Source: Nitrosomonas sp. Is35 (GTDB taxonomy: Bacteria; Pseudomonadota; Gammaproteobacteria; Burkholderiales; Nitrosomonadaceae). From it: a DNA stretch of 64,000 nucleotides. Of this stretch, positions 1 to 64,000 are shown piece after piece; positions within the stretch are counted from its first letter, which is position 1; each line of letters starts with the position of its first letter. The stretch is from contig NZ_JAWJZH010000001.1 in the NCBI RefSeq assembly GCF_033063295.1, forward strand, positions 682,001-746,000, in the 5' to 3' direction. A program made the translations under genes and the position numbers. The notes beneath the pieces are model-generated. The model saw nothing but the letters and a program-made list of their open reading frames with translations, was not told where the DNA came from and did not search any database.

Positions 1-2
1 AG

Positions 3-1892
3 GAACAAGCCGACCACTACCGTAATGACGACAAGCGGGTGATCAGTTCGGGAACATCCATGCTGTATTACGAAGAACCCTTGAATAATGCCGCCGGTGA
101 AAAGCTTTGGATAGAGACTTCCAAAGTGCCGCTGCTCAGTACCCAGGAGGAAATCATCGGCGTGCTCGGAATTTATCAGGATATTTCCAAGCAAAAGCAG
201 GCGAGTGACTCGATGCGCCTAGCGGCCGCGATTTATCAGTCGAGCAATGAGGCCATTATGGTCATGGATGAGAACAACCGGATTATTCAGGTTAATCCCG
301 CCTTTACCCGCATGACCGGCTACGAGATGGCGGATGTGCTGGGTAAAGATCCGGCCATGTTCCGCTCAAACCGGCACGATGAAGCCTTTTATCAGGAAAT
401 GAAGCGCAAGCTTCTGGATGAGAGCCATTGGCAGGGGGAAATCTGGGATCTGCGCAAGGATGGCTCGATTTATGCCAAATGGCTCAATATCAGTGTGATC
501 CGTCATCCATCCGGGCATGTTCATTATTACGTTTCGCAGTTTTCCGATATCACTGAGAAAAAGAAAAAAGACGAAATCATTCTGTTTCAAGCTAATTACG
601 ATCCATTAACCGGATTGCCCAACCGTAATTTGTTTAAGGAACTGCTGGATCAGGAAATCAAGAAGTCGCAGCGCGGCAAATCACCGTTGTCGTTATTACT
701 GATGGACTTGGATCATTTCAAGGATATCAACGATACGCTGGGGCATGACAAAGGGGATGAACTGCTGAGAGAAGTGGCTTCGCGCATTAAATCCTGTGCC
801 AGTAAAACCGATATCGTTGCCCGTTTGGGCGGGGATGAATTTGCGATTATTCTGTCGAAGTGCGGCGACAATAAGGCGGCGGAAACGATCGCGCAGCAGA
901 TTACACAGAAACTGAACAAACCTTTTAAACTCCGGCATAACCGGGCTGATCATTACATTTCCACCAGTATCGGTATCGTTTTTTATCCGCAAGACGGCGC
1001 CGACCGGAAAAGCCTGATGAAGCATGCGGACCAGGCGATGTACGCAGCGAAACTGGAAGGGCGTAACCGTTTTTGCTACTTCACCCCTTCCATGCAACAA
1101 GCGGCACATGAAAAAATGCTGTTGATGCAAGATTTGCGGCAGGCCATCGTCAAGAACGAACTGCGTGTTTATTATCAGCCGATCCTGGAGTTGTCCAGCG
1201 AACGCATCGTCAAGGCCGAAGCGCTGCTGCGCTGGAATCATTCGAAACGAGGCATGATCAGTCCGGCTATCTTCATCCCGCTGGCGGAGGAAAGTGGTCT
1301 CATCCTGGAAATCGGCGAAATGGTATTCCGGGAATCGATCGATCTAATCGATCAATGGCGGAAAAGGCTGGGTTATATCATACAAATCAGTGTGAATATT
1401 TCGCCGGTTCAGTTCAAACACATGAACGATTACCGCTGGCTCGACAGTCTGATCCAGCTGGGACTGCCCGGCGACTGCATCAACGTGGAAATTACCGAAG
1501 GCTTGTTGTTAAAGGATTCCGCCGTGGTGCAGCAGAATTTGCTGGAACTTCGCAATAATGGTATTGAAGTCTCCATCGATGATTTCGGCACCGGGTTTTC
1601 CTCGTTATCTTATCTGAAAAAATTCGATATCGATTTTCTTAAAATCGACTACTCCTTTGTGCATCAGTTAATGGGCAATGCAACCGACCGTGCGCTGGTG
1701 GAGGCTATCATCGTCATGGCGCATAAACTGGATATCAAAACCATCGCGGAAGGAGTTGAAACCGAAGCGCAGCAGGATCTGCTGACGCATTTCGGCTGCG
1801 ATTATGTGCAGGGCTTTCTTTATTCGGTCCCGGTTCCCCAGCAAGAATTTGAACAATTATTGATCGACCAGGAAAACCGCAAAAAAGCGTAA
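3..1892 (+). CDS. PAS-GGDEF-EAL cyclic-di-GMP signalling protein (5' end outside window)
   Basis: The reading frame is open back to the first bases of the window, and the residues before the first possible start (GTG at 39) continue a PAS fold. The true start is therefore upstream and this copy is partial. Seen here: the end of one PAS domain, a complete second PAS domain, a GGDEF domain with an intact RLGGDEF motif, and an EAL domain with EALLRW and DDFGTGFSS motifs. Both catalytic signatures look intact, so the protein could make and degrade c-di-GMP. By family knowledge it would be a sensor-controlled regulator of attachment or motility. No transmembrane segment is visible in this part. 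It converges on the methyltransferase gene, with a 33-base gap holding no clear terminator. Confidence 0.93.
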   Translation, partial: EQADHYRNDDKRVISSGTSMLYYEEPLNNAAGEKLWIETSKVPLLSTQEEIIGVLGIYQDISKQKQASDSMRLAAAIYQSSNEAIMVMDENNRIIQVNPAFTRMTGYEMADVLGKDPAMFRSNRHDEAFYQEMKRKLLDESHWQGEIWDLRKDGSIYAKWLNISVIRHPSGHVHYYVSQFSDITEKKKKDEIILFQANYDPLTGLPNRNLFKELLDQEIKKSQRGKSPLSLLLMDLDHFKDINDTLGHDKGDELLREVASRIKSCASKTDIVARLGGDEFAIILSKCGDNKAAETIAQQITQKLNKPFKLRHNRADHYISTSIGIVFYPQDGADRKSLMKHADQAMYAAKLEGRNRFCYFTPSMQQAAHEKMLLMQDLRQAIVKNELRVYYQPILELSSERIVKAEALLRWNHSKRGMISPAIFIPLAEESGLILEIGEMVFRESIDLIDQWRKRLGYIIQISVNISPVQFKHMNDYRWLDSLIQLGLPGDCINVEITEGLLLKDSAVVQQNLLELRNNGIEVSIDDFGTGFSSLSYLKKFDIDFLKIDYSFVHQLMGNATDRALVEAIIVMAHKLDIKTIAEGVETEAQQDLLTHFGCDYVQGFLYSVPVPQQEFEQLLIDQENRKKA

Positions 1893-1925
1893 GTTGACCA
1901 GCAATTCTGACGGTCTGCCGCAATG

Positions 1926-2615
1926 TCACCGCGCGAATGTTTTCAGCAGAACCGTGCTTTCCTCCAAGCGGCTGACTCCGCGCTCCCGGAAACGCGGATT
2001 TTGTGCCAGCACATTGTGCTGCGACAGCAGGGTAATTCCGGCATGCGCCCGGAACAGCGTGGTTACTTCATGCAAGGATACCGCAAAGGGCGGGCCGTTC
2101 ATTTCATACTGCGGATAGTCGAGTGTGATGAGCAGGATTTGCGTATTTGCCGGAACAATCCGCAGAAGATGCTCCACATAACGTTTACGCAGATCGGGCG
2201 GTAACGCGATGAACGCGGCGCGGTCGTATACGGCGCTGACATTGCACATGTCTTCTGTACTCAGATCGAAAAAATCGCCGCACAAAATAGCGATATCATC
2301 CGCTTCCCAGCGCGTGAAGCGGCCATGCGCATGGCTCTGGGCTGTCAAAGCGTTTTCGCTGAAAAATGCCTGCGCCGCCGTGGCGCTTAACTCGACACCC
2401 CGCACCGCATGTCCCTGTTGACGCAGCCACAGCATATCCTGACTCTTGCCGCACAGCGGCACGAAGACGGTACTGTCACGACTCAATTGCAACGTGTGCC
2501 AGAACTCAAGCAAATACGGATTGGTCCCGTTCTGATGAAAACCGGTGTCATTCCGCTCCCACCGTTCCAGCCAATATGTTTTTCTGCTGTGTTCTTGCGG
2601 ATTATCGTCAATCAT
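1926..2615 (-). CDS. tpm: Thiopurine S-methyltransferase family SAM-dependent methyltransferase
   Basis: This 229-residue protein has TPMT family features: an N-terminal [15 protein letters not shown] stretch, the SAM-binding [14 protein letters not shown] segment and a later [12 protein letters not shown] segment. Family members transfer methyl groups from SAM to thiopurines and, in some bacteria, to selenium or tellurium compounds. The natural substrate is usually unknown. I chose the ATG at 2615 because it overlaps the carboxylase stop as ATGA, a translational-coupling arrangement, although the frame extends 21 codons further upstream. It is the last gene of the riboswitch-led operon. A link to guanidine catabolism is only suggested by position. 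Confidence 0.85.
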
Positions 2616-5600
2616 GGCGCAGTCTTCTTCAGTGCGGCGAGCAATTGCCCGGCGGAGACACCATCCCCCTGGCGGCACAGAATGCGTTCGACGGTGCCGC
2701 TGAGCGGAGCTTCCACGGCAATTTCCATTTTCATCGCTTCGATGACGATCAACACATCACCAGCCTTAACCTGCTGGCCTTCCTGGGCCAGTATTTTCCA
2801 CACGGTGCCGGTGACTGGCGAGGCGATGGCGTGACTGCCCTCGGGTAAATCCAGCTCGCTTTGCGCATCGGCTTCGTCGAGATCCGATTCGCTGGCGAAC
2901 TCCATTTGCCCGTTGATGCTCCAGCGCTCGCGCTCGGCTTCAAAGGCGGCTTGCTGCCGGGTTTTGAAGTCATGGATTGCCGCTTGGTTTTGTTGCAGAA
3001 ACAGGTGATGTTGCTGCAAACTGAACGTGGTTTCTTCAACGCGCAGTTGAAATTGCCCGCGGATAAAATCCTTGCGCAGTTTCAGCAGCTCGCTTTCGCT
3101 GACCGGATAAAAACGGATCTGGTCGAAGAAACGCAGCAGCCAAGGTTTGCCATCTTTAAAGTCGGCGGTTTGACGGTAGCGGTTCCACACTGGCAGCGTG
3201 CGTCCGACGAATTGATAACCGCCCGGGCCTTCCATGCCGTAAATGCACAAATACGCGCCGCCGATACCCACGGCATTTTCCGGCGTCCAGGTGCGCGCCG
3301 GATTGTACTTGGTGGTGACCAGGCGATGCCGCGGATCGGCCGGTATCGCGACCGGCGCGCCCAAATACACATCGCCCAAGCCTAGAATCAAGTAACTGGC
3401 GTCAAACACGATCCGATGCACCGCTTCGATACTATCCAGTCCATTGATACGGCGGATGAATTCGATATTGCTCGGACACCACGGCGCATCGTTGCGCACC
3501 GATTGCATGTATTTCTCGATCGCCAAGCGTGTCGCCGCATCGTCCCAAGATAGCGGCAGGTGCACAATACGCGATGGCACCGACATGCTGGCGCTGTCCG
3601 GCAGCGATTGTTCCGCGGCGAGCAAGGTTTGCAGCAGGCTGTCGCGCGGCAGAATTTGCGCGTCGAAATGAATTTGCAGCGAACGGATTCCCGGCGTCAG
3701 ATCGATAATGCCGGGCAAATTGGCGTGTTGCAGCCATTCCATCAAGGCATGCGCGCGAAAACGCAAATCCAGATCGAGCACCATCGGGCCATATTCCACC
3801 AGCAAGTTACGATCGCCGGATTGGCGGTACGTCACTGCCATTTGCTGCGGGCTTTCCGCGATCTGATGCAGAATCGGGCTCGGCAACGTTGCAATCGCAC
3901 CGCTGGATGCTAATGCGGGCGGCGAACGCAACAACCGGATCGATTCGTTCTGCTGTTTTTCCAGCGTTTGTGCTTGTTCCATGGTCAGCGGGCGGAAACG
4001 GATCTGGTCGCCCGGTCTGAGTTGTCCGACCTTCCATAATTCAGCATGAGCCACGGTTACGGGACAAACGAAACCGCCCAGACTCGGGCCGTCCGGCCCC
4101 AGAATGATCGGCATGTCGCCGGTAAAATCGACCGCGCCGATGGCGTACGCCGTATCGTGAATATTAGACGGATGCAAACCGGCCTCGCCGCCGTCGCTAC
4201 GCGCCCACTGCGGTTTCGGGCCGAGCAAGCGCACACCGGTGCGGCTGGAATTGTGATGCACTTTCCAATCCGTGTTGAAGAACGTTTCAATATCCGCATC
4301 AGTGAAAAAATCGGGCGCGGCGTGCGGGCCGTACAACACACCGATTTCCCATTGATGCGTGTAGCAAGGGATCAATTCCGCTGCCAGCACGGTTTGCGCC
4401 GGTTCATATTCCGCCGCGATGTGCAGCACATCGCCCGCCCGCAGCGCACGCCCGGCATGGCCGCCGAATTGCCCTAGCGTGAAAGTCGATTTGCTGCCCA
4501 GATAATCCGGGACTTGAAATCCGCCTTGCATCGCGAGGTATGCCCGGCAACCCTGATTCTTGATCTTGCCGAATTGCAGAATGGCTCCGGCTTTGATTTC
4601 GTGCGATTGCCATAAGGGCAGCGGCTCGCTGTCCAGATAGACTTCGATCGTTGCGCCGGTCACGGCGATGAGGCAATCGCTGTTGAAACGCAACGTTGGG
4701 CCGGTCAATGTGATTTCCAGCGCTGCTTTGTCTGTGGAATTATTAACCAGCCGGTTGGCCAAGCGGAAAGCGAGCGCATCCATCGGCCCGGAGGGCGGCA
4801 CACCGATTTGCCAGTAGCCGAGCCGTCCGGGGTAATCCTGCACAGTGGTTTGCACGCCAGGGACTAAAACGTCCAAGGTATGCGCGCGATAGTGAAATCC
4901 ATTGAGAAAGCCGGTGGTGTATTGCCCGTTGCGAAATTGCACGCTGCCGAGAATTTGCTGCAAGTAATCCAGATTGGTTTCGATGCCTTGCAACGAACTG
5001 CTTTCCAATGCAGCCTGCAACCGTGCGATGGCTTTTTCCCGGTCCGGCGCGTGCACAATGATCTTCGCCAGCATCGGATCGTAAAACGCGGATACATCGA
5101 TGCCGCGCTCGACCCAGGTTTCAACGCGCGCCGCTGCGGGAAATTCCGCCGCCGTGAGTGTGCCGCTGGAAGGTTGAAAGTCTTTGGCCGGATTTTCGGC
5201 GTAAACCCGCGCCTGAATCGATACGCCACGGGGTTCGATGGTGAAGGAATCGAGCGGCGGCAAATCGCCCGCAGCTTGCCGTACCATCCATTCCACCAGG
5301 TCAATGCCGGTCACTTCCTCGGTCACGCCATGTTCCACCTGCAAGCGCGTGTTGACCTCGAGAAAATAGAATTGGCCATTGGCGGCGTCAAAAATATATT
5401 CCACCGTGCCAGCGGATTGATAATTGACCGCTTTGCCGAGACGCACCGCCGTGTCCAGCAATGCTTGGCGCAGTGGCGGTGCGAGATGGGGCGCGGGTGT
5501 TTCCTCGATGACTTTCTGGTTGCGCCGTTGCATGGAACAGTCGCGTTCGCCCAATGCGACGACTTGGCCGTTACCGTCGCCGAAGATTTGTACTTCGATG

Positions 5601-6220
5601 TGGCGTGCCTGATCGACAAATTTTTCCAGAAACAAACCGGCATCCTTGAAATTATTTTGCGCGAGATTCTTGACCGATTCATAAGCACCGCTCAGTTCAT
5701 CCTGGTTCCAGCACAAACGCATGCCGATACCGCCGCCACCGGCGGTGCTTTTCAGCATCACCGGATAGCCGATGTGCTTGGCTTGATGGCAGGCGTCGTC
5801 GAGATTCGCCAGCAAACCGGTGCCAGGCAGCAGCGGTACCTGATTTTCGAGCGCCAGCGCACGGGCTGTGTGTTTCAGGCCGAACGCGCGCATTTGCTGC
5901 GGTGTCGGACCGATGAAACAAATGCCGTGCGCCGCGCATTGCCCGGCAAAATCGGCGTTTTCGCTGAGAAACCCGTAACCGGGATGAATGGCCTGCGCGC
6001 CGGATTGCTGCGCGATGGCCAGGATCTTATCGGTGCGCAGGTAACTGTCGGCCGCGATACCGTCACCGATGCAATAAGCTTCATCGGCCTCATTGACATG
6101 CCGCGATAATGCATCGGCTTCGGTGTATACCGCGATGCTGGTGACGTTCATGCGGCGCAGCGTGCGGATGATGCGGCAAGCAATGGCGCCACGGTTGGCG
6201 ATGAGCACTTTATTGAACAT
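2612..6220 (-). CDS. uca: Biotin-dependent guanidine/urea carboxylase
   Basis: The 1,202-residue protein has the full urea carboxylase layout. A biotin carboxylase domain covers about residues 1-450 (starting [16 protein letters not shown]). A carboxyltransferase region follows, with the KipA/AHS2-like part from about 455 ([18 protein letters not shown]) and the KipI/AHS1-like part around 800-1000 ([13 protein letters not shown]). The C-terminal biotin carrier domain has EAMKMEI, with the biotinyl lysine at about 1164. The family carboxylates urea to allophanate or guanidine to carboxyguanidine using ATP and bicarbonate. Two DUF1989 genes and a guanidine-I riboswitch upstream point to guanidine as the substrate here. 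No allophanate hydrolase domain is fused to it, and none lies nearby. Confidence 0.95.
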
Positions 6221-6247
6221 ACGATCCTCCGGAATCTGAAACTGACG

Positions 6248-6907
6248 TTAATCCCAAATCAGTAAACGTATCGGTGTCGGATTATAGGCATTGCACGGAT
6301 TGTTCAGCTGCGGACAATTCGAGATCAATACCACGACATCCATTTCCGCGCGCATTTCGACATACTTGCCGGGGGCCGAAACACCATCGGCAAACTCCAA
6401 TTCGCCCGTTTCCGTGACCGGCACGTTCATGAAGAAGTTGATGTTGCTGGGCAGGTCGCGTTTACTCATGCCCAATTGCTGGCACAGCGGATCATGCGCC
6501 AGGGCGTGCAGAAAATTGTCGCGACAACTGTGCATCGGTAATTTTTCCAAGGCATAGCGCACGGTGTTGCTTTCCGCCGCGCAAGCGCCGCCCAATGTGT
6601 CGTGCCGCCCGCAGGTATCGGCGGTGATGGTCAGCATGACATTGCCGGAATTGGAATACAGCTTGCTGCCGGAAGTCAGGTATAGTTTATTCTGTCGGCT
6701 GACGGTATCGGTTGCGCTGTAGCGTTCTTGCGCGTCGTGCGCGTTATAGAACAGCGTGTCGACCGCTTGGTTGCCTTCTAGATCGACAATACGGAAGGTT
6801 TGTCCGTGTTTGATTCCTTTGACCCACGGTTCACCGGCCGGGCAGATTTCATTGATCACCGCATGGCTGGGATCGAGATGGCTTACAAATAGAGTAGAGG
6901 TATTCAT
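6248..6907 (-). CDS. cgdB: DUF1989 protein, probable carboxyguanidine deiminase subunit (urea carboxylase-associated protein 2)
   Basis: This 219-residue DUF1989 protein belongs to the family long annotated as urea carboxylase-associated protein. Members of this pair have been shown in other bacteria to form a carboxyguanidine deiminase that converts carboxyguanidine to allophanate and ammonia. Typical features are [16 protein letters not shown] near the N-terminus, [17 protein letters not shown] with conserved Cys and His, and [10 protein letters not shown]. Its start overlaps the stop of the preceding DUF1989 gene by four bases, and it ends 27 bases before the carboxylase. Which of the two genes should be called A or B is by order only. 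Confidence 0.87.
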
Positions 6908-7629
6908 TTTTCACCCTCGCAATAAAAGTGTTGCGCGTTCTGCAGTGCGCGGATATTTTCGGCGATATGCAGGCATTCGTTGGTTGCATCCGCTGGCGTA
7001 TCAAACAGTTCCAGATTGACCGCGCCGGGCTGATACGGCTTTCCCGGATCGAGCGGATGCGGTGCGGCGGACAATATCATCAAGGTATTCATGACAAAAC
7101 TGAGGTCGACATAATCGCCCGCTTTGCTGTGATTGACGTGATATTGAAGTTCTCCCATGTGATCGGCGGTCACTTTGCTGAAAAAATTGATGTTGGCGAC
7201 GACATCGCGCATGCCCAGCCCCCATTTCCCCAGTTCGATCAGCATGCCGTCCAGGCCGCTGCGGAACATTTGATTACGGTGCTCCTGATAACGTGCGGTG
7301 CCGTATTTTTGCTGGATCAGATTGGCATCGCTCAAGCCGCATACGGTGTCGTTCCAACCGGCGGTATCGGCTGTGATGCAACAAAATATCCGTCCCATAT
7401 CGGAATGGCACGCATGGCCTTTGGTGAGGCGGAAAGTATGCTGCGATTTCAGGGTGTCGGCCATGTTGTAGCGCTCCAGCTTTTCTTCCTGATTGAAGAA
7501 TAGCACAGCAGCATTCGCGCCTCCGCTGACATCGGTGAGACGCAGCGTGGTGCCGCGCCGTAGTACCCCGGACCAATGGCATCCGCCTGGAATGAGTTGT
7601 TGCCAGATGGGTTTATTGTGTTGATTCAT
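6904..7629 (-). CDS. cgdA: DUF1989 protein, probable carboxyguanidine deiminase subunit (urea carboxylase-associated protein 1)
   Basis: This is the second DUF1989 protein of the operon, 241 residues. It shares the pattern of its neighbour: [15 protein letters not shown] with conserved Cys, [11 protein letters not shown], and [23 protein letters not shown]. It is paralogous to the next gene, consistent with a two-subunit enzyme. Family knowledge places it as the partner subunit of carboxyguanidine deiminase, acting between the guanidine carboxylase and allophanate hydrolase steps. It starts 13 bases after the permease stop and overlaps the next gene by ATGA, so the three genes are almost certainly cotranscribed. 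Confidence 0.87.
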
Positions 7630-7642
7630 GATGAATTCCTCA

Positions 7643-9091
7643 TTAAAAATGGGTTGACTTGCTGGGCATCCATTTTTTGCACAGGATGTACAGTGTGGTG
7701 CAAGTTAAAATACATCCCAGTACCAGCGGCGTCGCCCATAACTGCCACCACGGCGCATCCGCGGAGATGGCATAAGGGCGCGGCCAGGCGATGTTGATGA
7801 GCTCAAACAATGACCAGATGAATGCCAGAATATTGATGACTAATCCCCATGCACCCAGTTTTAATTCGCCCAGCGCGGGATTCCACCGCCCTGTGAGCCG
7901 GGCAAACAAGGCAAAGCCGGTGGTGAACGTGAACATGGCGTATAAACCGCCGGTACCGAACGCGATGATAGTGGCCACGGCATCGTCATTGAGTCCGAAG
8001 ATCAATCCGCAACCCGCCAGAAGAACGGTAAAGAGAATCGCATTGCGTGGCGTTTTGCTCACCGTGACTTGACTCAATACCGCTGGCATATTGCCTTCGC
8101 GCGCCATGGAAAAAACAATGCGCGAGGTGTATTTGACCATGGACGCGCCGCAGGCCAGGAAAGCCGTCATCACGATGGCCAGAAACGGTTTTTCAAACCA
8201 ATCGCCGATGCTGCTGGCTATCAAGGGAGTGACCGGATCGGCGGTATGGCTGGAATTTCTCAAGGTGTCGTGTTCAAAGGCCAGAATCAGCGCGGCTGAA
8301 TTGAACAAAACGACTGTGCCGACGACGAGTAGCGACATGAAAATGGCACGGGGCACCATGCGTTTCGGTTGATGCGTTTCTTCCGCTGTGGTGGAGCAGG
8401 CGTCAAAACCGATGAAAGCCCAACCGGCAATGGCCAACGCGGCCAGAAAAGCAGCCATTTCGCTGGGGGCTGTGCCGGTGCCCATGTGCTGGAACAATTC
8501 CAAGACAGGATGCTGGCGGAAGAAAAAAAATAATAGCAGCGCTACGCCGAATGACCCGGCGACTTCCGCGTAAACACCCAGTTTGATCACCAGATTGAAA
8601 ATACTGACCGGAGCCAAATTGAGGAATGTGCAAAGCAGCAGAAAAAGAGCACCCCACAGCACCATCAAACCGCCGCCAGTACCGGGCGATCCGCAAAAAG
8701 TGGCGAGCCAGAAGCCGCCGGTATACGCGGTCGTGGTGACCATGGCGATGGTGGAGCAAATATAAATCACACCGGCATATTGCCCGGCGATCGCGCCGCC
8801 GAGTTGCCGTGCCCATTTATAGGCGCCACCGGCAATCGGGAATTGTGATGACAGCTCCGCGTAAACAGTCGCCACCAGTAACTGCATGAGCAAGCAAACC
8901 GCCAGCGCTACAAACCAGCCGCCACCGGCGACCACCGTTTGCACACCGATGATGGCATACAGTCCGGCCACCGGTGAGACCACCGCGAAACCGAGCGTGA
9001 AACTGTGCCATACACTCATGCTGCGGCTAAGCGTATCGCTTGTCACAGGGGCATTTTGCGCAGCAGAGATTTGTTTTGTTGAACCTGACAT
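7643..9091 (-). CDS. APC superfamily permease, probable guanidine (or urea-compound) importer
   Basis: The 482-residue polytopic protein has about 12 hydrophobic segments and an amino acid-polyamine-organocation fold: SPVAGLYAIIG at the first helix, QFPIAGGAYKWARQLGG, then GWAFIGFDACSTTAEETHQPKRMVPRA. This subfamily is found with urea/guanidine carboxylase operons. I chose the ATG at 9091 because GGAGA lies seven bases upstream. An in-frame start at 9145 would begin inside the riboswitch leader. As first gene after the guanidine-I riboswitch it is the likely uptake system for the operon's substrate. Substrate specificity is inferred, not shown. Confidence 0.88.
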   Translation of the reverse strand: MSGSTKQISAAQNAPVTSDTLSRSMSVWHSFTLGFAVVSPVAGLYAIIGVQTVVAGGGWFVALAVCLLMQLLVATVYAELSSQFPIAGGAYKWARQLGGAIAGQYAGVIYICSTIAMVTTTAYTGGFWLATFCGSPGTGGGLMVLWGALFLLLCTFLNLAPVSIFNLVIKLGVYAEVAGSFGVALLLFFFFRQHPVLELFQHMGTGTAPSEMAAFLAALAIAGWAFIGFDACSTTAEETHQPKRMVPRAIFMSLLVVGTVVLFNSAALILAFEHDTLRNSSHTADPVTPLIASSIGDWFEKPFLAIVMTAFLACGASMVKYTSRIVFSMAREGNMPAVLSQVTVSKTPRNAILFTVLLAGCGLIFGLNDDAVATIIAFGTGGLYAMFTFTTGFALFARLTGRWNPALGELKLGAWGLVINILAFIWSLFELINIAWPRPYAISADAPWWQLWATPLVLGCILTCTTLYILCKKWMPSKSTHF

Positions 9092-9125
9092 AACCAGTCT
9101 CCATACCAAAGGGTTTTCCGGGATT

Positions 9126-9148
9126 GTAATGTACTTCGAGCACATTAC
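9126..9148 (-). promoter_or_regulatory. Hairpin between riboswitch aptamer and permease start, possible expression platform
   Basis: In the transcript a nine-pair stem (GUAAUGUGC with GUACAUUAC) encloses a UCGAA loop. It is flanked by CCGG/AAUC segments that could pair with the 3' CCGGGAGAUU of the aptamer (about 9152-9163), so this outer helix would compete with the aptamer fold. No U-tract follows, so a simple intrinsic terminator is not evident. Control could act on translation or through Rho. The stem is plain in the sequence; its switching role is inference. Confidence 0.5.
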
Positions 9149-9152
9149 GCTT

Positions 9153-9256
9153 AATCTCCCGGGCTTTTATCCCTCCGTGGAGCCTCGTTATCACGAGACC
9201 GGAAACTCTTGGACCTGACGCCGTTAACTGAACCGGCCGGAACCCTAGTTTCCCAT
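9153..9256 (-). promoter_or_regulatory. Guanidine-I riboswitch (ykkC class, subtype 1)
   Basis: On the minus strand the leader carries, in the right order, the conserved blocks of the ykkC/guanidine-I aptamer: CTAGGGTTCCGG (9237-9248), AGGTCCAAGAG (9206-9216), a CTCGT-gata-ACGAG hairpin, and ACGGAGGGATAAAAGCCC followed by GGGAGA (9155-9178). This class binds free guanidinium and turns genes on. It lies 62 bases before the permease start, so it should control the whole permease-DUF1989-DUF1989-carboxylase-methyltransferase operon. This is the strongest evidence that the operon handles guanidine. Confidence 0.93.
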
Positions 9257-9442
9257 TGCGCTACCGCTTTTTGAGTTGCTATGCCGCCAATCGTTCAATG
9301 GGCATTTTAGAAAGCGAATAACGGGTGGCATTTTAAGTTTGAATTTTGGAAAAAGCAATGGTTTTGGAGATTGAATTATTGCTTGTTTTGATATGTAAAT
9401 TGCAGAACTGGATTCCAGCGTCTTGTTGTTTTCATTCTGTAT

Positions 9443-9470
9443 TTGTGGGTCTAAATAAGCCTGATATGAT
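9443..9470 (+). promoter_or_regulatory. Possible sigma-70 promoter for the AT-rich orphan gene
   Basis: TTGTGG and TATGAT are separated by 16 bases, about 40 bases before the AAGGGG ribosome site at 9503. The -10 box matches five of six positions and the -35 box only three. The prediction rests on motif and spacing alone. Confidence 0.3.
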
Positions 9471-9513
9471 GGCAGTCAGATTGATCAATTAGCTTAAAAC
9501 ATAAGGGGATGAT

Positions 9514-9576
9514 ATGAACAATACCGTATTAGATTTCATTTGTGACGCATTATATTGCGTCATTTCCGACGTCTAA
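9514..9576 (+). CDS. Possible 20-residue peptide ORF upstream of the orphan gene
   Basis: An AAGGGG ribosome-binding motif sits five bases before an ATG that opens a 20-codon frame encoding MNNTVLDFICDALYCVISDV. The peptide is hydrophobic with two cysteines and matches no family I know. It ends 20 bases before the start of the next gene, so it could be a leader peptide, a small cassette gene or a chance ORF. The good ribosome site is the only reason to list it. Confidence 0.3.
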   Translation: MNNTVLDFICDALYCVISDV

Positions 9577-9596
9577 TTCTAGTTAAACGTCAACAC

Positions 9597-10157
9597 ATGA
9601 ACATACAGCCGTGCGAAACTTGGGAATGTATTAACAGTTTTGCTAATTGGTTATCCGCTTTTGGCACTATATTAATTTCAGGAATTGCTCTGTGGCTTTC
9701 TGTACAAGATAGAAGAATTAATGTCAGCGCAAATTTATCCCTCGGATCCATACCGGGAGATGGTCCTTTAGTAGTAAATAGACGCGTTTACATTTTAGAA
9801 TTTACAAATATTGGGCACCGTCCTGTAACAATATCATCACATTACTGGTACTTGCCTTTCAGAAAAAGTAAGTCATTTCTAATGCCGAATTTAGACAGTA
9901 GGGTATCTCACTTTTGTTCAAAATTTCCAATTGAGCTTACCGATGGAAAAACAGGCTATATATTTTATCCAGAAGATTTCTTTTCTTCTGTGCTAGACGA
10001 ACCACATAAATTCCTATTTCACGAAAATACACTTGTCGCATGGCTTAGAATAAATTTCTTCAAAGTTAAGTTGTCTACCTCTGTTGGAAAATTAATAAAT
10101 GTCAATGTTTCTAAGCAGGTAAGAAAAAAACTTTGGAAAATATATCGTGCCGCCTAA
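9597..10157 (+). CDS. Orphan membrane-anchored hypothetical protein (cassette-like)
   Basis: I do not recognise this 186-residue protein. The frame is open from a TTG at 9555, but the ATG at 9597 starts the region that reads like a protein. Near the N-terminus one hydrophobic stretch (FANWLSAFGTILISGIALWLSV) predicts a single membrane anchor. It is followed by a domain with beta-type patterns (NRRVYILEFTNIGHRPVTISSHYWYLP) resembling other small membrane proteins of mobile regions. Base composition is clearly more AT-rich than the neighbours. GTTAAAC precedes the gene and GCCTAAC, containing the stop codon, follows it. These match integron recombination core sites, so transfer as a gene cassette is likely. 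Confidence 0.6.
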   Translation: MNIQPCETWECINSFANWLSAFGTILISGIALWLSVQDRRINVSANLSLGSIPGDGPLVVNRRVYILEFTNIGHRPVTISSHYWYLPFRKSKSFLMPNLDSRVSHFCSKFPIELTDGKTGYIFYPEDFFSSVLDEPHKFLFHENTLVAWLRINFFKVKLSTSVGKLINVNVSKQVRKKLWKIYRAA

Positions 10158-10210
10158 CAAAGTCGCTCAAACCCGTTCAGCGCTTCGTGCTTCACTGGAC
10201 AGCGAGGTAG
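10154..10210 (+). mobile_element. Truncated attC-like site (integron cassette remnant)
   Basis: The orphan gene's stop codon lies inside GCCTAAC, which matches the RYYYAAC core of an integron attC site. It continues as AAAGTCGCTCAAACCCGTTC and GCTTCGTGC, typical of the attC left arm. No matching GTTAGGC right-hand core follows, so the site looks cut short. A GTTAAAC at 9583-9589 could be the upstream boundary core. No integrase gene is in the window. Confidence 0.42.
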
Positions 10211-10218
10211 CGAGGTAG

Positions 10219-10244
10219 GTTGGGGTGACGATAGGAACCCCAAC
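10219..10244. repeat. REP-like palindrome GTTGGGGT...ACCCCAAC
   Basis: Eight-base perfect arms GTTGGGGT and ACCCCAAC enclose a ten-base loop, just after the attC-like remnant. Similar GGTTGGG/CCCAAC palindromes are dispersed as REP-type elements in many proteobacterial genomes. No second copy was noticed in this window. Confidence 0.4.
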
Positions 10245-10499
10245 ATCACACTTTGCTATGCAGCAACCTCAATATTCCACCCAGGAAAAACTAATACCGC
10301 AGGGTGACTTCGCATATTTTTTTGGCGAGTCGATATTCATTCTGCATCGATAAATTCAGTGGGTTATGAAAATCGCTTAGTCTATCCATAAGGATAATTT
10401 ATTAAGTATATCTTCGCTTATAGTAAACTCTGCTTTCAATTGTTAGAATCACCGTTTTTCAAAAATAAATCAGACTCTATTATTAACTTAGGATTGTTC
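10245..10499. other. Non-coding leader region of spgA
   Basis: No credible ORF is seen. The stretch becomes AT-rich toward spgA and contains a TATAGT hexamer at 10419-10424 that could be a -10 box, without a convincing -35. The end supplies AGGA seven bases before the spgA ATG. Confidence 0.4.
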
Positions 10500-11717
10500 A
10501 TGAATACCGAAGATTTTCGCCCCGAAAAAGAAGTCAAAGTTTTTTATCCGCCGCAACGTGTTTTGATGGGACCTGGTCCGTCGGATACGCATGCGCGCGT
10601 GCTGAACGCCATGGCGCGTCCGACCTTGGGTCACTTGGATCCCGTTTTCACTGAGATGATGGAAGAAATCAAAGGCTTGATGCGCTATGCATTCCAAACC
10701 AAGAACCGCATGACCTTCCCGGTTTCCGGGCCTGGCTCGGTGGGTATGGAAATGTGTTTCGTCAATATGATCGAACCGGGCGATAAAGTCATCGTGTGCC
10801 GTAATGGCGTGTTTGGCGGTCGTATGATCGAAAACGTTGAACGTCATGGCGGCGTTGCCGTGGTGGTCGATGATAAATGGGGTGAGCCGGTTGATCCGCA
10901 GAAAGTGGAAGATGCGCTGAAAAAGAATCCCGATGCCAAAATTGTTGCGTTTGTTCACGCCGAAACTTCAACAGGTGCACAGTCCGATGCCAAAACATTG
11001 TGCGAAATCGCGCGCAAATACAATTGCCTGACCATCGTCGATACCGTGACTTCACTGGGCGGAACGCCGATCAGAGTGGATGAATGGGGCATCGATGCGA
11101 TCTATTCCGGCAGTCAGAAATGTTTGTCTTGTCCGCCGGGTTTGTCACCCGTGAGTTTCTCCGACCGCGTGACCGAGCTGGTTAAAAATCGTAAAAGCAA
11201 GGTGCATAGCTGGTTTATGGATATCAGCCTGCTGTTGAATTACTGGGGATCGTCCGCCCGGACTTATCACCATACCGCGCCGACCAACGCATTGTATGGC
11301 CTGCATGAGTCACTGTTGATGATATACGAAGAAGGACTGGAGCATTCCTGGGCGCGCCATCGCTATAACTACGAAGCGCTGAAAGCCGGTTTCGCTACAT
11401 TGGGTATGAATTATGTGGTGAAAGAGGAATATCGTTTGCCGCAACTGAATTCGGTTTTTGTTCCTGCCGGTGTCGATGAGAAAGAAGTGCGCCGCCGCCT
11501 GTTGGATGAGTACAATCTCGAGATTGGTGCAGGGTTGGGAGATTTTGCCGGAAAAGTATGGCGTTTCGGCTTGATGGGTACCTCTTGCCGCGTAGAAAAT
11601 GTGATTTTCTGCTTGAATGCGCTGGAAACCATACTATCTGACTTGGGTATGAAAGTGGAACGCGGTGCCGCAGCTGCAGCCGCTCACAAGAGCTATGCGG
11701 CTAAGCCTATGTTCTAA
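10500..11717 (+). CDS. spgA: Serine--glyoxylate aminotransferase (class V, PLP-dependent)
   Basis: The protein has 405 residues from the ATG at 10500, chosen because AGGA lies upstream at normal spacing. An upstream in-frame TTG extension is AT-rich non-coding sequence. Class V aminotransferase features are present: VLMGPGPSDTHARVL at the start, PVSGPGSVGMEM, DTVTSLGGTPIRVDEW, and the Schiff-base lysine in YSGSQKCLS (K207). The enzyme moves the amino group of serine to glyoxylate, giving hydroxypyruvate and glycine. In autotrophs this serves glycolate salvage or the serine pathway. The C-terminus has an alanine-rich run (GAAAAAAH). A clear terminator follows, so the gene is probably monocistronic. 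Confidence 0.94.
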   Translation: MNTEDFRPEKEVKVFYPPQRVLMGPGPSDTHARVLNAMARPTLGHLDPVFTEMMEEIKGLMRYAFQTKNRMTFPVSGPGSVGMEMCFVNMIEPGDKVIVCRNGVFGGRMIENVERHGGVAVVVDDKWGEPVDPQKVEDALKKNPDAKIVAFVHAETSTGAQSDAKTLCEIARKYNCLTIVDTVTSLGGTPIRVDEWGIDAIYSGSQKCLSCPPGLSPVSFSDRVTELVKNRKSKVHSWFMDISLLLNYWGSSARTYHHTAPTNALYGLHESLLMIYEEGLEHSWARHRYNYEALKAGFATLGMNYVVKEEYRLPQLNSVFVPAGVDEKEVRRRLLDEYNLEIGAGLGDFAGKVWRFGLMGTSCRVENVIFCLNALETILSDLGMKVERGAAAAAAHKSYAAKPMF

Positions 11718-11753
11718 GGTTGTTTCAGGCTAGCTGAGTTGGTTCTTCCGATG

Positions 11754-11797
11754 CCACTTTCTTGTCATGCACGATGAGAAAGTGGATTATTTTTTTA
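11754..11797 (+). terminator. Rho-independent terminator of spgA
   Basis: A perfect nine-pair stem, CCACTTTCT with AGAAAGTGG, is followed at once by ATTATTTTTTT. It lies 36 bases after the spgA stop. Confidence 0.88.
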
Positions 11798-11832
11798 TTG
11801 ATTCACCCCGGATAATCCGGTCACTAAAGTAG

Positions 11833-12822
11833 GTGTTGGATTTTCCCGTGACAATTATCACAGCGCCGCTGTTATCGTTTGTTTTATCATTCTTCTTCAT
11901 TTTATGGTTGATTAAAAGAAAGGCGCGTTGGGGGCTGGATCATCCTAATGCGCGTTCGCTTCATACTGTGCCCGTACCGCGTACCGGCGGATTGGGTTTG
12001 TTATCGGGTGTAATCATCACATGGTTGTGTTTTTCCGTAGCGATTCCGCTAACCGTTTGGGCCGGTGTCGGCTTACTGATGGTAATATCACTGCTTGACG
12101 ATATCCGGCATGTGCCGGTGTGGTGCCGGTTACTGGCCCATACTATCGTTGCTGCCGCATTTACTACGGTTTTTTTACTGGATGTCACGAGTGGATTGAC
12201 TGTGCTGTGTGTTACAGCTGCGGTGATCTGGATGTCCAATTTGTATAATTTTATGGATGGTTCGGATGGGCTGGCCGGTGGAATGACGGTGATCGGGTTT
12301 GGATACTATGGTTTGTTTGCGTACTTGGCCGGGGATAACGATTTTGCCGTGATCAATTTTTCGATAGCGGCGGCGGCCCTGGCTTTTTTGTGCTACAACT
12401 TTCATCCCGCGCGTATTTTCATGGGCGACGCGGGTGCCGTTCCGCTTGGGTTTCTGGCAGCGGCGCTGGGATTATTGGGATGGCTCGATCAACTATGGTC
12501 GTTATGGGTGCCAGTGCTGATATTTTCACCGTTCATCGCGGATGCGACGGCAACGATAACCAAGCGCCTGATGCGCGGCGAGAAAATCTGGCAGGCGCAT
12601 CGTGAACACTATTATCAACGCATGGTGCAAAGCGGCTTAGGTCATCGCAATACTGCGCTTTTAAGTTATGCGCTGATGCTGGCTGCCGGCGGCTGTGCAG
12701 TCTGGGCTGGCGGACAGGATCTAACGGTGCAAAGCAGGGTCGCCATGGCCTGGGGAAGCATTTATTTGCTGCTCATGTTTCTTTCTGATTGCCACCGGAA
12801 ATATTATTCCAACCGGGGATAG
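11833..12822 (+). CDS. Glycosyltransferase family 4, WecA/WbpL-like undecaprenyl-phosphate sugar-1-P transferase
   Basis: This 329-residue integral membrane protein has about ten hydrophobic segments and the polyprenyl-phosphate N-acetylhexosamine-1-phosphate transferase signatures: LLDDIRHVP, NLYNFMDGSDGLAGG, RIFMGDAGAVPLGF and the terminal-loop HREHYYQRM. It should place the first sugar phosphate on undecaprenyl phosphate to start O-antigen or exopolysaccharide repeat units at the inner membrane. The start is uncertain: TTG at 11833 is used here, with GTG at 11830 or 11848 as alternatives. It is one base away from the next gene, forming an operon with the CapD-like enzyme that likely makes its donor sugar. 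Confidence 0.88.
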   Translation: MLDFPVTIITAPLLSFVLSFFFILWLIKRKARWGLDHPNARSLHTVPVPRTGGLGLLSGVIITWLCFSVAIPLTVWAGVGLLMVISLLDDIRHVPVWCRLLAHTIVAAAFTTVFLLDVTSGLTVLCVTAAVIWMSNLYNFMDGSDGLAGGMTVIGFGYYGLFAYLAGDNDFAVINFSIAAAALAFLCYNFHPARIFMGDAGAVPLGFLAAALGLLGWLDQLWSLWVPVLIFSPFIADATATITKRLMRGEKIWQAHREHYYQRMVQSGLGHRNTALLSYALMLAAGGCAVWAGGQDLTVQSRVAMAWGSIYLLLMFLSDCHRKYYSNRG

Positions 12823-12823
12823 C

Positions 12824-14719
12824 ATGCTTCTCAAAAAATACGGAATTCGCACATTCATTGCTTTCACCCATGATTTCATTGCGATCGGGGTGGCGTGGTG
12901 GCTGGCTTATTTATTCCGTTTCAATTTTGAGATTCCGGCTGATTCGGTTCAATTGCTGCTGGAAATGCTGCCTTGGCTGGTGTTGGCGCAAGGTGGCTTC
13001 TTTCTGTGGCTCGGATTGTACCGAGGGCTGTGGCGGTATGCCAGTCTGCCCGATTTGAAGCGGATTTTTGTGGCAGTGATGTCCGGTTCGTTAACCGAGC
13101 TGCTGCTCCTATGGTTGTTTGGTCTGCTGGCTAAAATTCCAGGAGCGGTGATCGTGCTGGCGCCATTGCTGTTGATGCTGATCATGGGCGGCAGCCGTTT
13201 GATCTATCGTGCCTGGAAAGAACGCCGGTTGTATGGCCTGGAGAGCAATGAAGCCAAACTGGTTTTGATCATTGGTGCAGGCAGCACTGCGGTAAATCTG
13301 GTCAAGGCTTTGACGGGAAGCCGCGAATGGCATGTGGTCGGTATGCTGGACGATGATCCACGCAAATTGGGCACACGCTTGCAAGGGATCCGGGTGCTGG
13401 GCAGGATCGACGAGTTGCCGCACTGGGTGCACACCCTGAATGTCGAGCATGTGATTATCGCCACACCGTCGGTATCCCGTCAGATTCACCGCAAGGCTCT
13501 GGAAATGTGCTCGGAAATCGATGTGAAAGCGATGACGGTGCCGTCGTACGCGGATTTGATCAGCGGTAAGTCCATGGTGACGAATATCCGTGAAATCCAG
13601 CTGGACGACTTGCTCGGTAGAGCGCCGGTGGTTTTGGACGATGACGGTCTGCACGGTTTGTTGACCGGAAAAGTCATTCTGGTGACGGGAGCGGGCGGTT
13701 CGATCGGTTCCGAGCTGTGCCGCCAGCTGGCCGCATTTGGACCGGATCGTATCGTTTTCCTGGAACTGAACGAATTTGCGCTCTACAGCATTCAGGAAGA
13801 ATTTTTGCCGCGCTTTCCCGCGATGAAAATGTCGTTTGTGATTGGCGATATCAAGGATCGCGCGCGCATGATGCAATTGTTCGAGCAGTTCCATCCCGCT
13901 GTGGTTTTTCACGCCGCCGCTTACAAGCACGTGCCACTGATGGAAGAAGAGAATGCTTACCAGGCACTGCTGAACAATGTGTTGGGGACATACGTGCTGG
14001 CGCAGGTCGCGATCAGTTTCGCGGTGGAAAAATTTGTTCTGATCTCGACCGACAAAGCGGTCAATCCGGTCAGCGTCATGGGCGCCAGCAAACGCCTGGC
14101 GGAAATGGTATGCCAGGCCTTACAACAATCCATTGCGGCTAAGCAAAATCAACTGGACCGGAATAACCAATCGCGCCCGACTTGTTTTGTGATGGTACGT
14201 TTCGGCAATGTGCTGGGCAGCACCGGCAGCGTTATTCCGAAATTTCGCGAGCAAATTGCCAAAGGCGGCCCGATTACCATCACCCATCCGGAAATGACGC
14301 GTTACTTCATGTCCATCCCCGAAGCGGCGCAATTGGTATTGCAAGCGGCATTGATGGGCGGAACCAATGGCGGCGGGGAAATTTTCGTGCTGGATATGGG
14401 CGATCCGGTCAAAATTGTCGATCTCGCCAATGACTTGATCCATTTATCCGGATTGGGAGAAGATGATATCCGTATCGTTTTCAGCGGATTGCGGCCAGGA
14501 GAAAAGCTGCATGAAGAGTTGTTGTCCGCCAGCGAAAGCACATTGCCGACACCGCATCAAAAATTGCGTATTGCCCAAGCACGCCAAGTGGATGAGCAAT
14601 GGCTGTCCGATATGACGGCGTGGTTGAACAAAATTTCGGTATTAAGCGATCAAGAAGTCCGGGATCAACTGGTGAACTGGGTGCCGGAATATAATAGTAA
14701 GGAATGGAACGGCAAGTAG
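12824..14719 (+). CDS. CapD/WbpM/PglF-like UDP-sugar 4,6-dehydratase, membrane-anchored
   Basis: The 631-residue protein has four N-terminal membrane helices (about residues 10-115), then a CoA-binding-like Rossmann segment (LVLIIGAGSTAVNLVKAL). The extended SDR domain follows, with GAGGSIGSELCRQL as nucleotide site and STDKAVNPVSVMGASKR at the active site. Met replaces the usual catalytic Tyr, which is typical of the WbpM/PglF subgroup and not a defect. Relatives convert UDP-GlcNAc to a 4-keto-6-deoxy sugar. With the preceding GT4 gene it fits initiation of a QuiNAc/FucNAc-type surface glycan. Confidence 0.9.
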   Translation: MLLKKYGIRTFIAFTHDFIAIGVAWWLAYLFRFNFEIPADSVQLLLEMLPWLVLAQGGFFLWLGLYRGLWRYASLPDLKRIFVAVMSGSLTELLLLWLFGLLAKIPGAVIVLAPLLLMLIMGGSRLIYRAWKERRLYGLESNEAKLVLIIGAGSTAVNLVKALTGSREWHVVGMLDDDPRKLGTRLQGIRVLGRIDELPHWVHTLNVEHVIIATPSVSRQIHRKALEMCSEIDVKAMTVPSYADLISGKSMVTNIREIQLDDLLGRAPVVLDDDGLHGLLTGKVILVTGAGGSIGSELCRQLAAFGPDRIVFLELNEFALYSIQEEFLPRFPAMKMSFVIGDIKDRARMMQLFEQFHPAVVFHAAAYKHVPLMEEENAYQALLNNVLGTYVLAQVAISFAVEKFVLISTDKAVNPVSVMGASKRLAEMVCQALQQSIAAKQNQLDRNNQSRPTCFVMVRFGNVLGSTGSVIPKFREQIAKGGPITITHPEMTRYFMSIPEAAQLVLQAALMGGTNGGGEIFVLDMGDPVKIVDLANDLIHLSGLGEDDIRIVFSGLRPGEKLHEELLSASESTLPTPHQKLRIAQARQVDEQWLSDMTAWLNKISVLSDQEVRDQLVNWVPEYNSKEWNGK

Positions 14720-14788
14720 TGCGCACCTGAATATCAGCGCGTCCTTGCATCGACGGAAGAAACGGCAGCGGGGCGAATTTGAATGGGG

Positions 14789-16474
14789 TTAAGTGTGCTG
14801 AGGACTGTCTGCTGCTCTTAAGCTTTCGGCAATACACCCATTTTCCAGCACAAAGATTCGGTCGATCTTTTGCAATTGCGGGATCGATGGATTGAAAATC
14901 AGCGTGGTGCGGTTTTGCATCAATTTTTCCAACACGGGCAGCAGATTTCCCGGATCGGGTTCCTGGGGAGTGAATAATTCATCCAGGATTAGGATGCGAG
15001 GGTCTTTCACGAATGCGCGCGCAATGGCGAGCTGCTGTAGTTGGTGCCGGGTGATTGCCGTGCCTTTGGCACTGATATCTGTCTGCAAGCCTTCGGGCAT
15101 GTGCCGGACAAATTCGATGGCGTGTGATGCCTGCACGGCTGCGGTGATTTTTGCTTCATTGCTGCAACGCATCGCGCCATAGGCAATGTTTCCGGCAATT
15201 TTATCGTCGAGTAGAAAGGTATCTGTGGCAACCAAAGCGATGTTCGCGTACAAACGGTTTAATTGGATATCCGGCAGCGGCTGATCATTGAGTAAGATTT
15301 TCCCGCTGGCCGGTCGACGCAAGCACAGTATCAAATCGATCAATGCATTTTTTTCTTCCAGGGTATAGCTGGTAAATACCACGACCTCGCCCGGCCGTAC
15401 GGTGAAATGCATGTGATTGAGAGTCGGTTTGGCGCCTGTGTCGTCTTCGTAACGTACTTGGTCAAATACCAGCTTGGCGCAACCCTGCGGAGTGCCAAGA
15501 GTGCCGCTATCCTGTTCGGATGGCTGATCGAGGAATGCAAAAATGGCTTCCAAAGTCGTTTGATCATGCTCCAGTTGTTTGGGTAGATTGGCGATGCGTT
15601 GTAGCGGCAGGATAAACAGCAATACGATGGTGATCAGCGCGCCGGTTTCGGGCAGATCGAGTGCGCCATTGATTGCTTGCAACGCGATAATGTAGGCTAC
15701 GGCGAGCATAATCAACATCATGATGAGCTGACCTGCGGGAATCGCCATGGCCTTGATTTGCGTTTGTTGCATGTCGGCTTGATAGATCGCTGCGGAAATT
15801 TTGCCAAGACGTTGGCTTTCATGATGTTGTCCGCCGTCCAGTCTGATTTTTCTGTAGTGCGCGACGGATTGCGCTAAGTGTTCAATCAGATCGCCAACCG
15901 CTGGTGAGTGTTGATACTCGGGTTTATTGAAACGGCTTTGCGTCATTTGATGGATCAGCAGGATGAGCGGTATCGCCAGCAGGAGCAGGATGGCAAACTC
16001 TTGATTGAGACGCAACGTGCAAATCATTAATGCGATGATTGTCAGACAATCTTGCGTTAACCGGGCGAGGTGTCCGGCAGTGGTTTGCGCAATCGTGTTG
16101 ATATGCGCTATCAGTGCGCTGGTTTGATGAGAATTGAAATGCGCGTAGCAATGGATGGGCAGCGTCAACAGCTTGTTAAAGAATTCCATGCGCAAATCGG
16201 CGCCGAGCTTGCCACCGGCTTTACCAGTGGCGTAAAGGCTGATATAACCCGCCAATCCGCGCGCGGCAAATACCGCAACCATCGTCAGTGACGTGGTTTG
16301 TATCAGCGATGGGTCTTGCAGGACAAATGCGCCTGCCAGCATGTGCTTAACGAGCAGGGGCAGAAACGCCAGCAATAGCGCTACCATCAGCATGGCGGAT
16401 AATGCCAGCAAGAGTAACTTCCAGTAAGGCGCCAGTTTTCTGACTAAGCGATGGTAATGTTGCAAGTCGATCAT
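14789..16474 (-). CDS. MsbA-like ABC exporter half-transporter with degenerate ATPase domain
   Basis: This 561-residue fused permease-ATPase has six hydrophobic segments in residues 18-300 and a nucleotide-binding domain at about 330-550. The start is MIDLQHYH at 16474, a usual MsbA-like N-terminus, although the ribosome site is weak. The ATPase motifs are unusual. The Walker A position reads FTSYTLEEKNA, keeping the Lys but losing the glycines. The signature reads ITRHQLQQ in place of LSGGQ. The H-loop His appears replaced in IFNPS. Walker B (ILILDEL) remains. It is therefore probably a weak or inactive ATPase, or needs an active partner. The neighbouring polysaccharide genes suggest a lipid or glycan substrate, unproven. 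Confidence 0.85.
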   Translation of the reverse strand: MIDLQHYHRLVRKLAPYWKLLLLALSAMLMVALLLAFLPLLVKHMLAGAFVLQDPSLIQTTSLTMVAVFAARGLAGYISLYATGKAGGKLGADLRMEFFNKLLTLPIHCYAHFNSHQTSALIAHINTIAQTTAGHLARLTQDCLTIIALMICTLRLNQEFAILLLLAIPLILLIHQMTQSRFNKPEYQHSPAVGDLIEHLAQSVAHYRKIRLDGGQHHESQRLGKISAAIYQADMQQTQIKAMAIPAGQLIMMLIMLAVAYIIALQAINGALDLPETGALITIVLLFILPLQRIANLPKQLEHDQTTLEAIFAFLDQPSEQDSGTLGTPQGCAKLVFDQVRYEDDTGAKPTLNHMHFTVRPGEVVVFTSYTLEEKNALIDLILCLRRPASGKILLNDQPLPDIQLNRLYANIALVATDTFLLDDKIAGNIAYGAMRCSNEAKITAAVQASHAIEFVRHMPEGLQTDISAKGTAITRHQLQQLAIARAFVKDPRILILDELFTPQEPDPGNLLPVLEKLMQNRTTLIFNPSIPQLQKIDRIFVLENGCIAESLRAADSPQHT

Positions 16475-16655
16475 AACGCACCATTTTACATGAACCGGCT
16501 GCGGATTCGCTGGTTGCTTGATGCGGACAATGGCGATTTGCGGCGGCAATTATCCGGAGCGTGAGGCGGATATAGTACAATCGCCCATTCTTTTAATGAA
16601 TGGATCCGGATGACAACGATGCATTAATGTATTTTTAAAATCCGGGTTTTTATTT

Positions 16656-17573
16656 ATGCCAATATTCAATACTTCCAAAACTCTATCTACGCTTCCACGG
16701 AGAAAAGGCATCGTGCTGGCCGGCGGTTCCGGAACGCGGCTTTATCCCGTGACGCAAACGATCTCGAAACAATTGCTGCCGGTATTCGACAAGCCGATGA
16801 TTTATTATCCGCTCAGCACACTGATGCTTGCTGGGATCCGGGATATTCTGGTGATTTCAACCCCGCGCGATGTGGGCAATTTTCAGGAATTATTACGTGA
16901 CGGAAGCCAATGGGGATTGAATATTTCATACGCCGAACAACCGTCTCCCGATGGCTTGGCGCAAGCTTTTCTGATCGGCGAATCGTTTATCGGTAACGAT
17001 AACTCGGCGCTGGTTCTGGGCGACAATATTTTTTACGGGCACGATTTCCATCATCTGCTGACAAATGCGATGCAGCGCGTGCAAGGCGCAAGTGTTTTCG
17101 CGTATCACGTGCACGATCCGGAGCGCTATGGTGTGGTTGAATTCGATGCCGGTGGCAAGGTCGTGAACTTGGAAGAAAAGCCCGAACAGCCGAAATCGCA
17201 TTATGCCGTGACCGGTTTGTATTTTTACGATGCCCATGTGGTGGATTACGCCAAAAGCTTGAAACCATCGGTGCGCAACGAACTGGAAATCACCGATCTG
17301 AATCGCATTTATTTGGAACATGACGCGCTCAGTGTCGAAATCATGGGGCGCGGCTATGCCTGGCTGGATACCGGCACGCATGAATCGTTGCTCGATGCGA
17401 GTCAGTTCGTTGCTACCATCGAGCACCGCCAAGGCTTGAAAATCGCCTGCCCGGAAGAGATTGCCTTCCGGCAAGGCTGGATCGATGCCGCGCAACTCGA
17501 AGCGCTGGCGCTGCCACTGGCCAAAAACGGTTACGGTCAATACCTGCAGCAAGTTCTGAAACGGGAGTTTTGA
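16656..17573 (+). CDS. rfbA: Glucose-1-phosphate thymidylyltransferase
   Basis: The 305-residue enzyme makes dTDP-glucose from dTTP and glucose-1-phosphate, the first step toward dTDP-L-rhamnose. The nucleotidyltransferase motif [16 protein letters not shown] is at residues 19-34, followed by [17 protein letters not shown] and the [16 protein letters not shown] region. The N-terminus has an extra segment of about 17 residues ([17 protein letters not shown]) before the usual start, so a later start is possible. It overlaps rfbC by one base. The pathway genes rfbB and rfbD are not in this window. Confidence 0.95.
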
Positions 17574-18118
17574 TGAAGGCGACACCCTTGCGTATCCCCG
17601 ATGTTTTTCTGCTGGAACCGCGTGTTTTCGGCGACGATCGGGGGTTCTTCTATGAAAGCTTTAATCAGCGTGCATTCGAATCCGCCATTGGTAAGCCCGT
17701 CTGTTTTGTGCAAAGCAATCATTCGCGCTCCGCGCATAACGTGTTACGCGGCTTGCACTACCAGATCCAGCACGCGCAAGGAAAACTGGTGCGCGTCGTG
17801 GCGGGGGAGGTGTACGACGTTGCGGTCGATATTCGCCGTTCTTCGCCGACTTTCGGGCAATGGGTGGGAGAGATCTTGAGCGCGGAAAACAAAAAACAAT
17901 TGTGGATTCCCGCTGGTTTCGCGCACGGCTTCGTGGTGTTATCCGATAGTGCCGAGTTTCTCTATAACACTACCGACTATTGGGCACCGGAGTTCGAGCG
18001 TTGCATCGTGTGGAACGATGAAATCTTGGCGATAAACTGGCCGATCTCGGGATCTCCGGTGCTATCCGAAAAAGACGCGCGCGGTGCGCAGTTTACTATC
18101 GCCGAAGTCTACGATTAG
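17573..18118 (+). CDS. rfbC: dTDP-4-dehydrorhamnose 3,5-epimerase
   Basis: The 181-residue cupin enzyme epimerises dTDP-4-keto-6-deoxyglucose at C3 and C5. Typical motifs are GDDRGFFYESFN, HSRSAHNVLRGLHYQ containing the catalytic His, and WIPAGFAHGFVVLSD. The start is the ATG in the TGATG overlap with rfbA, so the two are translationally coupled. It serves rhamnose supply for surface polysaccharide, matching the GT4/CapD genes nearby. Confidence 0.95.
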   Translation: MKATPLRIPDVFLLEPRVFGDDRGFFYESFNQRAFESAIGKPVCFVQSNHSRSAHNVLRGLHYQIQHAQGKLVRVVAGEVYDVAVDIRRSSPTFGQWVGEILSAENKKQLWIPAGFAHGFVVLSDSAEFLYNTTDYWAPEFERCIVWNDEILAINWPISGSPVLSEKDARGAQFTIAEVYD

Positions 18119-18129
18119 CAGGCTTTTAA

Positions 18130-19479
18130 ATGGCCAAATCAAAAACCATTTATTCCTGCACCGAATGTGGCGGCCAAACGTTGAAATGGCAAGGCCAGTG
18201 CCCGCATTGTCAGGCCTGGAATACATTGGTCGAAACCATCGCGGAAAAATCCGTGTCGCGCTTTAGTCCGGTATCCGAAACCGGGCAGGTGCAGAATTTA
18301 AGCACCATCGAAGCGCGCGAAGAACCGCGTTATCCGACCGGCATCGAGGAATTGGACCGGGTGCTCGGCGGCGGCATGGTGCAGGGCGGGGTGGTGTTGC
18401 TGGGCGGCGATCCGGGCATCGGTAAATCGACGTTGCTGCTGCAAGCGCTGTCATTCATGTCGGCGCAGCATTCCGTGTTGTATGTCAGCGGCGAAGAATC
18501 GGCGCAGCAAGTCGCATTGCGAGCCAAACGTCTGGCGCTCGATGTGCGGTCAGTCAATTTGTATGCCGAGATTCAACTGGAAAAAATCCAAGCGGTGCTG
18601 GCTGAACGTAAACCGTCGGTGGCGGTGATCGATTCGATCCAAACGGTTTATTCCGAAGCGCTGCAATCCGCGCCGGGATCGGTCGCGCAGGTGCGCGAAT
18701 GCGCGGCGCAATTGACGCGTCTGGCGAAATCGAGCGGCACCTGCATCATTCTGGTCGGTCATGTCACCAAGGAAGGCGCGCTGGCCGGTCCGCGCGTGCT
18801 GGAACATATGGTCGATACCGTGCTGTATTTCGAGGGCGATATGCACTCCAGTTTCCGCATGATCCGCGCGTTCAAGAATCGTTTTGGCGCGGTCAATGAA
18901 TTGGGTGTGTTCTCGATGAGCGAGAAAGGCTTGCGCGAAGTGAAAAATCCTTCCGCGTTATTCCTTTCGCATCATGACACGCAAGTGCCGGGATCGTGCA
19001 TCATGGTCACGCAAGAGGGCACGCGCCCGCTGCTGGTGGAAATTCAGGCCCTGGTCGATGAAGCACGTTCGCCCAGTCCGCGGCGATTATGCGTCGGATT
19101 GGAACAAAACCGCTTGGCAATGCTGCTGGCGGTGTTGCATCGCCATGCCGGAATTCCGTGCTATGACCAGGATGTGTTCGTCAATGCCGTGGGCGGTGTC
19201 AAAATCACCGAACCGGGTGCCGATCTGGCGATTTTGCTGGCGGTAGTGTCGTCGCTGAAAAACAAACCGCTGACGGAAAAAATGATCGTCATCGGCGAAG
19301 TCGGCCTGGCCGGTGAAATCCGCCCCGTGCAGCGCGGCCAGGAACGATTGAAAGAAGCGGCGAAACTGGGTTTTAAACAGGCGATTATTCCGGTAGCCAA
19401 CAAGCCCAAACAAGCGATTGCCGGTATGAACATCATTCCGGTGGCGCGTATCAGGGACGCGGTTGCGCACATGCATTAG
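18130..19479 (+). CDS. radA: DNA repair protein RadA (Sms)
   Basis: The 449-residue protein has the RadA layout: an N-terminal C4 zinc finger (CTECGG at 10-15 and CPHC at 24-27), a RecA-like core with Walker A GGDPGIGKST, the RadA-specific FKNRFGAVNE motif, and a C-terminal Lon-protease-like domain (VNAVGGVKITEPGADLAILLAVVSS). It is a branch-migration helicase for recombination intermediates. It starts 11 bases after rfbC, so it may be read with the rhamnose genes. The length is normal. Confidence 0.97.
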   Translation: MAKSKTIYSCTECGGQTLKWQGQCPHCQAWNTLVETIAEKSVSRFSPVSETGQVQNLSTIEAREEPRYPTGIEELDRVLGGGMVQGGVVLLGGDPGIGKSTLLLQALSFMSAQHSVLYVSGEESAQQVALRAKRLALDVRSVNLYAEIQLEKIQAVLAERKPSVAVIDSIQTVYSEALQSAPGSVAQVRECAAQLTRLAKSSGTCIILVGHVTKEGALAGPRVLEHMVDTVLYFEGDMHSSFRMIRAFKNRFGAVNELGVFSMSEKGLREVKNPSALFLSHHDTQVPGSCIMVTQEGTRPLLVEIQALVDEARSPSPRRLCVGLEQNRLAMLLAVLHRHAGIPCYDQDVFVNAVGGVKITEPGADLAILLAVVSSLKNKPLTEKMIVIGEVGLAGEIRPVQRGQERLKEAAKLGFKQAIIPVANKPKQAIAGMNIIPVARIRDAVAHMH

Positions 19480-19511
19480 CCGCCGTTGAAAATTTCCGTG
19501 CGCATAAACCC

Positions 19512-20291
19512 ATGAACCGGCACATCTGGATACTGACGGGAATTTCGATTCTGATCATCGTGGCCGCTCTGTTGCTGCCGCCGTTTGCCCAGCCTGCCGG
19601 TTATCATCATTTCGCCGATCAACGCGATTTTCTCGGCATTCCGAATTTCAATGATGTAGCCTCCAATCTGGCTTTTCTGTTCAGTGGCACCGCCGGTTTG
19701 ATATTTCTGTGGCGCGTGCATCAAGATCCCGCGCAAACCACGTTTCAAGATCGCAGGGAAAGTTTGCCGTATTGGGTGCTGTTTTCAGCTATCGCCTCCG
19801 TCGCTTTCGGGTCCATTTACTACCACTGGACACCGGATATCGATCACTTGCTATGGGATCGCCTGCCCATCGTCATCGCCATAACCGCCCTGTTATCGGC
19901 CACACTGGTTGAGCGCATAAGCCGGGACGCCGGTCTTTGGGCTTTACCGCTGCTCGTTGTGCTGGCCGTGCTGAGCGTGTTGTATTGGTACTGGACGGAG
20001 CAGCAAGGCGCGGGCAACCTGAATTTCTATATCGTCATGCAGTTTTACTCGATCCTGCTGATCGTTTGGATCAGTCTGCGCTTTCCATCGCGTTACACGC
20101 ATGGCAACAGCATCTATCAGATCATTGCGCTCTACGCGGCCGCAAAAGTATTTGAAATGCTGGATGCGCAAATTTTTGCCTGGACAAACGGCTGGATCAG
20201 CGGCCATACGATCAAACATCTGATTGCTGCGTTTGCGGCATATGGGATTGTGAGGATATTGCGGGAGCGGAAATTTGTAAGGTATCAATAA
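19512..20291 (+). CDS. Ceramidase-like (CREST superfamily) integral membrane protein
   Basis: The 259-residue protein has about seven membrane segments and the spaced metal-ligand pattern of the alkaline ceramidase/PAQR (CREST) superfamily: SIYYHWTPDIDHLLWDRLPI with His and Asp in the middle, and SGHTIKHLIAA with two His near the end. Members are membrane hydrolases acting on amide bonds in lipids, and bacterial versions are mostly uncharacterised. It follows radA by 32 bases and may be cotranscribed. The call rests on these motifs; the substrate is unknown. Confidence 0.68.
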   Translation: MNRHIWILTGISILIIVAALLLPPFAQPAGYHHFADQRDFLGIPNFNDVASNLAFLFSGTAGLIFLWRVHQDPAQTTFQDRRESLPYWVLFSAIASVAFGSIYYHWTPDIDHLLWDRLPIVIAITALLSATLVERISRDAGLWALPLLVVLAVLSVLYWYWTEQQGAGNLNFYIVMQFYSILLIVWISLRFPSRYTHGNSIYQIIALYAAAKVFEMLDAQIFAWTNGWISGHTIKHLIAAFAAYGIVRILRERKFVRYQ

Positions 20292-20316
20292 GAGAAGCGT
20301 ATTGCACCGGAATTTT

Positions 20317-21075
20317 TTAGATTTTGTTCTGATTATTAATTGTGTCGAGTTTTTCTTGTAGATGATCAGACAGCATTTTTGCCAAATTGATGAAATCTTC
20401 CAATCGTTTGATTCGACTTTCAATTTCCTTTCGCTCTTCATTGGTCGCAGTTTCTTCGCCACTTAGTTCGGCTTCATTTGAGACAAATCGTATGACTGAA
20501 AAATAATTATCATCTACTGCCCCCGCTGCCTCGGCAAGAGTGACCCACTCCTTGGATTTTTCAATTGCATCTCGAGCAGCGCAAGTCAAACAAAAGCGGA
20601 TCAGAAGTCTGGCTGTGTAATCTACTTTTTCAGCACTTTCCAGCCAGGTAGCGCTTTCCGTATTTTTCTGTTGCTTTACTGCTGCTTCGTGGACAGGCCG
20701 GAAGTATCTCGGGATATTGCTGTTAGGATCGAGGCTCTCAAGTGTTCTCAGGATAGGATCATAGTCTTGGAAAGGTCGTTTGCCATTCGGTATTGCTGTG
20801 TAATGACTCCAAAGCTCGAGAATTGCACCCGCGCATTTCGAGCGCTGCTCGTCTCGATTTTCTTCATTTGCTATCTCTGCATTATGAATTAACTCTGCGA
20901 TATAGTGCGCCATCCACCGGCTAAGCGTGTCGGCAGACTGATCGAAACCAAGTTCTGCAACAAGCTGCTTGCCCAGTTTTAGAACATTATCAAACTGTGT
21001 AGAATCTGCCATCAGATTTGAGTAGATAGATTTTTGTATAGGGTGGGATGTATCCAAAGTCATTTTTTCTTTCAT
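20317..21075 (-). CDS. Avs3b-like small partner of the STAND defence protein
   Basis: The 252-residue protein is acidic and helix-rich, with no membrane segment and a coiled-coil C-terminus (ATNEERKEIESRIKRLEDFI). It follows the large STAND ATPase and overlaps its 3' end by 86 bases if the first ATG is used. An ATG at 21012 (MADSTQFD) still overlaps. A small helical protein encoded directly after a DUF4297-STAND gene is the known arrangement of type III AVAST systems (Avs3a-Avs3b). That context is the main reason for the call, and I cannot confirm homology from sequence alone. Confidence 0.45.
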   Translation of the reverse strand: MKEKMTLDTSHPIQKSIYSNLMADSTQFDNVLKLGKQLVAELGFDQSADTLSRWMAHYIAELIHNAEIANEENRDEQRSKCAGAILELWSHYTAIPNGKRPFQDYDPILRTLESLDPNSNIPRYFRPVHEAAVKQQKNTESATWLESAEKVDYTARLLIRFCLTCAARDAIEKSKEWVTLAEAAGAVDDNYFSVIRFVSNEAELSGEETATNEERKEIESRIKRLEDFINLAKMLSDHLQEKLDTINNQNKI

Positions 21076-24000
21076 AGCGATAATGGAGAATGTCTCTTTC
21101 GATCTGAACTTCTATGATCAAGTCTTTGTTAGTACGATTAAGCAAATCTGTCAAGTAACCAAAATCTGCAATAAGTCTTCTACCCTGCTCGACAGCATTA
21201 TCATCATCTTTGTTTTGGTGTCGGCCCCAAATTTCGCACCAAAGAACATTCTGGTTACTATCTTCTCGTTTCCAAGCTCTACCTTCGACATCTGAAACGA
21301 TTGGCAGTACTTCCAAAACCTCACTTCCTGGCCGGATGGATGGAAACCTTATATCGCCCGACCAGGGATCAAATTCATCAAGCCCGCCGCCTCGAGTTCG
21401 ATCAACAAGCCAGCCTTTAAGTTGATATTCTCCCTGATTGATCTGAAGATCGCTATCCGCATCAGGGATGCCATAATGTATGGAGTTGGTGGTTGTTTGC
21501 AACGCCCGCAAGAGGGCATTCGATCTTTCACAGGATACGAAAGCGCTACTAATGCGAACAGATTCTTTCCGCTTTCCAAATTTAGTAGTCCAATGGCCCC
21601 AGGTATTTATTCGTTTGTCAGTGATCCCCAATAATCTATCGAAATCAGAAACATGAATAGACCATGGCCATTCATCGGTGTCTTCTTTTTGATTCTTCCA
21701 ATCTGGCCACTCAAAAGGTTGTGGATCGCGTCGATCAGCGAGCCAATTTCCGTCTTCTCGAGATAATTTGTGACTATCCAACCATTGCTGAAACTCATTC
21801 TCGGGATCTTCTGAGCTTTGATGCAGCGGCCTGTTAAGCAGTAACTTTCCTGCTACAACCATCATTCCATGATAGGCCAAATAAAATTCGAGATCGTCTG
21901 TTTCTGGAGTAGATCCATGCGAATGAGATGTTTCACCTTCTGAAAAAAGGTGTTTGTATCGCCTTTGATCGTTTCTCCAAATTTCACGAGAACCGAATCC
22001 CCATTTGCATTCAATGACATTAGCGACTTCTATCGAAATATCTGCTTGAGTTAGTGCGAACAATTGCCCCAGACTTGAAAGCCAATAAGGCCCGATATCG
22101 AGGCCAAAATAATATTCCCAGTCTTGCGAAGTTGTTGATTCTCTTCCTCTCTGCTTGTCAACTCGATCCCAATTTTTAGGAAACTCCACTGGAAGACTCG
22201 GAGTATTTATGGAAATAAGCTTATTGGTAGTTTTGTCGTCTACACTCAAGTGCTGGGAATTGGTGAGAGCTAGTATCGCGTTTGCCGCAAAATCTCGAAT
22301 CAGCACATGTTGATTATTCAAGGCGATATTCATAAGAAAAGCTGAAAAGGGCTTGATGGCATTCGGGCTTTCCATTGCTGCTCGCGCCAGTGCGATAAGG
22401 AGCCATTGAAGAGCGTGCAGTTCGTAGAAATGCAACGTACGGTCGGCGAATGGTCCTGCTTTCCCGGTTTCAGCGAGACTTATCAGCTCTTTCAGAATGT
22501 CACCGCGATCCAGAACGCACAGCCCTCGGACAGCGTGAGCCGCTTGCCAGCGAAGCGAACTGTTGGGAGCGGCTAGACCGGTCCAGATGTAGCCTGCTAC
22601 GGCACCATTGATGTTTGCGGGTGGAGCAAGCTCGATGGACCATTCGCCGTCACCGTCATCCTCTTTTAGAAATTCATTGAACAGATCAAGTCCGAATCTG
22701 AGTGTGTCCAGTGCCTCGTCCTGATTAATCCGAAGAGCTAAAAGCCCGGTAAGTGTGAACAGTCGACCGGATGTTAACTCTTCTGTCGTTTCGGAAATCG
22801 CGTCGAGTATGATGTTCGCAATATCGCTTTCCGAAAGGTCGCAAAATTCACGTGCGGTACTAATGGGTAAAACTTCATAATAGCGACTTTTAGTGATTTC
22901 CATACAATAGCGTCGACAGTAGACTTTCAACGTATCGCGAAGTGCCGATTTTATGACTAGTCGCTGTTTCCAATCATTAGGGAATTGTTCGAGAAATTTC
23001 CGGAGTTCGTACAATTCAAACTGAGGAACTTCCGCTAGTGCTCTGATGAACTTGTCTTCCTGCCCAACCTCGATCCGTTTACACGCTTCACGAAAAAAAT
23101 GATCAGCATACCAAGGAGGCTCAGAGGATTTGAATCGGCGATAAGCGTCTGAAATTCCATTTGGAGAATTCAGGTCGAGACCGGAAAATGTTGCATTCCA
23201 ATCTCGTTGCGCTTCACGTGGTGATACGCTGTTGCCGAAGTTATGATCGTTTGATTGGCGGGAATGCTTTTTCCGCTCACTAAATGCAATTACCTCATCA
23301 ATGCCATCAAGCGCTAGGCCGTGCGATGTAGCGATGATATTCACTTTTCGCCAAGTAGACACACTGTGTTCATCCAATCGCATGTAGCGGTAAAAGTAAT
23401 TCGATACAGTACTTTTCTGTAACTTGGATTCGCAGGCTTCGAGTGCCGAACTCAACAACTGTGCTTCATCCCATTCGGCGCGAAAGCCTATGAGTGACAA
23501 TGGCGCTAACGGATCAAGACTTCGATTCTCTACGAGAAATTTGATAGCTTCCGGCAATAACCGTTCTGATCGACCGAATTGCCTGTCTCGCCAGCGGCTC
23601 AGAATTGTCATGCAGGAAGAGGGACACAAGGCGGCAATCGCTCTGACAGTTGTTTCCCAGTCAAAATACTTCCGATCAATATAGTCATAGGTAAGCTCTG
23701 CGCACCTCGAGAGTTTATAGGCGACTTCTGGAATAGGTTTGCCGGGATCGGCAGCGCGAGCAGCCAGATAGAGGATGGATGACCAGCGATCCAGATTCTC
23801 GTCACCAATGTTGCTGGCAACTTCCACGGCATGATCAAAATATGCACTGGCTTCGGATTTACTGACTGCTAGTACTGCACGTGCTATATCAATATATGAA
23901 GTAACTTTCGAGTTGGCGTCTTCTCTGACATTGTTTGTCAATTCAAGTGATTGTCTAGCATAATTGAATGATCTAGTCTGAGTTGGTTCATGACGCGCTG

Positions 24001-24790
24001 CGATACGAGTGATGTTATTGAGCGTCGTTGTAAAGAGCGGATGTTTGAGCGAAGCAATCCAAGCATCGAATTCATTCAACCTAATTACTTGCGACCCACC
24101 AGCCATTACCAAGATATCGAACCAAAGCTGTACGATCTCATTAGACGTATTCGATTCTTCACGATAGCTGATTTTGGCTGCTTTAGAGGAAGCGGTGCGA
24201 GTGTCTGTTATGGCAGCGCCTAATCGGTCTTTTGGCAATTTACCGAGAAAAATACGAATCCAGAGTTGGTGCCAGGGTAAAAGCGCTCCTACATTTTCTT
24301 TGAATTCTCGTGCATCTTGTGAATCGTAATGTGCGTTTTGTTTCTCCAGCTCTTTCCGTAATTCTAGATGCGCTAGGTCGTTCATTTCTAGAGTTTTATC
24401 ATCCAACGCTGCTTTAAGTGAGTAAGCGCGAAGAAGATGAAACCTTGAACCGCCAAAGTGAGATGTAAGACTACGCGGCGGGTTATCGGGAAGATAGCGA
24501 TTGAGAAGTACTGCGAGTTCATTTGCAGTGCGTAACGAAAGTTGACATCCCGCCTCCACGAGTGCAGTCACGGCTCCGAGTAGATTTTCTTCGTGATCAA
24601 ATCGTTCGCCTGACGATAACTTCACTCTCGAGTTACACAGCAAACGCAATGCCCGTTCTACTACTTGCCTGGGTGGGCTCTTGTGAATGCGTCGTAATTC
24701 TACGGCGATCGCAAGAATAAGACCCAGATCATTTCCTGCGGCGACAGCGAGATCGTTCAAGTCAGAATATCGCTTATGATCGATAAGTCT
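20990..24790 (-). CDS. C-terminal part of TGA-interrupted Avs-like STAND protein (sensor repeat region)
   Basis: This frame continues the preceding ATPase fragment in register. After the TGA at 24791-24793 come ten more sense codons (RLIDHKRYSD), then a TTG-initiated stretch of 1,256 residues with no stop. It is helix-rich and reads like TPR/HEAT-type repeats, as expected for the C-terminal target-sensing region of Avs proteins, with a beta-rich tail. The only upstream start is a TTG without a ribosome site, and the first internal ATG is over 100 codons in. Independent translation is therefore doubtful. Without readthrough this half is probably not made. Confidence 0.62.
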   Translation of the reverse strand, partial: RLIDHKRYSDLNDLAVAAGNDLGLILAIAVELRRIHKSPPRQVVERALRLLCNSRVKLSSGERFDHEENLLGAVTALVEAGCQLSLRTANELAVLLNRYLPDNPPRSLTSHFGGSRFHLLRAYSLKAALDDKTLEMNDLAHLELRKELEKQNAHYDSQDAREFKENVGALLPWHQLWIRIFLGKLPKDRLGAAITDTRTASSKAAKISYREESNTSNEIVQLWFDILVMAGGSQVIRLNEFDAWIASLKHPLFTTTLNNITRIAARHEPTQTRSFNYARQSLELTNNVREDANSKVTSYIDIARAVLAVSKSEASAYFDHAVEVASNIGDENLDRWSSILYLAARAADPGKPIPEVAYKLSRCAELTYDYIDRKYFDWETTVRAIAALCPSSCMTILSRWRDRQFGRSERLLPEAIKFLVENRSLDPLAPLSLIGFRAEWDEAQLLSSALEACESKLQKSTVSNYFYRYMRLDEHSVSTWRKVNIIATSHGLALDGIDEVIAFSERKKHSRQSNDHNFGNSVSPREAQRDWNATFSGLDLNSPNGISDAYRRFKSSEPPWYADHFFREACKRIEVGQEDKFIRALAEVPQFELYELRKFLEQFPNDWKQRLVIKSALRDTLKVYCRRYCMEITKSRYYEVLPISTAREFCDLSESDIANIILDAISETTEELTSGRLFTLTGLLALRINQDEALDTLRFGLDLFNEFLKEDDGDGEWSIELAPPANINGAVAGYIWTGLAAPNSSLRWQAAHAVRGLCVLDRGDILKELISLAETGKAGPFADRTLHFYELHALQWLLIALARAAMESPNAIKPFSAFLMNIALNNQHVLIRDFAANAILALTNSQHLSVDDKTTNKLISINTPSLPVEFPKNWDRVDKQRGRESTTSQDWEYYFGLDIGPYWLSSLGQLFALTQADISIEVANVIECKWGFGSREIWRNDQRRYKHLFSEGETSHSHGSTPETDDLEFYLAYHGMMVVAGKLLLNRPLHQSSEDPENEFQQWLDSHKLSREDGNWLADRRDPQPFEWPDWKNQKEDTDEWPWSIHVSDFDRLLGITDKRINTWGHWTTKFGKRKESVRISSAFVSCERSNALLRALQTTTNSIHYGIPDADSDLQINQGEYQLKGWLVDRTRGGGLDEFDPWSGDIRFPSIRPGSEVLEVLPIVSDVEGRAWKREDSNQNVLWCEIWGRHQNKDDDNAVEQGRRLIADFGYLTDLLNRTNKDLIIEVQIERDILHYRYERKNDFGYIPPYTKIYLLKSDGRFYTV

Positions 24791-27265
24791 TCAGGAAATG
24801 ATTGTCCCCGCCCTAAAAGAAATATCACGTGGTTTCCAGCTGCGAAGATAATTTGCAGCATCAGCCGCACCGTGAACATTTAGGTGGACCATTGCCATTT
24901 CGGCGATGTCAGTATCCTCAGGCTTTTCGTTATGTCGCTCGTCTTGGTTGAGTTTTGACCAGTTTCTGAGCCATTCATGAGCCATTCGTAGACGGCTGCG
25001 TGCATCACCGTGTAAATCAGGTCGTGCAGAAAGTAATCCTGCTTCATAGGCATGATGACAACCAAGCCAACCGCCCCCGAATGTTCGTCGCGATACCAGT
25101 TCTTGGACAAGATTTGCATCCATAAACACGGCAGCCAAATCCGTGTTTTCTTGGATAAGATTGTTTTGACGATTTTCACCAGCTGTTTCGCCTCCGGCTT
25201 TTAAGGCGAGCTTTGCTGCATCCGAGTAGCGTTTTGCACGAAGACTGGCCTTAAGAGCGAATTGAAGCCGTTGCAGTTGCACATCACGTTTCTCAAGGGG
25301 GCTACCGTCTGGAAGTCCCTCGGACGATAAAGCCAAATCCATCAATTCGGAGAATTGACCTGCTTCCAGCATCAACTGTGGAAGCGCTGCTGCCGCATAC
25401 GCACTTCTTGAAGCGAGAGGTTTTAAAATTCCGATGAATTCTGCAAGCTTAGTTGCTTTTGGTTTGAATCGCTCTCTAAACCAGGTTTCCGCTGGCTCGT
25501 CGAAAAACTGGATTGTCTCACCAGTCATCAAAAGGGGGCGACCAAGATCAATCGCAAAGCTTCTAATGGCTGCTTTTTCCACTCCTGAAATCAATGCGAG
25601 AACTTTGATTGGGATGAGTGGCCGAAGAGTAGCTAGCCCTGTACAGATAAGATCAATCTGCTCACGTTCGGTTTCTCCATCACGATCTCGAAGCTGGTTG
25701 ATTGCGTGTTCGAGCAGATTTGAAATCGTATCCTCGATGGTAGTTGGGTACGGACCAAGAGTCCGAAGAATTTCGTGTAAAGGGGCTGTACGTGAGAGCG
25801 CAGTTGCTTGCACGCGGGGATTTTGCGAACTTAGCCGGTGGAATTCGTTAATATCGTGTTCCGTTGCCGCAGGAAACTTCTGTCGAAGCAATGTTGCTGT
25901 TTCTGATCGGCTGAACGTTTGCAATTCACGTTGAAGAGCGGTCAATGGAGGATCGAGCAGCTTACGTCGATGGGTTCTGCATGTCACAACCAATCGCACG
26001 CCTTCCGGCAAGTTTTCACGCAACAAATCACGAGCGAAAGAGCGCGATTCGCCTATTTCTTCCGCCGCCATTTGTGCGTTATCGGCGGCGTCTATAATGA
26101 TGCACAGCAATGCTTCCAGGTGTGTCGCCCGTATTGAATTGATGCTTTGGCTAAGCCGGTGCTTGAATGCTTTCAGGTATGCTGTTGCATCTGCATGCGG
26201 TGTCGGAATGAGTGGATGACAGAGGCCCATGCTGGCAAGTTCGTTGGCAATTTGCACCAGAGCATCTTTGTGTCGATGTCGAAATGCGCTTCTGCTGCGA
26301 TATTGTCCATTGCCAAAGCAATCATACAAAATGCATACAGAACCCTGAGGAGGGCCGAACTTTATCTGTGTCGAGAAAACGGATTTACCGACGCCGCCAT
26401 CTGCGTGAATAATGACGGGACCGGAGTCAGTGGCAATAATGTCGGCAATAATTGCTGCATATTGTTCTCGAAGCACAATATTATTTGTATCCGAGATAAG
26501 GCAGGGGGCTGGGAAAATTTTGCTCTCATCGGACTTGAGTGCCCGAAGCACATCGATTTTTGTGATGACCGGATTATCCGAGTTTTCAGAAAGCGCTTTT
26601 TGACTTACCAGTACTGTGAGCTGTTTCGGTGCGTCCATATCAGCATCGGGGAGATAATCATTGATATCTTGCACCAAGATGTTACGTTGATCCCAGTAGC
26701 CCTCATGCTGCCCTTCAAGATGCAACAATCTGCAAAAACGAGACAACTCGTCGTCCTTTAATCCGGTATGTTTCCCTAGCTTGGCTAATTCTTTTGGGTG
26801 GCGTGGATTGGTTTCAGAGGCAGCATCAGTTAAAGTTTCCAGAATGTTAGAACTTATAGGACGATTGGAAATAAAAAAGAATCGCAATTTCTGTTCGCAT
26901 TGCTCGGAGCCAAATTGCTGACAAAAAGCGCTATATCGTTTAGCAAATCCTTTAAGTGTTTTTTTCAGACCACTTGCTGTCCACGGTTTATTTGGAGTCT
27001 GGGTCGAATGTTTGAGTTGATAATATCTGACAGAGTCAGCCTGCTCAAAATTCTCACTTCCATAATATTCAGCAATGTCGATAAGCTCTTCGCCTGCTTC
27101 GATGGTAGAGCTTCCATTACTTTCAGAGACAGATGCACCTTCGATTGAAATTGCTACCAATCCAGAAATTCGTGAGAGTAATGGCAAACAGCGCCTTGCA
27201 GCCCACAAATAGTGGAATTGGTCGCCGTCTCTACTAAAGCGAACTAATTCACTGTTGTTGCTCAT
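24791..27265 (-). CDS. N-terminal part of Avs3-like STAND NTPase with Cap4/DUF4297-like nuclease domain
   Basis: From the ATG at 27265 there are 824 residues, then TGA. Residues 7-130 resemble the Cap4/DUF4297 PD-(D/E)xK nuclease found at the front of antiphage STAND proteins: GDQFHYLWAARRCLPLL, then Glu42, the IDIAEYY Asp and the YQLKHS motif at about 82-87. The STAND ATPase follows, with Walker A ADGGVGKS (about 288-295), Walker B CIIIDAADNA (about 388-396) and the VVTCRTHRR sensor segment. Helical repeats then begin and stop abruptly. The frame continues after one TGA for about 1,266 more codons, so an intact protein would be near 2,090 residues. It likely acted in phage sensing and abortive DNA cleavage, and is probably now disrupted. 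Confidence 0.7.
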   Translation of the reverse strand: MSNNSELVRFSRDGDQFHYLWAARRCLPLLSRISGLVAISIEGASVSESNGSSTIEAGEELIDIAEYYGSENFEQADSVRYYQLKHSTQTPNKPWTASGLKKTLKGFAKRYSAFCQQFGSEQCEQKLRFFFISNRPISSNILETLTDAASETNPRHPKELAKLGKHTGLKDDELSRFCRLLHLEGQHEGYWDQRNILVQDINDYLPDADMDAPKQLTVLVSQKALSENSDNPVITKIDVLRALKSDESKIFPAPCLISDTNNIVLREQYAAIIADIIATDSGPVIIHADGGVGKSVFSTQIKFGPPQGSVCILYDCFGNGQYRSRSAFRHRHKDALVQIANELASMGLCHPLIPTPHADATAYLKAFKHRLSQSINSIRATHLEALLCIIIDAADNAQMAAEEIGESRSFARDLLRENLPEGVRLVVTCRTHRRKLLDPPLTALQRELQTFSRSETATLLRQKFPAATEHDINEFHRLSSQNPRVQATALSRTAPLHEILRTLGPYPTTIEDTISNLLEHAINQLRDRDGETEREQIDLICTGLATLRPLIPIKVLALISGVEKAAIRSFAIDLGRPLLMTGETIQFFDEPAETWFRERFKPKATKLAEFIGILKPLASRSAYAAAALPQLMLEAGQFSELMDLALSSEGLPDGSPLEKRDVQLQRLQFALKASLRAKRYSDAAKLALKAGGETAGENRQNNLIQENTDLAAVFMDANLVQELVSRRTFGGGWLGCHHAYEAGLLSARPDLHGDARSRLRMAHEWLRNWSKLNQDERHNEKPEDTDIAEMAMVHLNVHGAADAANYLRSWKPRDISFRAGTIIS

Positions 27266-27483
27266 ATTGAAATCAGATGCCGAATCAGATGGCTTTATTG
27301 TAACCAACTAGTGGGTTGCAAAACTGAGGAAATCCACCTATTAGGTTTTTGTGGTATGAGGCTTTAATGCTACTTTTCAAAAAAGTATCACGTAACTACG
27401 TTAAGTCTTCATGATGCAGTATTGGTTATATTTTTCTGGTACAAGAAGAAATTCTTCTGAATGTCTTGAATGAAACGCCTCGA

Positions 27484-27888
27484 TCATCCCAAATGCAAAT
27501 CTTCCTGCAGCGTCCGGCGAGCAATAAACCCTGAACGCGATTCTCCCGCTGCTTTCGCTGCCGCATCGATACGGCGCAGTACGCGGGCAGGTAGCGTAAT
27601 GTTGACTCTCTCCACTTTATCCGATAATTCGGATAGGTCAATTGCAACAATCGCCCATATCCAGCCTGAATATTCAGGATTGGATTGATGTTCAGCGATG
27701 GAGCGTGGTTCAGGTATGGCGCCTCCGCTATCGATTGTTTCCTCCAGCCATAGCTCAATGGCTTCTTTGGCGTTGTCGATGGCGTCATCCAAGGTATCGC
27801 CCGCTGAAAAACAACCCGGCAAGTCAGGAACAACTACGCCGAATGCATGCTGCTCATCACCTGGTTCAATCACAATGGGAAATCTCAT
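27484..27888 (-). CDS. hicB: HicB-family antitoxin
   Basis: The 134-residue protein has the HicB layout: an N-terminal partially degraded RNase H-like fold (HAFGVVVPDLPGCFSAGDTLDDAIDNAKEAIELWLE) and a C-terminal ribbon-helix-helix DNA-binding segment (VNITLPARVLRRIDAAAKAAGESRSGFIARRTLQE). It neutralises the HicA mRNA interferase and represses the operon. The gene starts ten bases after hicA. An ORF in another frame over the same bases is a shadow. Confidence 0.93.
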   Translation of the reverse strand: MRFPIVIEPGDEQHAFGVVVPDLPGCFSAGDTLDDAIDNAKEAIELWLEETIDSGGAIPEPRSIAEHQSNPEYSGWIWAIVAIDLSELSDKVERVNITLPARVLRRIDAAAKAAGESRSGFIARRTLQEDLHLG

Positions 27889-27898
27889 TTTTACTCCT

Positions 27899-28081
27899 TT
27901 ATTTCAGACCAGCTTGTTTCAGTAGTTTATGAGCTAGACCGGTACCCAGATCTTTCTTGGGATGAGGAACGGTAATGTGACCGCTCTTTTGGGGATGTGT
28001 ATAGATATGGTGAGAGCCTTTAATCCCTCGAAGCACCCATCCTGCTTTCTCAAGTTGCTTGATAATCGCTGCGCTATTCAT
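27899..28081 (-). CDS. hicA: HicA-family mRNA interferase toxin
   Basis: The 60-residue toxin starts at MNSAAIIKQLEKAGW. It has the double-stranded RNA-binding-like HicA fold and the conserved GSHHIYTHPQKSGHITVPHPKKDLGTG region with the catalytic His in GSHH. It cleaves mRNA when not bound by HicB. An upstream in-frame start at 28099 would read through the operator, so ATG 28081 is preferred. The pair lies directly upstream of the Avs-like genes, as toxin-antitoxin modules often do in defence regions. Confidence 0.92.
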   Translation of the reverse strand: MNSAAIIKQLEKAGWVLRGIKGSHHIYTHPQKSGHITVPHPKKDLGTGLAHKLLKQAGLK

Positions 28082-28083
28082 AA

Positions 28084-28098
28084 TGTGTAGTATACACA
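28084..28098 (-). promoter_or_regulatory. Palindromic operator with -10 box of the hicAB promoter
   Basis: A perfect six-base inverted repeat, TGTGTA and TACACA with a three-base centre, covers a TATACT -10 hexamer and ends two bases before the hicA ATG. Position and symmetry fit binding by the HicB ribbon-helix-helix domain. The -35 box is not clear. Confidence 0.55.
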
Positions 28099-28162
28099 CT
28101 ATAGATGGAAAGTGATGTTAACGAATAAACAGCACTGCTGAAAGGATGTAATGCGGATGAAT

Positions 28163-28191
28163 CATTTGCCCCGGTACGCCCGAGGCAAATG
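28163..28191 (-). terminator. Inverted repeat after rhlE, possible terminator
   Basis: The arms CATTTGCC and GGCAAATG flank a GC-rich loop, 12 bases past the rhlE stop. No T-run follows on the rhlE strand, so it may be a transcript-stabilising stem instead of an intrinsic terminator. Confidence 0.4.
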
Positions 28192-28203
28192 GTTTATTGA
28201 TAA

Positions 28204-29577
28204 TTACTTCGTGCGTGCGAACTGAAAACCGGCTTTGTTGCCGCTATTACTGCGGAAAGAATTGCCACGGTTGTCCTGATCGAACGAGCGGCCGCGTTGC
28301 CCGCTGCGGGCTCTGCCGGGTTCGTTGGCCGCGCCGAAGCCGGGGCGGTTGTCGTTGCCTGCGAAGGGTGAGCGCTTGCGTTTTTGTGTCACGCTGGGCG
28401 CGCTGCTTTTTGGTCCGTTACTTTGGAAACGTGGTTTGATGCGCGGTTCCAGGCCGGGAATGATGTGCGACGCGATGCGCTGGCCGGTGTAGCGTTCGAT
28501 TTTCGATAAGTGTGCGCTATCCTTATTGGACGCGAACGAAACGGCAATGCCGGCTGCACCTGCGCGGCCTGTACGGCCAATGCGGTGCACATAATCTTCG
28601 GCGAATTTTGGGAGATCGAAATTAATCACGTGCGTGATGTCAGCCACGTCGATACCGCGCGCAGCGACATCGGTTGCCACGAGCACTTGCAAGCCGCCGT
28701 TACGCAACCGGGTCAATGTGCGGGTACGTTCGCGTTGATTCATATCGCCGTGTAATGCCGCTGCTGAAAAGCCTTGCGCATATAAGTTATCGGCCAAGGT
28801 ATCCGCATCGCGTTTGGTCGCTGTGAAAACGATGGCTTGTTTCACTTTCTCGTCGCGCAGCACATGATCCAGCAGGCGGTTCTTGTGTGACATATCATCG
28901 GCATAATGTAAGCGTTGCTCGATGTTATCGAGTTTGGCTTTTTGCGAGGCTACTTGAATACGTTTTGGCGTTTTCAATAGTTTTGTCGCAACTTTGTCGA
29001 TGGCATTGTCGAGTGTGGCGGAGAACAGCAAGGTCTGGCGTGTGTCCGGTGTTGCGGCTGCAATGGTTTCGACATCGTCGATGAAACCCATATCCAGCAT
29101 GCGGTCGGCTTCGTCGAGCACGAGCATTTGCAAGCGTTTGAAATCGATACGGCCACGTTGGATGTGATCGATCAACCGGCCGGGTGTTGCAACCAGAATA
29201 TCAACGGGTTGTGACAAAAGTTTGTTTTGCAAAGGATACGGCATACCACCCAGAATGCTGACCACGTTGATACGCGGCAGATATTTGCCATATTTTTTGG
29301 CTGCTTCTGAAACTTGCAATGCCAGTTCGCGGGTTGGTGTCAATACCAAAATGCGCGGTCCGCGGCTGCGCGCTTCCGATGGTGTTGCCAGCAGATGCAA
29401 TGCCGGTAACATGAAGGCGGCGGTTTTACCGGTTCCGGTTTGTGCGCTGGCCATCACATCATGACCGGCGATTAATTCTGGAATCGCTTGTTTCTGAATC
29501 GGGGTCGGAGCGGTATATCCCGCTTCGCTAATGGCTTTGATAATAGCAGAGTGTAGATTTAAATCTTCAAAAGACAC
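28204..29577 (-). CDS. rhlE: DEAD-box RNA helicase, RhlE type
   Basis: The 457-residue protein has all core motifs: ASAQTGTGKTAAF (motif I), PTRELALQV (Ia), LVLDEADRML (DEAD), LFSATLD (III), ARGIDVADITHVINFD (V) and HRIGRTGRAG (VI). The tail is basic and Gly/Arg/Asn-rich, as in RhlE proteins acting in ribosome assembly and mRNA turnover. The start is GTG at 29577, supported by AGGAAA seven bases upstream. The family is easily confused with other DEAD-box paralogues, but N-terminus and tail favour RhlE. Confidence 0.93.
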   Translation of the reverse strand: MSFEDLNLHSAIIKAISEAGYTAPTPIQKQAIPELIAGHDVMASAQTGTGKTAAFMLPALHLLATPSEARSRGPRILVLTPTRELALQVSEAAKKYGKYLPRINVVSILGGMPYPLQNKLLSQPVDILVATPGRLIDHIQRGRIDFKRLQMLVLDEADRMLDMGFIDDVETIAAATPDTRQTLLFSATLDNAIDKVATKLLKTPKRIQVASQKAKLDNIEQRLHYADDMSHKNRLLDHVLRDEKVKQAIVFTATKRDADTLADNLYAQGFSAAALHGDMNQRERTRTLTRLRNGGLQVLVATDVAARGIDVADITHVINFDLPKFAEDYVHRIGRTGRAGAAGIAVSFASNKDSAHLSKIERYTGQRIASHIIPGLEPRIKPRFQSNGPKSSAPSVTQKRKRSPFAGNDNRPGFGAANEPGRARSGQRGRSFDQDNRGNSFRSNSGNKAGFQFARTK

Positions 29578-29752
29578 GTTGATTTCCTAAAAAAGTGAAA
29601 TAGAACGCGCGGGCAAGAAAACATTGCCAAAATGGTGATGGTGCATAACCTTGCAAGCGCATTAATAAAGCATCGCCGCTAACCAAAGTTGTTGCACATT
29701 TTCCGGAAAAACTTGAAAAATTTAGGAGAGGCCAGGAACGATGAGACCAGGA

Positions 29753-29784
29753 AAGTTGATCGAATCAGAGATTCCGATCAACTT
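29753..29784 (-). terminator. Long hairpin after tyrS
   Basis: A near-perfect 14-15 base stem (arms AAGTTGATCG and CGATCAACTT, extended inward by GAATC/GATTC with one bulge) lies 58 bases past the tyrS stop. It is followed by only three T residues, so termination strength is uncertain, but nothing else in this 264-base gap explains it. Confidence 0.5.
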
Positions 29785-29841
29785 AGGCCGCGCAGTATAG
29801 CGGGTTCTTCCCGAGCATGCAAATTATTCGCAGCCGGTGAG

Positions 29842-31044
29842 TTACTGAATGATGGCTTTGGCGAATTTTCGTTTGCCGACCTGAATAACGACGGATTCTC
29901 CCCGTTTAATTTTGGTGGATTTATCTTCCACTTTTTCACCATCCAATTTGACTGCGCCTTGCTCGATCATGCGCAGCGCTTCGCTGGTGCTGGCAGTCAA
30001 TCCGGCTTGTTTTAATAATTGCACCAGGGGAATTTCTCCATCCGTGGTTGGGATGATTTTTTCCGGTATTTCGTCGGGCAACGCGCCGTGTCGAAAGCGT
30101 GCTTCAAAATCGGCCAGTGCTTCTTCGGCAGCTTGCTGGCTATGAAAGCGTGCGACGATTTCCTGTGCGAGCTTGACCTTGATGTCGCGGGGATTGCGGC
30201 CATTTTCGACTTCTTCGCGCCATGTCCGGATAGTTTGCAGCGATTCAAAAGAAAGCAGCTCCAGATAGCGCCACATCAATTGATCCGATACCGACATCAG
30301 CTTACCGAAGATTTCTTTCGGACTCTCTGTGATACCGACATAATTATTCAGCGACTTGGACATTTTATTGACGCCATCGAGTCCTTCCAGCAGCGGCATC
30401 ATGAGAATACATTGCTGTGGCTGGCCGAAATGCCTTTGTAATTCCCGCCCCATCAGCAGGTTGAATTTTTGATCGGTGCCGCCTAACTCCAGATCCGCTT
30501 TCAGTGCGACGGAATCGTATCCTTGTATCAAAGGGTAGAGAAATTCATGAATGGCGATGGGCTGGTTGTTGCGGTAGCGTTTATCGAAATCATCCCGTTC
30601 CAGCATGCGTGCGACGGTATGCGTTGCGGCGAGTTTGATCAGATCGGCGGCGTTCAGCTTATCCATCCAGGTGGAGTTGAAAACGACCTCGGTTTGTTCC
30701 TGTTTCAATATTTTGAAAACCTGTGTGGTATAGGACTGTGCATTTTCCGCGACTTGTTCCCGTGTCAGCGGCGGGCGGGTGCTGTTCTTTCCGCTGGGAT
30801 CGCCGATCATGCCGGTGAAATCGCCGATCAGGAACAGAATATGATGTCCCATATCCTGTAACTGACGCAATTTATTCAGTAAAACCGTGTGTCCGAGGTG
30901 CAAATCCGGGGCTGTCGGGTCGAATCCTGCTTTAACCCGGAGCGGATTTCCGGAAATAAGCTTACTTTCCAGCTCTGTTTCCACTAATAGTTCGTGACTG
31001 CCGCGTTTTATAATTTCAAGATCAGATAATATTGATTTTTTCAC
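29842..31044 (-). CDS. tyrS: Tyrosyl-tRNA synthetase
   Basis: The 400-residue class I synthetase has the HIGH-type motif [10 protein letters not shown], the KMSKS motif [10 protein letters not shown] and a C-terminal S4 RNA-binding domain ([32 protein letters not shown]). This is the TyrZ-like, HxGH-class variant common in betaproteobacteria. The start used is GTG at 31044. It is transcribed divergently from the M23 peptidase gene, a conserved betaproteobacterial arrangement. The roughly 155-base intergenic gap is AT-rich and must hold both promoters. Confidence 0.96.
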
Positions 31045-31199
31045 GATATTGCTAAATTTATGATTTTTATTAAAATTTCTGTAATTAGAAAGAGTTTATT
31101 AGTACAATATTAGTTGTTTTCTAGTACAAATTAACTATTTTCGTGTTAGACTCGCGCCTGTTTGCAAAAATGATACAAATGACTGGAGGTACTTCATAG

Positions 31200-32534
31200 A
31201 TGCTATATACGCCTATTAGCAATAAACAAGGGATTCTAGCTCAAAAATCATCAAAACTAACAAAAAAATCAATTCGCTGGCTGGTAGCTTTATCCAGCAT
31301 ACCATTGTTCGGTATAGTCACTGCATTCGGTATTGCACCTAATTCCCCCTCATTTGAAGAGATTCAAGTCGAAGAAGTCGTTCTGGATATATCCATTCCA
31401 GAGGCTATTGCTGAGACTCAAGCGAATCAAACCTTCTGGCGCCAGGAAAATATCCGCCGGGGTGATACGATTGCAGCGATATTGAACCGCTTGGACGTGA
31501 GTAATCAGGATTCAACGGATTTTCTGCAGGCTGCGCGTGGAAGCCGCGCGATGCGTCAATTGAAACCGGGACAAACCGTTTATGCGCAAACGACGGCAGA
31601 CGGCGAGTTGTTAACGTTGCGCTATTTCTTCGGTAACGAAGAGCTGTTTTTGATGGAAAAAACAGATGATGCATTCAAAATGACCGAACAATCGGTCGAG
31701 CTGGATACGCGGGTTCATATGAAGTCCGGCGAAATTAACAGCTCACTGTTTGCGGCAACCGATAATGCAGGCATACCCAATAACATCGCGATGCAATTGA
31801 CTGAAATTTTTGCATCGGAAATCGATTTTTACCGTGATTTACGCCAAGGCGACCGTTTTACCGTCGTCTATGAAACATTCGCCAATGACAATGGCAAGCG
31901 CGCCAAAACCGGCCGTGTTTTAGCGGCTGAGTTTGTCAATAAAGGCAAATCGCATCAAGCGATATACTTTAAAGCATCCAATGGCGCGGACGGATATTAC
32001 ACTCCGGCAGGGGAAAGTTTACGTAAAGCATTCCTGCTTTCGCCGCTTACTTTTTCGCGCGTCAGTTCCGGTTTTACCAATGCGCGTTTTCATCCCATTC
32101 TGAAAGAATGGCGCGCCCATAGAGGCATAGATTATGCCGCGCCGACCGGTACGCCGGTTAAAGCGACAGCCAGCGGGATCGTGGCGTTTTCTGGTTCGCA
32201 AAAAGGATACGGCAATTTGGTTGTGCTGAAACATAACGGTAAATACGAAACCGCGTATGGCCATTTATCACGATTTGCCAGTGGGATGAGTAAAGGTAAG
32301 CGTATCAGCCAGGGAGACGTGATCGGTTACGTCGGTTCGACCGGCATGGCGACCGGCCCGCACTTGCACTACGAATTGCGCATCGACGGTGTGCAGCGCG
32401 ATCCAACCAACGTGGTGCTGCCATCGGCCCCGCCGATTGCAAAACGGGATTTGAATACTTTCCAGAAGGAAACCCATGCGCTGGTTGCACGTTTGAACAT
32501 CATGCGTAATATTCATCTCGCTGTATTGGAATAA
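31200..32534 (+). CDS. M23-family murein endopeptidase (MepM/OapA-like)
   Basis: The 444-residue protein has an N-terminal membrane anchor (SIRWLVALSSIPLFGIVTAFGI), an OapA/LysM-like central region (IRRGDTIAAILNRLDVS), and a C-terminal M23 peptidase domain. Zinc-site motifs are HPILKEWRAHRGIDYAAPTGTPV (HxxxD) and TGPHLHYELRID (HxH). It should cleave peptidoglycan cross-links in the periplasm during wall growth. The start at 31200 is supported by GGAGGT nine bases upstream. anmK for wall recycling follows on the same strand. Confidence 0.93.
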   Translation: MLYTPISNKQGILAQKSSKLTKKSIRWLVALSSIPLFGIVTAFGIAPNSPSFEEIQVEEVVLDISIPEAIAETQANQTFWRQENIRRGDTIAAILNRLDVSNQDSTDFLQAARGSRAMRQLKPGQTVYAQTTADGELLTLRYFFGNEELFLMEKTDDAFKMTEQSVELDTRVHMKSGEINSSLFAATDNAGIPNNIAMQLTEIFASEIDFYRDLRQGDRFTVVYETFANDNGKRAKTGRVLAAEFVNKGKSHQAIYFKASNGADGYYTPAGESLRKAFLLSPLTFSRVSSGFTNARFHPILKEWRAHRGIDYAAPTGTPVKATASGIVAFSGSQKGYGNLVVLKHNGKYETAYGHLSRFASGMSKGKRISQGDVIGYVGSTGMATGPHLHYELRIDGVQRDPTNVVLPSAPPIAKRDLNTFQKETHALVARLNIMRNIHLAVLE

Positions 32535-32611
32535 TTCTGGCTGGTCATCACGGACGGCGGTTTTGACGTAACACCGCCGTCATCAACTCTGCTTTAAGCA
32601 TCGAAAAATCG

Positions 32612-33715
32612 TTGGAATCCGCTTATTACTATATCGGCATCATGTCTGGCACCAGTCTGGACGGTGTGGATGCCGTTCTGGTGGATTTCAGCGCGGCAGC
32701 GCCCGTGCTGCGGCAAACTTTCTTTTGTCCGTACGGTGGCGAATTGCGCGAGCAGCTATTGGCGCTGCATCAACCCGGTCATGACGAACTGAATCGCGCG
32801 GCTATTCTCAGTAACCAACTGTCTTCCCTGTATGCACAAGCCACTGCGGGAGTATTGGAAAATACCGGTATCGCAGCGCGGCAAATTACAGCTATCGGAT
32901 GCCATGGCCAAACGATCCGGCATTGTCCCGAAGCCGGTAAAAATTACACCATCCAACTGATCAACGCCGCTTTGCTGGCGGAACTCACACAAATTACCGT
33001 TGTTGCGGATTTCAGAAGCCGCGATATTGCAGCGGGCGGGCAGGGTGCGCCATTGGTTCCGGCGTTTCACCATGCTATTTTTAAACATGTTGATTATCAT
33101 CGCATCATCGTCAATATCGGCGGCATTGCGAATATCACTCGCCTTGATCCCTGCCAGCCTGTCAGTGGTTTCGATTGTGGCCCTGGGAATTTATTAATGG
33201 ATGCCTGGTGTTCGCGTCATACCGGAAATGTGTATGACAAAGACGGGCAATGGGCGGCAAGCGGCCGCATCATTCCCGCGTTGCTGGAACGCTTCTTGTC
33301 CGAGGATTTCTTTACTCGAAAACCGCCCAAAAGCACCGGCAGAGATCTGTTTAATCTGCATTGGCTGGAACAAAAGCTATGCGGTGACGAAGCGCCGCAC
33401 GATGTGCAGGCCACCTTGTTGCAACTGACAGCAACGACGATTGCGTGGTCGATACAAGAACATTGCCCGGCGGCTGAGGAAATCTATCTATGCGGTGGCG
33501 GGGCGCATAATACGGCGCTGGTTGATCGCCTAACCGCCAGCATGCCGGGAAAAATTGTGGCGTTGACCGATCAGCTGGGTGTCGCGGCCGATTGGGTGGA
33601 AGCCTTTGCATTTGCCTGGCTGGCGCATCAGACTATTGTACGGAAAGCGGGTAGTTTGGCGGAAGTGACCGGCGCTAAAGGAAATAGGATTTTAGGCGCG
33701 ATCTATCCCGCCTAA
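32612..33715 (+). CDS. anmK: Anhydro-N-acetylmuramic acid kinase
   Basis: The 367-residue kinase opens with YYIGIMSGTSLDGVDAVLVDF, the phosphate-binding signature of the family. It continues with GCHGQTIRHCP, DFRSRDIAAGGQGAPLVPAFH and FDCGPGNLLMDAW. It phosphorylates and opens anhydroMurNAc released by wall turnover, yielding MurNAc-6-phosphate. The start is a TTG at 32612, as the alternative ATG at 32642 would remove the first beta strand. It sits after the M23 endopeptidase, a functional pairing. Confidence 0.94.
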   Translation: MESAYYYIGIMSGTSLDGVDAVLVDFSAAAPVLRQTFFCPYGGELREQLLALHQPGHDELNRAAILSNQLSSLYAQATAGVLENTGIAARQITAIGCHGQTIRHCPEAGKNYTIQLINAALLAELTQITVVADFRSRDIAAGGQGAPLVPAFHHAIFKHVDYHRIIVNIGGIANITRLDPCQPVSGFDCGPGNLLMDAWCSRHTGNVYDKDGQWAASGRIIPALLERFLSEDFFTRKPPKSTGRDLFNLHWLEQKLCGDEAPHDVQATLLQLTATTIAWSIQEHCPAAEEIYLCGGGAHNTALVDRLTASMPGKIVALTDQLGVAADWVEAFAFAWLAHQTIVRKAGSLAEVTGAKGNRILGAIYPA

Positions 33716-33747
33716 AGGGCGGCTCGATTAACACTGCCGCGTGAAAT

Positions 33748-34092
33748 TCATACCGAGAACGACGAGCCGCAACCGCATGTGCTGCTAGCACCAGGGTTTT
33801 TGATAACGAACTGAGCACCTTTTATATTTTCCTGGTAATCAATTTCAGCACCGATCAGGTACTGAAAACTCATCGGATCGACCAGCAGTTTGACGCCGTT
33901 TTTCTCCATGATAGTGTCATCTTCGTTGATGGTTTCATCAAAAGTAAATCCATACTGAAAGCCCGAGCAGCCGCCGCCGCTGACAAAGACCCTGAGTTTG
34001 AGATTATTGTTGCCTTCTTCGTCAATCAATTGTTTGACTTTAAAAGCCGCATTTTCAGTAAATAAAAGCGGGGTGTGATTTTCAGTGCTCAT
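33748..34092 (-). CDS. erpA: Iron-sulfur cluster insertion protein ErpA
   Basis: The 114-residue A-type carrier has the three conserved cysteines in [11 protein letters not shown] and STCGCGSSF at the extreme C-terminus. It carries Fe-S clusters to apo-proteins. It converges on anmK and follows the bactofilin gene on the minus strand, the usual betaproteobacterial order. Length and motifs are normal. Confidence 0.95.
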
Positions 34093-34146
34093 GTTTGTTG
34101 ATCCTCATAATTTTTTCAGTATAGCAAACATCCGGCAGCTTGCTGG

Positions 34147-34608
34147 CTATGATGCTTCCTTTTCTACCGCTATATGCGCCTGATCGGCCGAGGGTGGCAA
34201 TAATGTTATCATTTTCTCGGGCTGCTGCGCATTTCCGGATTCCGGTTTGTTGTGATGCAGCATTTTTCCGTCAACGGAAGCGCCGAGCTGGATCTCTATC
34301 GAACCGTACTGCACATCGCCATGTACTTTCGCTTTTTCCTGTAATTCCAAATAGCCTGATGCATCGATAGGGCCGGTTACCGTACCGTTGATGACAACAT
34401 TAACAGCCTTTATTTTTCCTTCGATGCGGCCTTCGGTACTGAGAACCAATGTGCTGTTCTCTTCATCGGTTGCAATGACATTGCCGGTAATATGTCCGTC
34501 AATCCGTAGGCCGCCAGTGAAATGAATATCGCCTGAGATATTTGTATTAGCGCCGATCAAGGTATCGATATGGTGATGAAGCTGGTTTTTCTTTTTTCTA
34601 CCGAACAT
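34147..34608 (-). CDS. Bactofilin family cytoskeletal protein
   Basis: The 153-residue protein has a central right-handed beta-helix typical of bactofilins (DUF583): repeating short beta turns in IDTLIGANTNISGDIHFTGGLRIDGHITGNV and GRIEGKIKAVNVVINGTVTGPIDASGYLELQ. Bactofilins polymerise without nucleotide and act as scaffolds for cell-shape or wall enzymes. It follows the membrane coiled-coil gene by 12 bases, so the two likely form one unit. Confidence 0.92.
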   Translation of the reverse strand: MFGRKKKNQLHHHIDTLIGANTNISGDIHFTGGLRIDGHITGNVIATDEENSTLVLSTEGRIEGKIKAVNVVINGTVTGPIDASGYLELQEKAKVHGDVQYGSIEIQLGASVDGKMLHHNKPESGNAQQPEKMITLLPPSADQAHIAVEKEAS

Positions 34609-34620
34609 ATTCTTTCTCCT

Positions 34621-35355
34621 TCACGATGCCGGTTGGACAGTTTCAGTAGCGATAGGTTTTTTGTCGCCATTTTTGTAAATTTGCACTTGAATGTTCTCCA
34701 CGATGGTGTCTGGAGATACTTGGAAATGCTCTTCCAGCCGATGGATGAACTTGAAGCTGATAGGAAAATCCTGTTTAGAATTCTTATTGATCAGCGGTAT
34801 TACTTTACTTTTGTCCTTCTGCAGCAATTTTACTTTGAATCTTAAGTTCCCCTTGAAATCATTCGGTCTTTCTCCACCCTGGATGAGTGTGAGCGCGTAG
34901 CGGTACTGGCCCGGTGTTTGTGTTTCTTTCAGACTGAATTGATAAATGGAAATCCCGCTTTTTGTATTGTTGGCGACAAGATTGTGGAAAAACTCCAGTT
35001 TTTCCTTGAGATGATCATTTTCGGCAGCGAGCGACTTCACCTCTTCGGCGAGATTCTGGTTGGCGGTATTGCTGATTTGCACTTGTTGAATCAAATCACC
35101 AATCTGCGTGCACAATTGTTGCTTCTTGGTTTGCCGGCAACTGCCTGGATCAAATAAATACGACGGTTTCTCCTCGATCCTATCGTCCAGCTCATCCACA
35201 GAGTGCCGGCCTGCTTCGTACATGCCCCAGGAAAGCGCAGCCAGTAAGGGGCAGACTATTGCGGCTGCGGCTAAGTAGAATTGCCATGAACGGTGCGGGC
35301 GTACGACAACGCGCTGGGAGAGAATTTGCGGTTTTTTCTGGAAAAGTTTGAACAC
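34621..35355 (-). CDS. Single-pass membrane protein with periplasmic coiled coil, bactofilin partner
   Basis: I cannot name this 244-residue protein with certainty, though it is regularly seen next to bactofilin in betaproteobacteria. A basic N-terminus (KKPQILSQRVVVRPHR) precedes one membrane helix (about residues 27-47). A coiled coil at about 85-125 (QVQISNTANQNLAEEVKSLAAENDHLKEKLEF) leads into a beta-rich C-terminal domain. The layout suggests a periplasm-facing protein anchored in the inner membrane. The 12-base distance to the bactofilin gene implies joint function, possibly in wall organisation. Confidence 0.7.
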   Translation of the reverse strand: MFKLFQKKPQILSQRVVVRPHRSWQFYLAAAAIVCPLLAALSWGMYEAGRHSVDELDDRIEEKPSYLFDPGSCRQTKKQQLCTQIGDLIQQVQISNTANQNLAEEVKSLAAENDHLKEKLEFFHNLVANNTKSGISIYQFSLKETQTPGQYRYALTLIQGGERPNDFKGNLRFKVKLLQKDKSKVIPLINKNSKQDFPISFKFIHRLEEHFQVSPDTIVENIQVQIYKNGDKKPIATETVQPAS

Positions 35356-35416
35356 CGTTAAGCGCTCCGCTGATGCAAATTCGATTTATGCGCGAACACC
35401 GGCGTATTGGGCATTG

Positions 35417-36445
35417 TCAAGGCAGGAGCGGAACCTGATTGATGCCGAGTGTTTCGGGTAAGCCGAATAGGATGTTCATATTTTGTATTGCTTGCCCTGC
35501 CGCACCTTTGACCAGATTATCGGTTACCGACAGGATTACGACGGTATCGCTGTTTTGCGGTTGATGCACGGCGATGCGGCAAAGGTTAGAGCCTCGTACG
35601 GAGCGGGTTTCCGGATGTTTACCGGCGGGCAGCACATCGACAAAAGCTTCATTCTGGTAACGTTTCTCGTACAGCGTTTGCAAATCCACCTGTTTGGTCA
35701 GCTTGGCGTAGAGCGTTGCATGAATGCCGCGAATCATCGGCACCAGATGCGGAACAAACGTCAAACCGACCGGTTTCTTGGCTATATTGGAAAGACCTTG
35801 TTTAATCTCCGGCAGATGCCGGTGCCCTGGAACACCGTAAGCTTTGAAATTATCCGATGCTTCGGCGTGCAGGGTATGTACCTCGGCTTTTCGTCCGGCG
35901 CCGGAAACGCCGGATTTGACATCGGCGATCAGATGTTTGATATCGATCACACCAGCCTCGATCAGCGGCAGGAAGCCCAGTTGCACGGCGGTTGGATAAC
36001 AACCCGGATTGGCGATCAGACGGGCATTCTTGACTTGCTCGCGATTAATTTCCGGTAAGCCGTATACAGCCTCGGCAACCAGATTAGGACAAGCATGCTG
36101 CATGCCATACCATTTTTCCCATTCTGCGACATCCTTGATACGAAAATCAGCCGCCAGATCGATGACTTTTACATCCGCTTTCAACAGGGATTCCGCTTGC
36201 TGCATGGCAATGCCATTCGGTGTGGCAAAAAAAACCACATCGCACTTGGTGAGTTTGGCATTAACAGGATCGCTGAATTTGAGGTCGATATGTCCGCGCA
36301 GATTAGTGAATAATTCCGCCACATTCATGCCCGCTTCGCTGCGCGATGTAATCGCTTTTATTTTCACTTTGGGATGTTGCGCCAGTAAGCGCAATAACTC
36401 TACGCCTGTGTAACCGGTTCCACCGACAATGCCGACATTGATCAT
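35417..36445 (-). CDS. argC: N-acetyl-gamma-glutamyl-phosphate reductase
   Basis: The 342-residue enzyme performs the third step of arginine synthesis, reducing N-acetylglutamyl phosphate with NADPH. Seen: the N-terminal [17 protein letters not shown] nucleotide fold, the active-site Cys in [13 protein letters not shown], and [10 protein letters not shown]. It has the length of type 1 ArgC. It is preceded by the rpsI terminator, so it has its own promoter in the 50-base leader. Confidence 0.96.
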
Positions 36446-36498
36446 CGTAACTCCTGTGATATTTCTTCGCTATAGGTTTTACTTATTTGCTATCCAAT

Positions 36499-36529
36499 AA
36501 AAAAGCCGCCCGGAAAGAGGCGGCTTTTT
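36499..36529 (-). terminator. Rho-independent terminator of rplM-rpsI
   Basis: The stem GCCGCC/GGCGGC is flanked by AAAAAA on one side and TTTTT on the other, giving an 11-pair hairpin with an eight-base loop and a U-tract on the minus-strand transcript. It lies 21 bases past the rpsI stop. The symmetric A/T flanks would also work on the plus strand. Confidence 0.9.
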
Positions 36530-36550
36530 GATAATTCCTGCGATAAAAAA

Positions 36551-36943
36551 TTATCGTTTAGAGAATTGTTTGCGTCGCCGGGCTTTCCGCAAGCCTACTT
36601 TTTTCCTTTCTACTTCACGTGCATCGCGGGTAACCAGTCCTGCTTTACTGAGTACAGATTTTAAAGCTGAATCATAGTCAATCAGTGCACGCGTAATGCC
36701 ATGACGTACTGCACCAGCCTGACCGGATTCGCCGCCGCCATGAATGTTTACCATAATATCAAAAGTATTGGCATTATTTGTAAGTTCTAGCGGTTGTCTT
36801 GCGATCATGCGGCCTGTTTCGCGAGAGAAGTAAACATCAATCGGTTTATCGTTGATGATAATCGCGCCTTTTCCCGGTTTAATAAAAACACGGGCAACAG
36901 CGCTTTTACGCCGGCCAGTACCATAATTATATTGAGTAGCCAT
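36551..36943 (-). CDS. rpsI: 30S ribosomal protein S9
   Basis: The 130-residue protein shows the S9 signatures: [20 protein letters not shown] near the start, [20 protein letters not shown], and the basic C-terminal tail [16 protein letters not shown] that reaches the ribosomal P site. It is five bases after rplM, the usual operon. Confidence 0.98.
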
Positions 36944-36948
36944 AGATA

Positions 36949-37383
36949 TTATGCTCTAATTTCAAGTGGTTTTGGTTGTTGAGCGGCATGTGGATGCGTA
37001 TCGCCAGCATATATTTTCAATTTCTTTAGCATCGCATAACCCAGTGGTCCTTTAGGTAACATGCCTTTGACAGCCTTCTCAAGCGGACGGGTTGGAAAAC
37101 GCGCGTGCATTTTCTTGAAATTGGTTGCGTAGATCCCGCCTGGATAGCCGCTATGGCGATAATAAATTTTATCTTCCGCTTTATTGCCTGTAACGCGCAA
37201 TTTGTCGGCATTGACTACAACGATATAGTCGCCGGTATCAACGTGCGGTGTATAAATGGGTTTGTGTTTGCCGCGTAAACGGTAAGCAATCTGCGAAGCA
37301 AGGCGGCCTAAAACTTTACCGGTCGCGTCAATGACAAACCAGTCATGATTTACTTCGTGTGGTTTGGCTGAAAATGTTTTCAC
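36949..37383 (-). CDS. rplM: 50S ribosomal protein L13
   Basis: The 144-residue L13 starts at a GTG encoding [20 protein letters not shown], matching the usual N-terminus and preceded by AGGACAGG. A longer frame from 37440 would add 19 unrelated residues. The family motif [25 protein letters not shown] and the ending [13 protein letters not shown] are normal. It leads the rplM-rpsI operon. Confidence 0.97.
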
Positions 37384-37619
37384 AAAAACCTGTCCTGCGT
37401 ATTCAAAAAGAGCCGCGAATTTTAAGTCAGGGATCAACAAAAGTCAAATATAGAATGCGTTATTTTATGCCGGGTTGGCGTATTTTTGCAGTAAACCGGA
37501 AGCCAGCACGGCTTACCGAAGAATGATGGATTTTAAACCAATCGCCGCTATAATCTCATCCTATAAGGGATGACAAGCATTCCACCTTAACGTATCAATC
37601 ACATACCGAGAGACCCGCT

Positions 37620-39332
37620 TTGAAAGAAAAACCAGAAACCAATTCATCTGTTGAGGCAACACCGGCCAATTTTATCCGCAATATTATCGACGAAGATAAT
37701 CGTTCCGGAAAATGGAACGGACGTGTGGAAACGCGCTTCCCGCCCGAGCCCAATGGCTATTTGCACATCGGCCACGCCAAGAGCATTTGCCTGAATTTCG
37801 GTATCGCACATGATTACGGTGGCTTGTGTCATTTGCGTTTCGACGATACCAATCCGGAAAAGGAAGCGCAGGAATATGTCGACTCGATTTGCGACAGCGT
37901 GTCATGGCTGGGGTTTGATTGGGGCAAACACCTGTATTATTCGTCCGATTACTTCGATCAACTGTACGAATTCGCCGAATACCTGATCACTCAGGATAAA
38001 GCCTACGTCGAGAGTCTTTCCGCCGATGAGATCCGCGAATACCGCGGCACACTCATTCATCCCGGCAAGAACAGTCCCTATCGTGACCGCCCGGCCGCTG
38101 AAAGCCTGGATTTATTCCGCCGTATGAAGGCCGGTGAGTTTGCCGACGGTCAATACGTGCTGCGCGCCAAGATCGACATGGCGTCACCCAACATCAACAT
38201 GCGCGACCCGGTGATTTACCGCATCCGTCATGTGCATCACCAGCGCACCGGCGATCAATGGTGCATTTATCCGATGTACGATTACACGCATTGTATTTCC
38301 GACGCATTGGAACGCATCACGCACTCCCTGTGCACTTTGGAATTTGAAGATCACCGTCCGTTGTACGATTGGGTGCTGGATCAATTGGCGGATAAAGTGC
38401 CGTGCCATCCGCAGCAAATCGAATTTGCCCGGCTCAATCTGACCTATACCGTGATGAGCAAGCGCAAACTGATCGAATTGGTGGAGAAGAAATTGGTCGA
38501 TGGCTGGGACGACCCGCGTTTGAGTACCCTGGCCGGTGTGCGCCGCCGTGGTTTTACGCCGCGTGCGATTCGCCTGTTTGCCGAACGCATTGGCATCAGC
38601 AAGGCGGATTCCTGGATCGACATGAGCATATTGGAAGATTGTTTGCGCGAGGACTTAAACGAACATGCGCCGCGCCGTGTTGCCGTTCTGAAGCCGCTCA
38701 AACTGATCATCGATAACTACCCGGAAGATCAGCAAGAAGACTGCTTTGCGCCGAATCACCCGCAAAAACCGGAATGGGGCAAACGCACGATCCCGTTTTC
38801 CAAAGTGCTGTACATCGAGCGCGACGATTTCATGGAAACGCCGGTCAAAGGCTATTTTCGTTTGTCGCCGGGCGCGGAAGTGCGTTTGCGTTATGCCTAT
38901 CTGGTCAAATGCGTCAGCATCGATAAAAATGCGCAAGGTGACATCGAAGTGATTCACTGCACTTATGATCCCGATACCAAAAGCGGAACGCCCGGCGCGG
39001 ATAGCCGCAAAGTCAAAGGCAATATCCATTGGCTCTCGGTCAAGCATGCGCAAGTAGCGGAAGTGCGCTTGTACGACCGCTTGTTTACCGATCCCCATCC
39101 AGATAGCGGTGACAAGGACTACAAGACCGCGTTGAATCCCGGATCGAAACAAATCATCACCGCGTATGTGGAACAATCGCTGTGCGATGCGCAACCGGAA
39201 CAAAGCTTCCAGTTCGAGCGTAACGGCTATTTTGTCGCCGACCGGCTCGATATGAAACCCGGTAAGCCGGTGTTCAATCGCGCGGTGACGTTGCGCGATT
39301 CGTGGGGGAAGGCTGTGGCTTCAAGTGTGTAA
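37620..39332 (+). CDS. glnS: Glutaminyl-tRNA synthetase
   Basis: The 570-residue class I synthetase has [21 protein letters not shown] (HIGH) and VMSKRKL (KMSKS), plus the C-terminal beta-barrel domains for anticodon binding. The apparent start is TTG at 37620, giving [26 protein letters not shown], with GAGA ten bases upstream. A direct GlnRS is usual in gamma- and betaproteobacteria. Confidence 0.97.
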
Positions 39333-39377
39333 GGAGACAAAACAGAACCGGATAACCGGGCATTAACGAGGGTCGCC

Positions 39378-39638
39378 ATGAAAAAACTGAAAAATGAGGC
39401 TGCTTTATTCAAGGAAGCCATGCTTGCGGGCGTGAAGTATGCGGAAGGACGGGGCGTGGTGCAATTTGAAGCGACCGATTCGGCGAGTGAGAAATTGCTC
39501 TACATTTATCGCTTGCTGGTACACGATAAAGTTATGCAGCCCTTACCGGAAGATCAAGTCGCCGAGAAAACCATGCGACATAAGCTTACCCTGTGGTATG
39601 CCAAACAGCTGCCAAAAGATCATCCGTTGTTGAAGTGA
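39378..39638 (+). CDS. DUF5062-like small conserved protein
   Basis: This 86-residue protein reads like family DUF5062: MKKLKNEAALFKEAMLAGVKYAEGRG, then YIYRLLVHDKVMQPLPEDQ and the C-terminal KLTLWYAKQLPKDHPLLK. It is soluble, helical and without metal motifs; its function is unknown. It follows glnS by 45 bases and may share its transcript. Another frame over the same bases is a shadow. Confidence 0.7.
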   Translation: MKKLKNEAALFKEAMLAGVKYAEGRGVVQFEATDSASEKLLYIYRLLVHDKVMQPLPEDQVAEKTMRHKLTLWYAKQLPKDHPLLK

Positions 39639-39763
39639 TACCTAATAGAGACGTATCAAAGGCGAAGAACATTGTATTGGATGGATAACTTGTTGCAACG
39701 ATCAGATCGCGAATCAAGAACGAAGAAGCAAAAATTTTCTAATTCACGATCTTTGTTTCTTGA

Positions 39764-39829
39764 TTACTTCGGTGCTTCCTTTTTAGGTTTTTTCGCTTCC
39801 TTGTTTTTGCGTTGCTGTCCTTTAGCCAT
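39764..39829 (-). CDS. Lysine-rich 21-residue protein (MAKGQQR type)
   Basis: The frame encodes MAKGQQRKNKEAKKPKKEAP plus Lys, then stop, with AAGGAAG eight bases before the ATG. Very short Lys-rich proteins with the same MAKGQQR...KKPKKE pattern occur widely in proteobacteria, which is why this is not treated as chance. It is highly basic, so nucleic acid binding is plausible, but no function is known. Below the size of normal gene calls. Confidence 0.6.
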   Translation of the reverse strand: MAKGQQRKNKEAKKPKKEAPK

Positions 39830-39930
39830 GATCGCTTCCTTGTGTAATGGTTGTTACATCATAAACTGAATGACAGTGCTTGTGTTGCCTCGTGCATGCT
39901 ATCGTGCGTGTGTGCTTTGTGGCTGCGCTA

Positions 39931-40466
39931 TCAGTCGATATAGAACAATCCCCGTTGCCGGACCATTTTCCAATCGGTGTGGCCGTTCTGGCGGCATGCG
40001 CCGTAGCGGAAAGAGGGCGGTAATTCCGGGAATTTGAAGCGCAGATCATAGAACCAAGCGCACTGGTTTTGCTCCGAAATATCGATGCGTTCCAGCGCCG
40101 GGAATTGGGCAAATGCCCGGAAGGGCGCAAAAGCGGGGTGCAGCCAGGCTTCGCGGGCGAGCTTTATTTCTGCCGGATCGCCGCCGAATTGCTGCTGGAG
40201 CTGCCAGTTATTTTCCGCAACCGGGCGATATAAGCGGCAGCCATCCGGGTGAGCAGCCAAGTGGTTTGATTGTGTTGCGGATGACTGAATGGTAATAAGC
40301 TCACATTAGCGAGGTGATAGTTGTCATCGTGCCGGATGATGATTTTCCAGTGGAACGGCGATAGCGGTTGCGGCAAAGCGCTTTCTTCGCGCTGCCGTTG
40401 CGCCATGGCTGGCGCCGCAGCCCGTGCCAGGAGGGCGCCACTTAATGCATGCGTGATGGGATCCAC
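39931..40466 (-). pseudogene. Decayed YdjM/YbcI-type membrane-bound metal-dependent hydrolase
   Basis: The start MDPITHALSGALLARAAAP is the hallmark N-terminus of this DUF457 family, whose members are about 330-350 residues with several membrane helices. Here it runs straight into what should be the C-terminal region (PLPQPLSPFHWKIIIRHDDNYHLANVSLL). The rest (ENNWQLQQQFGGDPAEIKLAREAW ... CAWFYDLRFKF) is in another frame. So most of the membrane core is deleted and a frameshift splits the tail. No functional product is expected. Confidence 0.75.
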
Positions 40467-40469
40467 GGT

Positions 40470-41180
40470 TTAACCGGATTTCGCATGCCTTTCATGTACT
40501 ACCGGTTCGGTCAACGGTGAGGATTCAAGCGATTCCGGGATTTCATGGGGGGATTGTGTTTCTGTGGCGGCGTCGGCTACGGTTTCTTCATGCGATGTCC
40601 TGTAGACCAGATGATCCAAGGATTCCGCATACTTCAGTTTGTGCGCTAGAAAGTCGCGTGTATTCTGCGAATTTTCCGAGTCATCCTGCATCCAGTAGAC
40701 GAAAGTCGCGAGATAGATCGTCGTCAGCGCGGTTTCCTCCAGCGCGCGGCGCACCGAGGTGGCATCGCGTTGTGCGGCTTCGCGCAGCCATTGCACGGTG
40801 CGGCTGACGCGCATGATGGCGGGAATTTGGATATGCAGGTGACCAGGCTCCAGCTTGGCGCCGATCATCTGCCGCGTAACCTTACGGTGTGCGGTCAAGG
40901 CATCCAGCCAAGCCATCGTGAGCAACTGCAAGCGTTCGCGTGGCGGCAGCGACATGAATTCAACCGTTTCCGCCGCCCGTAGCATCTGGCTGTCGGCCCG
41001 GTCGAACCAGGCATCGACCAGATCCTCCTTTTCGCGGAAATGAACCCGGATTTCATCCAGCGTAATATCGAGTTCCGCCGCTACATCAAATAACCGTACT
41101 GCTTCCCAGTTAGAACGTTCCGCGATGGCGATTGCCGTATCAACAATTGCTTCACGTAAATCAAGCTTACTTTTCTTCAT
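40470..41180 (-). CDS. TetR family transcriptional regulator
   Basis: The 236-residue protein has an N-terminal TetR-type helix-turn-helix (REAIVDTAIAIAERSNWEAVRLFDVAAELDITLDEIRVHFREKEDLVDAWFD) and a helical ligand/dimer domain. GGAGGA six bases before ATG 41180 fixes the start; the frame is open 30 codons further up. The C-terminal 40 residues are polar and low-complexity (HEETVADAATETQSPHEIPESLESSP). The target is unknown. The adjacent decayed hydrolase gene is three bases downstream on the same strand. Confidence 0.88.
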   Translation of the reverse strand: MKKSKLDLREAIVDTAIAIAERSNWEAVRLFDVAAELDITLDEIRVHFREKEDLVDAWFDRADSQMLRAAETVEFMSLPPRERLQLLTMAWLDALTAHRKVTRQMIGAKLEPGHLHIQIPAIMRVSRTVQWLREAAQRDATSVRRALEETALTTIYLATFVYWMQDDSENSQNTRDFLAHKLKYAESLDHLVYRTSHEETVADAATETQSPHEIPESLESSPLTEPVVHERHAKSG

Positions 41181-41556
41181 CTCGATCCTCCACATAGCGT
41201 TAACAGGAGTGGCGTGATGCGATGCCGTTTTCACTATAACACACTCAAAAAAGCGATGTGATGCGGTCACAAATATTCAGAGATCGCTGAACGCCGGGTG
41301 GGATCAACGGATTGGCGGAAAGTAGGGGGTACCCATAATAATGACAAATATCCTGGTAAAAAAGCAGTATCAACTATGGCTATCTTGTTGTTCTAACACT
41401 TATTATAGAAAGGCACTTATTTTTATGGTGGTTCATCCGGTAAACCAGCGTTAATTTTTCCTATATGCTTGTAACTTGATGAATATATAATTTATTTCGC
41501 ATTATTGCCGTGAAATTTGATACTGAGCATCTTGCAAAAAACTTTTTTATTTTTTA
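41181..41556. other. Intergenic region between the TetR gene and the PEP-CTERM gene
   Basis: No credible ORF, RNA or strong hairpin is seen. The half next to the PEP-CTERM gene is AT-rich and must hold that gene's promoter, but no clear -35/-10 pair stands out. Confidence 0.4.
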
Positions 41557-41584
41557 ATGATGAGACGAGTGATCGTTAGATTGC

Positions 41585-42262
41585 GTGCACCTCGGCACAA
41601 CAATAATACTGGCCGCATCGGCTCACGCTACAGTGCTGACTTTCGATTTAGACCCGGATATACCGAACTATGGTGATATTCCCGGAAGCTACGGCGATAA
41701 CGTGAGCGCCGCAAGCGACGCGGTTGGAACGTATTTGATGGGTAACGGCTATACGCCTAATGTGACGACCGAATACCGCACATGGCAAATCAGCACGGAT
41801 ACGGTGGCCTACAATAATCTGGATTTTTGGCATGATAGTTACGGCGACTTATCGAAAGTAGCTTTTAGCGTGACCAGTAGCGATCATTTCGCGGAAATCA
41901 CCCTGGTGCCCGAACCCGGTTGGGCGATTCGCTTGAACAGCTTTGATATGGCCGGTTACCCTGTTACCGATCACCCTAATTCTCAAGTGCGGATTCTGGA
42001 TGGCACCAGTAATACGATATTGGTTGATTATTCACCCGTAACAATCTTAGGGTCGGGCGGAACACATAGTACTTTCACACCCGGGCTGACGCATAATGGC
42101 CCTATATCGATCCGCTTCGGTTATAACGATTGGAATGTGGGTATCGACAATATCAATTTCGATCAAGTGACCGCCGTACCCGAGCCCGAAACCTATGCAA
42201 TGCTGCTGGTTGGATTGGGATTGATCGGTTTCATGGCGCGGCGCAGAAAGCAAAGCGTTTAA
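41585..42262 (+). CDS. PEP-CTERM sorting domain exported protein
   Basis: The protein has about 225 residues from a GTG start and ends in the exosortase sorting signal VPEPETYAMLLVGLGLIGFMARRRKQ: PEP motif, membrane helix and Arg cluster. The middle is beta-rich and Asp/Ser/Thr-rich, as in secreted surface proteins of unknown function. The N-terminal LGTTIILAASAHA looks like the core and cleavage site of a signal peptide, but the GTG start gives no basic n-region. In another frame just upstream (ATG 41557) lies MMRRVIVRLR, a good n-region, so a frameshift within the signal peptide is possible. A terminator follows. Confidence 0.78.
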   Translation: MHLGTTIILAASAHATVLTFDLDPDIPNYGDIPGSYGDNVSAASDAVGTYLMGNGYTPNVTTEYRTWQISTDTVAYNNLDFWHDSYGDLSKVAFSVTSSDHFAEITLVPEPGWAIRLNSFDMAGYPVTDHPNSQVRILDGTSNTILVDYSPVTILGSGGTHSTFTPGLTHNGPISIRFGYNDWNVGIDNINFDQVTAVPEPETYAMLLVGLGLIGFMARRRKQSV

Positions 42263-42286
42263 GTTAGTCTAACAATATTTGAGGAC

Positions 42287-42316
42287 AACCCCGTCCGAGT
42301 GGCGGGGTTTGTTTTT
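42287..42316 (+). terminator. Rho-independent terminator of the PEP-CTERM gene
   Basis: A seven-pair stem, AACCCCG with CGGGGTT, has a nine-base loop and is followed by TGTTTTT, 25 bases past the stop codon. Confidence 0.82.
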
Positions 42317-42373
42317 GTGCCAGAACTGGTTTTATCAAGAAGAAAATTCTATGGCGTAAGAGAAGTGGGTGTT

Positions 42374-44599
42374 TCAAGCATGACTGCCGGAAGCCCGGTC
42401 AGATCGCATCGTCAGCGCAATCCTTTTGCGCTTCTCATCCACTTCCACCACTCTGACGGTGACCACTTGACCCACTTTCACTACCGTATGCGGGTCTTTG
42501 ACGAACTTGTCCGCCAGTGCCGAGATGTGCACCAGGCCGTCTTGATGCACGCCGATGTCGACGAACGCGCCGAACGCCGCGACGTTGGTGACCACGCCTT
42601 CGAGCACCATGCCGGGGTGCAAGTCCTTGATCGATTCGACGCCTTCCTTGAACGTGGCGGTTTTGAACGATGAACGCGGGTCGCGGCCGGGTTTTTCCAG
42701 TTCATGCAGGATGTCTTTCACGGTCGGCAGACCGAATTGGGCGGTGACGTACTTTTCCGGGCGGATCGATTGTAACGCGGACGAATTACCGATCAAGGCC
42801 GTGACATTGAGTTTAATGTCATTCAGAATTTGCTCGACCAATGGGTACGATTCCGGGTGCACGGCCGAGGCGTCGAGCGGGTTGGCGCCATTCGGGATGC
42901 GCAGGAATCCGGCGGCCTGCTCGAAAGTTTTCTCGCCCAATCCCGGTACTTTCAGCAATTCGGCGCGCTTGGCAAACCGGCCTTTGCCGTCGCGGTAAGC
43001 GACGATATTGTGCGCGATTTTGCCGCTCAGCCCGGCCACGTAGCGCAACAACGCCGGGGAAGCAGTGTTGACATCGACACCGACGGCGTTGACGCTATCC
43101 TCCACCACCGCGTCGAGCGATTGCGCCAGCTGACTTTGATTGACGTCATGCTGGTACTGCCCGACACCGATCGATTTCGGGTCGATCTTGACCAATTCGG
43201 CCAGCGGGTCTTGCAACCGGCGCGCAATCGACACCGCGCCGCGCAGCGACACATCCAGATCCGGCAATTCCTCGGACGCGAGTTCGGACGCGGAATACAC
43301 CGAAGCTCCGGCTTCCGACACCATGATCGACGTCAGCTTGAGCTGCGGATAACGCTTGATCAGCTCCTTCGCTAATTGATCGGTTTCGCGCGATGCGGTG
43401 CCGTTGCCGATGGCGATCAGTGTGGCCTGGTGGCGCTCGGCCAGTTGTTTTAGGGTTTGAATTGCGCCATCCCAATCGTTCTTTGGCGCATGCGGATAAA
43501 TCGTCGCGGTATCGAGCACTTTGCCGGTGGCGTCGACCACCGCTACTTTCACGCCGGTGCGCAAACCGGGATCGAGCCCGATGGTCACGCGTGCCCCGGC
43601 GGGAGGAGCGAGCAGCAGCGCTTTGAGATTTTGCGCAAACACCCGGATCGCTTCGGTTTCCGCATGCTCCTGCAAATTGCCCATCAATTCGGTTTCCAGG
43701 TGCGAGAAAATTTTTGTGCGCCAAGCGGCACGCGCCGTGTCGATCAGCCAGCCGTCCGCCGCACGGTTCTGGTCGCGGATATTGAATTGCCGCGCGATCT
43801 GTTGTTCGCAGGGGTTGAGCGTCAAGTTGCGGGCTTTTTCCTCCAATTCGGAATCGAGCAGCAGCTTGATTTTCAACACCCCCTCACGCTCCCCGCGCAG
43901 CAACGCCAACGCCCGATGCGACGGGATTTTCGTGATGGCTTCACTGTAATCGTGGTAATCGGTGTATTTGGTATCACCGTCCTTTTTGTCCTTGGCCGCT
44001 TTCGCGGTCAGCACGCCGTGCATGCGCAAATAATCGCGCAAGGTTTGCAACAGCGGCGCATGTTCGGCAAAACGCTCGATCAAAATATGCTGCGCGCCTT
44101 CCAGCGCGGCGGCCGCATCGGCAACGCCGGGATTGTCGCCTTCCTCGCTGGTGAACGGCGCTTTCAAGTACTTGGCGGCCTCCACAAGCGGATCGAGCCG
44201 CGGATCGTTCAGCAGCGTATCCGCCAGCGGCTGCAACCCCGCCTCCAGCGCAATCTGCGCCTTGGTGCGGCGTTTCTTGCGGTACGGCAGGTACAAATCC
44301 TCCAGATGCGCTTTGTCCGTCGCGTACGTCAGCGCATCGAGCAACGGCGGCGTCATCTTGCCAAGCTTCTCAATCGCCCCGATGATCGCCGCGCGCCGCT
44401 TCTCCAGCTCGCGCAAAGCATGCAACCGCTCCGCCAGCAAGCGCAACTGCGCATCGTCCAACCCGCCGGTCGCCTCCTTGCGGTAACGCGCGATAAACGG
44501 CACCGTTGCGCCGTCGTCGAGCAATTGGATGGTGGCCTGGACTTGCGAGAATTTAACCGCGAGCTCGGTGGCGAGGCGTTGTTCGATGGAAGGCAGCAT
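42374..44599 (-). CDS. tex: Tex family RNA-binding transcription accessory protein
   Basis: The 741-residue protein has the Tex layout: an N-terminal helical region beginning MLPSIEQRLATELAVKFSQV, a YqgF/RNase H-like domain (RVTIGLDPGLRTGVKVAVVD), helix-hairpin-helix repeats (NTASPALLRYVAGLSGKIAHNIV) and a C-terminal S1 RNA-binding domain (GMVLEGVVTNVAAFGAFVDIGVHQDGLVHIS). Relatives bind RNA and affect transcription and stress survival. The start at 44599 matches family N-termini; the longer frame to 44716 is not supported. Confidence 0.95.
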   Translation of the reverse strand: MLPSIEQRLATELAVKFSQVQATIQLLDDGATVPFIARYRKEATGGLDDAQLRLLAERLHALRELEKRRAAIIGAIEKLGKMTPPLLDALTYATDKAHLEDLYLPYRKKRRTKAQIALEAGLQPLADTLLNDPRLDPLVEAAKYLKAPFTSEEGDNPGVADAAAALEGAQHILIERFAEHAPLLQTLRDYLRMHGVLTAKAAKDKKDGDTKYTDYHDYSEAITKIPSHRALALLRGEREGVLKIKLLLDSELEEKARNLTLNPCEQQIARQFNIRDQNRAADGWLIDTARAAWRTKIFSHLETELMGNLQEHAETEAIRVFAQNLKALLLAPPAGARVTIGLDPGLRTGVKVAVVDATGKVLDTATIYPHAPKNDWDGAIQTLKQLAERHQATLIAIGNGTASRETDQLAKELIKRYPQLKLTSIMVSEAGASVYSASELASEELPDLDVSLRGAVSIARRLQDPLAELVKIDPKSIGVGQYQHDVNQSQLAQSLDAVVEDSVNAVGVDVNTASPALLRYVAGLSGKIAHNIVAYRDGKGRFAKRAELLKVPGLGEKTFEQAAGFLRIPNGANPLDASAVHPESYPLVEQILNDIKLNVTALIGNSSALQSIRPEKYVTAQFGLPTVKDILHELEKPGRDPRSSFKTATFKEGVESIKDLHPGMVLEGVVTNVAAFGAFVDIGVHQDGLVHISALADKFVKDPHTVVKVGQVVTVRVVEVDEKRKRIALTMRSDRASGSHA

Positions 44600-44771
44600 G
44601 GGGTTGTGTTTCAATAAAGACAGGGAGAGGATGGTAAACCAAGAGGAGGTGGGGTCGCAATGGGTTGCACCAGCCAAGTAAAATTGACTCAACAGGTCAT
44701 ATTCAGATATTTTCAAATTATTTTGAGAACTTATTCATTCATCTTGCGTATAAAACAGGGAAAGTGGCTGC

Positions 44772-47570
44772 ATGACCAAAACTGAAGCGCAAACCCGTTC
44801 GGAGTTAATTGATAGGTTGCTGGCGCAATCGGGCTGGAATGTCAAAGATCCAACGCAGGTCATTGAAGAATTCGACATTGTGACTCCGCTTCCGGAAGGT
44901 GTTGCCGAGCCGCGCACTCGTTATGAGGGACATCAGTTCAGCGATTATGTTTTGCTTGGCAAGGACCGGAAACCGCTCGCGGTGATCGAGGCGAAGAAGA
45001 CCGCTCGGGATGCTGCCCTGGGCCGTGAGCAGGCCAAGCAATACTGCTACAACATTCAGAAGCAGCTAGGCGGTGAGTTGCCGTTCTGTTTCTATACCAA
45101 TGGCCATGATCTCTATTTCTGGGATTTGGAAAACACCCCGCCCCGAAAGATCGTCGGTTTTCCCACGCGCGACGATCTGGAGCGATTCGCCTACATCCGC
45201 CGCAATCGCAAGCCACCGACACAGGAATTCATCAATACTTCCATTGCTGGCCGTGATTACCAGATCCGTGCGATTCGCTCGGTGCTTGAAGGTATCGAAC
45301 AAAAAAAGCGCGATTTTCTGCTGGTGATGGCTACCGGGACTGGCAAAACCCGCACCTGTATTGCCATGATCGATGCACTGATGCGTGCGGGGCATGCCGA
45401 GAAAGTGTTGTTTTTGGTCGACCGCATTGCACTGCGCGATCAGGCGCTGGCTGCTTTCAAGGAACACATGCCCAACGAGCCACGCTGGCCCAATGTAGGT
45501 GAAAAGCTGTTCGCCACAGACCGTCGCGTGTATGTCGCTACTTATCCCACCATGCTCAACATCATTCGGGACGAGTCGCAACACCTGTCTCCGCACTTTT
45601 TCGATTTCATTGTCGTCGATGAGAGCCATCGTTCCATATACAACACGTTTGGCGAAGTGCTCGACTATTTCAAAACCATCACGCTGGGTCTAACGGCCAC
45701 GCCGACCGACATCATCGACCACAACACCTTCCAGCTTTTTCATTGTGAAGACGGTTTGCCGACTTTTGCCTACACGTTTGAAGAAGCCGTGAACAATGTG
45801 CCGCCATACCTCTGCAACTTTCAGGTCATGAAGATTCAGACCAAGTTCCAGATGGAGGGTATCAGCAAGCGCACGATTACGCTGGAAGACCAGAAAAAGC
45901 TGATCCTGCAGGGCAAAGAAGTTGAAGAAATCAACTTCGACGGCTCACAGCTCGAAAAACAGGTGATCAATAAAGGCACAAACACCCTGATAGTCCGCGA
46001 ATTCATGGAAGAAGCCATCAAGGACGCCAGCGGCGTACTTCCGGGTAAAACCATCTTCTTCTGCGCCACCAAGGCCCACGCACGGCGCATGGAGGAAATC
46101 TTCGACAAGCTCTACCCGCAATACCACGGTGAACTGGCCAAAGTGCTGGTGTCGGACGATCCGCGTGTTTATGGAAAAGGTGGTCTGCTCGATCAGTTCA
46201 TCCACAACGATATGCCGCGCATCGCCATCAGTGTGGATATGCTCGATACCGGCATCGATGTGCGCGAGATCGTCAATCTTGTGTTCGCCAAGCCGGTGTA
46301 CTCGTACACCAAGTTCTGGCAAATGGTCGGGCGCGGCACGCGCTTGCTGGAAACCAGCAAACCCAAGCCCTGGTGCCTGGAAAAAGATGTGTTTCTGATC
46401 CTCGACTGCTGGGACAATTTCGAGTATTTCAAGCTCAATCCCAAAGGCAAGGAACTGAAAGCCCAGTTGCCGCTGCCGGTGCGGCTGGTGGGACTGCGGC
46501 TCGATAAGATCGAAAAGGCCAATGACAGCGGTCATGCCGATATCGCTGTGCGCGAAGTTGCCAAGCTGCGCCAGCAAATTGCTGCGCTACCCAAAGAATC
46601 GGTGGTGATCAAGGAAGCCGCCGCTGTGCTGGCGCGGCTGGAAGACGAAAACTTCTGGATCAGCCTCAACCACGACCGGCTGGAATTTCTGCGTGCCGAA
46701 ATCAAACCTCTGTTCCGCACTGTCTCCGAGGCCGATTTCAAGGCCATGCGTTTCGAGCGCGACCTGCTGGAATATTCACTGGCCTTGTTGAACGAAGACA
46801 AGGAACGAGCCGAAACCCTCAAGGATGGCATCGTCGAACAGATCAGCGAACTACCGCTCTCGGTCAGTTTTGTAAAGCAGGAAGAAACCCTGATCCGCGC
46901 TGCGCAAGCCAGCCACTTCTGGGCCAAAGCTGGCGAAGATGCGCTTGACGAAATGGTCGCCAAGCTTGGGCCGTTGATGAAATTTCGTGAATTAAGCGCC
47001 GGTCAGGAGCAAACCCACCTCGATCTGATCGACGAACTGCACAAAAAGGAATGGGTGGAATTCGGCCCGCAGCACGAAGCCGTGAGCATCACCCGCTACC
47101 GGGAAATGGTCGAGGCCTTGATTGCCGATCTGACCGAACATAACCCGGTGCTGCTGAAAATCAAAAATGGTGAAACCGTGAATGAGGGAGAAGCCAAGGC
47201 GCTGGCCGAACTGCTGCACGAGGAGCATCCGCACATCACCGAAGGCTTGCTGCGCCAAGTGTATAGGAATCGCAAGGCGCGTTTTATCCAGTTCATCCGG
47301 CACATCTTGGGCATTGAAACACTCAAGAGCTTTCCGGATGAAGTCAGCGCCGCCTTCGATCAATTCATCCGCGCTCACACGATGCTCAGCAGCCAGCAGA
47401 TGGAATTCCTCAATTTGCTGAAGAAATTCATTATCGAACGCGAAAAAGTGGAGAAGAAAGACCTGATCAATGCACCGTTCACGATCATCCACCCGCAAGG
47501 CATCCGCGGCGTGTTCAGCCCGGCCGAAATCGACGAAATCCTGCAGCTGACCGCACAGTTGGCTGCCTAA
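44772..47570 (+). CDS. hsdR: Type I restriction enzyme R subunit
   Basis: The 932-residue protein has a PD-(D/E)xK nuclease domain at the front (Asp58 in HQFSDYVLL, then VIEAKK with Glu73 and Lys75). A superfamily 2 translocase follows: LVMATGTGKTRTCIAMI as Walker A (about 185-200), VVDESHRSI as DEAH-like box, LTATPTDI as motif III, and FWQMVGRGTRLLE as motif VI. A helical C-terminal region ends with a typical PF08463-like segment. It translocates and cuts DNA lacking the host methylation when bound to HsdM/HsdS. hsdM starts 15 bases later. Confidence 0.96.
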   Translation: MTKTEAQTRSELIDRLLAQSGWNVKDPTQVIEEFDIVTPLPEGVAEPRTRYEGHQFSDYVLLGKDRKPLAVIEAKKTARDAALGREQAKQYCYNIQKQLGGELPFCFYTNGHDLYFWDLENTPPRKIVGFPTRDDLERFAYIRRNRKPPTQEFINTSIAGRDYQIRAIRSVLEGIEQKKRDFLLVMATGTGKTRTCIAMIDALMRAGHAEKVLFLVDRIALRDQALAAFKEHMPNEPRWPNVGEKLFATDRRVYVATYPTMLNIIRDESQHLSPHFFDFIVVDESHRSIYNTFGEVLDYFKTITLGLTATPTDIIDHNTFQLFHCEDGLPTFAYTFEEAVNNVPPYLCNFQVMKIQTKFQMEGISKRTITLEDQKKLILQGKEVEEINFDGSQLEKQVINKGTNTLIVREFMEEAIKDASGVLPGKTIFFCATKAHARRMEEIFDKLYPQYHGELAKVLVSDDPRVYGKGGLLDQFIHNDMPRIAISVDMLDTGIDVREIVNLVFAKPVYSYTKFWQMVGRGTRLLETSKPKPWCLEKDVFLILDCWDNFEYFKLNPKGKELKAQLPLPVRLVGLRLDKIEKANDSGHADIAVREVAKLRQQIAALPKESVVIKEAAAVLARLEDENFWISLNHDRLEFLRAEIKPLFRTVSEADFKAMRFERDLLEYSLALLNEDKERAETLKDGIVEQISELPLSVSFVKQEETLIRAAQASHFWAKAGEDALDEMVAKLGPLMKFRELSAGQEQTHLDLIDELHKKEWVEFGPQHEAVSITRYREMVEALIADLTEHNPVLLKIKNGETVNEGEAKALAELLHEEHPHITEGLLRQVYRNRKARFIQFIRHILGIETLKSFPDEVSAAFDQFIRAHTMLSSQQMEFLNLLKKFIIEREKVEKKDLINAPFTIIHPQGIRGVFSPAEIDEILQLTAQLAA

Positions 47571-47585
47571 AAAACAGGTAATCCC

Positions 47586-49286
47586 ATGCTACAAAATAAC
47601 CCCGAACTTAAAGCCAAGATCGATCAACTCTGGAACAAATTCTGGGCTGGTGGCATCAGCAATCCGCTCACCGCCATCGAGCAGATCACCTACCTACTGT
47701 TCATGAAACGGCTGGACGAACTGGACCTCAAGCGTCAATCCGATGCCGAATGGACCGGCGAAAAATACATCTCCAAATTCGAGGGCAAATGGATACCGCC
47801 GGAATATCGAGCCAAGCCAAGAGATGGTGATACCCAAAGTGAGACGGACAAAAAACTCGCCGACGGCAAAATGTACGAAATCGACAAGCGCACGCTACGC
47901 TGGAGCGAGTTCAAGCGCATGCAGGCCGAAGAAATGCTGCAGCACGTGCAGGGTAAGGTGTTTCCCTTCCTCAAGGATCTCAATGGCACGGCGTCCAACT
48001 TCACCCACCACATGAAAAGCGCCGTGTTCATCATCCCCAAGCCAGCCCTGCTGGTGGAAGCGGTGAAGACCATCGATGACATTTTCGAGGTAATGGAGCG
48101 TGACTCGCGCGAAAAAGGTCAGGCTTTTCAGGACATCCAAGGCGATGTCTATGAGATGCTGCTGTCCGAGATCGCCACTGCGGGTAAGAACGGCCAGTTC
48201 CGCACGCCGCGCCACATCATCAAATTGATGACCGAACTGGTGCAGCCGCAGCTCGGACACAAAATTGCCGATCCGGCTTGTGGTTCCAGCGGCTTCCTGC
48301 TCGGCGCGTATCAATACATCGTCACGCAACTGGCCATCAAGGCCGGTACAACGAATCTCCTACCGGACGAAGACGGCTTCGTGCGCACTTCGGTCGCCGC
48401 CACCCTTACTGAAAAAGCCCAGGCCATTCTGGCCAGCTCGCTGTGGGGTTACGACATCGACGCCACCATGGTGCGCCTGGGACTGATGAACCTGATGATG
48501 CACGGTATCGATGAGCCGCACATCGACTACAAGGATACCCTCAGCAAGAGCTACACCGAGGAAGCCGAATACGACATTGTGATGGCCAACCCTCCGTTTA
48601 CCGGCAGCATCGACAAGGGCGACATCAACGAGGCCCTGAGTCTTCCCACCACCAAAACCGAACTGCTGTTCGTCGAAAACATCTACCGTCTGCTGAAAAA
48701 GGGCGGCACCGCCTGCGTCATCGTGCCGCAAGGCGTACTGTTCGGCTCCGGTAGCGCGTTCAAAATGCTGCGCAAAATCCTGATCGAGCGCTGCGAACTC
48801 AAGGCGGTCATCGCCATGCCGAGTGGCGTATTCAAACCCTATGCCGGGGTTAGTACCGCCATTTTGCTGTTCACCAAAGTGTGGGAGTCGCTGGATAAGA
48901 TCACGCAACCGGCGACCGGATACGTCTGGTTCTATGACATGCGAGCGGACGGTTACAGCCTGGACGACAGACGCAGCAAGCAGGAAGGCTATGGTGATTT
49001 GCAGGACATCGTGACCCGCTACCATGCCCGCAACTCCGAAACCGATACCGATCGCACCGCCCAATGTTTCATGGTGCCGCGTGCCGACATCGAGGCGGAA
49101 GATTACGACCTGTCGCTATCGCGTTACAAACAGGATGTGTTCGAGGAAGTGCATTACGACCCGCCCGGCGTGATTCTGGACCGGCTGATTCAAGCCGAGG
49201 TGGGCGAGGTGAGTGAAGCTGATCTGGCTAAGGTGCAAAGCGGGATCGTGCGGGAATTGCTGGCGTTAAAGGGGATGGTTAGATGA
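47586..49286 (+). CDS. hsdM: Type I restriction-modification system M subunit (N6-adenine methyltransferase)
   Basis: The 566-residue methyltransferase has an N-terminal HsdM helical domain, SAM motif IADPACGSSGFLLGAYQY (about 227-243) and the adenine-methylase motif IVMANPPFTGS (NPPF at 335-338). It methylates the sequence read by HsdS and is needed for both modification and restriction. The stop overlaps the hsdS start as ATGA. Confidence 0.97.
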   Translation: MLQNNPELKAKIDQLWNKFWAGGISNPLTAIEQITYLLFMKRLDELDLKRQSDAEWTGEKYISKFEGKWIPPEYRAKPRDGDTQSETDKKLADGKMYEIDKRTLRWSEFKRMQAEEMLQHVQGKVFPFLKDLNGTASNFTHHMKSAVFIIPKPALLVEAVKTIDDIFEVMERDSREKGQAFQDIQGDVYEMLLSEIATAGKNGQFRTPRHIIKLMTELVQPQLGHKIADPACGSSGFLLGAYQYIVTQLAIKAGTTNLLPDEDGFVRTSVAATLTEKAQAILASSLWGYDIDATMVRLGLMNLMMHGIDEPHIDYKDTLSKSYTEEAEYDIVMANPPFTGSIDKGDINEALSLPTTKTELLFVENIYRLLKKGGTACVIVPQGVLFGSGSAFKMLRKILIERCELKAVIAMPSGVFKPYAGVSTAILLFTKVWESLDKITQPATGYVWFYDMRADGYSLDDRRSKQEGYGDLQDIVTRYHARNSETDTDRTAQCFMVPRADIEAEDYDLSLSRYKQDVFEEVHYDPPGVILDRLIQAEVGEVSEADLAKVQSGIVRELLALKGMVR

Positions 49287-50845
49287 GGCTCTGCAAACTC
49301 GATGAATTTATGGTGAAAAGAGGCGGCTCCGTCGACCCTTCTAAATTCAAAGATGAGACATTTGAGCTTTTAAGCATTCCCGCATTCGATCAAGGGATTC
49401 CAGAAGTTGTCGAAGGGGAAAAAATTGGGTCGTCCAAGAAGATGGTCGAACCTCGCGATGTCTTGCTATCAAAAATTGTCCCTCATATCCGGCGCTGCTG
49501 GATCGTTCCAGATCGCAGTGATAAACGGCAAATCGCCTCCGGCGAATGGATTCAATTTCGGGGCAATGACTTTTTTCCGGAATACCTGCGGCTGTTCTTG
49601 ATATCAAACCGTTTTCATAACCAATTCATGAAAACTGTGAAGGGTGTGGGCGGATCACTTCTTAGAGCAAGTCCGGCACAGGTTGCAGAGATCGAAATCC
49701 CTCTCCCACTCCTCGACGACCAAATCCGCATTGCCCATCTGCTCGGCAAAGTGGAAGGACTGATCGCCCAGCGCAAACAACATCTGCAACAACTCGATGA
49801 CCTGCTCAAGAGCGCTTTTCTGGAAATGTTTGGCGACCCAGTGCGGAATGAGAAGGGGTGGGACATCTTGCCATTTAGTCAAGTTGGAAAGTTTACGAGC
49901 GGTGGCACTCCGAGCAAGAGCCGAGACGATTTTTGGGTTGGTAAATATCCGTGGGTCAGTCCAAAAGATATGAAGGTGCCCAAAATATTCGATTCAGAAG
50001 ATCATATTTCTGAGAAGGTTTTTGATGAAACATCCCTCAAGCGCATCGCGCCAGGACATTTGCTGATTGTCGTTCGAGGAATGATTCTTGCGCACTCGTT
50101 TCCAGTCGCAATAAACATGGTCGATGTTGCGATCAATCAGGACATGAAGGCGATCAAGCTGAAAAACAGCCTAAGAACTGCTTATGTTTTTTACTGCTTA
50201 ACTTCTCTAAAGAGGCAGATTCTTAAGCTCATAACAACAGCAGGTCACGGTACGAAAAAGTTTGACTCCGATGTGATGGTGAAACTGCTCATTCCAGTTC
50301 CTCCGCTGGAGATGCAAGACAAGTTCGTGTTGATTGCTGACAAGATCGAGTTCACCAAATCTCGCTACCAGCAAAGCCTCATCGATCTCGAAGCTCTCTA
50401 TGGTACGTTGAGCCAGCAGGCCTTCAAGGGCGAACTGGATCTTTCGCGTGTGCCCTTACCGAGTACGCAACCTGAAGAAGAGAAAGTCGCGGCAGTAGAA
50501 CCTCTGCACAACACACCCGCCGAACACGGCCTGGTCATCCATCTTCCCGACATCTGCGTGCTCCTCGACGCAGTGCAGGGGCCAGTACGTCAGCAAGATA
50601 TTTTGAGATTTTGGCTGGAGTCCTATCGCGGCCAACTGGGCAGCACGCCGTTTTCAGTGCAGCATTTCATGGCAGCGGTGCAGACCCGGCTGGCGGAACG
50701 GTACCCGGACAACGACTTCGTGCTAGGCACTAATGACTACGAGCACATCAAGGCCTGGGTGTTCGAGGCGCTGGCCGCTGGCAAACTGGTTCAGACGTTT
50801 GATGATACAAACAATCGCATTCATCTCAAAGCCGTGCAGCTATGA
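49283..50845 (+). CDS. hsdS: Type I restriction-modification specificity subunit with extra C-terminal domain
   Basis: The 520-residue protein has two target-recognition domains (about 1-145 and 190-340). Each is followed by a conserved spacer helix: PLLDDQIRIAHLLGKVEGLIAQRKQHLQQLDDLLKSAFLEMFGDP, and PPLEMQDKFVLIADKIEFTKSRYQQSLIDLEALYGTLSQQAFKGELDL. Normal HsdS proteins end about there. This one continues for roughly 120 residues (VIHLPDICVLLDAVQGPVRQQDILRFWLESYRG to the end), which reads like a winged-helix or protein-contact domain. It overlaps both neighbours by ATGA. The extension may connect the R-M complex to the following ATPase/HNH pair, which is an inference. Confidence 0.95.
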   Translation: MRLCKLDEFMVKRGGSVDPSKFKDETFELLSIPAFDQGIPEVVEGEKIGSSKKMVEPRDVLLSKIVPHIRRCWIVPDRSDKRQIASGEWIQFRGNDFFPEYLRLFLISNRFHNQFMKTVKGVGGSLLRASPAQVAEIEIPLPLLDDQIRIAHLLGKVEGLIAQRKQHLQQLDDLLKSAFLEMFGDPVRNEKGWDILPFSQVGKFTSGGTPSKSRDDFWVGKYPWVSPKDMKVPKIFDSEDHISEKVFDETSLKRIAPGHLLIVVRGMILAHSFPVAINMVDVAINQDMKAIKLKNSLRTAYVFYCLTSLKRQILKLITTAGHGTKKFDSDVMVKLLIPVPPLEMQDKFVLIADKIEFTKSRYQQSLIDLEALYGTLSQQAFKGELDLSRVPLPSTQPEEEKVAAVEPLHNTPAEHGLVIHLPDICVLLDAVQGPVRQQDILRFWLESYRGQLGSTPFSVQHFMAAVQTRLAERYPDNDFVLGTNDYEHIKAWVFEALAAGKLVQTFDDTNNRIHLKAVQL

Positions 50846-52632
50846 AACTGCTGCGCCTTAAGATCACTGACCCGGACGGCTTTCGCAGCCTGCCTTGTGG
50901 CTTTGAGCATCTCTTCCGCACCGAGTGGAGCTTGCAAGACGAACTGGCCTATCCCGAAGGCTTTGCGCCTTTCGTCTGCGCCGGGCCTAACGGTAGCGGC
51001 AAATCCAATCTACTCGAAGCGTTGGCGGCGATCTTCTTTCAGCTGGAAATCCTGCGAGTGCGCCGCAGCTTTCTACCCGACGTGTTGCAGAATACCGATC
51101 AGGATTTTTCGCCGGTGGCGTTTGAGCTGGATTACTTGATCCGGCTACCGCTCGAATACATTCGCCCTGACAGTCCAGTTTGGTCCAAAGTCTGTCTTAC
51201 AAAACAGGCTGGCGGGAAAATTACTTTTTATTGGGAAGACTGGCCCGATTTCAACACTGATATTTATAGTGATCAGAGTATTCATCTCGTTGATTTATTG
51301 GCACCGCAATATGTGCTGGGTTACTCGTCTGGCGAGAATGAAATTCTCAGCCTGCCTTTTTTCAAACTGCGTTTCGTGCAGTTTGATGAGTACTGGAATG
51401 CACTGACCCGTCAGTTATCTTATCCTGGCCATCCAGAAACACGACTGGCCTATCTGGATAGCGGTTTCAGCCAGGCCATCCTGCTGTGCAACCTGCTGTT
51501 TCAAGACGAGGCCACGCTAAAGCCCTTCCGCGAGGATGTCGGTATTGAGGCGTTGCGGGAGTTTCGTATCATCATCCAGCGCAGTATTCCGCTTGCGCCG
51601 GAGCAACTGGCCGCCTTCGCCAGCGAGGACCAGAACCAGCATCAATCGCTGGACGATATCGTGAGGAGTAACTCTGCACTTCGGGAAGAAATTGATGAAT
51701 TGGGTATAGCACGCTACCGGCTGAACCTTCTGAAATTACTGGAAGGGGATGAAAAGTCCTCATTGATGGTGAACGCATTGAAACGTTGTGCCACCTTGAT
51801 CTACGAGGACGACGTGACAGATAGCCTGATCCTTGACTATTGGGTAAATGATGCGACCAAAGAAGCATTTCGTGAGAACTTTGATGGTTCGCCGCTGACG
51901 CTGTTCCAGGCGTTCCAGGTGTTGCTGACGTTGAACCTGTACTCGGTGAGCGATGCGCTTAAAGCCGATCTGTACCGATCCACCAGTCACTACGTCAGTG
52001 AGACCGTGCCGACGCTGGCGTCCGACCAGCGCATCATGCGTTTCAAATTTGTGCGTTTCAGCAAGCAAGGTGTGGCGCAGCCAATGATGTTGAAAGAATT
52101 GTCGGATGGCGAGCACCAGTTGCTGCATAGCCTGGGGCTGTGCTTGCTATTTCGCAACACCAACAGCCTGTTCCTGCTCGACGAGCCGGAAACCCATTTC
52201 AATCCGGATTGGCGCGCCAATTTCATTACCCGCCTGCGACAGTGCCTGTCTGATACAGGGGATAACGAACAGGAAATGCTGATCACCACCCACACGCCTT
52301 TCCTGATTTCCGACAGCAAGCCGGAGAAGGTGTTGGTGTTCGCAAAAGACAAAGATTCTGGCGCGGTCAGCATCAGTCATCCGGACTACAACACGTTGGG
52401 CGCGTCGATCAACAAAATCACCATGAACACCTTCGATAAGCGCGAGACCATCGGCGGCCATGCGCAGGTCTTGTTGGAGGCGTTGCGAGCTCGCTTTGAA
52501 CAAGGTAACGAAGATAAAGAGTCGCTGATCACTGAGATCCACCAGCAACTCGGCGACTCGGTGGAGAAACTTCTTTTAATCAAGGCCATTCTCGATAGCG
52601 ATCCTCAAGATAATGGGGAGGAACAGGGCTGA
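50842..52632 (+). CDS. Restriction-associated SMC/RecF-like AAA ATPase (PtuA-like)
   Basis: The 596-residue ABC-type ATPase has a Walker A in VCAGPNGSGKSNLLEALA (about 46-63), an ABC signature-like LSDGEHQLLHSLGL, Walker B LFLLDEPETHFNPDWR and a switch histidine in MLITTHTPFLISDSK. This is the head of RecF/OLD/SMC-like proteins with a shortened middle. An AAA ATPase family strictly associated with type I R-M operons is known, and the same type of ATPase beside an HNH gene defines Septu. It is coupled to hsdS by ATGA and to the HNH gene by TGATG, so all five genes form one operon. Confidence 0.88.
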   Translation: MKLLRLKITDPDGFRSLPCGFEHLFRTEWSLQDELAYPEGFAPFVCAGPNGSGKSNLLEALAAIFFQLEILRVRRSFLPDVLQNTDQDFSPVAFELDYLIRLPLEYIRPDSPVWSKVCLTKQAGGKITFYWEDWPDFNTDIYSDQSIHLVDLLAPQYVLGYSSGENEILSLPFFKLRFVQFDEYWNALTRQLSYPGHPETRLAYLDSGFSQAILLCNLLFQDEATLKPFREDVGIEALREFRIIIQRSIPLAPEQLAAFASEDQNQHQSLDDIVRSNSALREEIDELGIARYRLNLLKLLEGDEKSSLMVNALKRCATLIYEDDVTDSLILDYWVNDATKEAFRENFDGSPLTLFQAFQVLLTLNLYSVSDALKADLYRSTSHYVSETVPTLASDQRIMRFKFVRFSKQGVAQPMMLKELSDGEHQLLHSLGLCLLFRNTNSLFLLDEPETHFNPDWRANFITRLRQCLSDTGDNEQEMLITTHTPFLISDSKPEKVLVFAKDKDSGAVSISHPDYNTLGASINKITMNTFDKRETIGGHAQVLLEALRARFEQGNEDKESLITEIHQQLGDSVEKLLLIKAILDSDPQDNGEEQG

Positions 52633-53738
52633 TGCTATTTCCATACACGTACGCTCCGCACCAGATGGAGAAGATGCAAGAGTTCATCGACTTCATATTT
52701 CATGAGGTGTGGTGCAAGGCACCGGCCAGTGGCCCTTTTGGTCTGAACCTGTTCGACGCCAATGTGGAGTTACGCGAGGTGATGGAAGCCTTCTATTACT
52801 CCGACGCGCAAGGTGCCGATTTCTTTTATGGCCATGTGGAGCGAGTCTACGGTTTTTTTTCTGTGCTAACCGACGTGCAGATCAACCAGTTTCAGCAGTG
52901 GTATCAAGGCAATAACGATCTGGAGAAAGTGTGTGCCAATGATCCGGCAACACAACTCGCTCGTTACGCCGACATCGCCGTCAATCACAAAGGCCTTGCC
53001 GCCCAGCTCGGAACGTTCTTCAAGGGTTTGTATTCGCAGTCGCTTCTGGATCTCGCCGAACTGCGCGCCAAGATCGGTGACATCAACGATCACTATCACT
53101 CCTTCGTGTCCACCAACAAAGCAGGGAAATGCCCGTTTTGTGGCATCAATGACCTACTGGGCGAATACCACAGCAAGCGCGAGGCCTATGACCACTACTT
53201 GCCCAAGGCGCTGTACCCGTTCAACTCCATCAACTTCCGCAACCTTGTCCTAGCCTGTCACCACTGCAATAGCAGCTATAAGACCAGCAAGGATCCAGCC
53301 TACACACCCAAAGACCCCGCCAGAGCAGTTCATCGTCGTACCGTTTTCTACCCTTACAAAACGGCAGCGCATTCCATCGAGATACAAATTGTGTTCCAGC
53401 ACTCGGACATTGCCAAGCTAACCCCAGCCGATATCACCCTGCAATTTGGCCCCGCTGTGCTAGTTGAAAAACTCGACACCTGGAAGGATGTCTACAGCAT
53501 TGAAGAGCGCTACAAAGCCAAACTCTGCGGGGAGAATGACGGTAAGTACTGGCTGACGCAGGTGCTGGACGAATGCCAAACGTATGACAAGCAGCCCGCC
53601 GACATCCTGGCGATGCGTGCCCAGCAGGCACAAAGCCGACCATATGCCGACTGCAATTTCCTTAGAAAACCGTTCCTCGATGCCTGCCAACGAATAGGTT
53701 TGTTTGATACCGATACTGAAAAAGGAAGCACTCCATGA
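52632..53738 (+). CDS. HNH endonuclease (PtuB-like) of the restriction-associated operon
   Basis: The 368-residue protein has a helical N-terminal domain and a zinc-type HNH nuclease centre: CPFCG (Cys167, Cys170), DHYLPK with Asp187-His188, NFRNLVLACHHCNSSYK with the Asn and Cys209/Cys212. The rest is unassigned. Paired with the preceding ATPase it matches the PtuA-PtuB type of antiphage system, where an ATPase controls an HNH nuclease. Membership of a type I R-M transcription unit is the unusual feature here. Confidence 0.85.
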   Translation: MLFPYTYAPHQMEKMQEFIDFIFHEVWCKAPASGPFGLNLFDANVELREVMEAFYYSDAQGADFFYGHVERVYGFFSVLTDVQINQFQQWYQGNNDLEKVCANDPATQLARYADIAVNHKGLAAQLGTFFKGLYSQSLLDLAELRAKIGDINDHYHSFVSTNKAGKCPFCGINDLLGEYHSKREAYDHYLPKALYPFNSINFRNLVLACHHCNSSYKTSKDPAYTPKDPARAVHRRTVFYPYKTAAHSIEIQIVFQHSDIAKLTPADITLQFGPAVLVEKLDTWKDVYSIEERYKAKLCGENDGKYWLTQVLDECQTYDKQPADILAMRAQQAQSRPYADCNFLRKPFLDACQRIGLFDTDTEKGSTP

Positions 53739-53901
53739 CTTTCTTTAAGATATTGGTTTTTGAAAATTTACAGATGTCAGTAGCATTTACCTGCTTCAAA
53801 CAGAAACAGTTGATTCGGTATCAATGTGATTTAGGTTTGATGATATCTTGATGTTAATTATCTCAGTGGCTCAAATCATTTCAAATGGCTAAAAATGCAC
53901 T

Positions 53902-54918
53902 ATGAAATACCAACCGCCTTACACCATCACTCCAAAAATCCTGAATCTGGTTGCTGCGATCAGCGAAACCATCGGCCGTTACACCGTGCTGGCCGAGCAG
54001 AGTCTGACGCCGCGTCTTCGCCGGGAGAATCGCATTCGTACCATTCATGCTTCGCTGGCTATCGAGAACAATACGTTGACGCTGGAGCAGGTGACTGCGG
54101 TGATCGAAGGTAAACAGGTATTGGGGCATCCGCGTGAGATTCAGGAGGTGCGGAATGCTTTTGCCGCCTACGAGGCTTTGGAAGGGTGGCGCGCTGGTTC
54201 CGAGCGGGATTTGCTGTCGGCGCACGAGTTGCTGATGCGCGGCCTGGTGGATGAAGCCGGATGTTATCGTTCCGGAGGTGTCGGTATTTTTCAAGGTAGA
54301 CAGTTGGTGCACATGGCGCCGCCTGCCAACCGGGTGCCGGAACTGATGGCCGATTTACTGGGATGGCTGGCGATGACTACCGAACATCCGTTGATCGCCG
54401 GTTGTGTCTTTCATTACGAGATTGAATTCATTCACCCCTTTGCTGATGGCAACGGCCGCATGGGACGTTTATGGCAGACCTTGATCTTGCGCGATTGGAA
54501 GCCTTTGCTGGCTTATTTGCCGGTGGAAACGGTGATCCGGGAGCATCAAGAAAGTTATTACCAAGCACTGGCGGCAGCCGATGAACAAGCCGATGCGACA
54601 CCTTTCATCGCGTTCATGCTGAGCGAGCTACTGGTTGCCATTCGCCAGGCAACAGCTACCGACCAAGTAACCGACCAAGTAACCGATCAAGTTGCAGCGC
54701 TGATTCGGGGAATTGGCAATGGTGAATTAAGCAGCAGTGATTTGATGCAGACGCTAGGGCTGACGCATCGCCCGACTTTCCGGGAAAATTATTTGAATCC
54801 GGCATTGGCAGGCGATTGGATCGAGCGCACAGAACCGGATTCACCGCGCAGTCCCAAACAGCGTTATCGATTGACCGCTAAGGGAAGGAACTGGTTGCAG
54901 TGGCATGCCGATCAATGA
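53902..54918 (+). CDS. Fic family protein (class II, N-terminal inhibitory helix)
   Basis: The 338-residue protein has the Fic active site HPFADGNGRMGR (His178 to Arg189), which matches HxFx(D/E)GNGRxxR and predicts AMP transfer to a target hydroxyl. The upstream SLAIEN (Ser51-Glu55-Asn56) fits the (S/T)xxxE(G/N) inhibitory motif, so the enzyme should be self-inhibited. A C-terminal winged-helix-like domain follows (SSSDLMQTLGLTHRPTFRENYLNPAL), after a triple TDQV repeat. It lies 163 bases after the HNH gene; that gap is AT-rich and holds no other feature. Confidence 0.92.
   Translation: MKYQPPYTITPKILNLVAAISETIGRYTVLAEQSLTPRLRRENRIRTIHASLAIENNTLTLEQVTAVIEGKQVLGHPREIQEVRNAFAAYEALEGWRAGSERDLLSAHELLMRGLVDEAGCYRSGGVGIFQGRQLVHMAPPANRVPELMADLLGWLAMTTEHPLIAGCVFHYEIEFIHPFADGNGRMGRLWQTLILRDWKPLLAYLPVETVIREHQESYYQALAAADEQADATPFIAFMLSELLVAIRQATATDQVTDQVTDQVAALIRGIGNGELSSSDLMQTLGLTHRPTFRENYLNPALAGDWIERTEPDSPRSPKQRYRLTAKGRNWLQWHADQ
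54658..54693 (+). repeat. Three tandem 12-base repeats in the Fic gene linker
   Basis: ACCGACCAAGTA occurs twice, then ACCGATCAAGTT, encoding TDQVTDQVTDQV between the catalytic and C-terminal domains. In-frame repeats like this can gain or lose units by slippage without breaking the frame, so linker length may vary among strains. Confidence 0.85.
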
Positions 54919-54932
54919 ACCGGATTTAACGA

Positions 54933-55265
54933 TCAAGTAAGCTGACGGTTTCCAGCCGTTTCCAGCCCGCCTCCGCATTTCCAGCACAACTGAAAATTCG
55001 CCGGATTTTCCTCGCCGCAGGACGGGCATTGCACGTTGCCAATCGTTACCGGGGTATTTTCGTAGGTTTCAATCACATGTTTGCCACGTTCATAATCTTC
55101 GTCGCGCTTGATCCATACTTCCGGGCAGGCGTGGTGGACCGGTATCTCTCCGGCCATGCCTTGCGCGTACTGGTTGAAAATTTGCGCGGGAATGTAGGCG
55201 TGCGCGAGCAGATCAAGTACTATCTGCGCTTCCATCAGATTATTGGCGGAATAAATTTTTTTCAT
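54933..55265 (-). CDS. DUF2007-type protein with C-terminal zinc ribbon
   Basis: The 110-residue protein starts MKKIYSANNLMEAQIVLDLLAHAYIPAQIFNQ, the fold of DUF2007 putative signal-transducing proteins. It ends with a four-Cys zinc ribbon, CPSCGEENPANFQLCWKCGG. The ATG at 55265 gives the normal family start, although no strong ribosome site is seen. It is divergent from rdgC with a 46-base gap. Function is unknown. Confidence 0.82.
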   Translation of the reverse strand: MKKIYSANNLMEAQIVLDLLAHAYIPAQIFNQYAQGMAGEIPVHHACPEVWIKRDEDYERGKHVIETYENTPVTIGNVQCPSCGEENPANFQLCWKCGGGLETAGNRQLT

Positions 55266-55311
55266 GCCGTGATGAGTACTCAACAGATCAATCGATTAAC
55301 TGACAAAAACT

Positions 55312-56202
55312 ATGTGGTTCAGAAATATACAAGCTTATCGTATTACCAGTGGAAATATAACCCCGGATAGCCTGGAAGAGGCGCTTTCCCAGCACGCGTT
55401 GCAGCCCTGCATGCAAATGGAATTGCAAAGCCGCGGCTGGCTGACGCCGCGTGACGAGCAGCCGAATTTTGTGCATGCCTATGGCCAGCATTGGTTGATT
55501 GCTTTCGGGGTGGAGAAAAAGCTATTGCCCGCTGGGGTGATCAACCAGCATGCGAAAAACCGTATCGTGCAGATCGAGCAGATGCAAGGTTACAAGGCGG
55601 GTAAGAAACAGGTGCGCGATATCAAGGAAGCGACCATCGTCGAGTTGCTGCCGCGTGCTTTTGCGCAGCGCCATAAAACCTACGCTTGGATCGATGCGCT
55701 GAATAACCGGTTGATTCTGGATACGTCCAGCAGCCATAAAGCCGAGGAATTCATCGAAGTGCTGGTGAAAACGGTGCCCGGAATTACGCTGGCGCCGCTG
55801 GAAACGAAGATCTCGCCGTCATCGGCGATGACGCGCTGGCTGACGGTCGATGGCGATTTGCCGTCGATTTTTACCGTCGACCGCGATTGCGAGCTGCAAG
55901 GGATGAGTGATGAGAAGGAAACTATCAAGTACTCCCATCATATTTTGGAAGCAGAAGAAACCGCGCGGCACATCCGCGCCGGGAAAAAGGCGATCAAACT
56001 CGCCATGACATGGGATAGCAAAATCTCGTTTGTGCTGCAGGACAACTTGCAACTGCGGCGCATTGCACCGCAGGATATTCTGAAGGAATCCACCGAGAGC
56101 GCAGAGGAATTATTCGTCAGCGATTTTACCATCATGACCGGCGAGCTGAGCCAGCTGATCACGGATGTTATCGATGCGCTCGGTGGTGAAGATCACAGCT
56201 AA
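55312..56202 (+). CDS. rdgC: Recombination-associated protein RdgC
   Basis: The 296-residue protein opens MWFRNIQAYRITS, as RdgC does, and keeps the family segments LTPRDEQPNFVHAYGQHWLIAFGVEKKLLPAGVIN and PRAFAQRHKTYAWID. RdgC forms a DNA-encircling dimer that limits RecA-dependent recombination. Length is normal for the family. Confidence 0.95.
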   Translation: MWFRNIQAYRITSGNITPDSLEEALSQHALQPCMQMELQSRGWLTPRDEQPNFVHAYGQHWLIAFGVEKKLLPAGVINQHAKNRIVQIEQMQGYKAGKKQVRDIKEATIVELLPRAFAQRHKTYAWIDALNNRLILDTSSSHKAEEFIEVLVKTVPGITLAPLETKISPSSAMTRWLTVDGDLPSIFTVDRDCELQGMSDEKETIKYSHHILEAEETARHIRAGKKAIKLAMTWDSKISFVLQDNLQLRRIAPQDILKESTESAEELFVSDFTIMTGELSQLITDVIDALGGEDHS

Positions 56203-56223
56203 CGCAGCTCAGCTGGCTTGTTG

Positions 56224-56922
56224 TTAGTGTTTGCCGGTTTTGGTTTGATCCTTGATTCCCGACAGTACACCGCTGGCGGCTTTGCTGACAATATCAGCTG
56301 TCTTTTGCGCCAGACTGGCGCCGGTTTCCACTTGCGCATTGCCAACCGACGCGATCTGCTGCGCAAAAGTGGCTAAGGTTTCCTTCAGTTGCGAGCCTAC
56401 GTTAGTGCCGGTATTTCTGGCATGGTGGCTCAGATCGAGCAGCACATCGGCAATCAGTCCTTGCGCTGCGGTGGCGGTGTGATGCAGCGTCTCCACGAAC
56501 AAGCTTTCGAGGCTTTCCAGTTCGGAACGGGTGCGCGCCAATTCGGTATCGGAGAATTTTTTCGCTTGACCTGCCGCTTCTTCGACGGCCAGTTTGGAAG
56601 CTTCGGCAAATCTTGCCAACGCTGAATCCAGTCCGGCCACGGCATCGGTAATTTGTGATTTGGCCGCCTGGGTTTGATTGGCTGCTTGCTGCAATTGCTG
56701 TGCCGCGCCATCGTGTATCCCTTGCATCACGGCCGTGATGATGCGCCGCAACGATTCCGGATCGACGTTTTTCGCATTCATGGCTTTTAGCGTTAAGCGG
56801 TGCACCGTTTCCTGAATATGCGAACCGCTGGCGATGGCTTCACGCACTTCGGCTTCCAGTGTTTTGATATCGTTGTCGCTGCCCGGGGTGTTATTAGGCT
56901 CATGGGTATTTTCATTGTGCAT
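56224..56922 (-). CDS. Helical DUF6781-like protein, phasin-like composition
   Basis: The 232-residue protein is almost entirely Ala/Gln/Ser/Thr-rich amphipathic helix with no membrane segment or enzyme motif. An acidic N-terminus (NENTHEPNNTPGSDNDIKTLEAEVREAI) precedes a helical core (SLRRIITAVMQGIHDGAAQQLQQAANQ). It resembles DUF6781 proteins, and its composition recalls phasins that coat storage granules, but no specific role can be read. It lies downstream of serS on the same strand with a 42-base gap. Confidence 0.6.
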   Translation of the reverse strand: MHNENTHEPNNTPGSDNDIKTLEAEVREAIASGSHIQETVHRLTLKAMNAKNVDPESLRRIITAVMQGIHDGAAQQLQQAANQTQAAKSQITDAVAGLDSALARFAEASKLAVEEAAGQAKKFSDTELARTRSELESLESLFVETLHHTATAAQGLIADVLLDLSHHARNTGTNVGSQLKETLATFAQQIASVGNAQVETGASLAQKTADIVSKAASGVLSGIKDQTKTGKH

Positions 56923-56964
56923 GATGACGTGTCCTATAAGAAGGTGAAAAGATGAGGTCCGTTT

Positions 56965-58317
<1,353 letters not shown>

Positions 58318-59652
58318 CTATATTTTATGCTTGGCTTTCTCATCCAGGTTGCGCAAATAAGCCAGTTTTTCCCGGATTTTCTGCTCCAGGCCGTAAGCGG
58401 TCGGCTGATAAAAACTGACTTCGGGCATATCTTCTGGAAAATAATTCTCTCCCGCAGCATAAGCTTCCGGGCAATCGTGCGCGTAGCGGTAGGAATCGCC
58501 GTAGCCGATATCCTTCATCAGTTTGGTCGGCGCATTGCGCAGATGCACCGGCACGCGACGCGATTTATCGTGAGCGACAAACGAGCGGGCCTTGTTGTAA
58601 GCCAGATAAGCGGCGTTGCTTTTCGGCGCGCACGCCAGATACAAGGCCGCTTGCGCCAGCGCCAGTTCGCCTTCCGGGCTGCCCAGCCGCTCGTAGGTCT
58701 CGCACGCATCGAGCGTCAAGCGCAGAGCACGCGGATCGGCCAAGCCGATATCTTCGGTGGCCATACGGATCAACCGCCGCCCGATATACAACGCATCGGC
58801 GCCGCCATCCAGCATGCGGCACAACCAGTACAGCGCCGCATCCGGCGAGGATCCGCGTACCGATTTGTGCAATGCGGATATCTGATCGTAAAACGCATCG
58901 CCGCCTTTATCGAAGTTGCGATTATTGCGTGACAAGGTATTAACGATCGTATCCTTATCGATATGCGTGATGGCTCCGGTTTCCGCCGCAGTATGGACTT
59001 GCTCGAGCAGATTCAACAAACGCCGGGCGTCGCCATCAGCAAATTCGATCAGCAAGAGGTGTGCGTCATCAGTGAATTGCAGATCACCCAGCGCCAGTTT
59101 TTGCGCACGCTCCAGGAGTTGGGATAACTCTGCTTCCGACAAGGCAGTCAGCACATAAACCTGGGCGCGCGACAGTAACGCGTTATTGACTTCAAACGAT
59201 GGGTTTTCCGTGGTGGCGCCGACAAAGGTGATCAATCCTTGTTCGACATACGGCAGAAAAGCATCTTGCTGCGATTTGTTGAAACGATGCACTTCGTCGA
59301 CAAACAGGATGGTATGCCGTCCGCTTTGCTGCAACGTCAATTCGGCTTGCTCGATGGCGGCGCGGATGTCCTTGATGCCGGATAGCACGGCGGATAGCGC
59401 GATAAATTCGCTGTTGAATTCGGTCGACATGATGCGCGCCAGCGTGGTTTTGCCGGTTCCCGGCGGACCCCACAAAATCATCGAATGCGGTTTGCCCGAT
59501 TCAAACGCCAGCCGTAACGGTTTTCCGGCGCCGAGCAGATGGCTTTGCCCGATGATATCGTTCAGATGCTTGGGGCGTAATTGTTCCGCCAGCGGTACTT
59601 GAGGTTGATTCGGTGCGAACAGACCGGCTTCATTCACGGATGACGTCGGCAT
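58318..59652 (-). CDS. rarA: Replication-associated recombination protein A (MgsA)
   Basis: The 444-residue AAA+ ATPase starts at MPTSSVNEAGLFA. The longer frame to 59880 only shadows lolA. Motifs: PLAEQLRPKHLNDIIGQSHLLG, Walker A WGPPGTGKTTLARIMS, Walker B ILFVDEVHRFNKSQQDAFLP, and the C-terminal tetramer region with YKARSFVAHDKSRRVPVHLRNAPT-like sequence. It acts at stalled replication forks. Its start overlaps the lolA end by 23 bases. Confidence 0.95.
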   Translation of the reverse strand: MPTSSVNEAGLFAPNQPQVPLAEQLRPKHLNDIIGQSHLLGAGKPLRLAFESGKPHSMILWGPPGTGKTTLARIMSTEFNSEFIALSAVLSGIKDIRAAIEQAELTLQQSGRHTILFVDEVHRFNKSQQDAFLPYVEQGLITFVGATTENPSFEVNNALLSRAQVYVLTALSEAELSQLLERAQKLALGDLQFTDDAHLLLIEFADGDARRLLNLLEQVHTAAETGAITHIDKDTIVNTLSRNNRNFDKGGDAFYDQISALHKSVRGSSPDAALYWLCRMLDGGADALYIGRRLIRMATEDIGLADPRALRLTLDACETYERLGSPEGELALAQAALYLACAPKSNAAYLAYNKARSFVAHDKSRRVPVHLRNAPTKLMKDIGYGDSYRYAHDCPEAYAAGENYFPEDMPEVSFYQPTAYGLEQKIREKLAYLRNLDEKAKHKI

Positions 59653-60256
59653 TTCCAGGCGGTGTGAATTGGAATAAATCGGCGGGTAGCGTTGGATTTT
59701 TGTCCAAATCGGAGAATGACAGAATGGTGGTCTGGCCGAAATTATCGCGTAATGCCATGATCTTGAGCACGCCATCTGGAGAAAAACCCATCTGGATGAA
59801 CTCGAATGCGCTTTCCTTGCTTTTGGGAATGGCTTCGAGCCATTCCATCTCGTTTTGCACGCCCAGCTCAACCAGCTCAAAATTGTCTTCGATAGCGCTG
59901 CTGCCTGCCAACAGCGCAGCCGGGCTGCTGCCGATGGCGATATTGAAGGGCCGTTCGGTGACTTGATTCAGATCGCGATCATAAAACCATACCTTGCTGC
60001 CATCGCCAACGATCAATTGCTCGTAAGGTTTGTCATACGTCCAGCGGAATTTTTCCGGACGTTCAAATTGCATCGTGCCTTGCGATTCCTGCACCGTGCG
60101 GGCGCTTTTGTCGTACAGCGTCTGAGAGAAATTAGCGCGTACCGTGCGCGTTTGCTGGATGAAGCTTTTCAGGCTGTTGATGGCGGCTGCTTCAGCCCAG
60201 TGCGATATCAGACTGCTAACGAGCAGGAGAAAAACGAAACAGCTTGAGCGGGCCAT
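59630..60256 (-). CDS. lolA: Outer-membrane lipoprotein carrier protein LolA
   Basis: The 208-residue precursor has a signal peptide (MARSSCFVFLLLVSSLISHWAEAAA) and the LolA core IQQTRTVRANFSQTL, GTMQFERPEKFRWTYDKPYEQLIVGDGSKVWFYDRDLNQVTERP. The ATG at 60256 is chosen by AGGA six bases upstream; the frame is open for 19 more codons. It carries lipoproteins through the periplasm to LolB. Confidence 0.95.
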   Translation of the reverse strand: MARSSCFVFLLLVSSLISHWAEAAAINSLKSFIQQTRTVRANFSQTLYDKSARTVQESQGTMQFERPEKFRWTYDKPYEQLIVGDGSKVWFYDRDLNQVTERPFNIAIGSSPAALLAGSSAIEDNFELVELGVQNEMEWLEAIPKSKESAFEFIQMGFSPDGVLKIMALRDNFGQTTILSFSDLDKNPTLPADLFQFTPPGNADVIRE

Positions 60257-60309
60257 AGTATTCCTAAAATGAAATGAGTGTATGAAGCACATGACGGCAG
60301 GGAAATTGT

Positions 60310-62607
60310 TCATTCGTTGCGTGCCGGAGCCAATACTTCCCGGTTGCCATTGCTTTGCATGGATGAGACCAGACCGGCGCGTTCCATGTCTTCGATAAGA
60401 CGGGCGGCGCGATTATAGCCGATGCGTAAATTCCTTTGTACCAGGGAAATCGATGCGCGGCGGGTTTTGACGACGATGGCCACGGCTTCATCGTAAAGCG
60501 GATCGGCTTCGCCTTGCGGTTTTTTCAGTTCGGGCGAATCACCGCTATCGTTTTCTTCATCCCCGGCTTGCAGAATTTCCTCAATGTAATTGGGTTCGCC
60601 ATGTTCTTTCAGATACTCAACCACTTTGTGGACTTCGTGATCGGCGACAAAAGCGCCGTGTATGCGTTGCGGGTAGCCGCTGCCGGGCGGTAAATACAGC
60701 ATATCGCCTTGACCGAGCAGAGCTTCCGCGCCCATTTGATCGAGAATGGTGCGCGAATCGATTTTGCTCGATACTTGAAAGGCAATGCGGGTCGGAATGT
60801 TGGCTTTGATCAGACCGGTAATCACATCGACCGACGGGCGTTGTGTCGCCAGCAGCAGATGGATGCCGGATGCGCGCGCTTTTTGCGCCAGCCGGGCGAT
60901 TAAATGTTCGACTTTCTTACCGGCGACCATCATCAAATCGGCCAATTCGTCGATCACCACGACGATGAGCGGCAGCTCATCCAGATATTCCGGCTCTTCT
61001 CCCGGCGGCAACAGTGGGTTAACGACGGGTTCTTCGCTTTTAGCCGCATCGCGTATTTTCTGATTGTAGCCGCTGAGATTACGCACACCCAATGCCGACA
61101 TCAGCTTGTAACGCCGTTCCATTTCGCCCACGCACCAGCGCAGCGCGCTGGCGGCTTCGCGCATGTCGGTGACAACCGGTGTCAGCAGATGCGGGATGCC
61201 TTCGTACACCGACAATTCCAGCATTTTCGGGTCGATCAGGATCAGGCGGGTTTGTTCCGGCGTGGTTTTATAAATCAAGCTGAGAATGACTGCGTTGATC
61301 GCGACCGATTTGCCCGATCCGGTGGTTCCGGCGACCAAGGCGTGCGGCATTTTGGCCAGATCGGATACGATCGGACGGCCGCTGATATCCTTACCCAGCG
61401 CGATGGTGAGCGGAGAAGGGGAGTCGGCGTAGACCTGTGAGCTGAGGATTTCCTGCAAGCGCACGATTTGCCGTTTCGGATTCGGGATTTCCAACCCCAT
61501 GCTGGTTTTTCCCGGAATGGTTTCCACCACGCGGATACTGGCGACGGACAAAGCGCGCGCCAGATCCTTAATCAAGTTGATGACTTGATTGCCTTTGACG
61601 CCCACGGCGGGCTCGATTTCATAGCGGGTGATCACCGGTCCGGGGAAAGCGGCGACCACTTTGACATCGACGCCGAATTCCTTGAGTTTGCGTTCGATCA
61701 AACGGGAGGTGAACTCGAGTGTTTCTTTGGGCAGCACCTCAAAATCTTTATCCGGCTCGTCCAGCAGATGCAAAGGCGGCAGCGGCGAATCGGGCAGGTC
61801 GGAAAACAGCGAAGGTTGTTTTTCTTTGATGATGCGCTGCGATTTGATAATTACCGTCGTGGGCGGTTCGATATGCAGTAATGGCGTGCTCTCTACGCGT
61901 TTTTTTTCGCTTTCGACGATTTTATCGCGCGTCCGTGCGGCAATGATACCGGCGAGTTTATCCTGCCGCGTTTCCCAAGTGTTTATCAGCCACAGCAGCG
62001 AATTTTCGACGCTTTCACCGATTTTCTCGACGAAGCGTACCCAGGACAACCCGGTGAACTGGCTGAAGCCGACGGCGATGAGGATCAGCAAGGTCAGTGT
62101 CGCGCCGGTAAAGCCGAGAATTTGCGACAGATAATGACTGATGGTGTTACCCAGCATGCCGCCCGGCATCAGCGGCAGGGCAATATTGATGGAATAAAAC
62201 CGCAGTGACTCCAGCCCGCTGCTGGCGGCCAGCAGTAAGAAAAAACCGCCCAAGGTCAGAAACAGGGAATGACGGTCAAAAATGCCGGCGCTATCGATGC
62301 GGCGGTAGCTCCAGGCAATTGCGGACAGAAAGAATGCCACCCACCACCATGCCGATGCGCCGAATAAATACAGCAGCAAATCGGCCAGCCAAGCGCCGGC
62401 GTGTCCCCCGGCGTTCTGGATTTGATTGAAATCGCCGCTATGCGACCAACCCGCATCGCCGCGGTCGTAACTGAAAAATATCAGCACCAGATAAAGCGCC
62501 GCGCCCATCAGCATCAGCAAACCGGATTCCCGCAATAACCGGGCTACTCTGGGTGAGAAGGAATGGCCGCTTGATTTTTTGGCCATCGGCTTGTTTATTA
62601 AACTCAT
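60310..62607 (-). CDS. ftsK: DNA translocase FtsK
   Basis: The 765-residue protein has four to five N-terminal membrane helices (about 30-190), a short linker and the motor domain: [20 protein letters not shown] as Walker A and [14 protein letters not shown] as Walker B. It ends in a winged-helix gamma domain ([29 protein letters not shown]) that reads KOPS sites. It moves chromosome dimers toward XerCD at dif during division. ATG 62607 is used; ATG 62586 is a close alternative. Confidence 0.96.
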
Positions 62608-62785
62608 GGGTATCTCAGAAATGAATCATTGTGTCTGACGGATACGCTGGATTATATAAGAGAATGTGCAGTAATTTCTTTAATGCAGCAGTAAATGCAT
62701 TTATTACTGTATTAACAGCGGGTATTGATGTGTGGTACGCCGCGCTTGGCGAGCTCGAACGTGCAAAAAGCACACGCTAAAAAGC

Positions 62786-63727
62786 TTAAACGGTGTCTGT
62801 CGATCTTGAGCGCGATAAAATGGCAGGAACCGTCGATTTATCTTTATTGACGATCTGCGGCAGCGTGGAAACCTGGTTTCCGCCATTCCGCTTTGCGGCA
62901 AATAGCGCATCTTCGGCACGTTTACACAATTTTAACTTGTTATCGGTTTCATCCAGCATGGCAATGCCGATGCTGACCATGATTTTGTTTTCAGTGTTTT
63001 TGTCCATTTTGGCGGAAACTTTTTTGCGCACCGATTCGCATACTTTTTTCGCCTCGCAGAGATCCGTTTCCGGAAATAAAATAGCAAATACATTGATATC
63101 AATGCGATAGAACAGATCGGTGATTCTGATATTGGTTTTGATCTCGTGAGAAATTTGTTTTATCGAATCATTCTTGTTTTTGTAATCGTAGTTATCGCTG
63201 AATAGCTTAAGCAGATCGAGATCGATGATGGCGATGGAGAAGCTCCGGTGATACCGTCTTGAACGTAAGATTTCGGTATCCAGTTCCGACTCAAAAGCTT
63301 GTCTGTTTTTATATCCGGTGATTGGGTCAATCAGCACCTGGGTCAGCAAAGTGGACATGTCGATATTCGTTTTTTTGATCTTGATGACCATCAATGCGGA
63401 GCAAACAATCAATAACAAAGTCAGCCCGCGATTAAACAATACGACATTCATCGGCATCAAAATACCGGGAGATTGATAAAAGCCAACGATGGTAAGAATA
63501 AACGTCATTGCGGCAATGCAATAGGTAAACCCGATTCCGCTCACCCAGAGGCTGGCGAATACCACCAGCACATACGGTACCGCAGCGGCGACTCCCAACG
63601 GCGTATTTAAGTCAATGACAAAAATGCACAGCATTAAAGCTATGACAATAAACATGTTTGCCTGAATTGCACATTCTCTGAATAGGACTTTCAAAGCGGC
63701 TGCTGCTGAGATAATTTGGCTACGCAT
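62786..63727 (-). CDS. Membrane protein with degenerate GGDEF domain
   Basis: The 313-residue protein has about four hydrophobic segments in residues 22-118, then a GGDEF-fold domain (DPITGYKNRQAFESELD, then SIAIIDLDLLKLFSDNYDY). At the catalytic site, where GG(D/E)EF is expected, it reads IDINVF (about 209-214), so diguanylate cyclase activity is unlikely. It may instead bind ligand or protein partners. The C-terminal AKRNGGNQV keeps the family end. It is separated from ftsK by a 178-base AT-rich gap with no other gene. Confidence 0.85.
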   Translation of the reverse strand: MRSQIISAAAALKVLFRECAIQANMFIVIALMLCIFVIDLNTPLGVAAAVPYVLVVFASLWVSGIGFTYCIAAMTFILTIVGFYQSPGILMPMNVVLFNRGLTLLLIVCSALMVIKIKKTNIDMSTLLTQVLIDPITGYKNRQAFESELDTEILRSRRYHRSFSIAIIDLDLLKLFSDNYDYKNKNDSIKQISHEIKTNIRITDLFYRIDINVFAILFPETDLCEAKKVCESVRKKVSAKMDKNTENKIMVSIGIAMLDETDNKLKLCKRAEDALFAAKRNGGNQVSTLPQIVNKDKSTVPAILSRSRSTDTV

Positions 63728-63853
63728 GGTTTGTGTTTTAATTTGTAAAAAAGTCGGGTTGCTTATTTTACGGTTTCAGGGAATTAAACTTTATAACGAA
63801 TAAATGCATAACTAAATTGATAACAATCAATTTATTATACATTCTTTTAAAAA

Positions 63854-63976
63854 TTAGATTGTAAATTTCGCATATAAATTTATGCCAATAAATGAGAATT
63901 TGTCATTGCCTTGCCAGTAGTGATTGGGTCCGGCGATCACTGCTCCAATCGGATAATACGTGTTCCGGCTAACCGG
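63854..63976 (-). other. Possible C-terminal remnant of a beta-barrel protein at window edge
   Basis: An open stretch between TGA (63977-63979) and TAA encodes a sequence ending KFSFIGINLYAKFTI. Its alternating pattern and aromatic-rich end resemble the last strands of outer-membrane proteins. The TGA upstream blocks continuity with the window edge in this frame. It could be a decayed gene end or chance. Confidence 0.22.
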
Positions 63977-64000
63977 TCATGAAGATACTGGCGATCGCGA

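Follow-up and report, generated by a model that had tools for sequence, protein, structure and literature searches.

What does an ammonia oxidiser gain from guanidine when the enzymes that would finish its degradation cannot be found? The question is raised by an operon of Nitrosomonas sp. Is35, a close relative of Nitrosomonas oligotropha whose three amoA copies bear out its earlier designation as an ammonia oxidiser. The first-pass annotation proposed that the operon turns guanidine into ammonia, both as a nitrogen source and as an energy substrate. The operon, its aptamer and the ammonia-oxidising host speak for this proposal; full conversion and energy use are not supported, because neither allophanate hydrolase nor urease was found in the genome. 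An aptamer, the genes behind it, guanidine-type residues, no match to two enzyme families and purifying selection, all read from the sequence, lead us to consider it likely that guanidine induces this operon and that its genes encode a shortened version of the guanidine carboxylase pathway, in which guanidine would give one NH3 and urea.

The window (the whole 64 kb stretch of DNA analysed) holds a single Rfam match above gathering, RF00442 at 9259-9154 (-), which scores 93 bits against a gathering threshold of 63 (E 1.6e-15), spans the entire model (1-107/107) and is also the sole RF00442 match genome-wide. The covariance model thus confirms, at full length, the ykkC/guanidine-I aptamer that had been placed in the minus-strand leader of the permease gene, and this aptamer is predicted to bind guanidine and to switch expression accordingly. 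In the predicted MFE structure of the leader (9259-9060; z -2.21; 4 of 200 shuffles fold as well or better), a hairpin reuses the 3' strand of the aptamer and pairs 9177-9171 with 9113-9107 and 9162-9157 with 9123-9118. This hairpin is a possible expression platform; no U run was found 3' of it, and no terminator-like sites are listed on the minus strand at the leader.

Profile models match all four genes that were said to lie behind the aptamer (an APC permease, two DUF1989 proteins and a carboxylase), each of which is an open reading frame (Table 1). The permease, a probable guanidine importer, scores 116 bits with PF13520 and 161 bits with TIGR03428, 'permease, urea carboxylase system', under the cut-off of 740; its longest reading frame starts at 9145, and its likely true start is the ATG at 9091, which has a GGAG (9102-9099) seven bases on its 5' side. 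TIGR03424 and TIGR03425 each exceed their cut-off in one protein, together a putative carboxyguanidine deiminase (CgdA/CgdB) in which we take the UAAP2-type protein to be CgdA-like and the UAAP1-type protein to be CgdB-like; the UAAP2-type gene overlaps the preceding UAAP1-type gene by 4 bases. The interval first assigned to the operon (2612..9256) omits a fifth gene, at 2615-1926, which encodes a TPMT-family methyltransferase; its ATG and the stop codon of the carboxylase gene overlap. A TPMT gene directly follows the carboxylase, or the hydrolase, in 10 of the 51 genus loci.

Table 1. Features of the operon and its leader (positions within the window).
Feature	Positions	Strand	Basis
Guanidine-I (ykkC) riboswitch aptamer	9154..9259	-	RF00442
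Possible expression platform (leader hairpin)	9107..9177	-	MFE structure; role inferred
APC-superfamily permease, probable guanidine importer	7643..9145	-	PF13520, TIGR03428
DUF1989 protein, UAAP1 type (named CgdB-like)	6904..7629	-	TIGR03425, 320.6 bits (cut-off 206)
DUF1989 protein, UAAP2 type (named CgdA-like)	6248..6907	-	TIGR03424, 347.9 bits (cut-off 285)
Guanidine-type biotin carboxylase, 1202 aa	2612..6220	-	TIGR02712, 1962 bits (cut-off 1304)
TPMT-family methyltransferase, last operon gene	1926..2615	-	PRK13255, 283 bits

The carboxylase has the domain architecture of urea carboxylases (BC, CT_A_B, CT_C_D, BCCP), and default annotation does point to urea, as had been cautioned: the NCBIfam names are urea carboxylase and urea amidolyase associated proteins. 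Palatinszky et al. 2024 (PMC11410670) recognise guanidine carboxylases by Asp at K. lactis position 1330 together with Asp at 1584. Both are present here: Asp698 occupies position 1330, which is Asn1330 in the yeast urea carboxylase, and Asp950 aligns with K. lactis Asp1584; these two and the biotin residue, Lys1164, are identical in 51 of 51 aligned genus members. In agreement with the first-pass annotation, the aptamer, Asp698 and the DUF1989 pair make guanidine rather than urea the likely inducer and the likely predicted substrate. A urea carboxylase operon, as the default names have it, is hardly credible, with Asp instead of Asn at the specificity position, a guanidine aptamer upstream and no allophanate hydrolase to complete urea degradation. 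That such operons in ammonia-oxidising bacteria (AOB) are for guanidine rather than urea is already known; in the same paper, the guanidine genes of Nitrosospira multiformis stand under a type I guanidine riboswitch (Fig. 1 legend, PMC11410670).

How far, then, could the host take guanidine? Its genome (3.3 Mb in 2 contigs, scored 100% complete) gives no match above cut-off to the allophanate hydrolase model TIGR02713, while in the same search 20 of 61 genus genomes do exceed it; in one of these 20, a contig end truncates the gene. The sole amidase-signature match in the host, a protein of 482 aa, reaches 206 bits against a hydrolase cut-off of 511; it is GatA-like, with a GatC-sized ORF upstream, and we rejected it as the hydrolase. 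The urease alpha subunit, sought with two models, was not found in the host genome; PF00449 matched in 37 of the 61 genus genomes, and urease was matched in the host's nearest relatives, G031 and G041. Guanidinase was rejected as an alternative route because the sole arginase-family match scores as agmatinase (463 bits, cut-off 302; nearest structure 4dz4). Agmatinase itself yields urea, so the cell probably already has to live with urea but no urease. With no allophanate hydrolase and no urease found, the enzymes present would release one of the three guanidine nitrogens, at the cost of one ATP.

The same gap recurs in the genus. Among 61 sampled Nitrosomonas genomes, mostly drafts in which some absences may be gaps, 51 carry a full-length carboxylase; 18 of these have a hydrolase above cut-off, 1 has a split one and 32 have none, and neither hydrolase nor urease was matched in 12 of the 32. 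The 35 genomes that are at least 99% complete divide into 13 with hydrolase, 1 split and 21 with none (8 without both enzymes). Named N. eutropha and N. oligotropha strains have the same gap, which makes the question testable in culture; of the two, N. eutropha is also without urease, whereas N. oligotropha has it. N. communis Nm2 has the hydrolase and no urease (PMC11410670). On the carboxylase tree, built by a quick method and with the split case taken as present, hydrolase state requires 8 changes, 6 of them forced by starred branches. Two relatives carry a deletion scar: in G022 and G008 the stretch from carboxylase to TPMT still contains the hydrolase gene's first ~50 bases, and G008 additionally matches the last ~60 bases; the gene is intact in their close relatives G016 and G020. 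Allophanate hydrolase was probably lost in the host lineage. A urease bypass is not supported as a general rule, since hydrolase absence was not associated with urease presence (13/18 genomes with hydrolase and 20/32 without it have urease; Fisher p 0.55).

Such losses might mean that the operon has been decaying, its function gone, ever since the hydrolase disappeared: the enzyme is missing in several lineages, and the host lacks the urease that is matched in G031 and G041. This is very unlikely, however, given that the four core genes are open, the aptamer is intact, the key residues are kept in 51/51 and the host carboxylase has a dN/dS of 0.048 against G031 and 0.075 against G041. The carboxylase stays under purifying selection: hand-picked pairs give a dN/dS of 0.048-0.124 where the hydrolase is lacking (16 pairs) and of 0.053-0.091 where it is present (9 pairs). 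Branches are long in several hydrolase-less clades of the carboxylase tree; relaxed selection after hydrolase loss was nevertheless rejected, as dN/dS is alike in both groups and, between G000 and G020, the flanking GGDEF/EAL gene is equally divergent (synonymous distance 1.70, against 1.63 for the carboxylase).

Persistence of the carboxylase module under purifying selection in several lineages without hydrolase could also mean that allophanate is hydrolysed by other means, either by a non-homologous enzyme, unrelated to known families, or by an AH_C protein with a partner, so that all three nitrogens would become ammonia. Stand-alone AH_C domains, matched in 17 of the 61 genomes (some partially), are indeed confined to genomes without hydrolase: 0 of the 20 hydrolase-bearing genomes have one, against 14 of the 32 hydrolase-less full-carboxylase genomes, the host included (partial in some). 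A role in the allophanate step is possible. As the missing enzyme itself the protein was rejected, being the C-terminal domain alone, without the amidase domain, with 5c5z as its nearest solved relative (131.7 bits) and varied neighbourhoods (some neighbours common and others not among eight loci read, at one of which, L105, the ORF choice missed AH_C). It was not found beside an aptamer and is unmatched in the other 18 of the 32. Downstream of the carboxylase, the compared hydrolase-less loci have no new gene in common across clades, sharing being within clades only, so a neighbouring replacement was rejected too; so was TPMT, which also follows the intact hydrolase in G016 and G020. We regard this full pathway by substitution as unlikely. 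Complete use of guanidine as nitrogen and energy source through the standard pathway, as first proposed, deserves very little credence: the aptamer, carboxylase and DUF1989 pair are all there, but hydrolase and urease were not found in a genome scored as complete, and five AOB strains, described as having allophanate hydrolase, left 50 uM guanidine as sole substrate unused in two weeks (PMC11410670). With ammonium present, three of the five converted a fraction of the guanidine (PMC11410670).

In the shortened pathway that we favour, guanidine would bind the leader aptamer and bring about expression of the operon, enter through the APC permease and be carboxylated, at the expense of ATP, by the biotin carboxylase; the DUF1989 pair would then convert carboxyguanidine to allophanate and one NH3. 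Allophanate decarboxylation yields urea, and this is the expected fate of allophanate where the hydrolase is absent. Urease-bearing relatives would obtain two more NH3 from the urea, which in the host probably leaves the cell because no urease was found in its genome. The net outcome would be one NH3 and urea per guanidine and one ATP, and detoxification or partial nitrogen salvage would fit this better than energy supply. For the genus, we see about an even chance that the pathway has been trimmed repeatedly, in many Nitrosomonas species, so that it now converts guanidine to urea as guanidinase does, but driven by ATP, and that strains without urease (the N. eutropha type and the host) use it to rid themselves of guanidine, retaining one nitrogen and passing urea on to neighbours that have urease.

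Any AOB with guanidine genes is counted as a potential user of guanidine; Palatinszky et al. 2024 (PMC11410670), who screened AOB genomes for this pathway, report such genes for 135 of the 145 genomes of betaproteobacterial AOB. If the final enzyme is indeed missing from 32 of the 51 sampled Nitrosomonas genomes with the carboxylase, such counts overstate the ammonia to be had from guanidine, and some of these bacteria may excrete urea instead.

Compared with known systems, the operon shares the guanidine-type Asp, the DUF1989 pair and the guanidine-I aptamer with the guanidine carboxylase pathway of Pseudomonas and enterobacteria (carboxylase, carboxyguanidine deiminase, allophanate hydrolase); it differs in having an APC permease where they have an ABC importer, and in a genome without an allophanate hydrolase match. 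The betaproteobacterial AOB operons (PMC11410670) belong to the same guild and have the same genes and APC permease; hydrolase is described for the five strains, whereas the host and 31 others of the 51 full-carboxylase genomes have none. The guanidinase (ureohydrolase) pathway of comammox Nitrospira and Synechocystis also ends in NH3 and urea, the products predicted here; the host would reach them by ATP- and biotin-dependent carboxylation, its own arginase-family match being an agmatinase by model.

The operon behind the guanidine-I riboswitch of Nitrosomonas sp. Is35 appears to serve guanidine rather than urea, although it probably does not take guanidine all the way to ammonia. The covariance model places the aptamer in the minus-strand permease leader, where the first-pass annotation had expected it, with no second match genome-wide; gene calls and profile searches likewise agree with the genes it had named (APC permease, two DUF1989 proteins, carboxylase). 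A leader hairpin at 9177-9107 could occupy the 3' strand of the aptamer (folding, z -2.21); no U run follows it and a terminator scan lists none there. Default annotation does point to urea, as had been anticipated, since NCBIfam names the enzyme urea carboxylase. In alignment with the K. lactis urea amidolyase (5i8i), however, the active site has the guanidine-type Asp698 at the position of Asn1330, with Asp950 at that of Asp1584; both, and the biotin Lys1164, are identical in 51/51 aligned genus members. Guanidine and urea carboxylases are told apart at these two positions in passages of Palatinszky et al., 2024 (PMC11410670), and a 2025 review (PMC12186494) summarises this Asp/Asn rule together with the reinterpretation of 'urea carboxylases'. 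Among named strains, Nitrosomonas oligotropha Nm45 (97%) and Nm75 (96%) have the closest carboxylases. The genome (3.31 Mb, two contigs, completeness score 100%) carries three amoA copies, confirming an ammonia oxidiser.

Features of the guanidine operon and the stand-alone AH_C (hydrolase C-terminal domain) ORF of Nitrosomonas sp. Is35 (G000)
Feature	Position	Strand	Basis
Guanidine-I aptamer	9259-9154	-	covariance model, 93 bits (gathering score 63)
APC permease	ORF opens at 9145; likelier start ATG 9091	-	GGAG seven bases ahead of ATG 9091
Two DUF1989 proteins	behind permease, ahead of carboxylase	-	gene calls and profile matches
Biotin carboxylase, 1202 aa	last of four genes behind aptamer	-	NCBIfam urea carboxylase model, 1962 bits
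TPMT-family gene, fifth in operon	1926-2615	-	start inside carboxylase stop codon
Stand-alone AH_C ORF	G000:C1:1776267-1776671 (L099 5205-5684)		profile match

In the known guanidine carboxylase pathway, the last enzyme is allophanate hydrolase. None over cut-off was found in this genome by model and amidase-signature searches: the single amidase-signature match is a 482-aa protein, GatA-like by its length, a GatC-sized ORF before it and a hydrolase-model score of 206 bits (cut-off 511). No hydrolase remnant is matched upstream of TPMT; similarity sets in only at the first bases of the TPMT gene. Urease alpha has no match with PF00449 or TIGR01792, whereas urease is matched in the nearest relatives, N. 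oligotropha Nm75 (G031) and Nm45 (G041). The only arginase-family match scores as an agmatinase, so with no urease matched the cell probably produces urea that it leaves unused. Less probably, allophanate is split by an enzyme outside the known families. The hydrolase model also matches an ORF that consists of the AH_C domain only, a possible lead to the missing step: stand-alone AH_C matches occur in 17/61 Nitrosomonas genomes (some partial) and in 0 of the 20 that have the hydrolase. Their neighbourhoods nevertheless differ between loci; here the ORF, whose nearest solved relative is 5c5z, lies between an integrase-like and a DinG-like helicase ORF (names by eye).

A hydrolase match is often missing across the genus. 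We sampled this genome and 60 others spread evenly over Nitrosomonas (n=61, many drafts): the aptamer is over cut-off in 54, and the carboxylase is full-length in 51, fragmentary in 6 and absent in 4. The hydrolase is over cut-off in 20 (one truncated by a contig end), two of which have a carboxylase-type match confined to biotin carboxylase. Among the 51, it is present in 18, split in two frames in 1 and absent in 32, of which 20 have urease and 12 lack it; at completeness of at least 99% (n=35) the counts are 13, 1 and 21, with 8 lacking both enzymes. Ten records picked through named loci and searched whole gave a hydrolase over cut-off in 3, and none in N. oligotropha Nm75 and Nm45, N. eutropha Nm24 and Nm57 (loci L057 and L061), N. 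halophila Nm1 and two MAGs. Match coordinates equate the four N. oligotropha and N. eutropha strains with G031, G041, G036 and G001, respectively; on that basis urease is matched in N. oligotropha and unmatched in N. eutropha. In 17/18 genomes the hydrolase gene comes immediately after the carboxylase gene; the exception is G052, where ~100 kb separate the two and the hydrolase is preceded by a guanidine-I aptamer of its own. Seven genomes (G001, G012, G017, G021, G036, G038, G056) have a second carboxylase, of ~770-800 aa, that lacks the biotin carboxylase domain. In five loci (L109, L115, L121, L122, L123), in genomes with two aptamer matches each, it lies behind a CgdA-like gene and is divergent from the full-length gene; because Asp698, Asp950 and the biotin Lys are conserved in all five, which are 79-91% alike, the short protein looks functional, perhaps charged in trans.

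The hydrolase was probably lost rather than gained. Outside the genus it is found behind the carboxylase in 9 loci (L053, L069, L070, L072, L074, L076, L079, L084, L090) and is missing despite room in 8 (L073, L078, L080, L081, L082, L085, L089, L092), so that linkage is probably, not certainly, ancestral. On a quick-method carboxylase tree (51 rows, split hydrolase scored as present), its state requires 8 changes, 6 of them forced by starred branches. In G022 and G008, the carboxylase-TPMT gap retains a match to the opening ~50 bases of the hydrolase gene, in G008 also to its closing ~60, and the junctions are identical by eye; the gene is whole in G016 and G020. Judged from sequence, the remaining module is intact and under selection, with carboxylase dN/dS of 0.048 to 0.124 in 16 hydrolase-less and 0.053 to 0.091 in 9 hydrolase-bearing pairs (hand-picked). 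The permease (7643-9145) differs from that of G020 (L108) by a dS of 0.53, far below its neighbours CgdB, CgdA, carboxylase and TPMT (1.48-1.71), which suggests that it was exchanged separately from the rest of the operon. A TPMT-family gene is the next same-strand gene after carboxylase or hydrolase in 10/51 loci, its start overlapping the hydrolase stop in G020 and, by coordinates, G016, and the carboxylase stop here. Four loci from Nitrosospira, Nitrosovibrio and a Nitrosomonadaceae (L044, L048, L058, L059) have permease and carboxylase with no DUF1989 pair matched beside them.

We propose that guanidine would enter the cell, be carboxylated with the use of one ATP and then be deiminated, giving allophanate and NH3. 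Allophanate loses CO2 to give urea and would be expected to do so here; urease-bearing relatives such as N. oligotropha could then complete the breakdown, for which no enzyme was found in the Is35 genome or the N. eutropha type. Of the conversion to ammonia first proposed, one NH3 is thus accounted for by the enzymes found, but full conversion is not. The proposed role as energy substrate is likewise not supported: one NH3 gained per ATP spent would bring an ammonia oxidiser little energy, making detoxification or partial nitrogen salvage the likelier use.

A guanidine operon in an ammonia oxidiser is already in print: as excerpted from Palatinszky et al. (PMC11410670), 135/145 betaproteobacterial AOB genomes have guanidine genes, the APC permease is remarked, and the five AOB tested, one without urease, are described with a complete gene set. 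In the same excerpts, guanidine is a sole substrate for the comammox strain only, and three AOB turned over part of it with ammonium present. A floodplain study (PMC12625717) detected none of the guanidine genes among its nitrifier MAGs but reports allophanate hydrolase in AOB alongside biuret genes, so that the hydrolase of these bacteria could serve other pathways.
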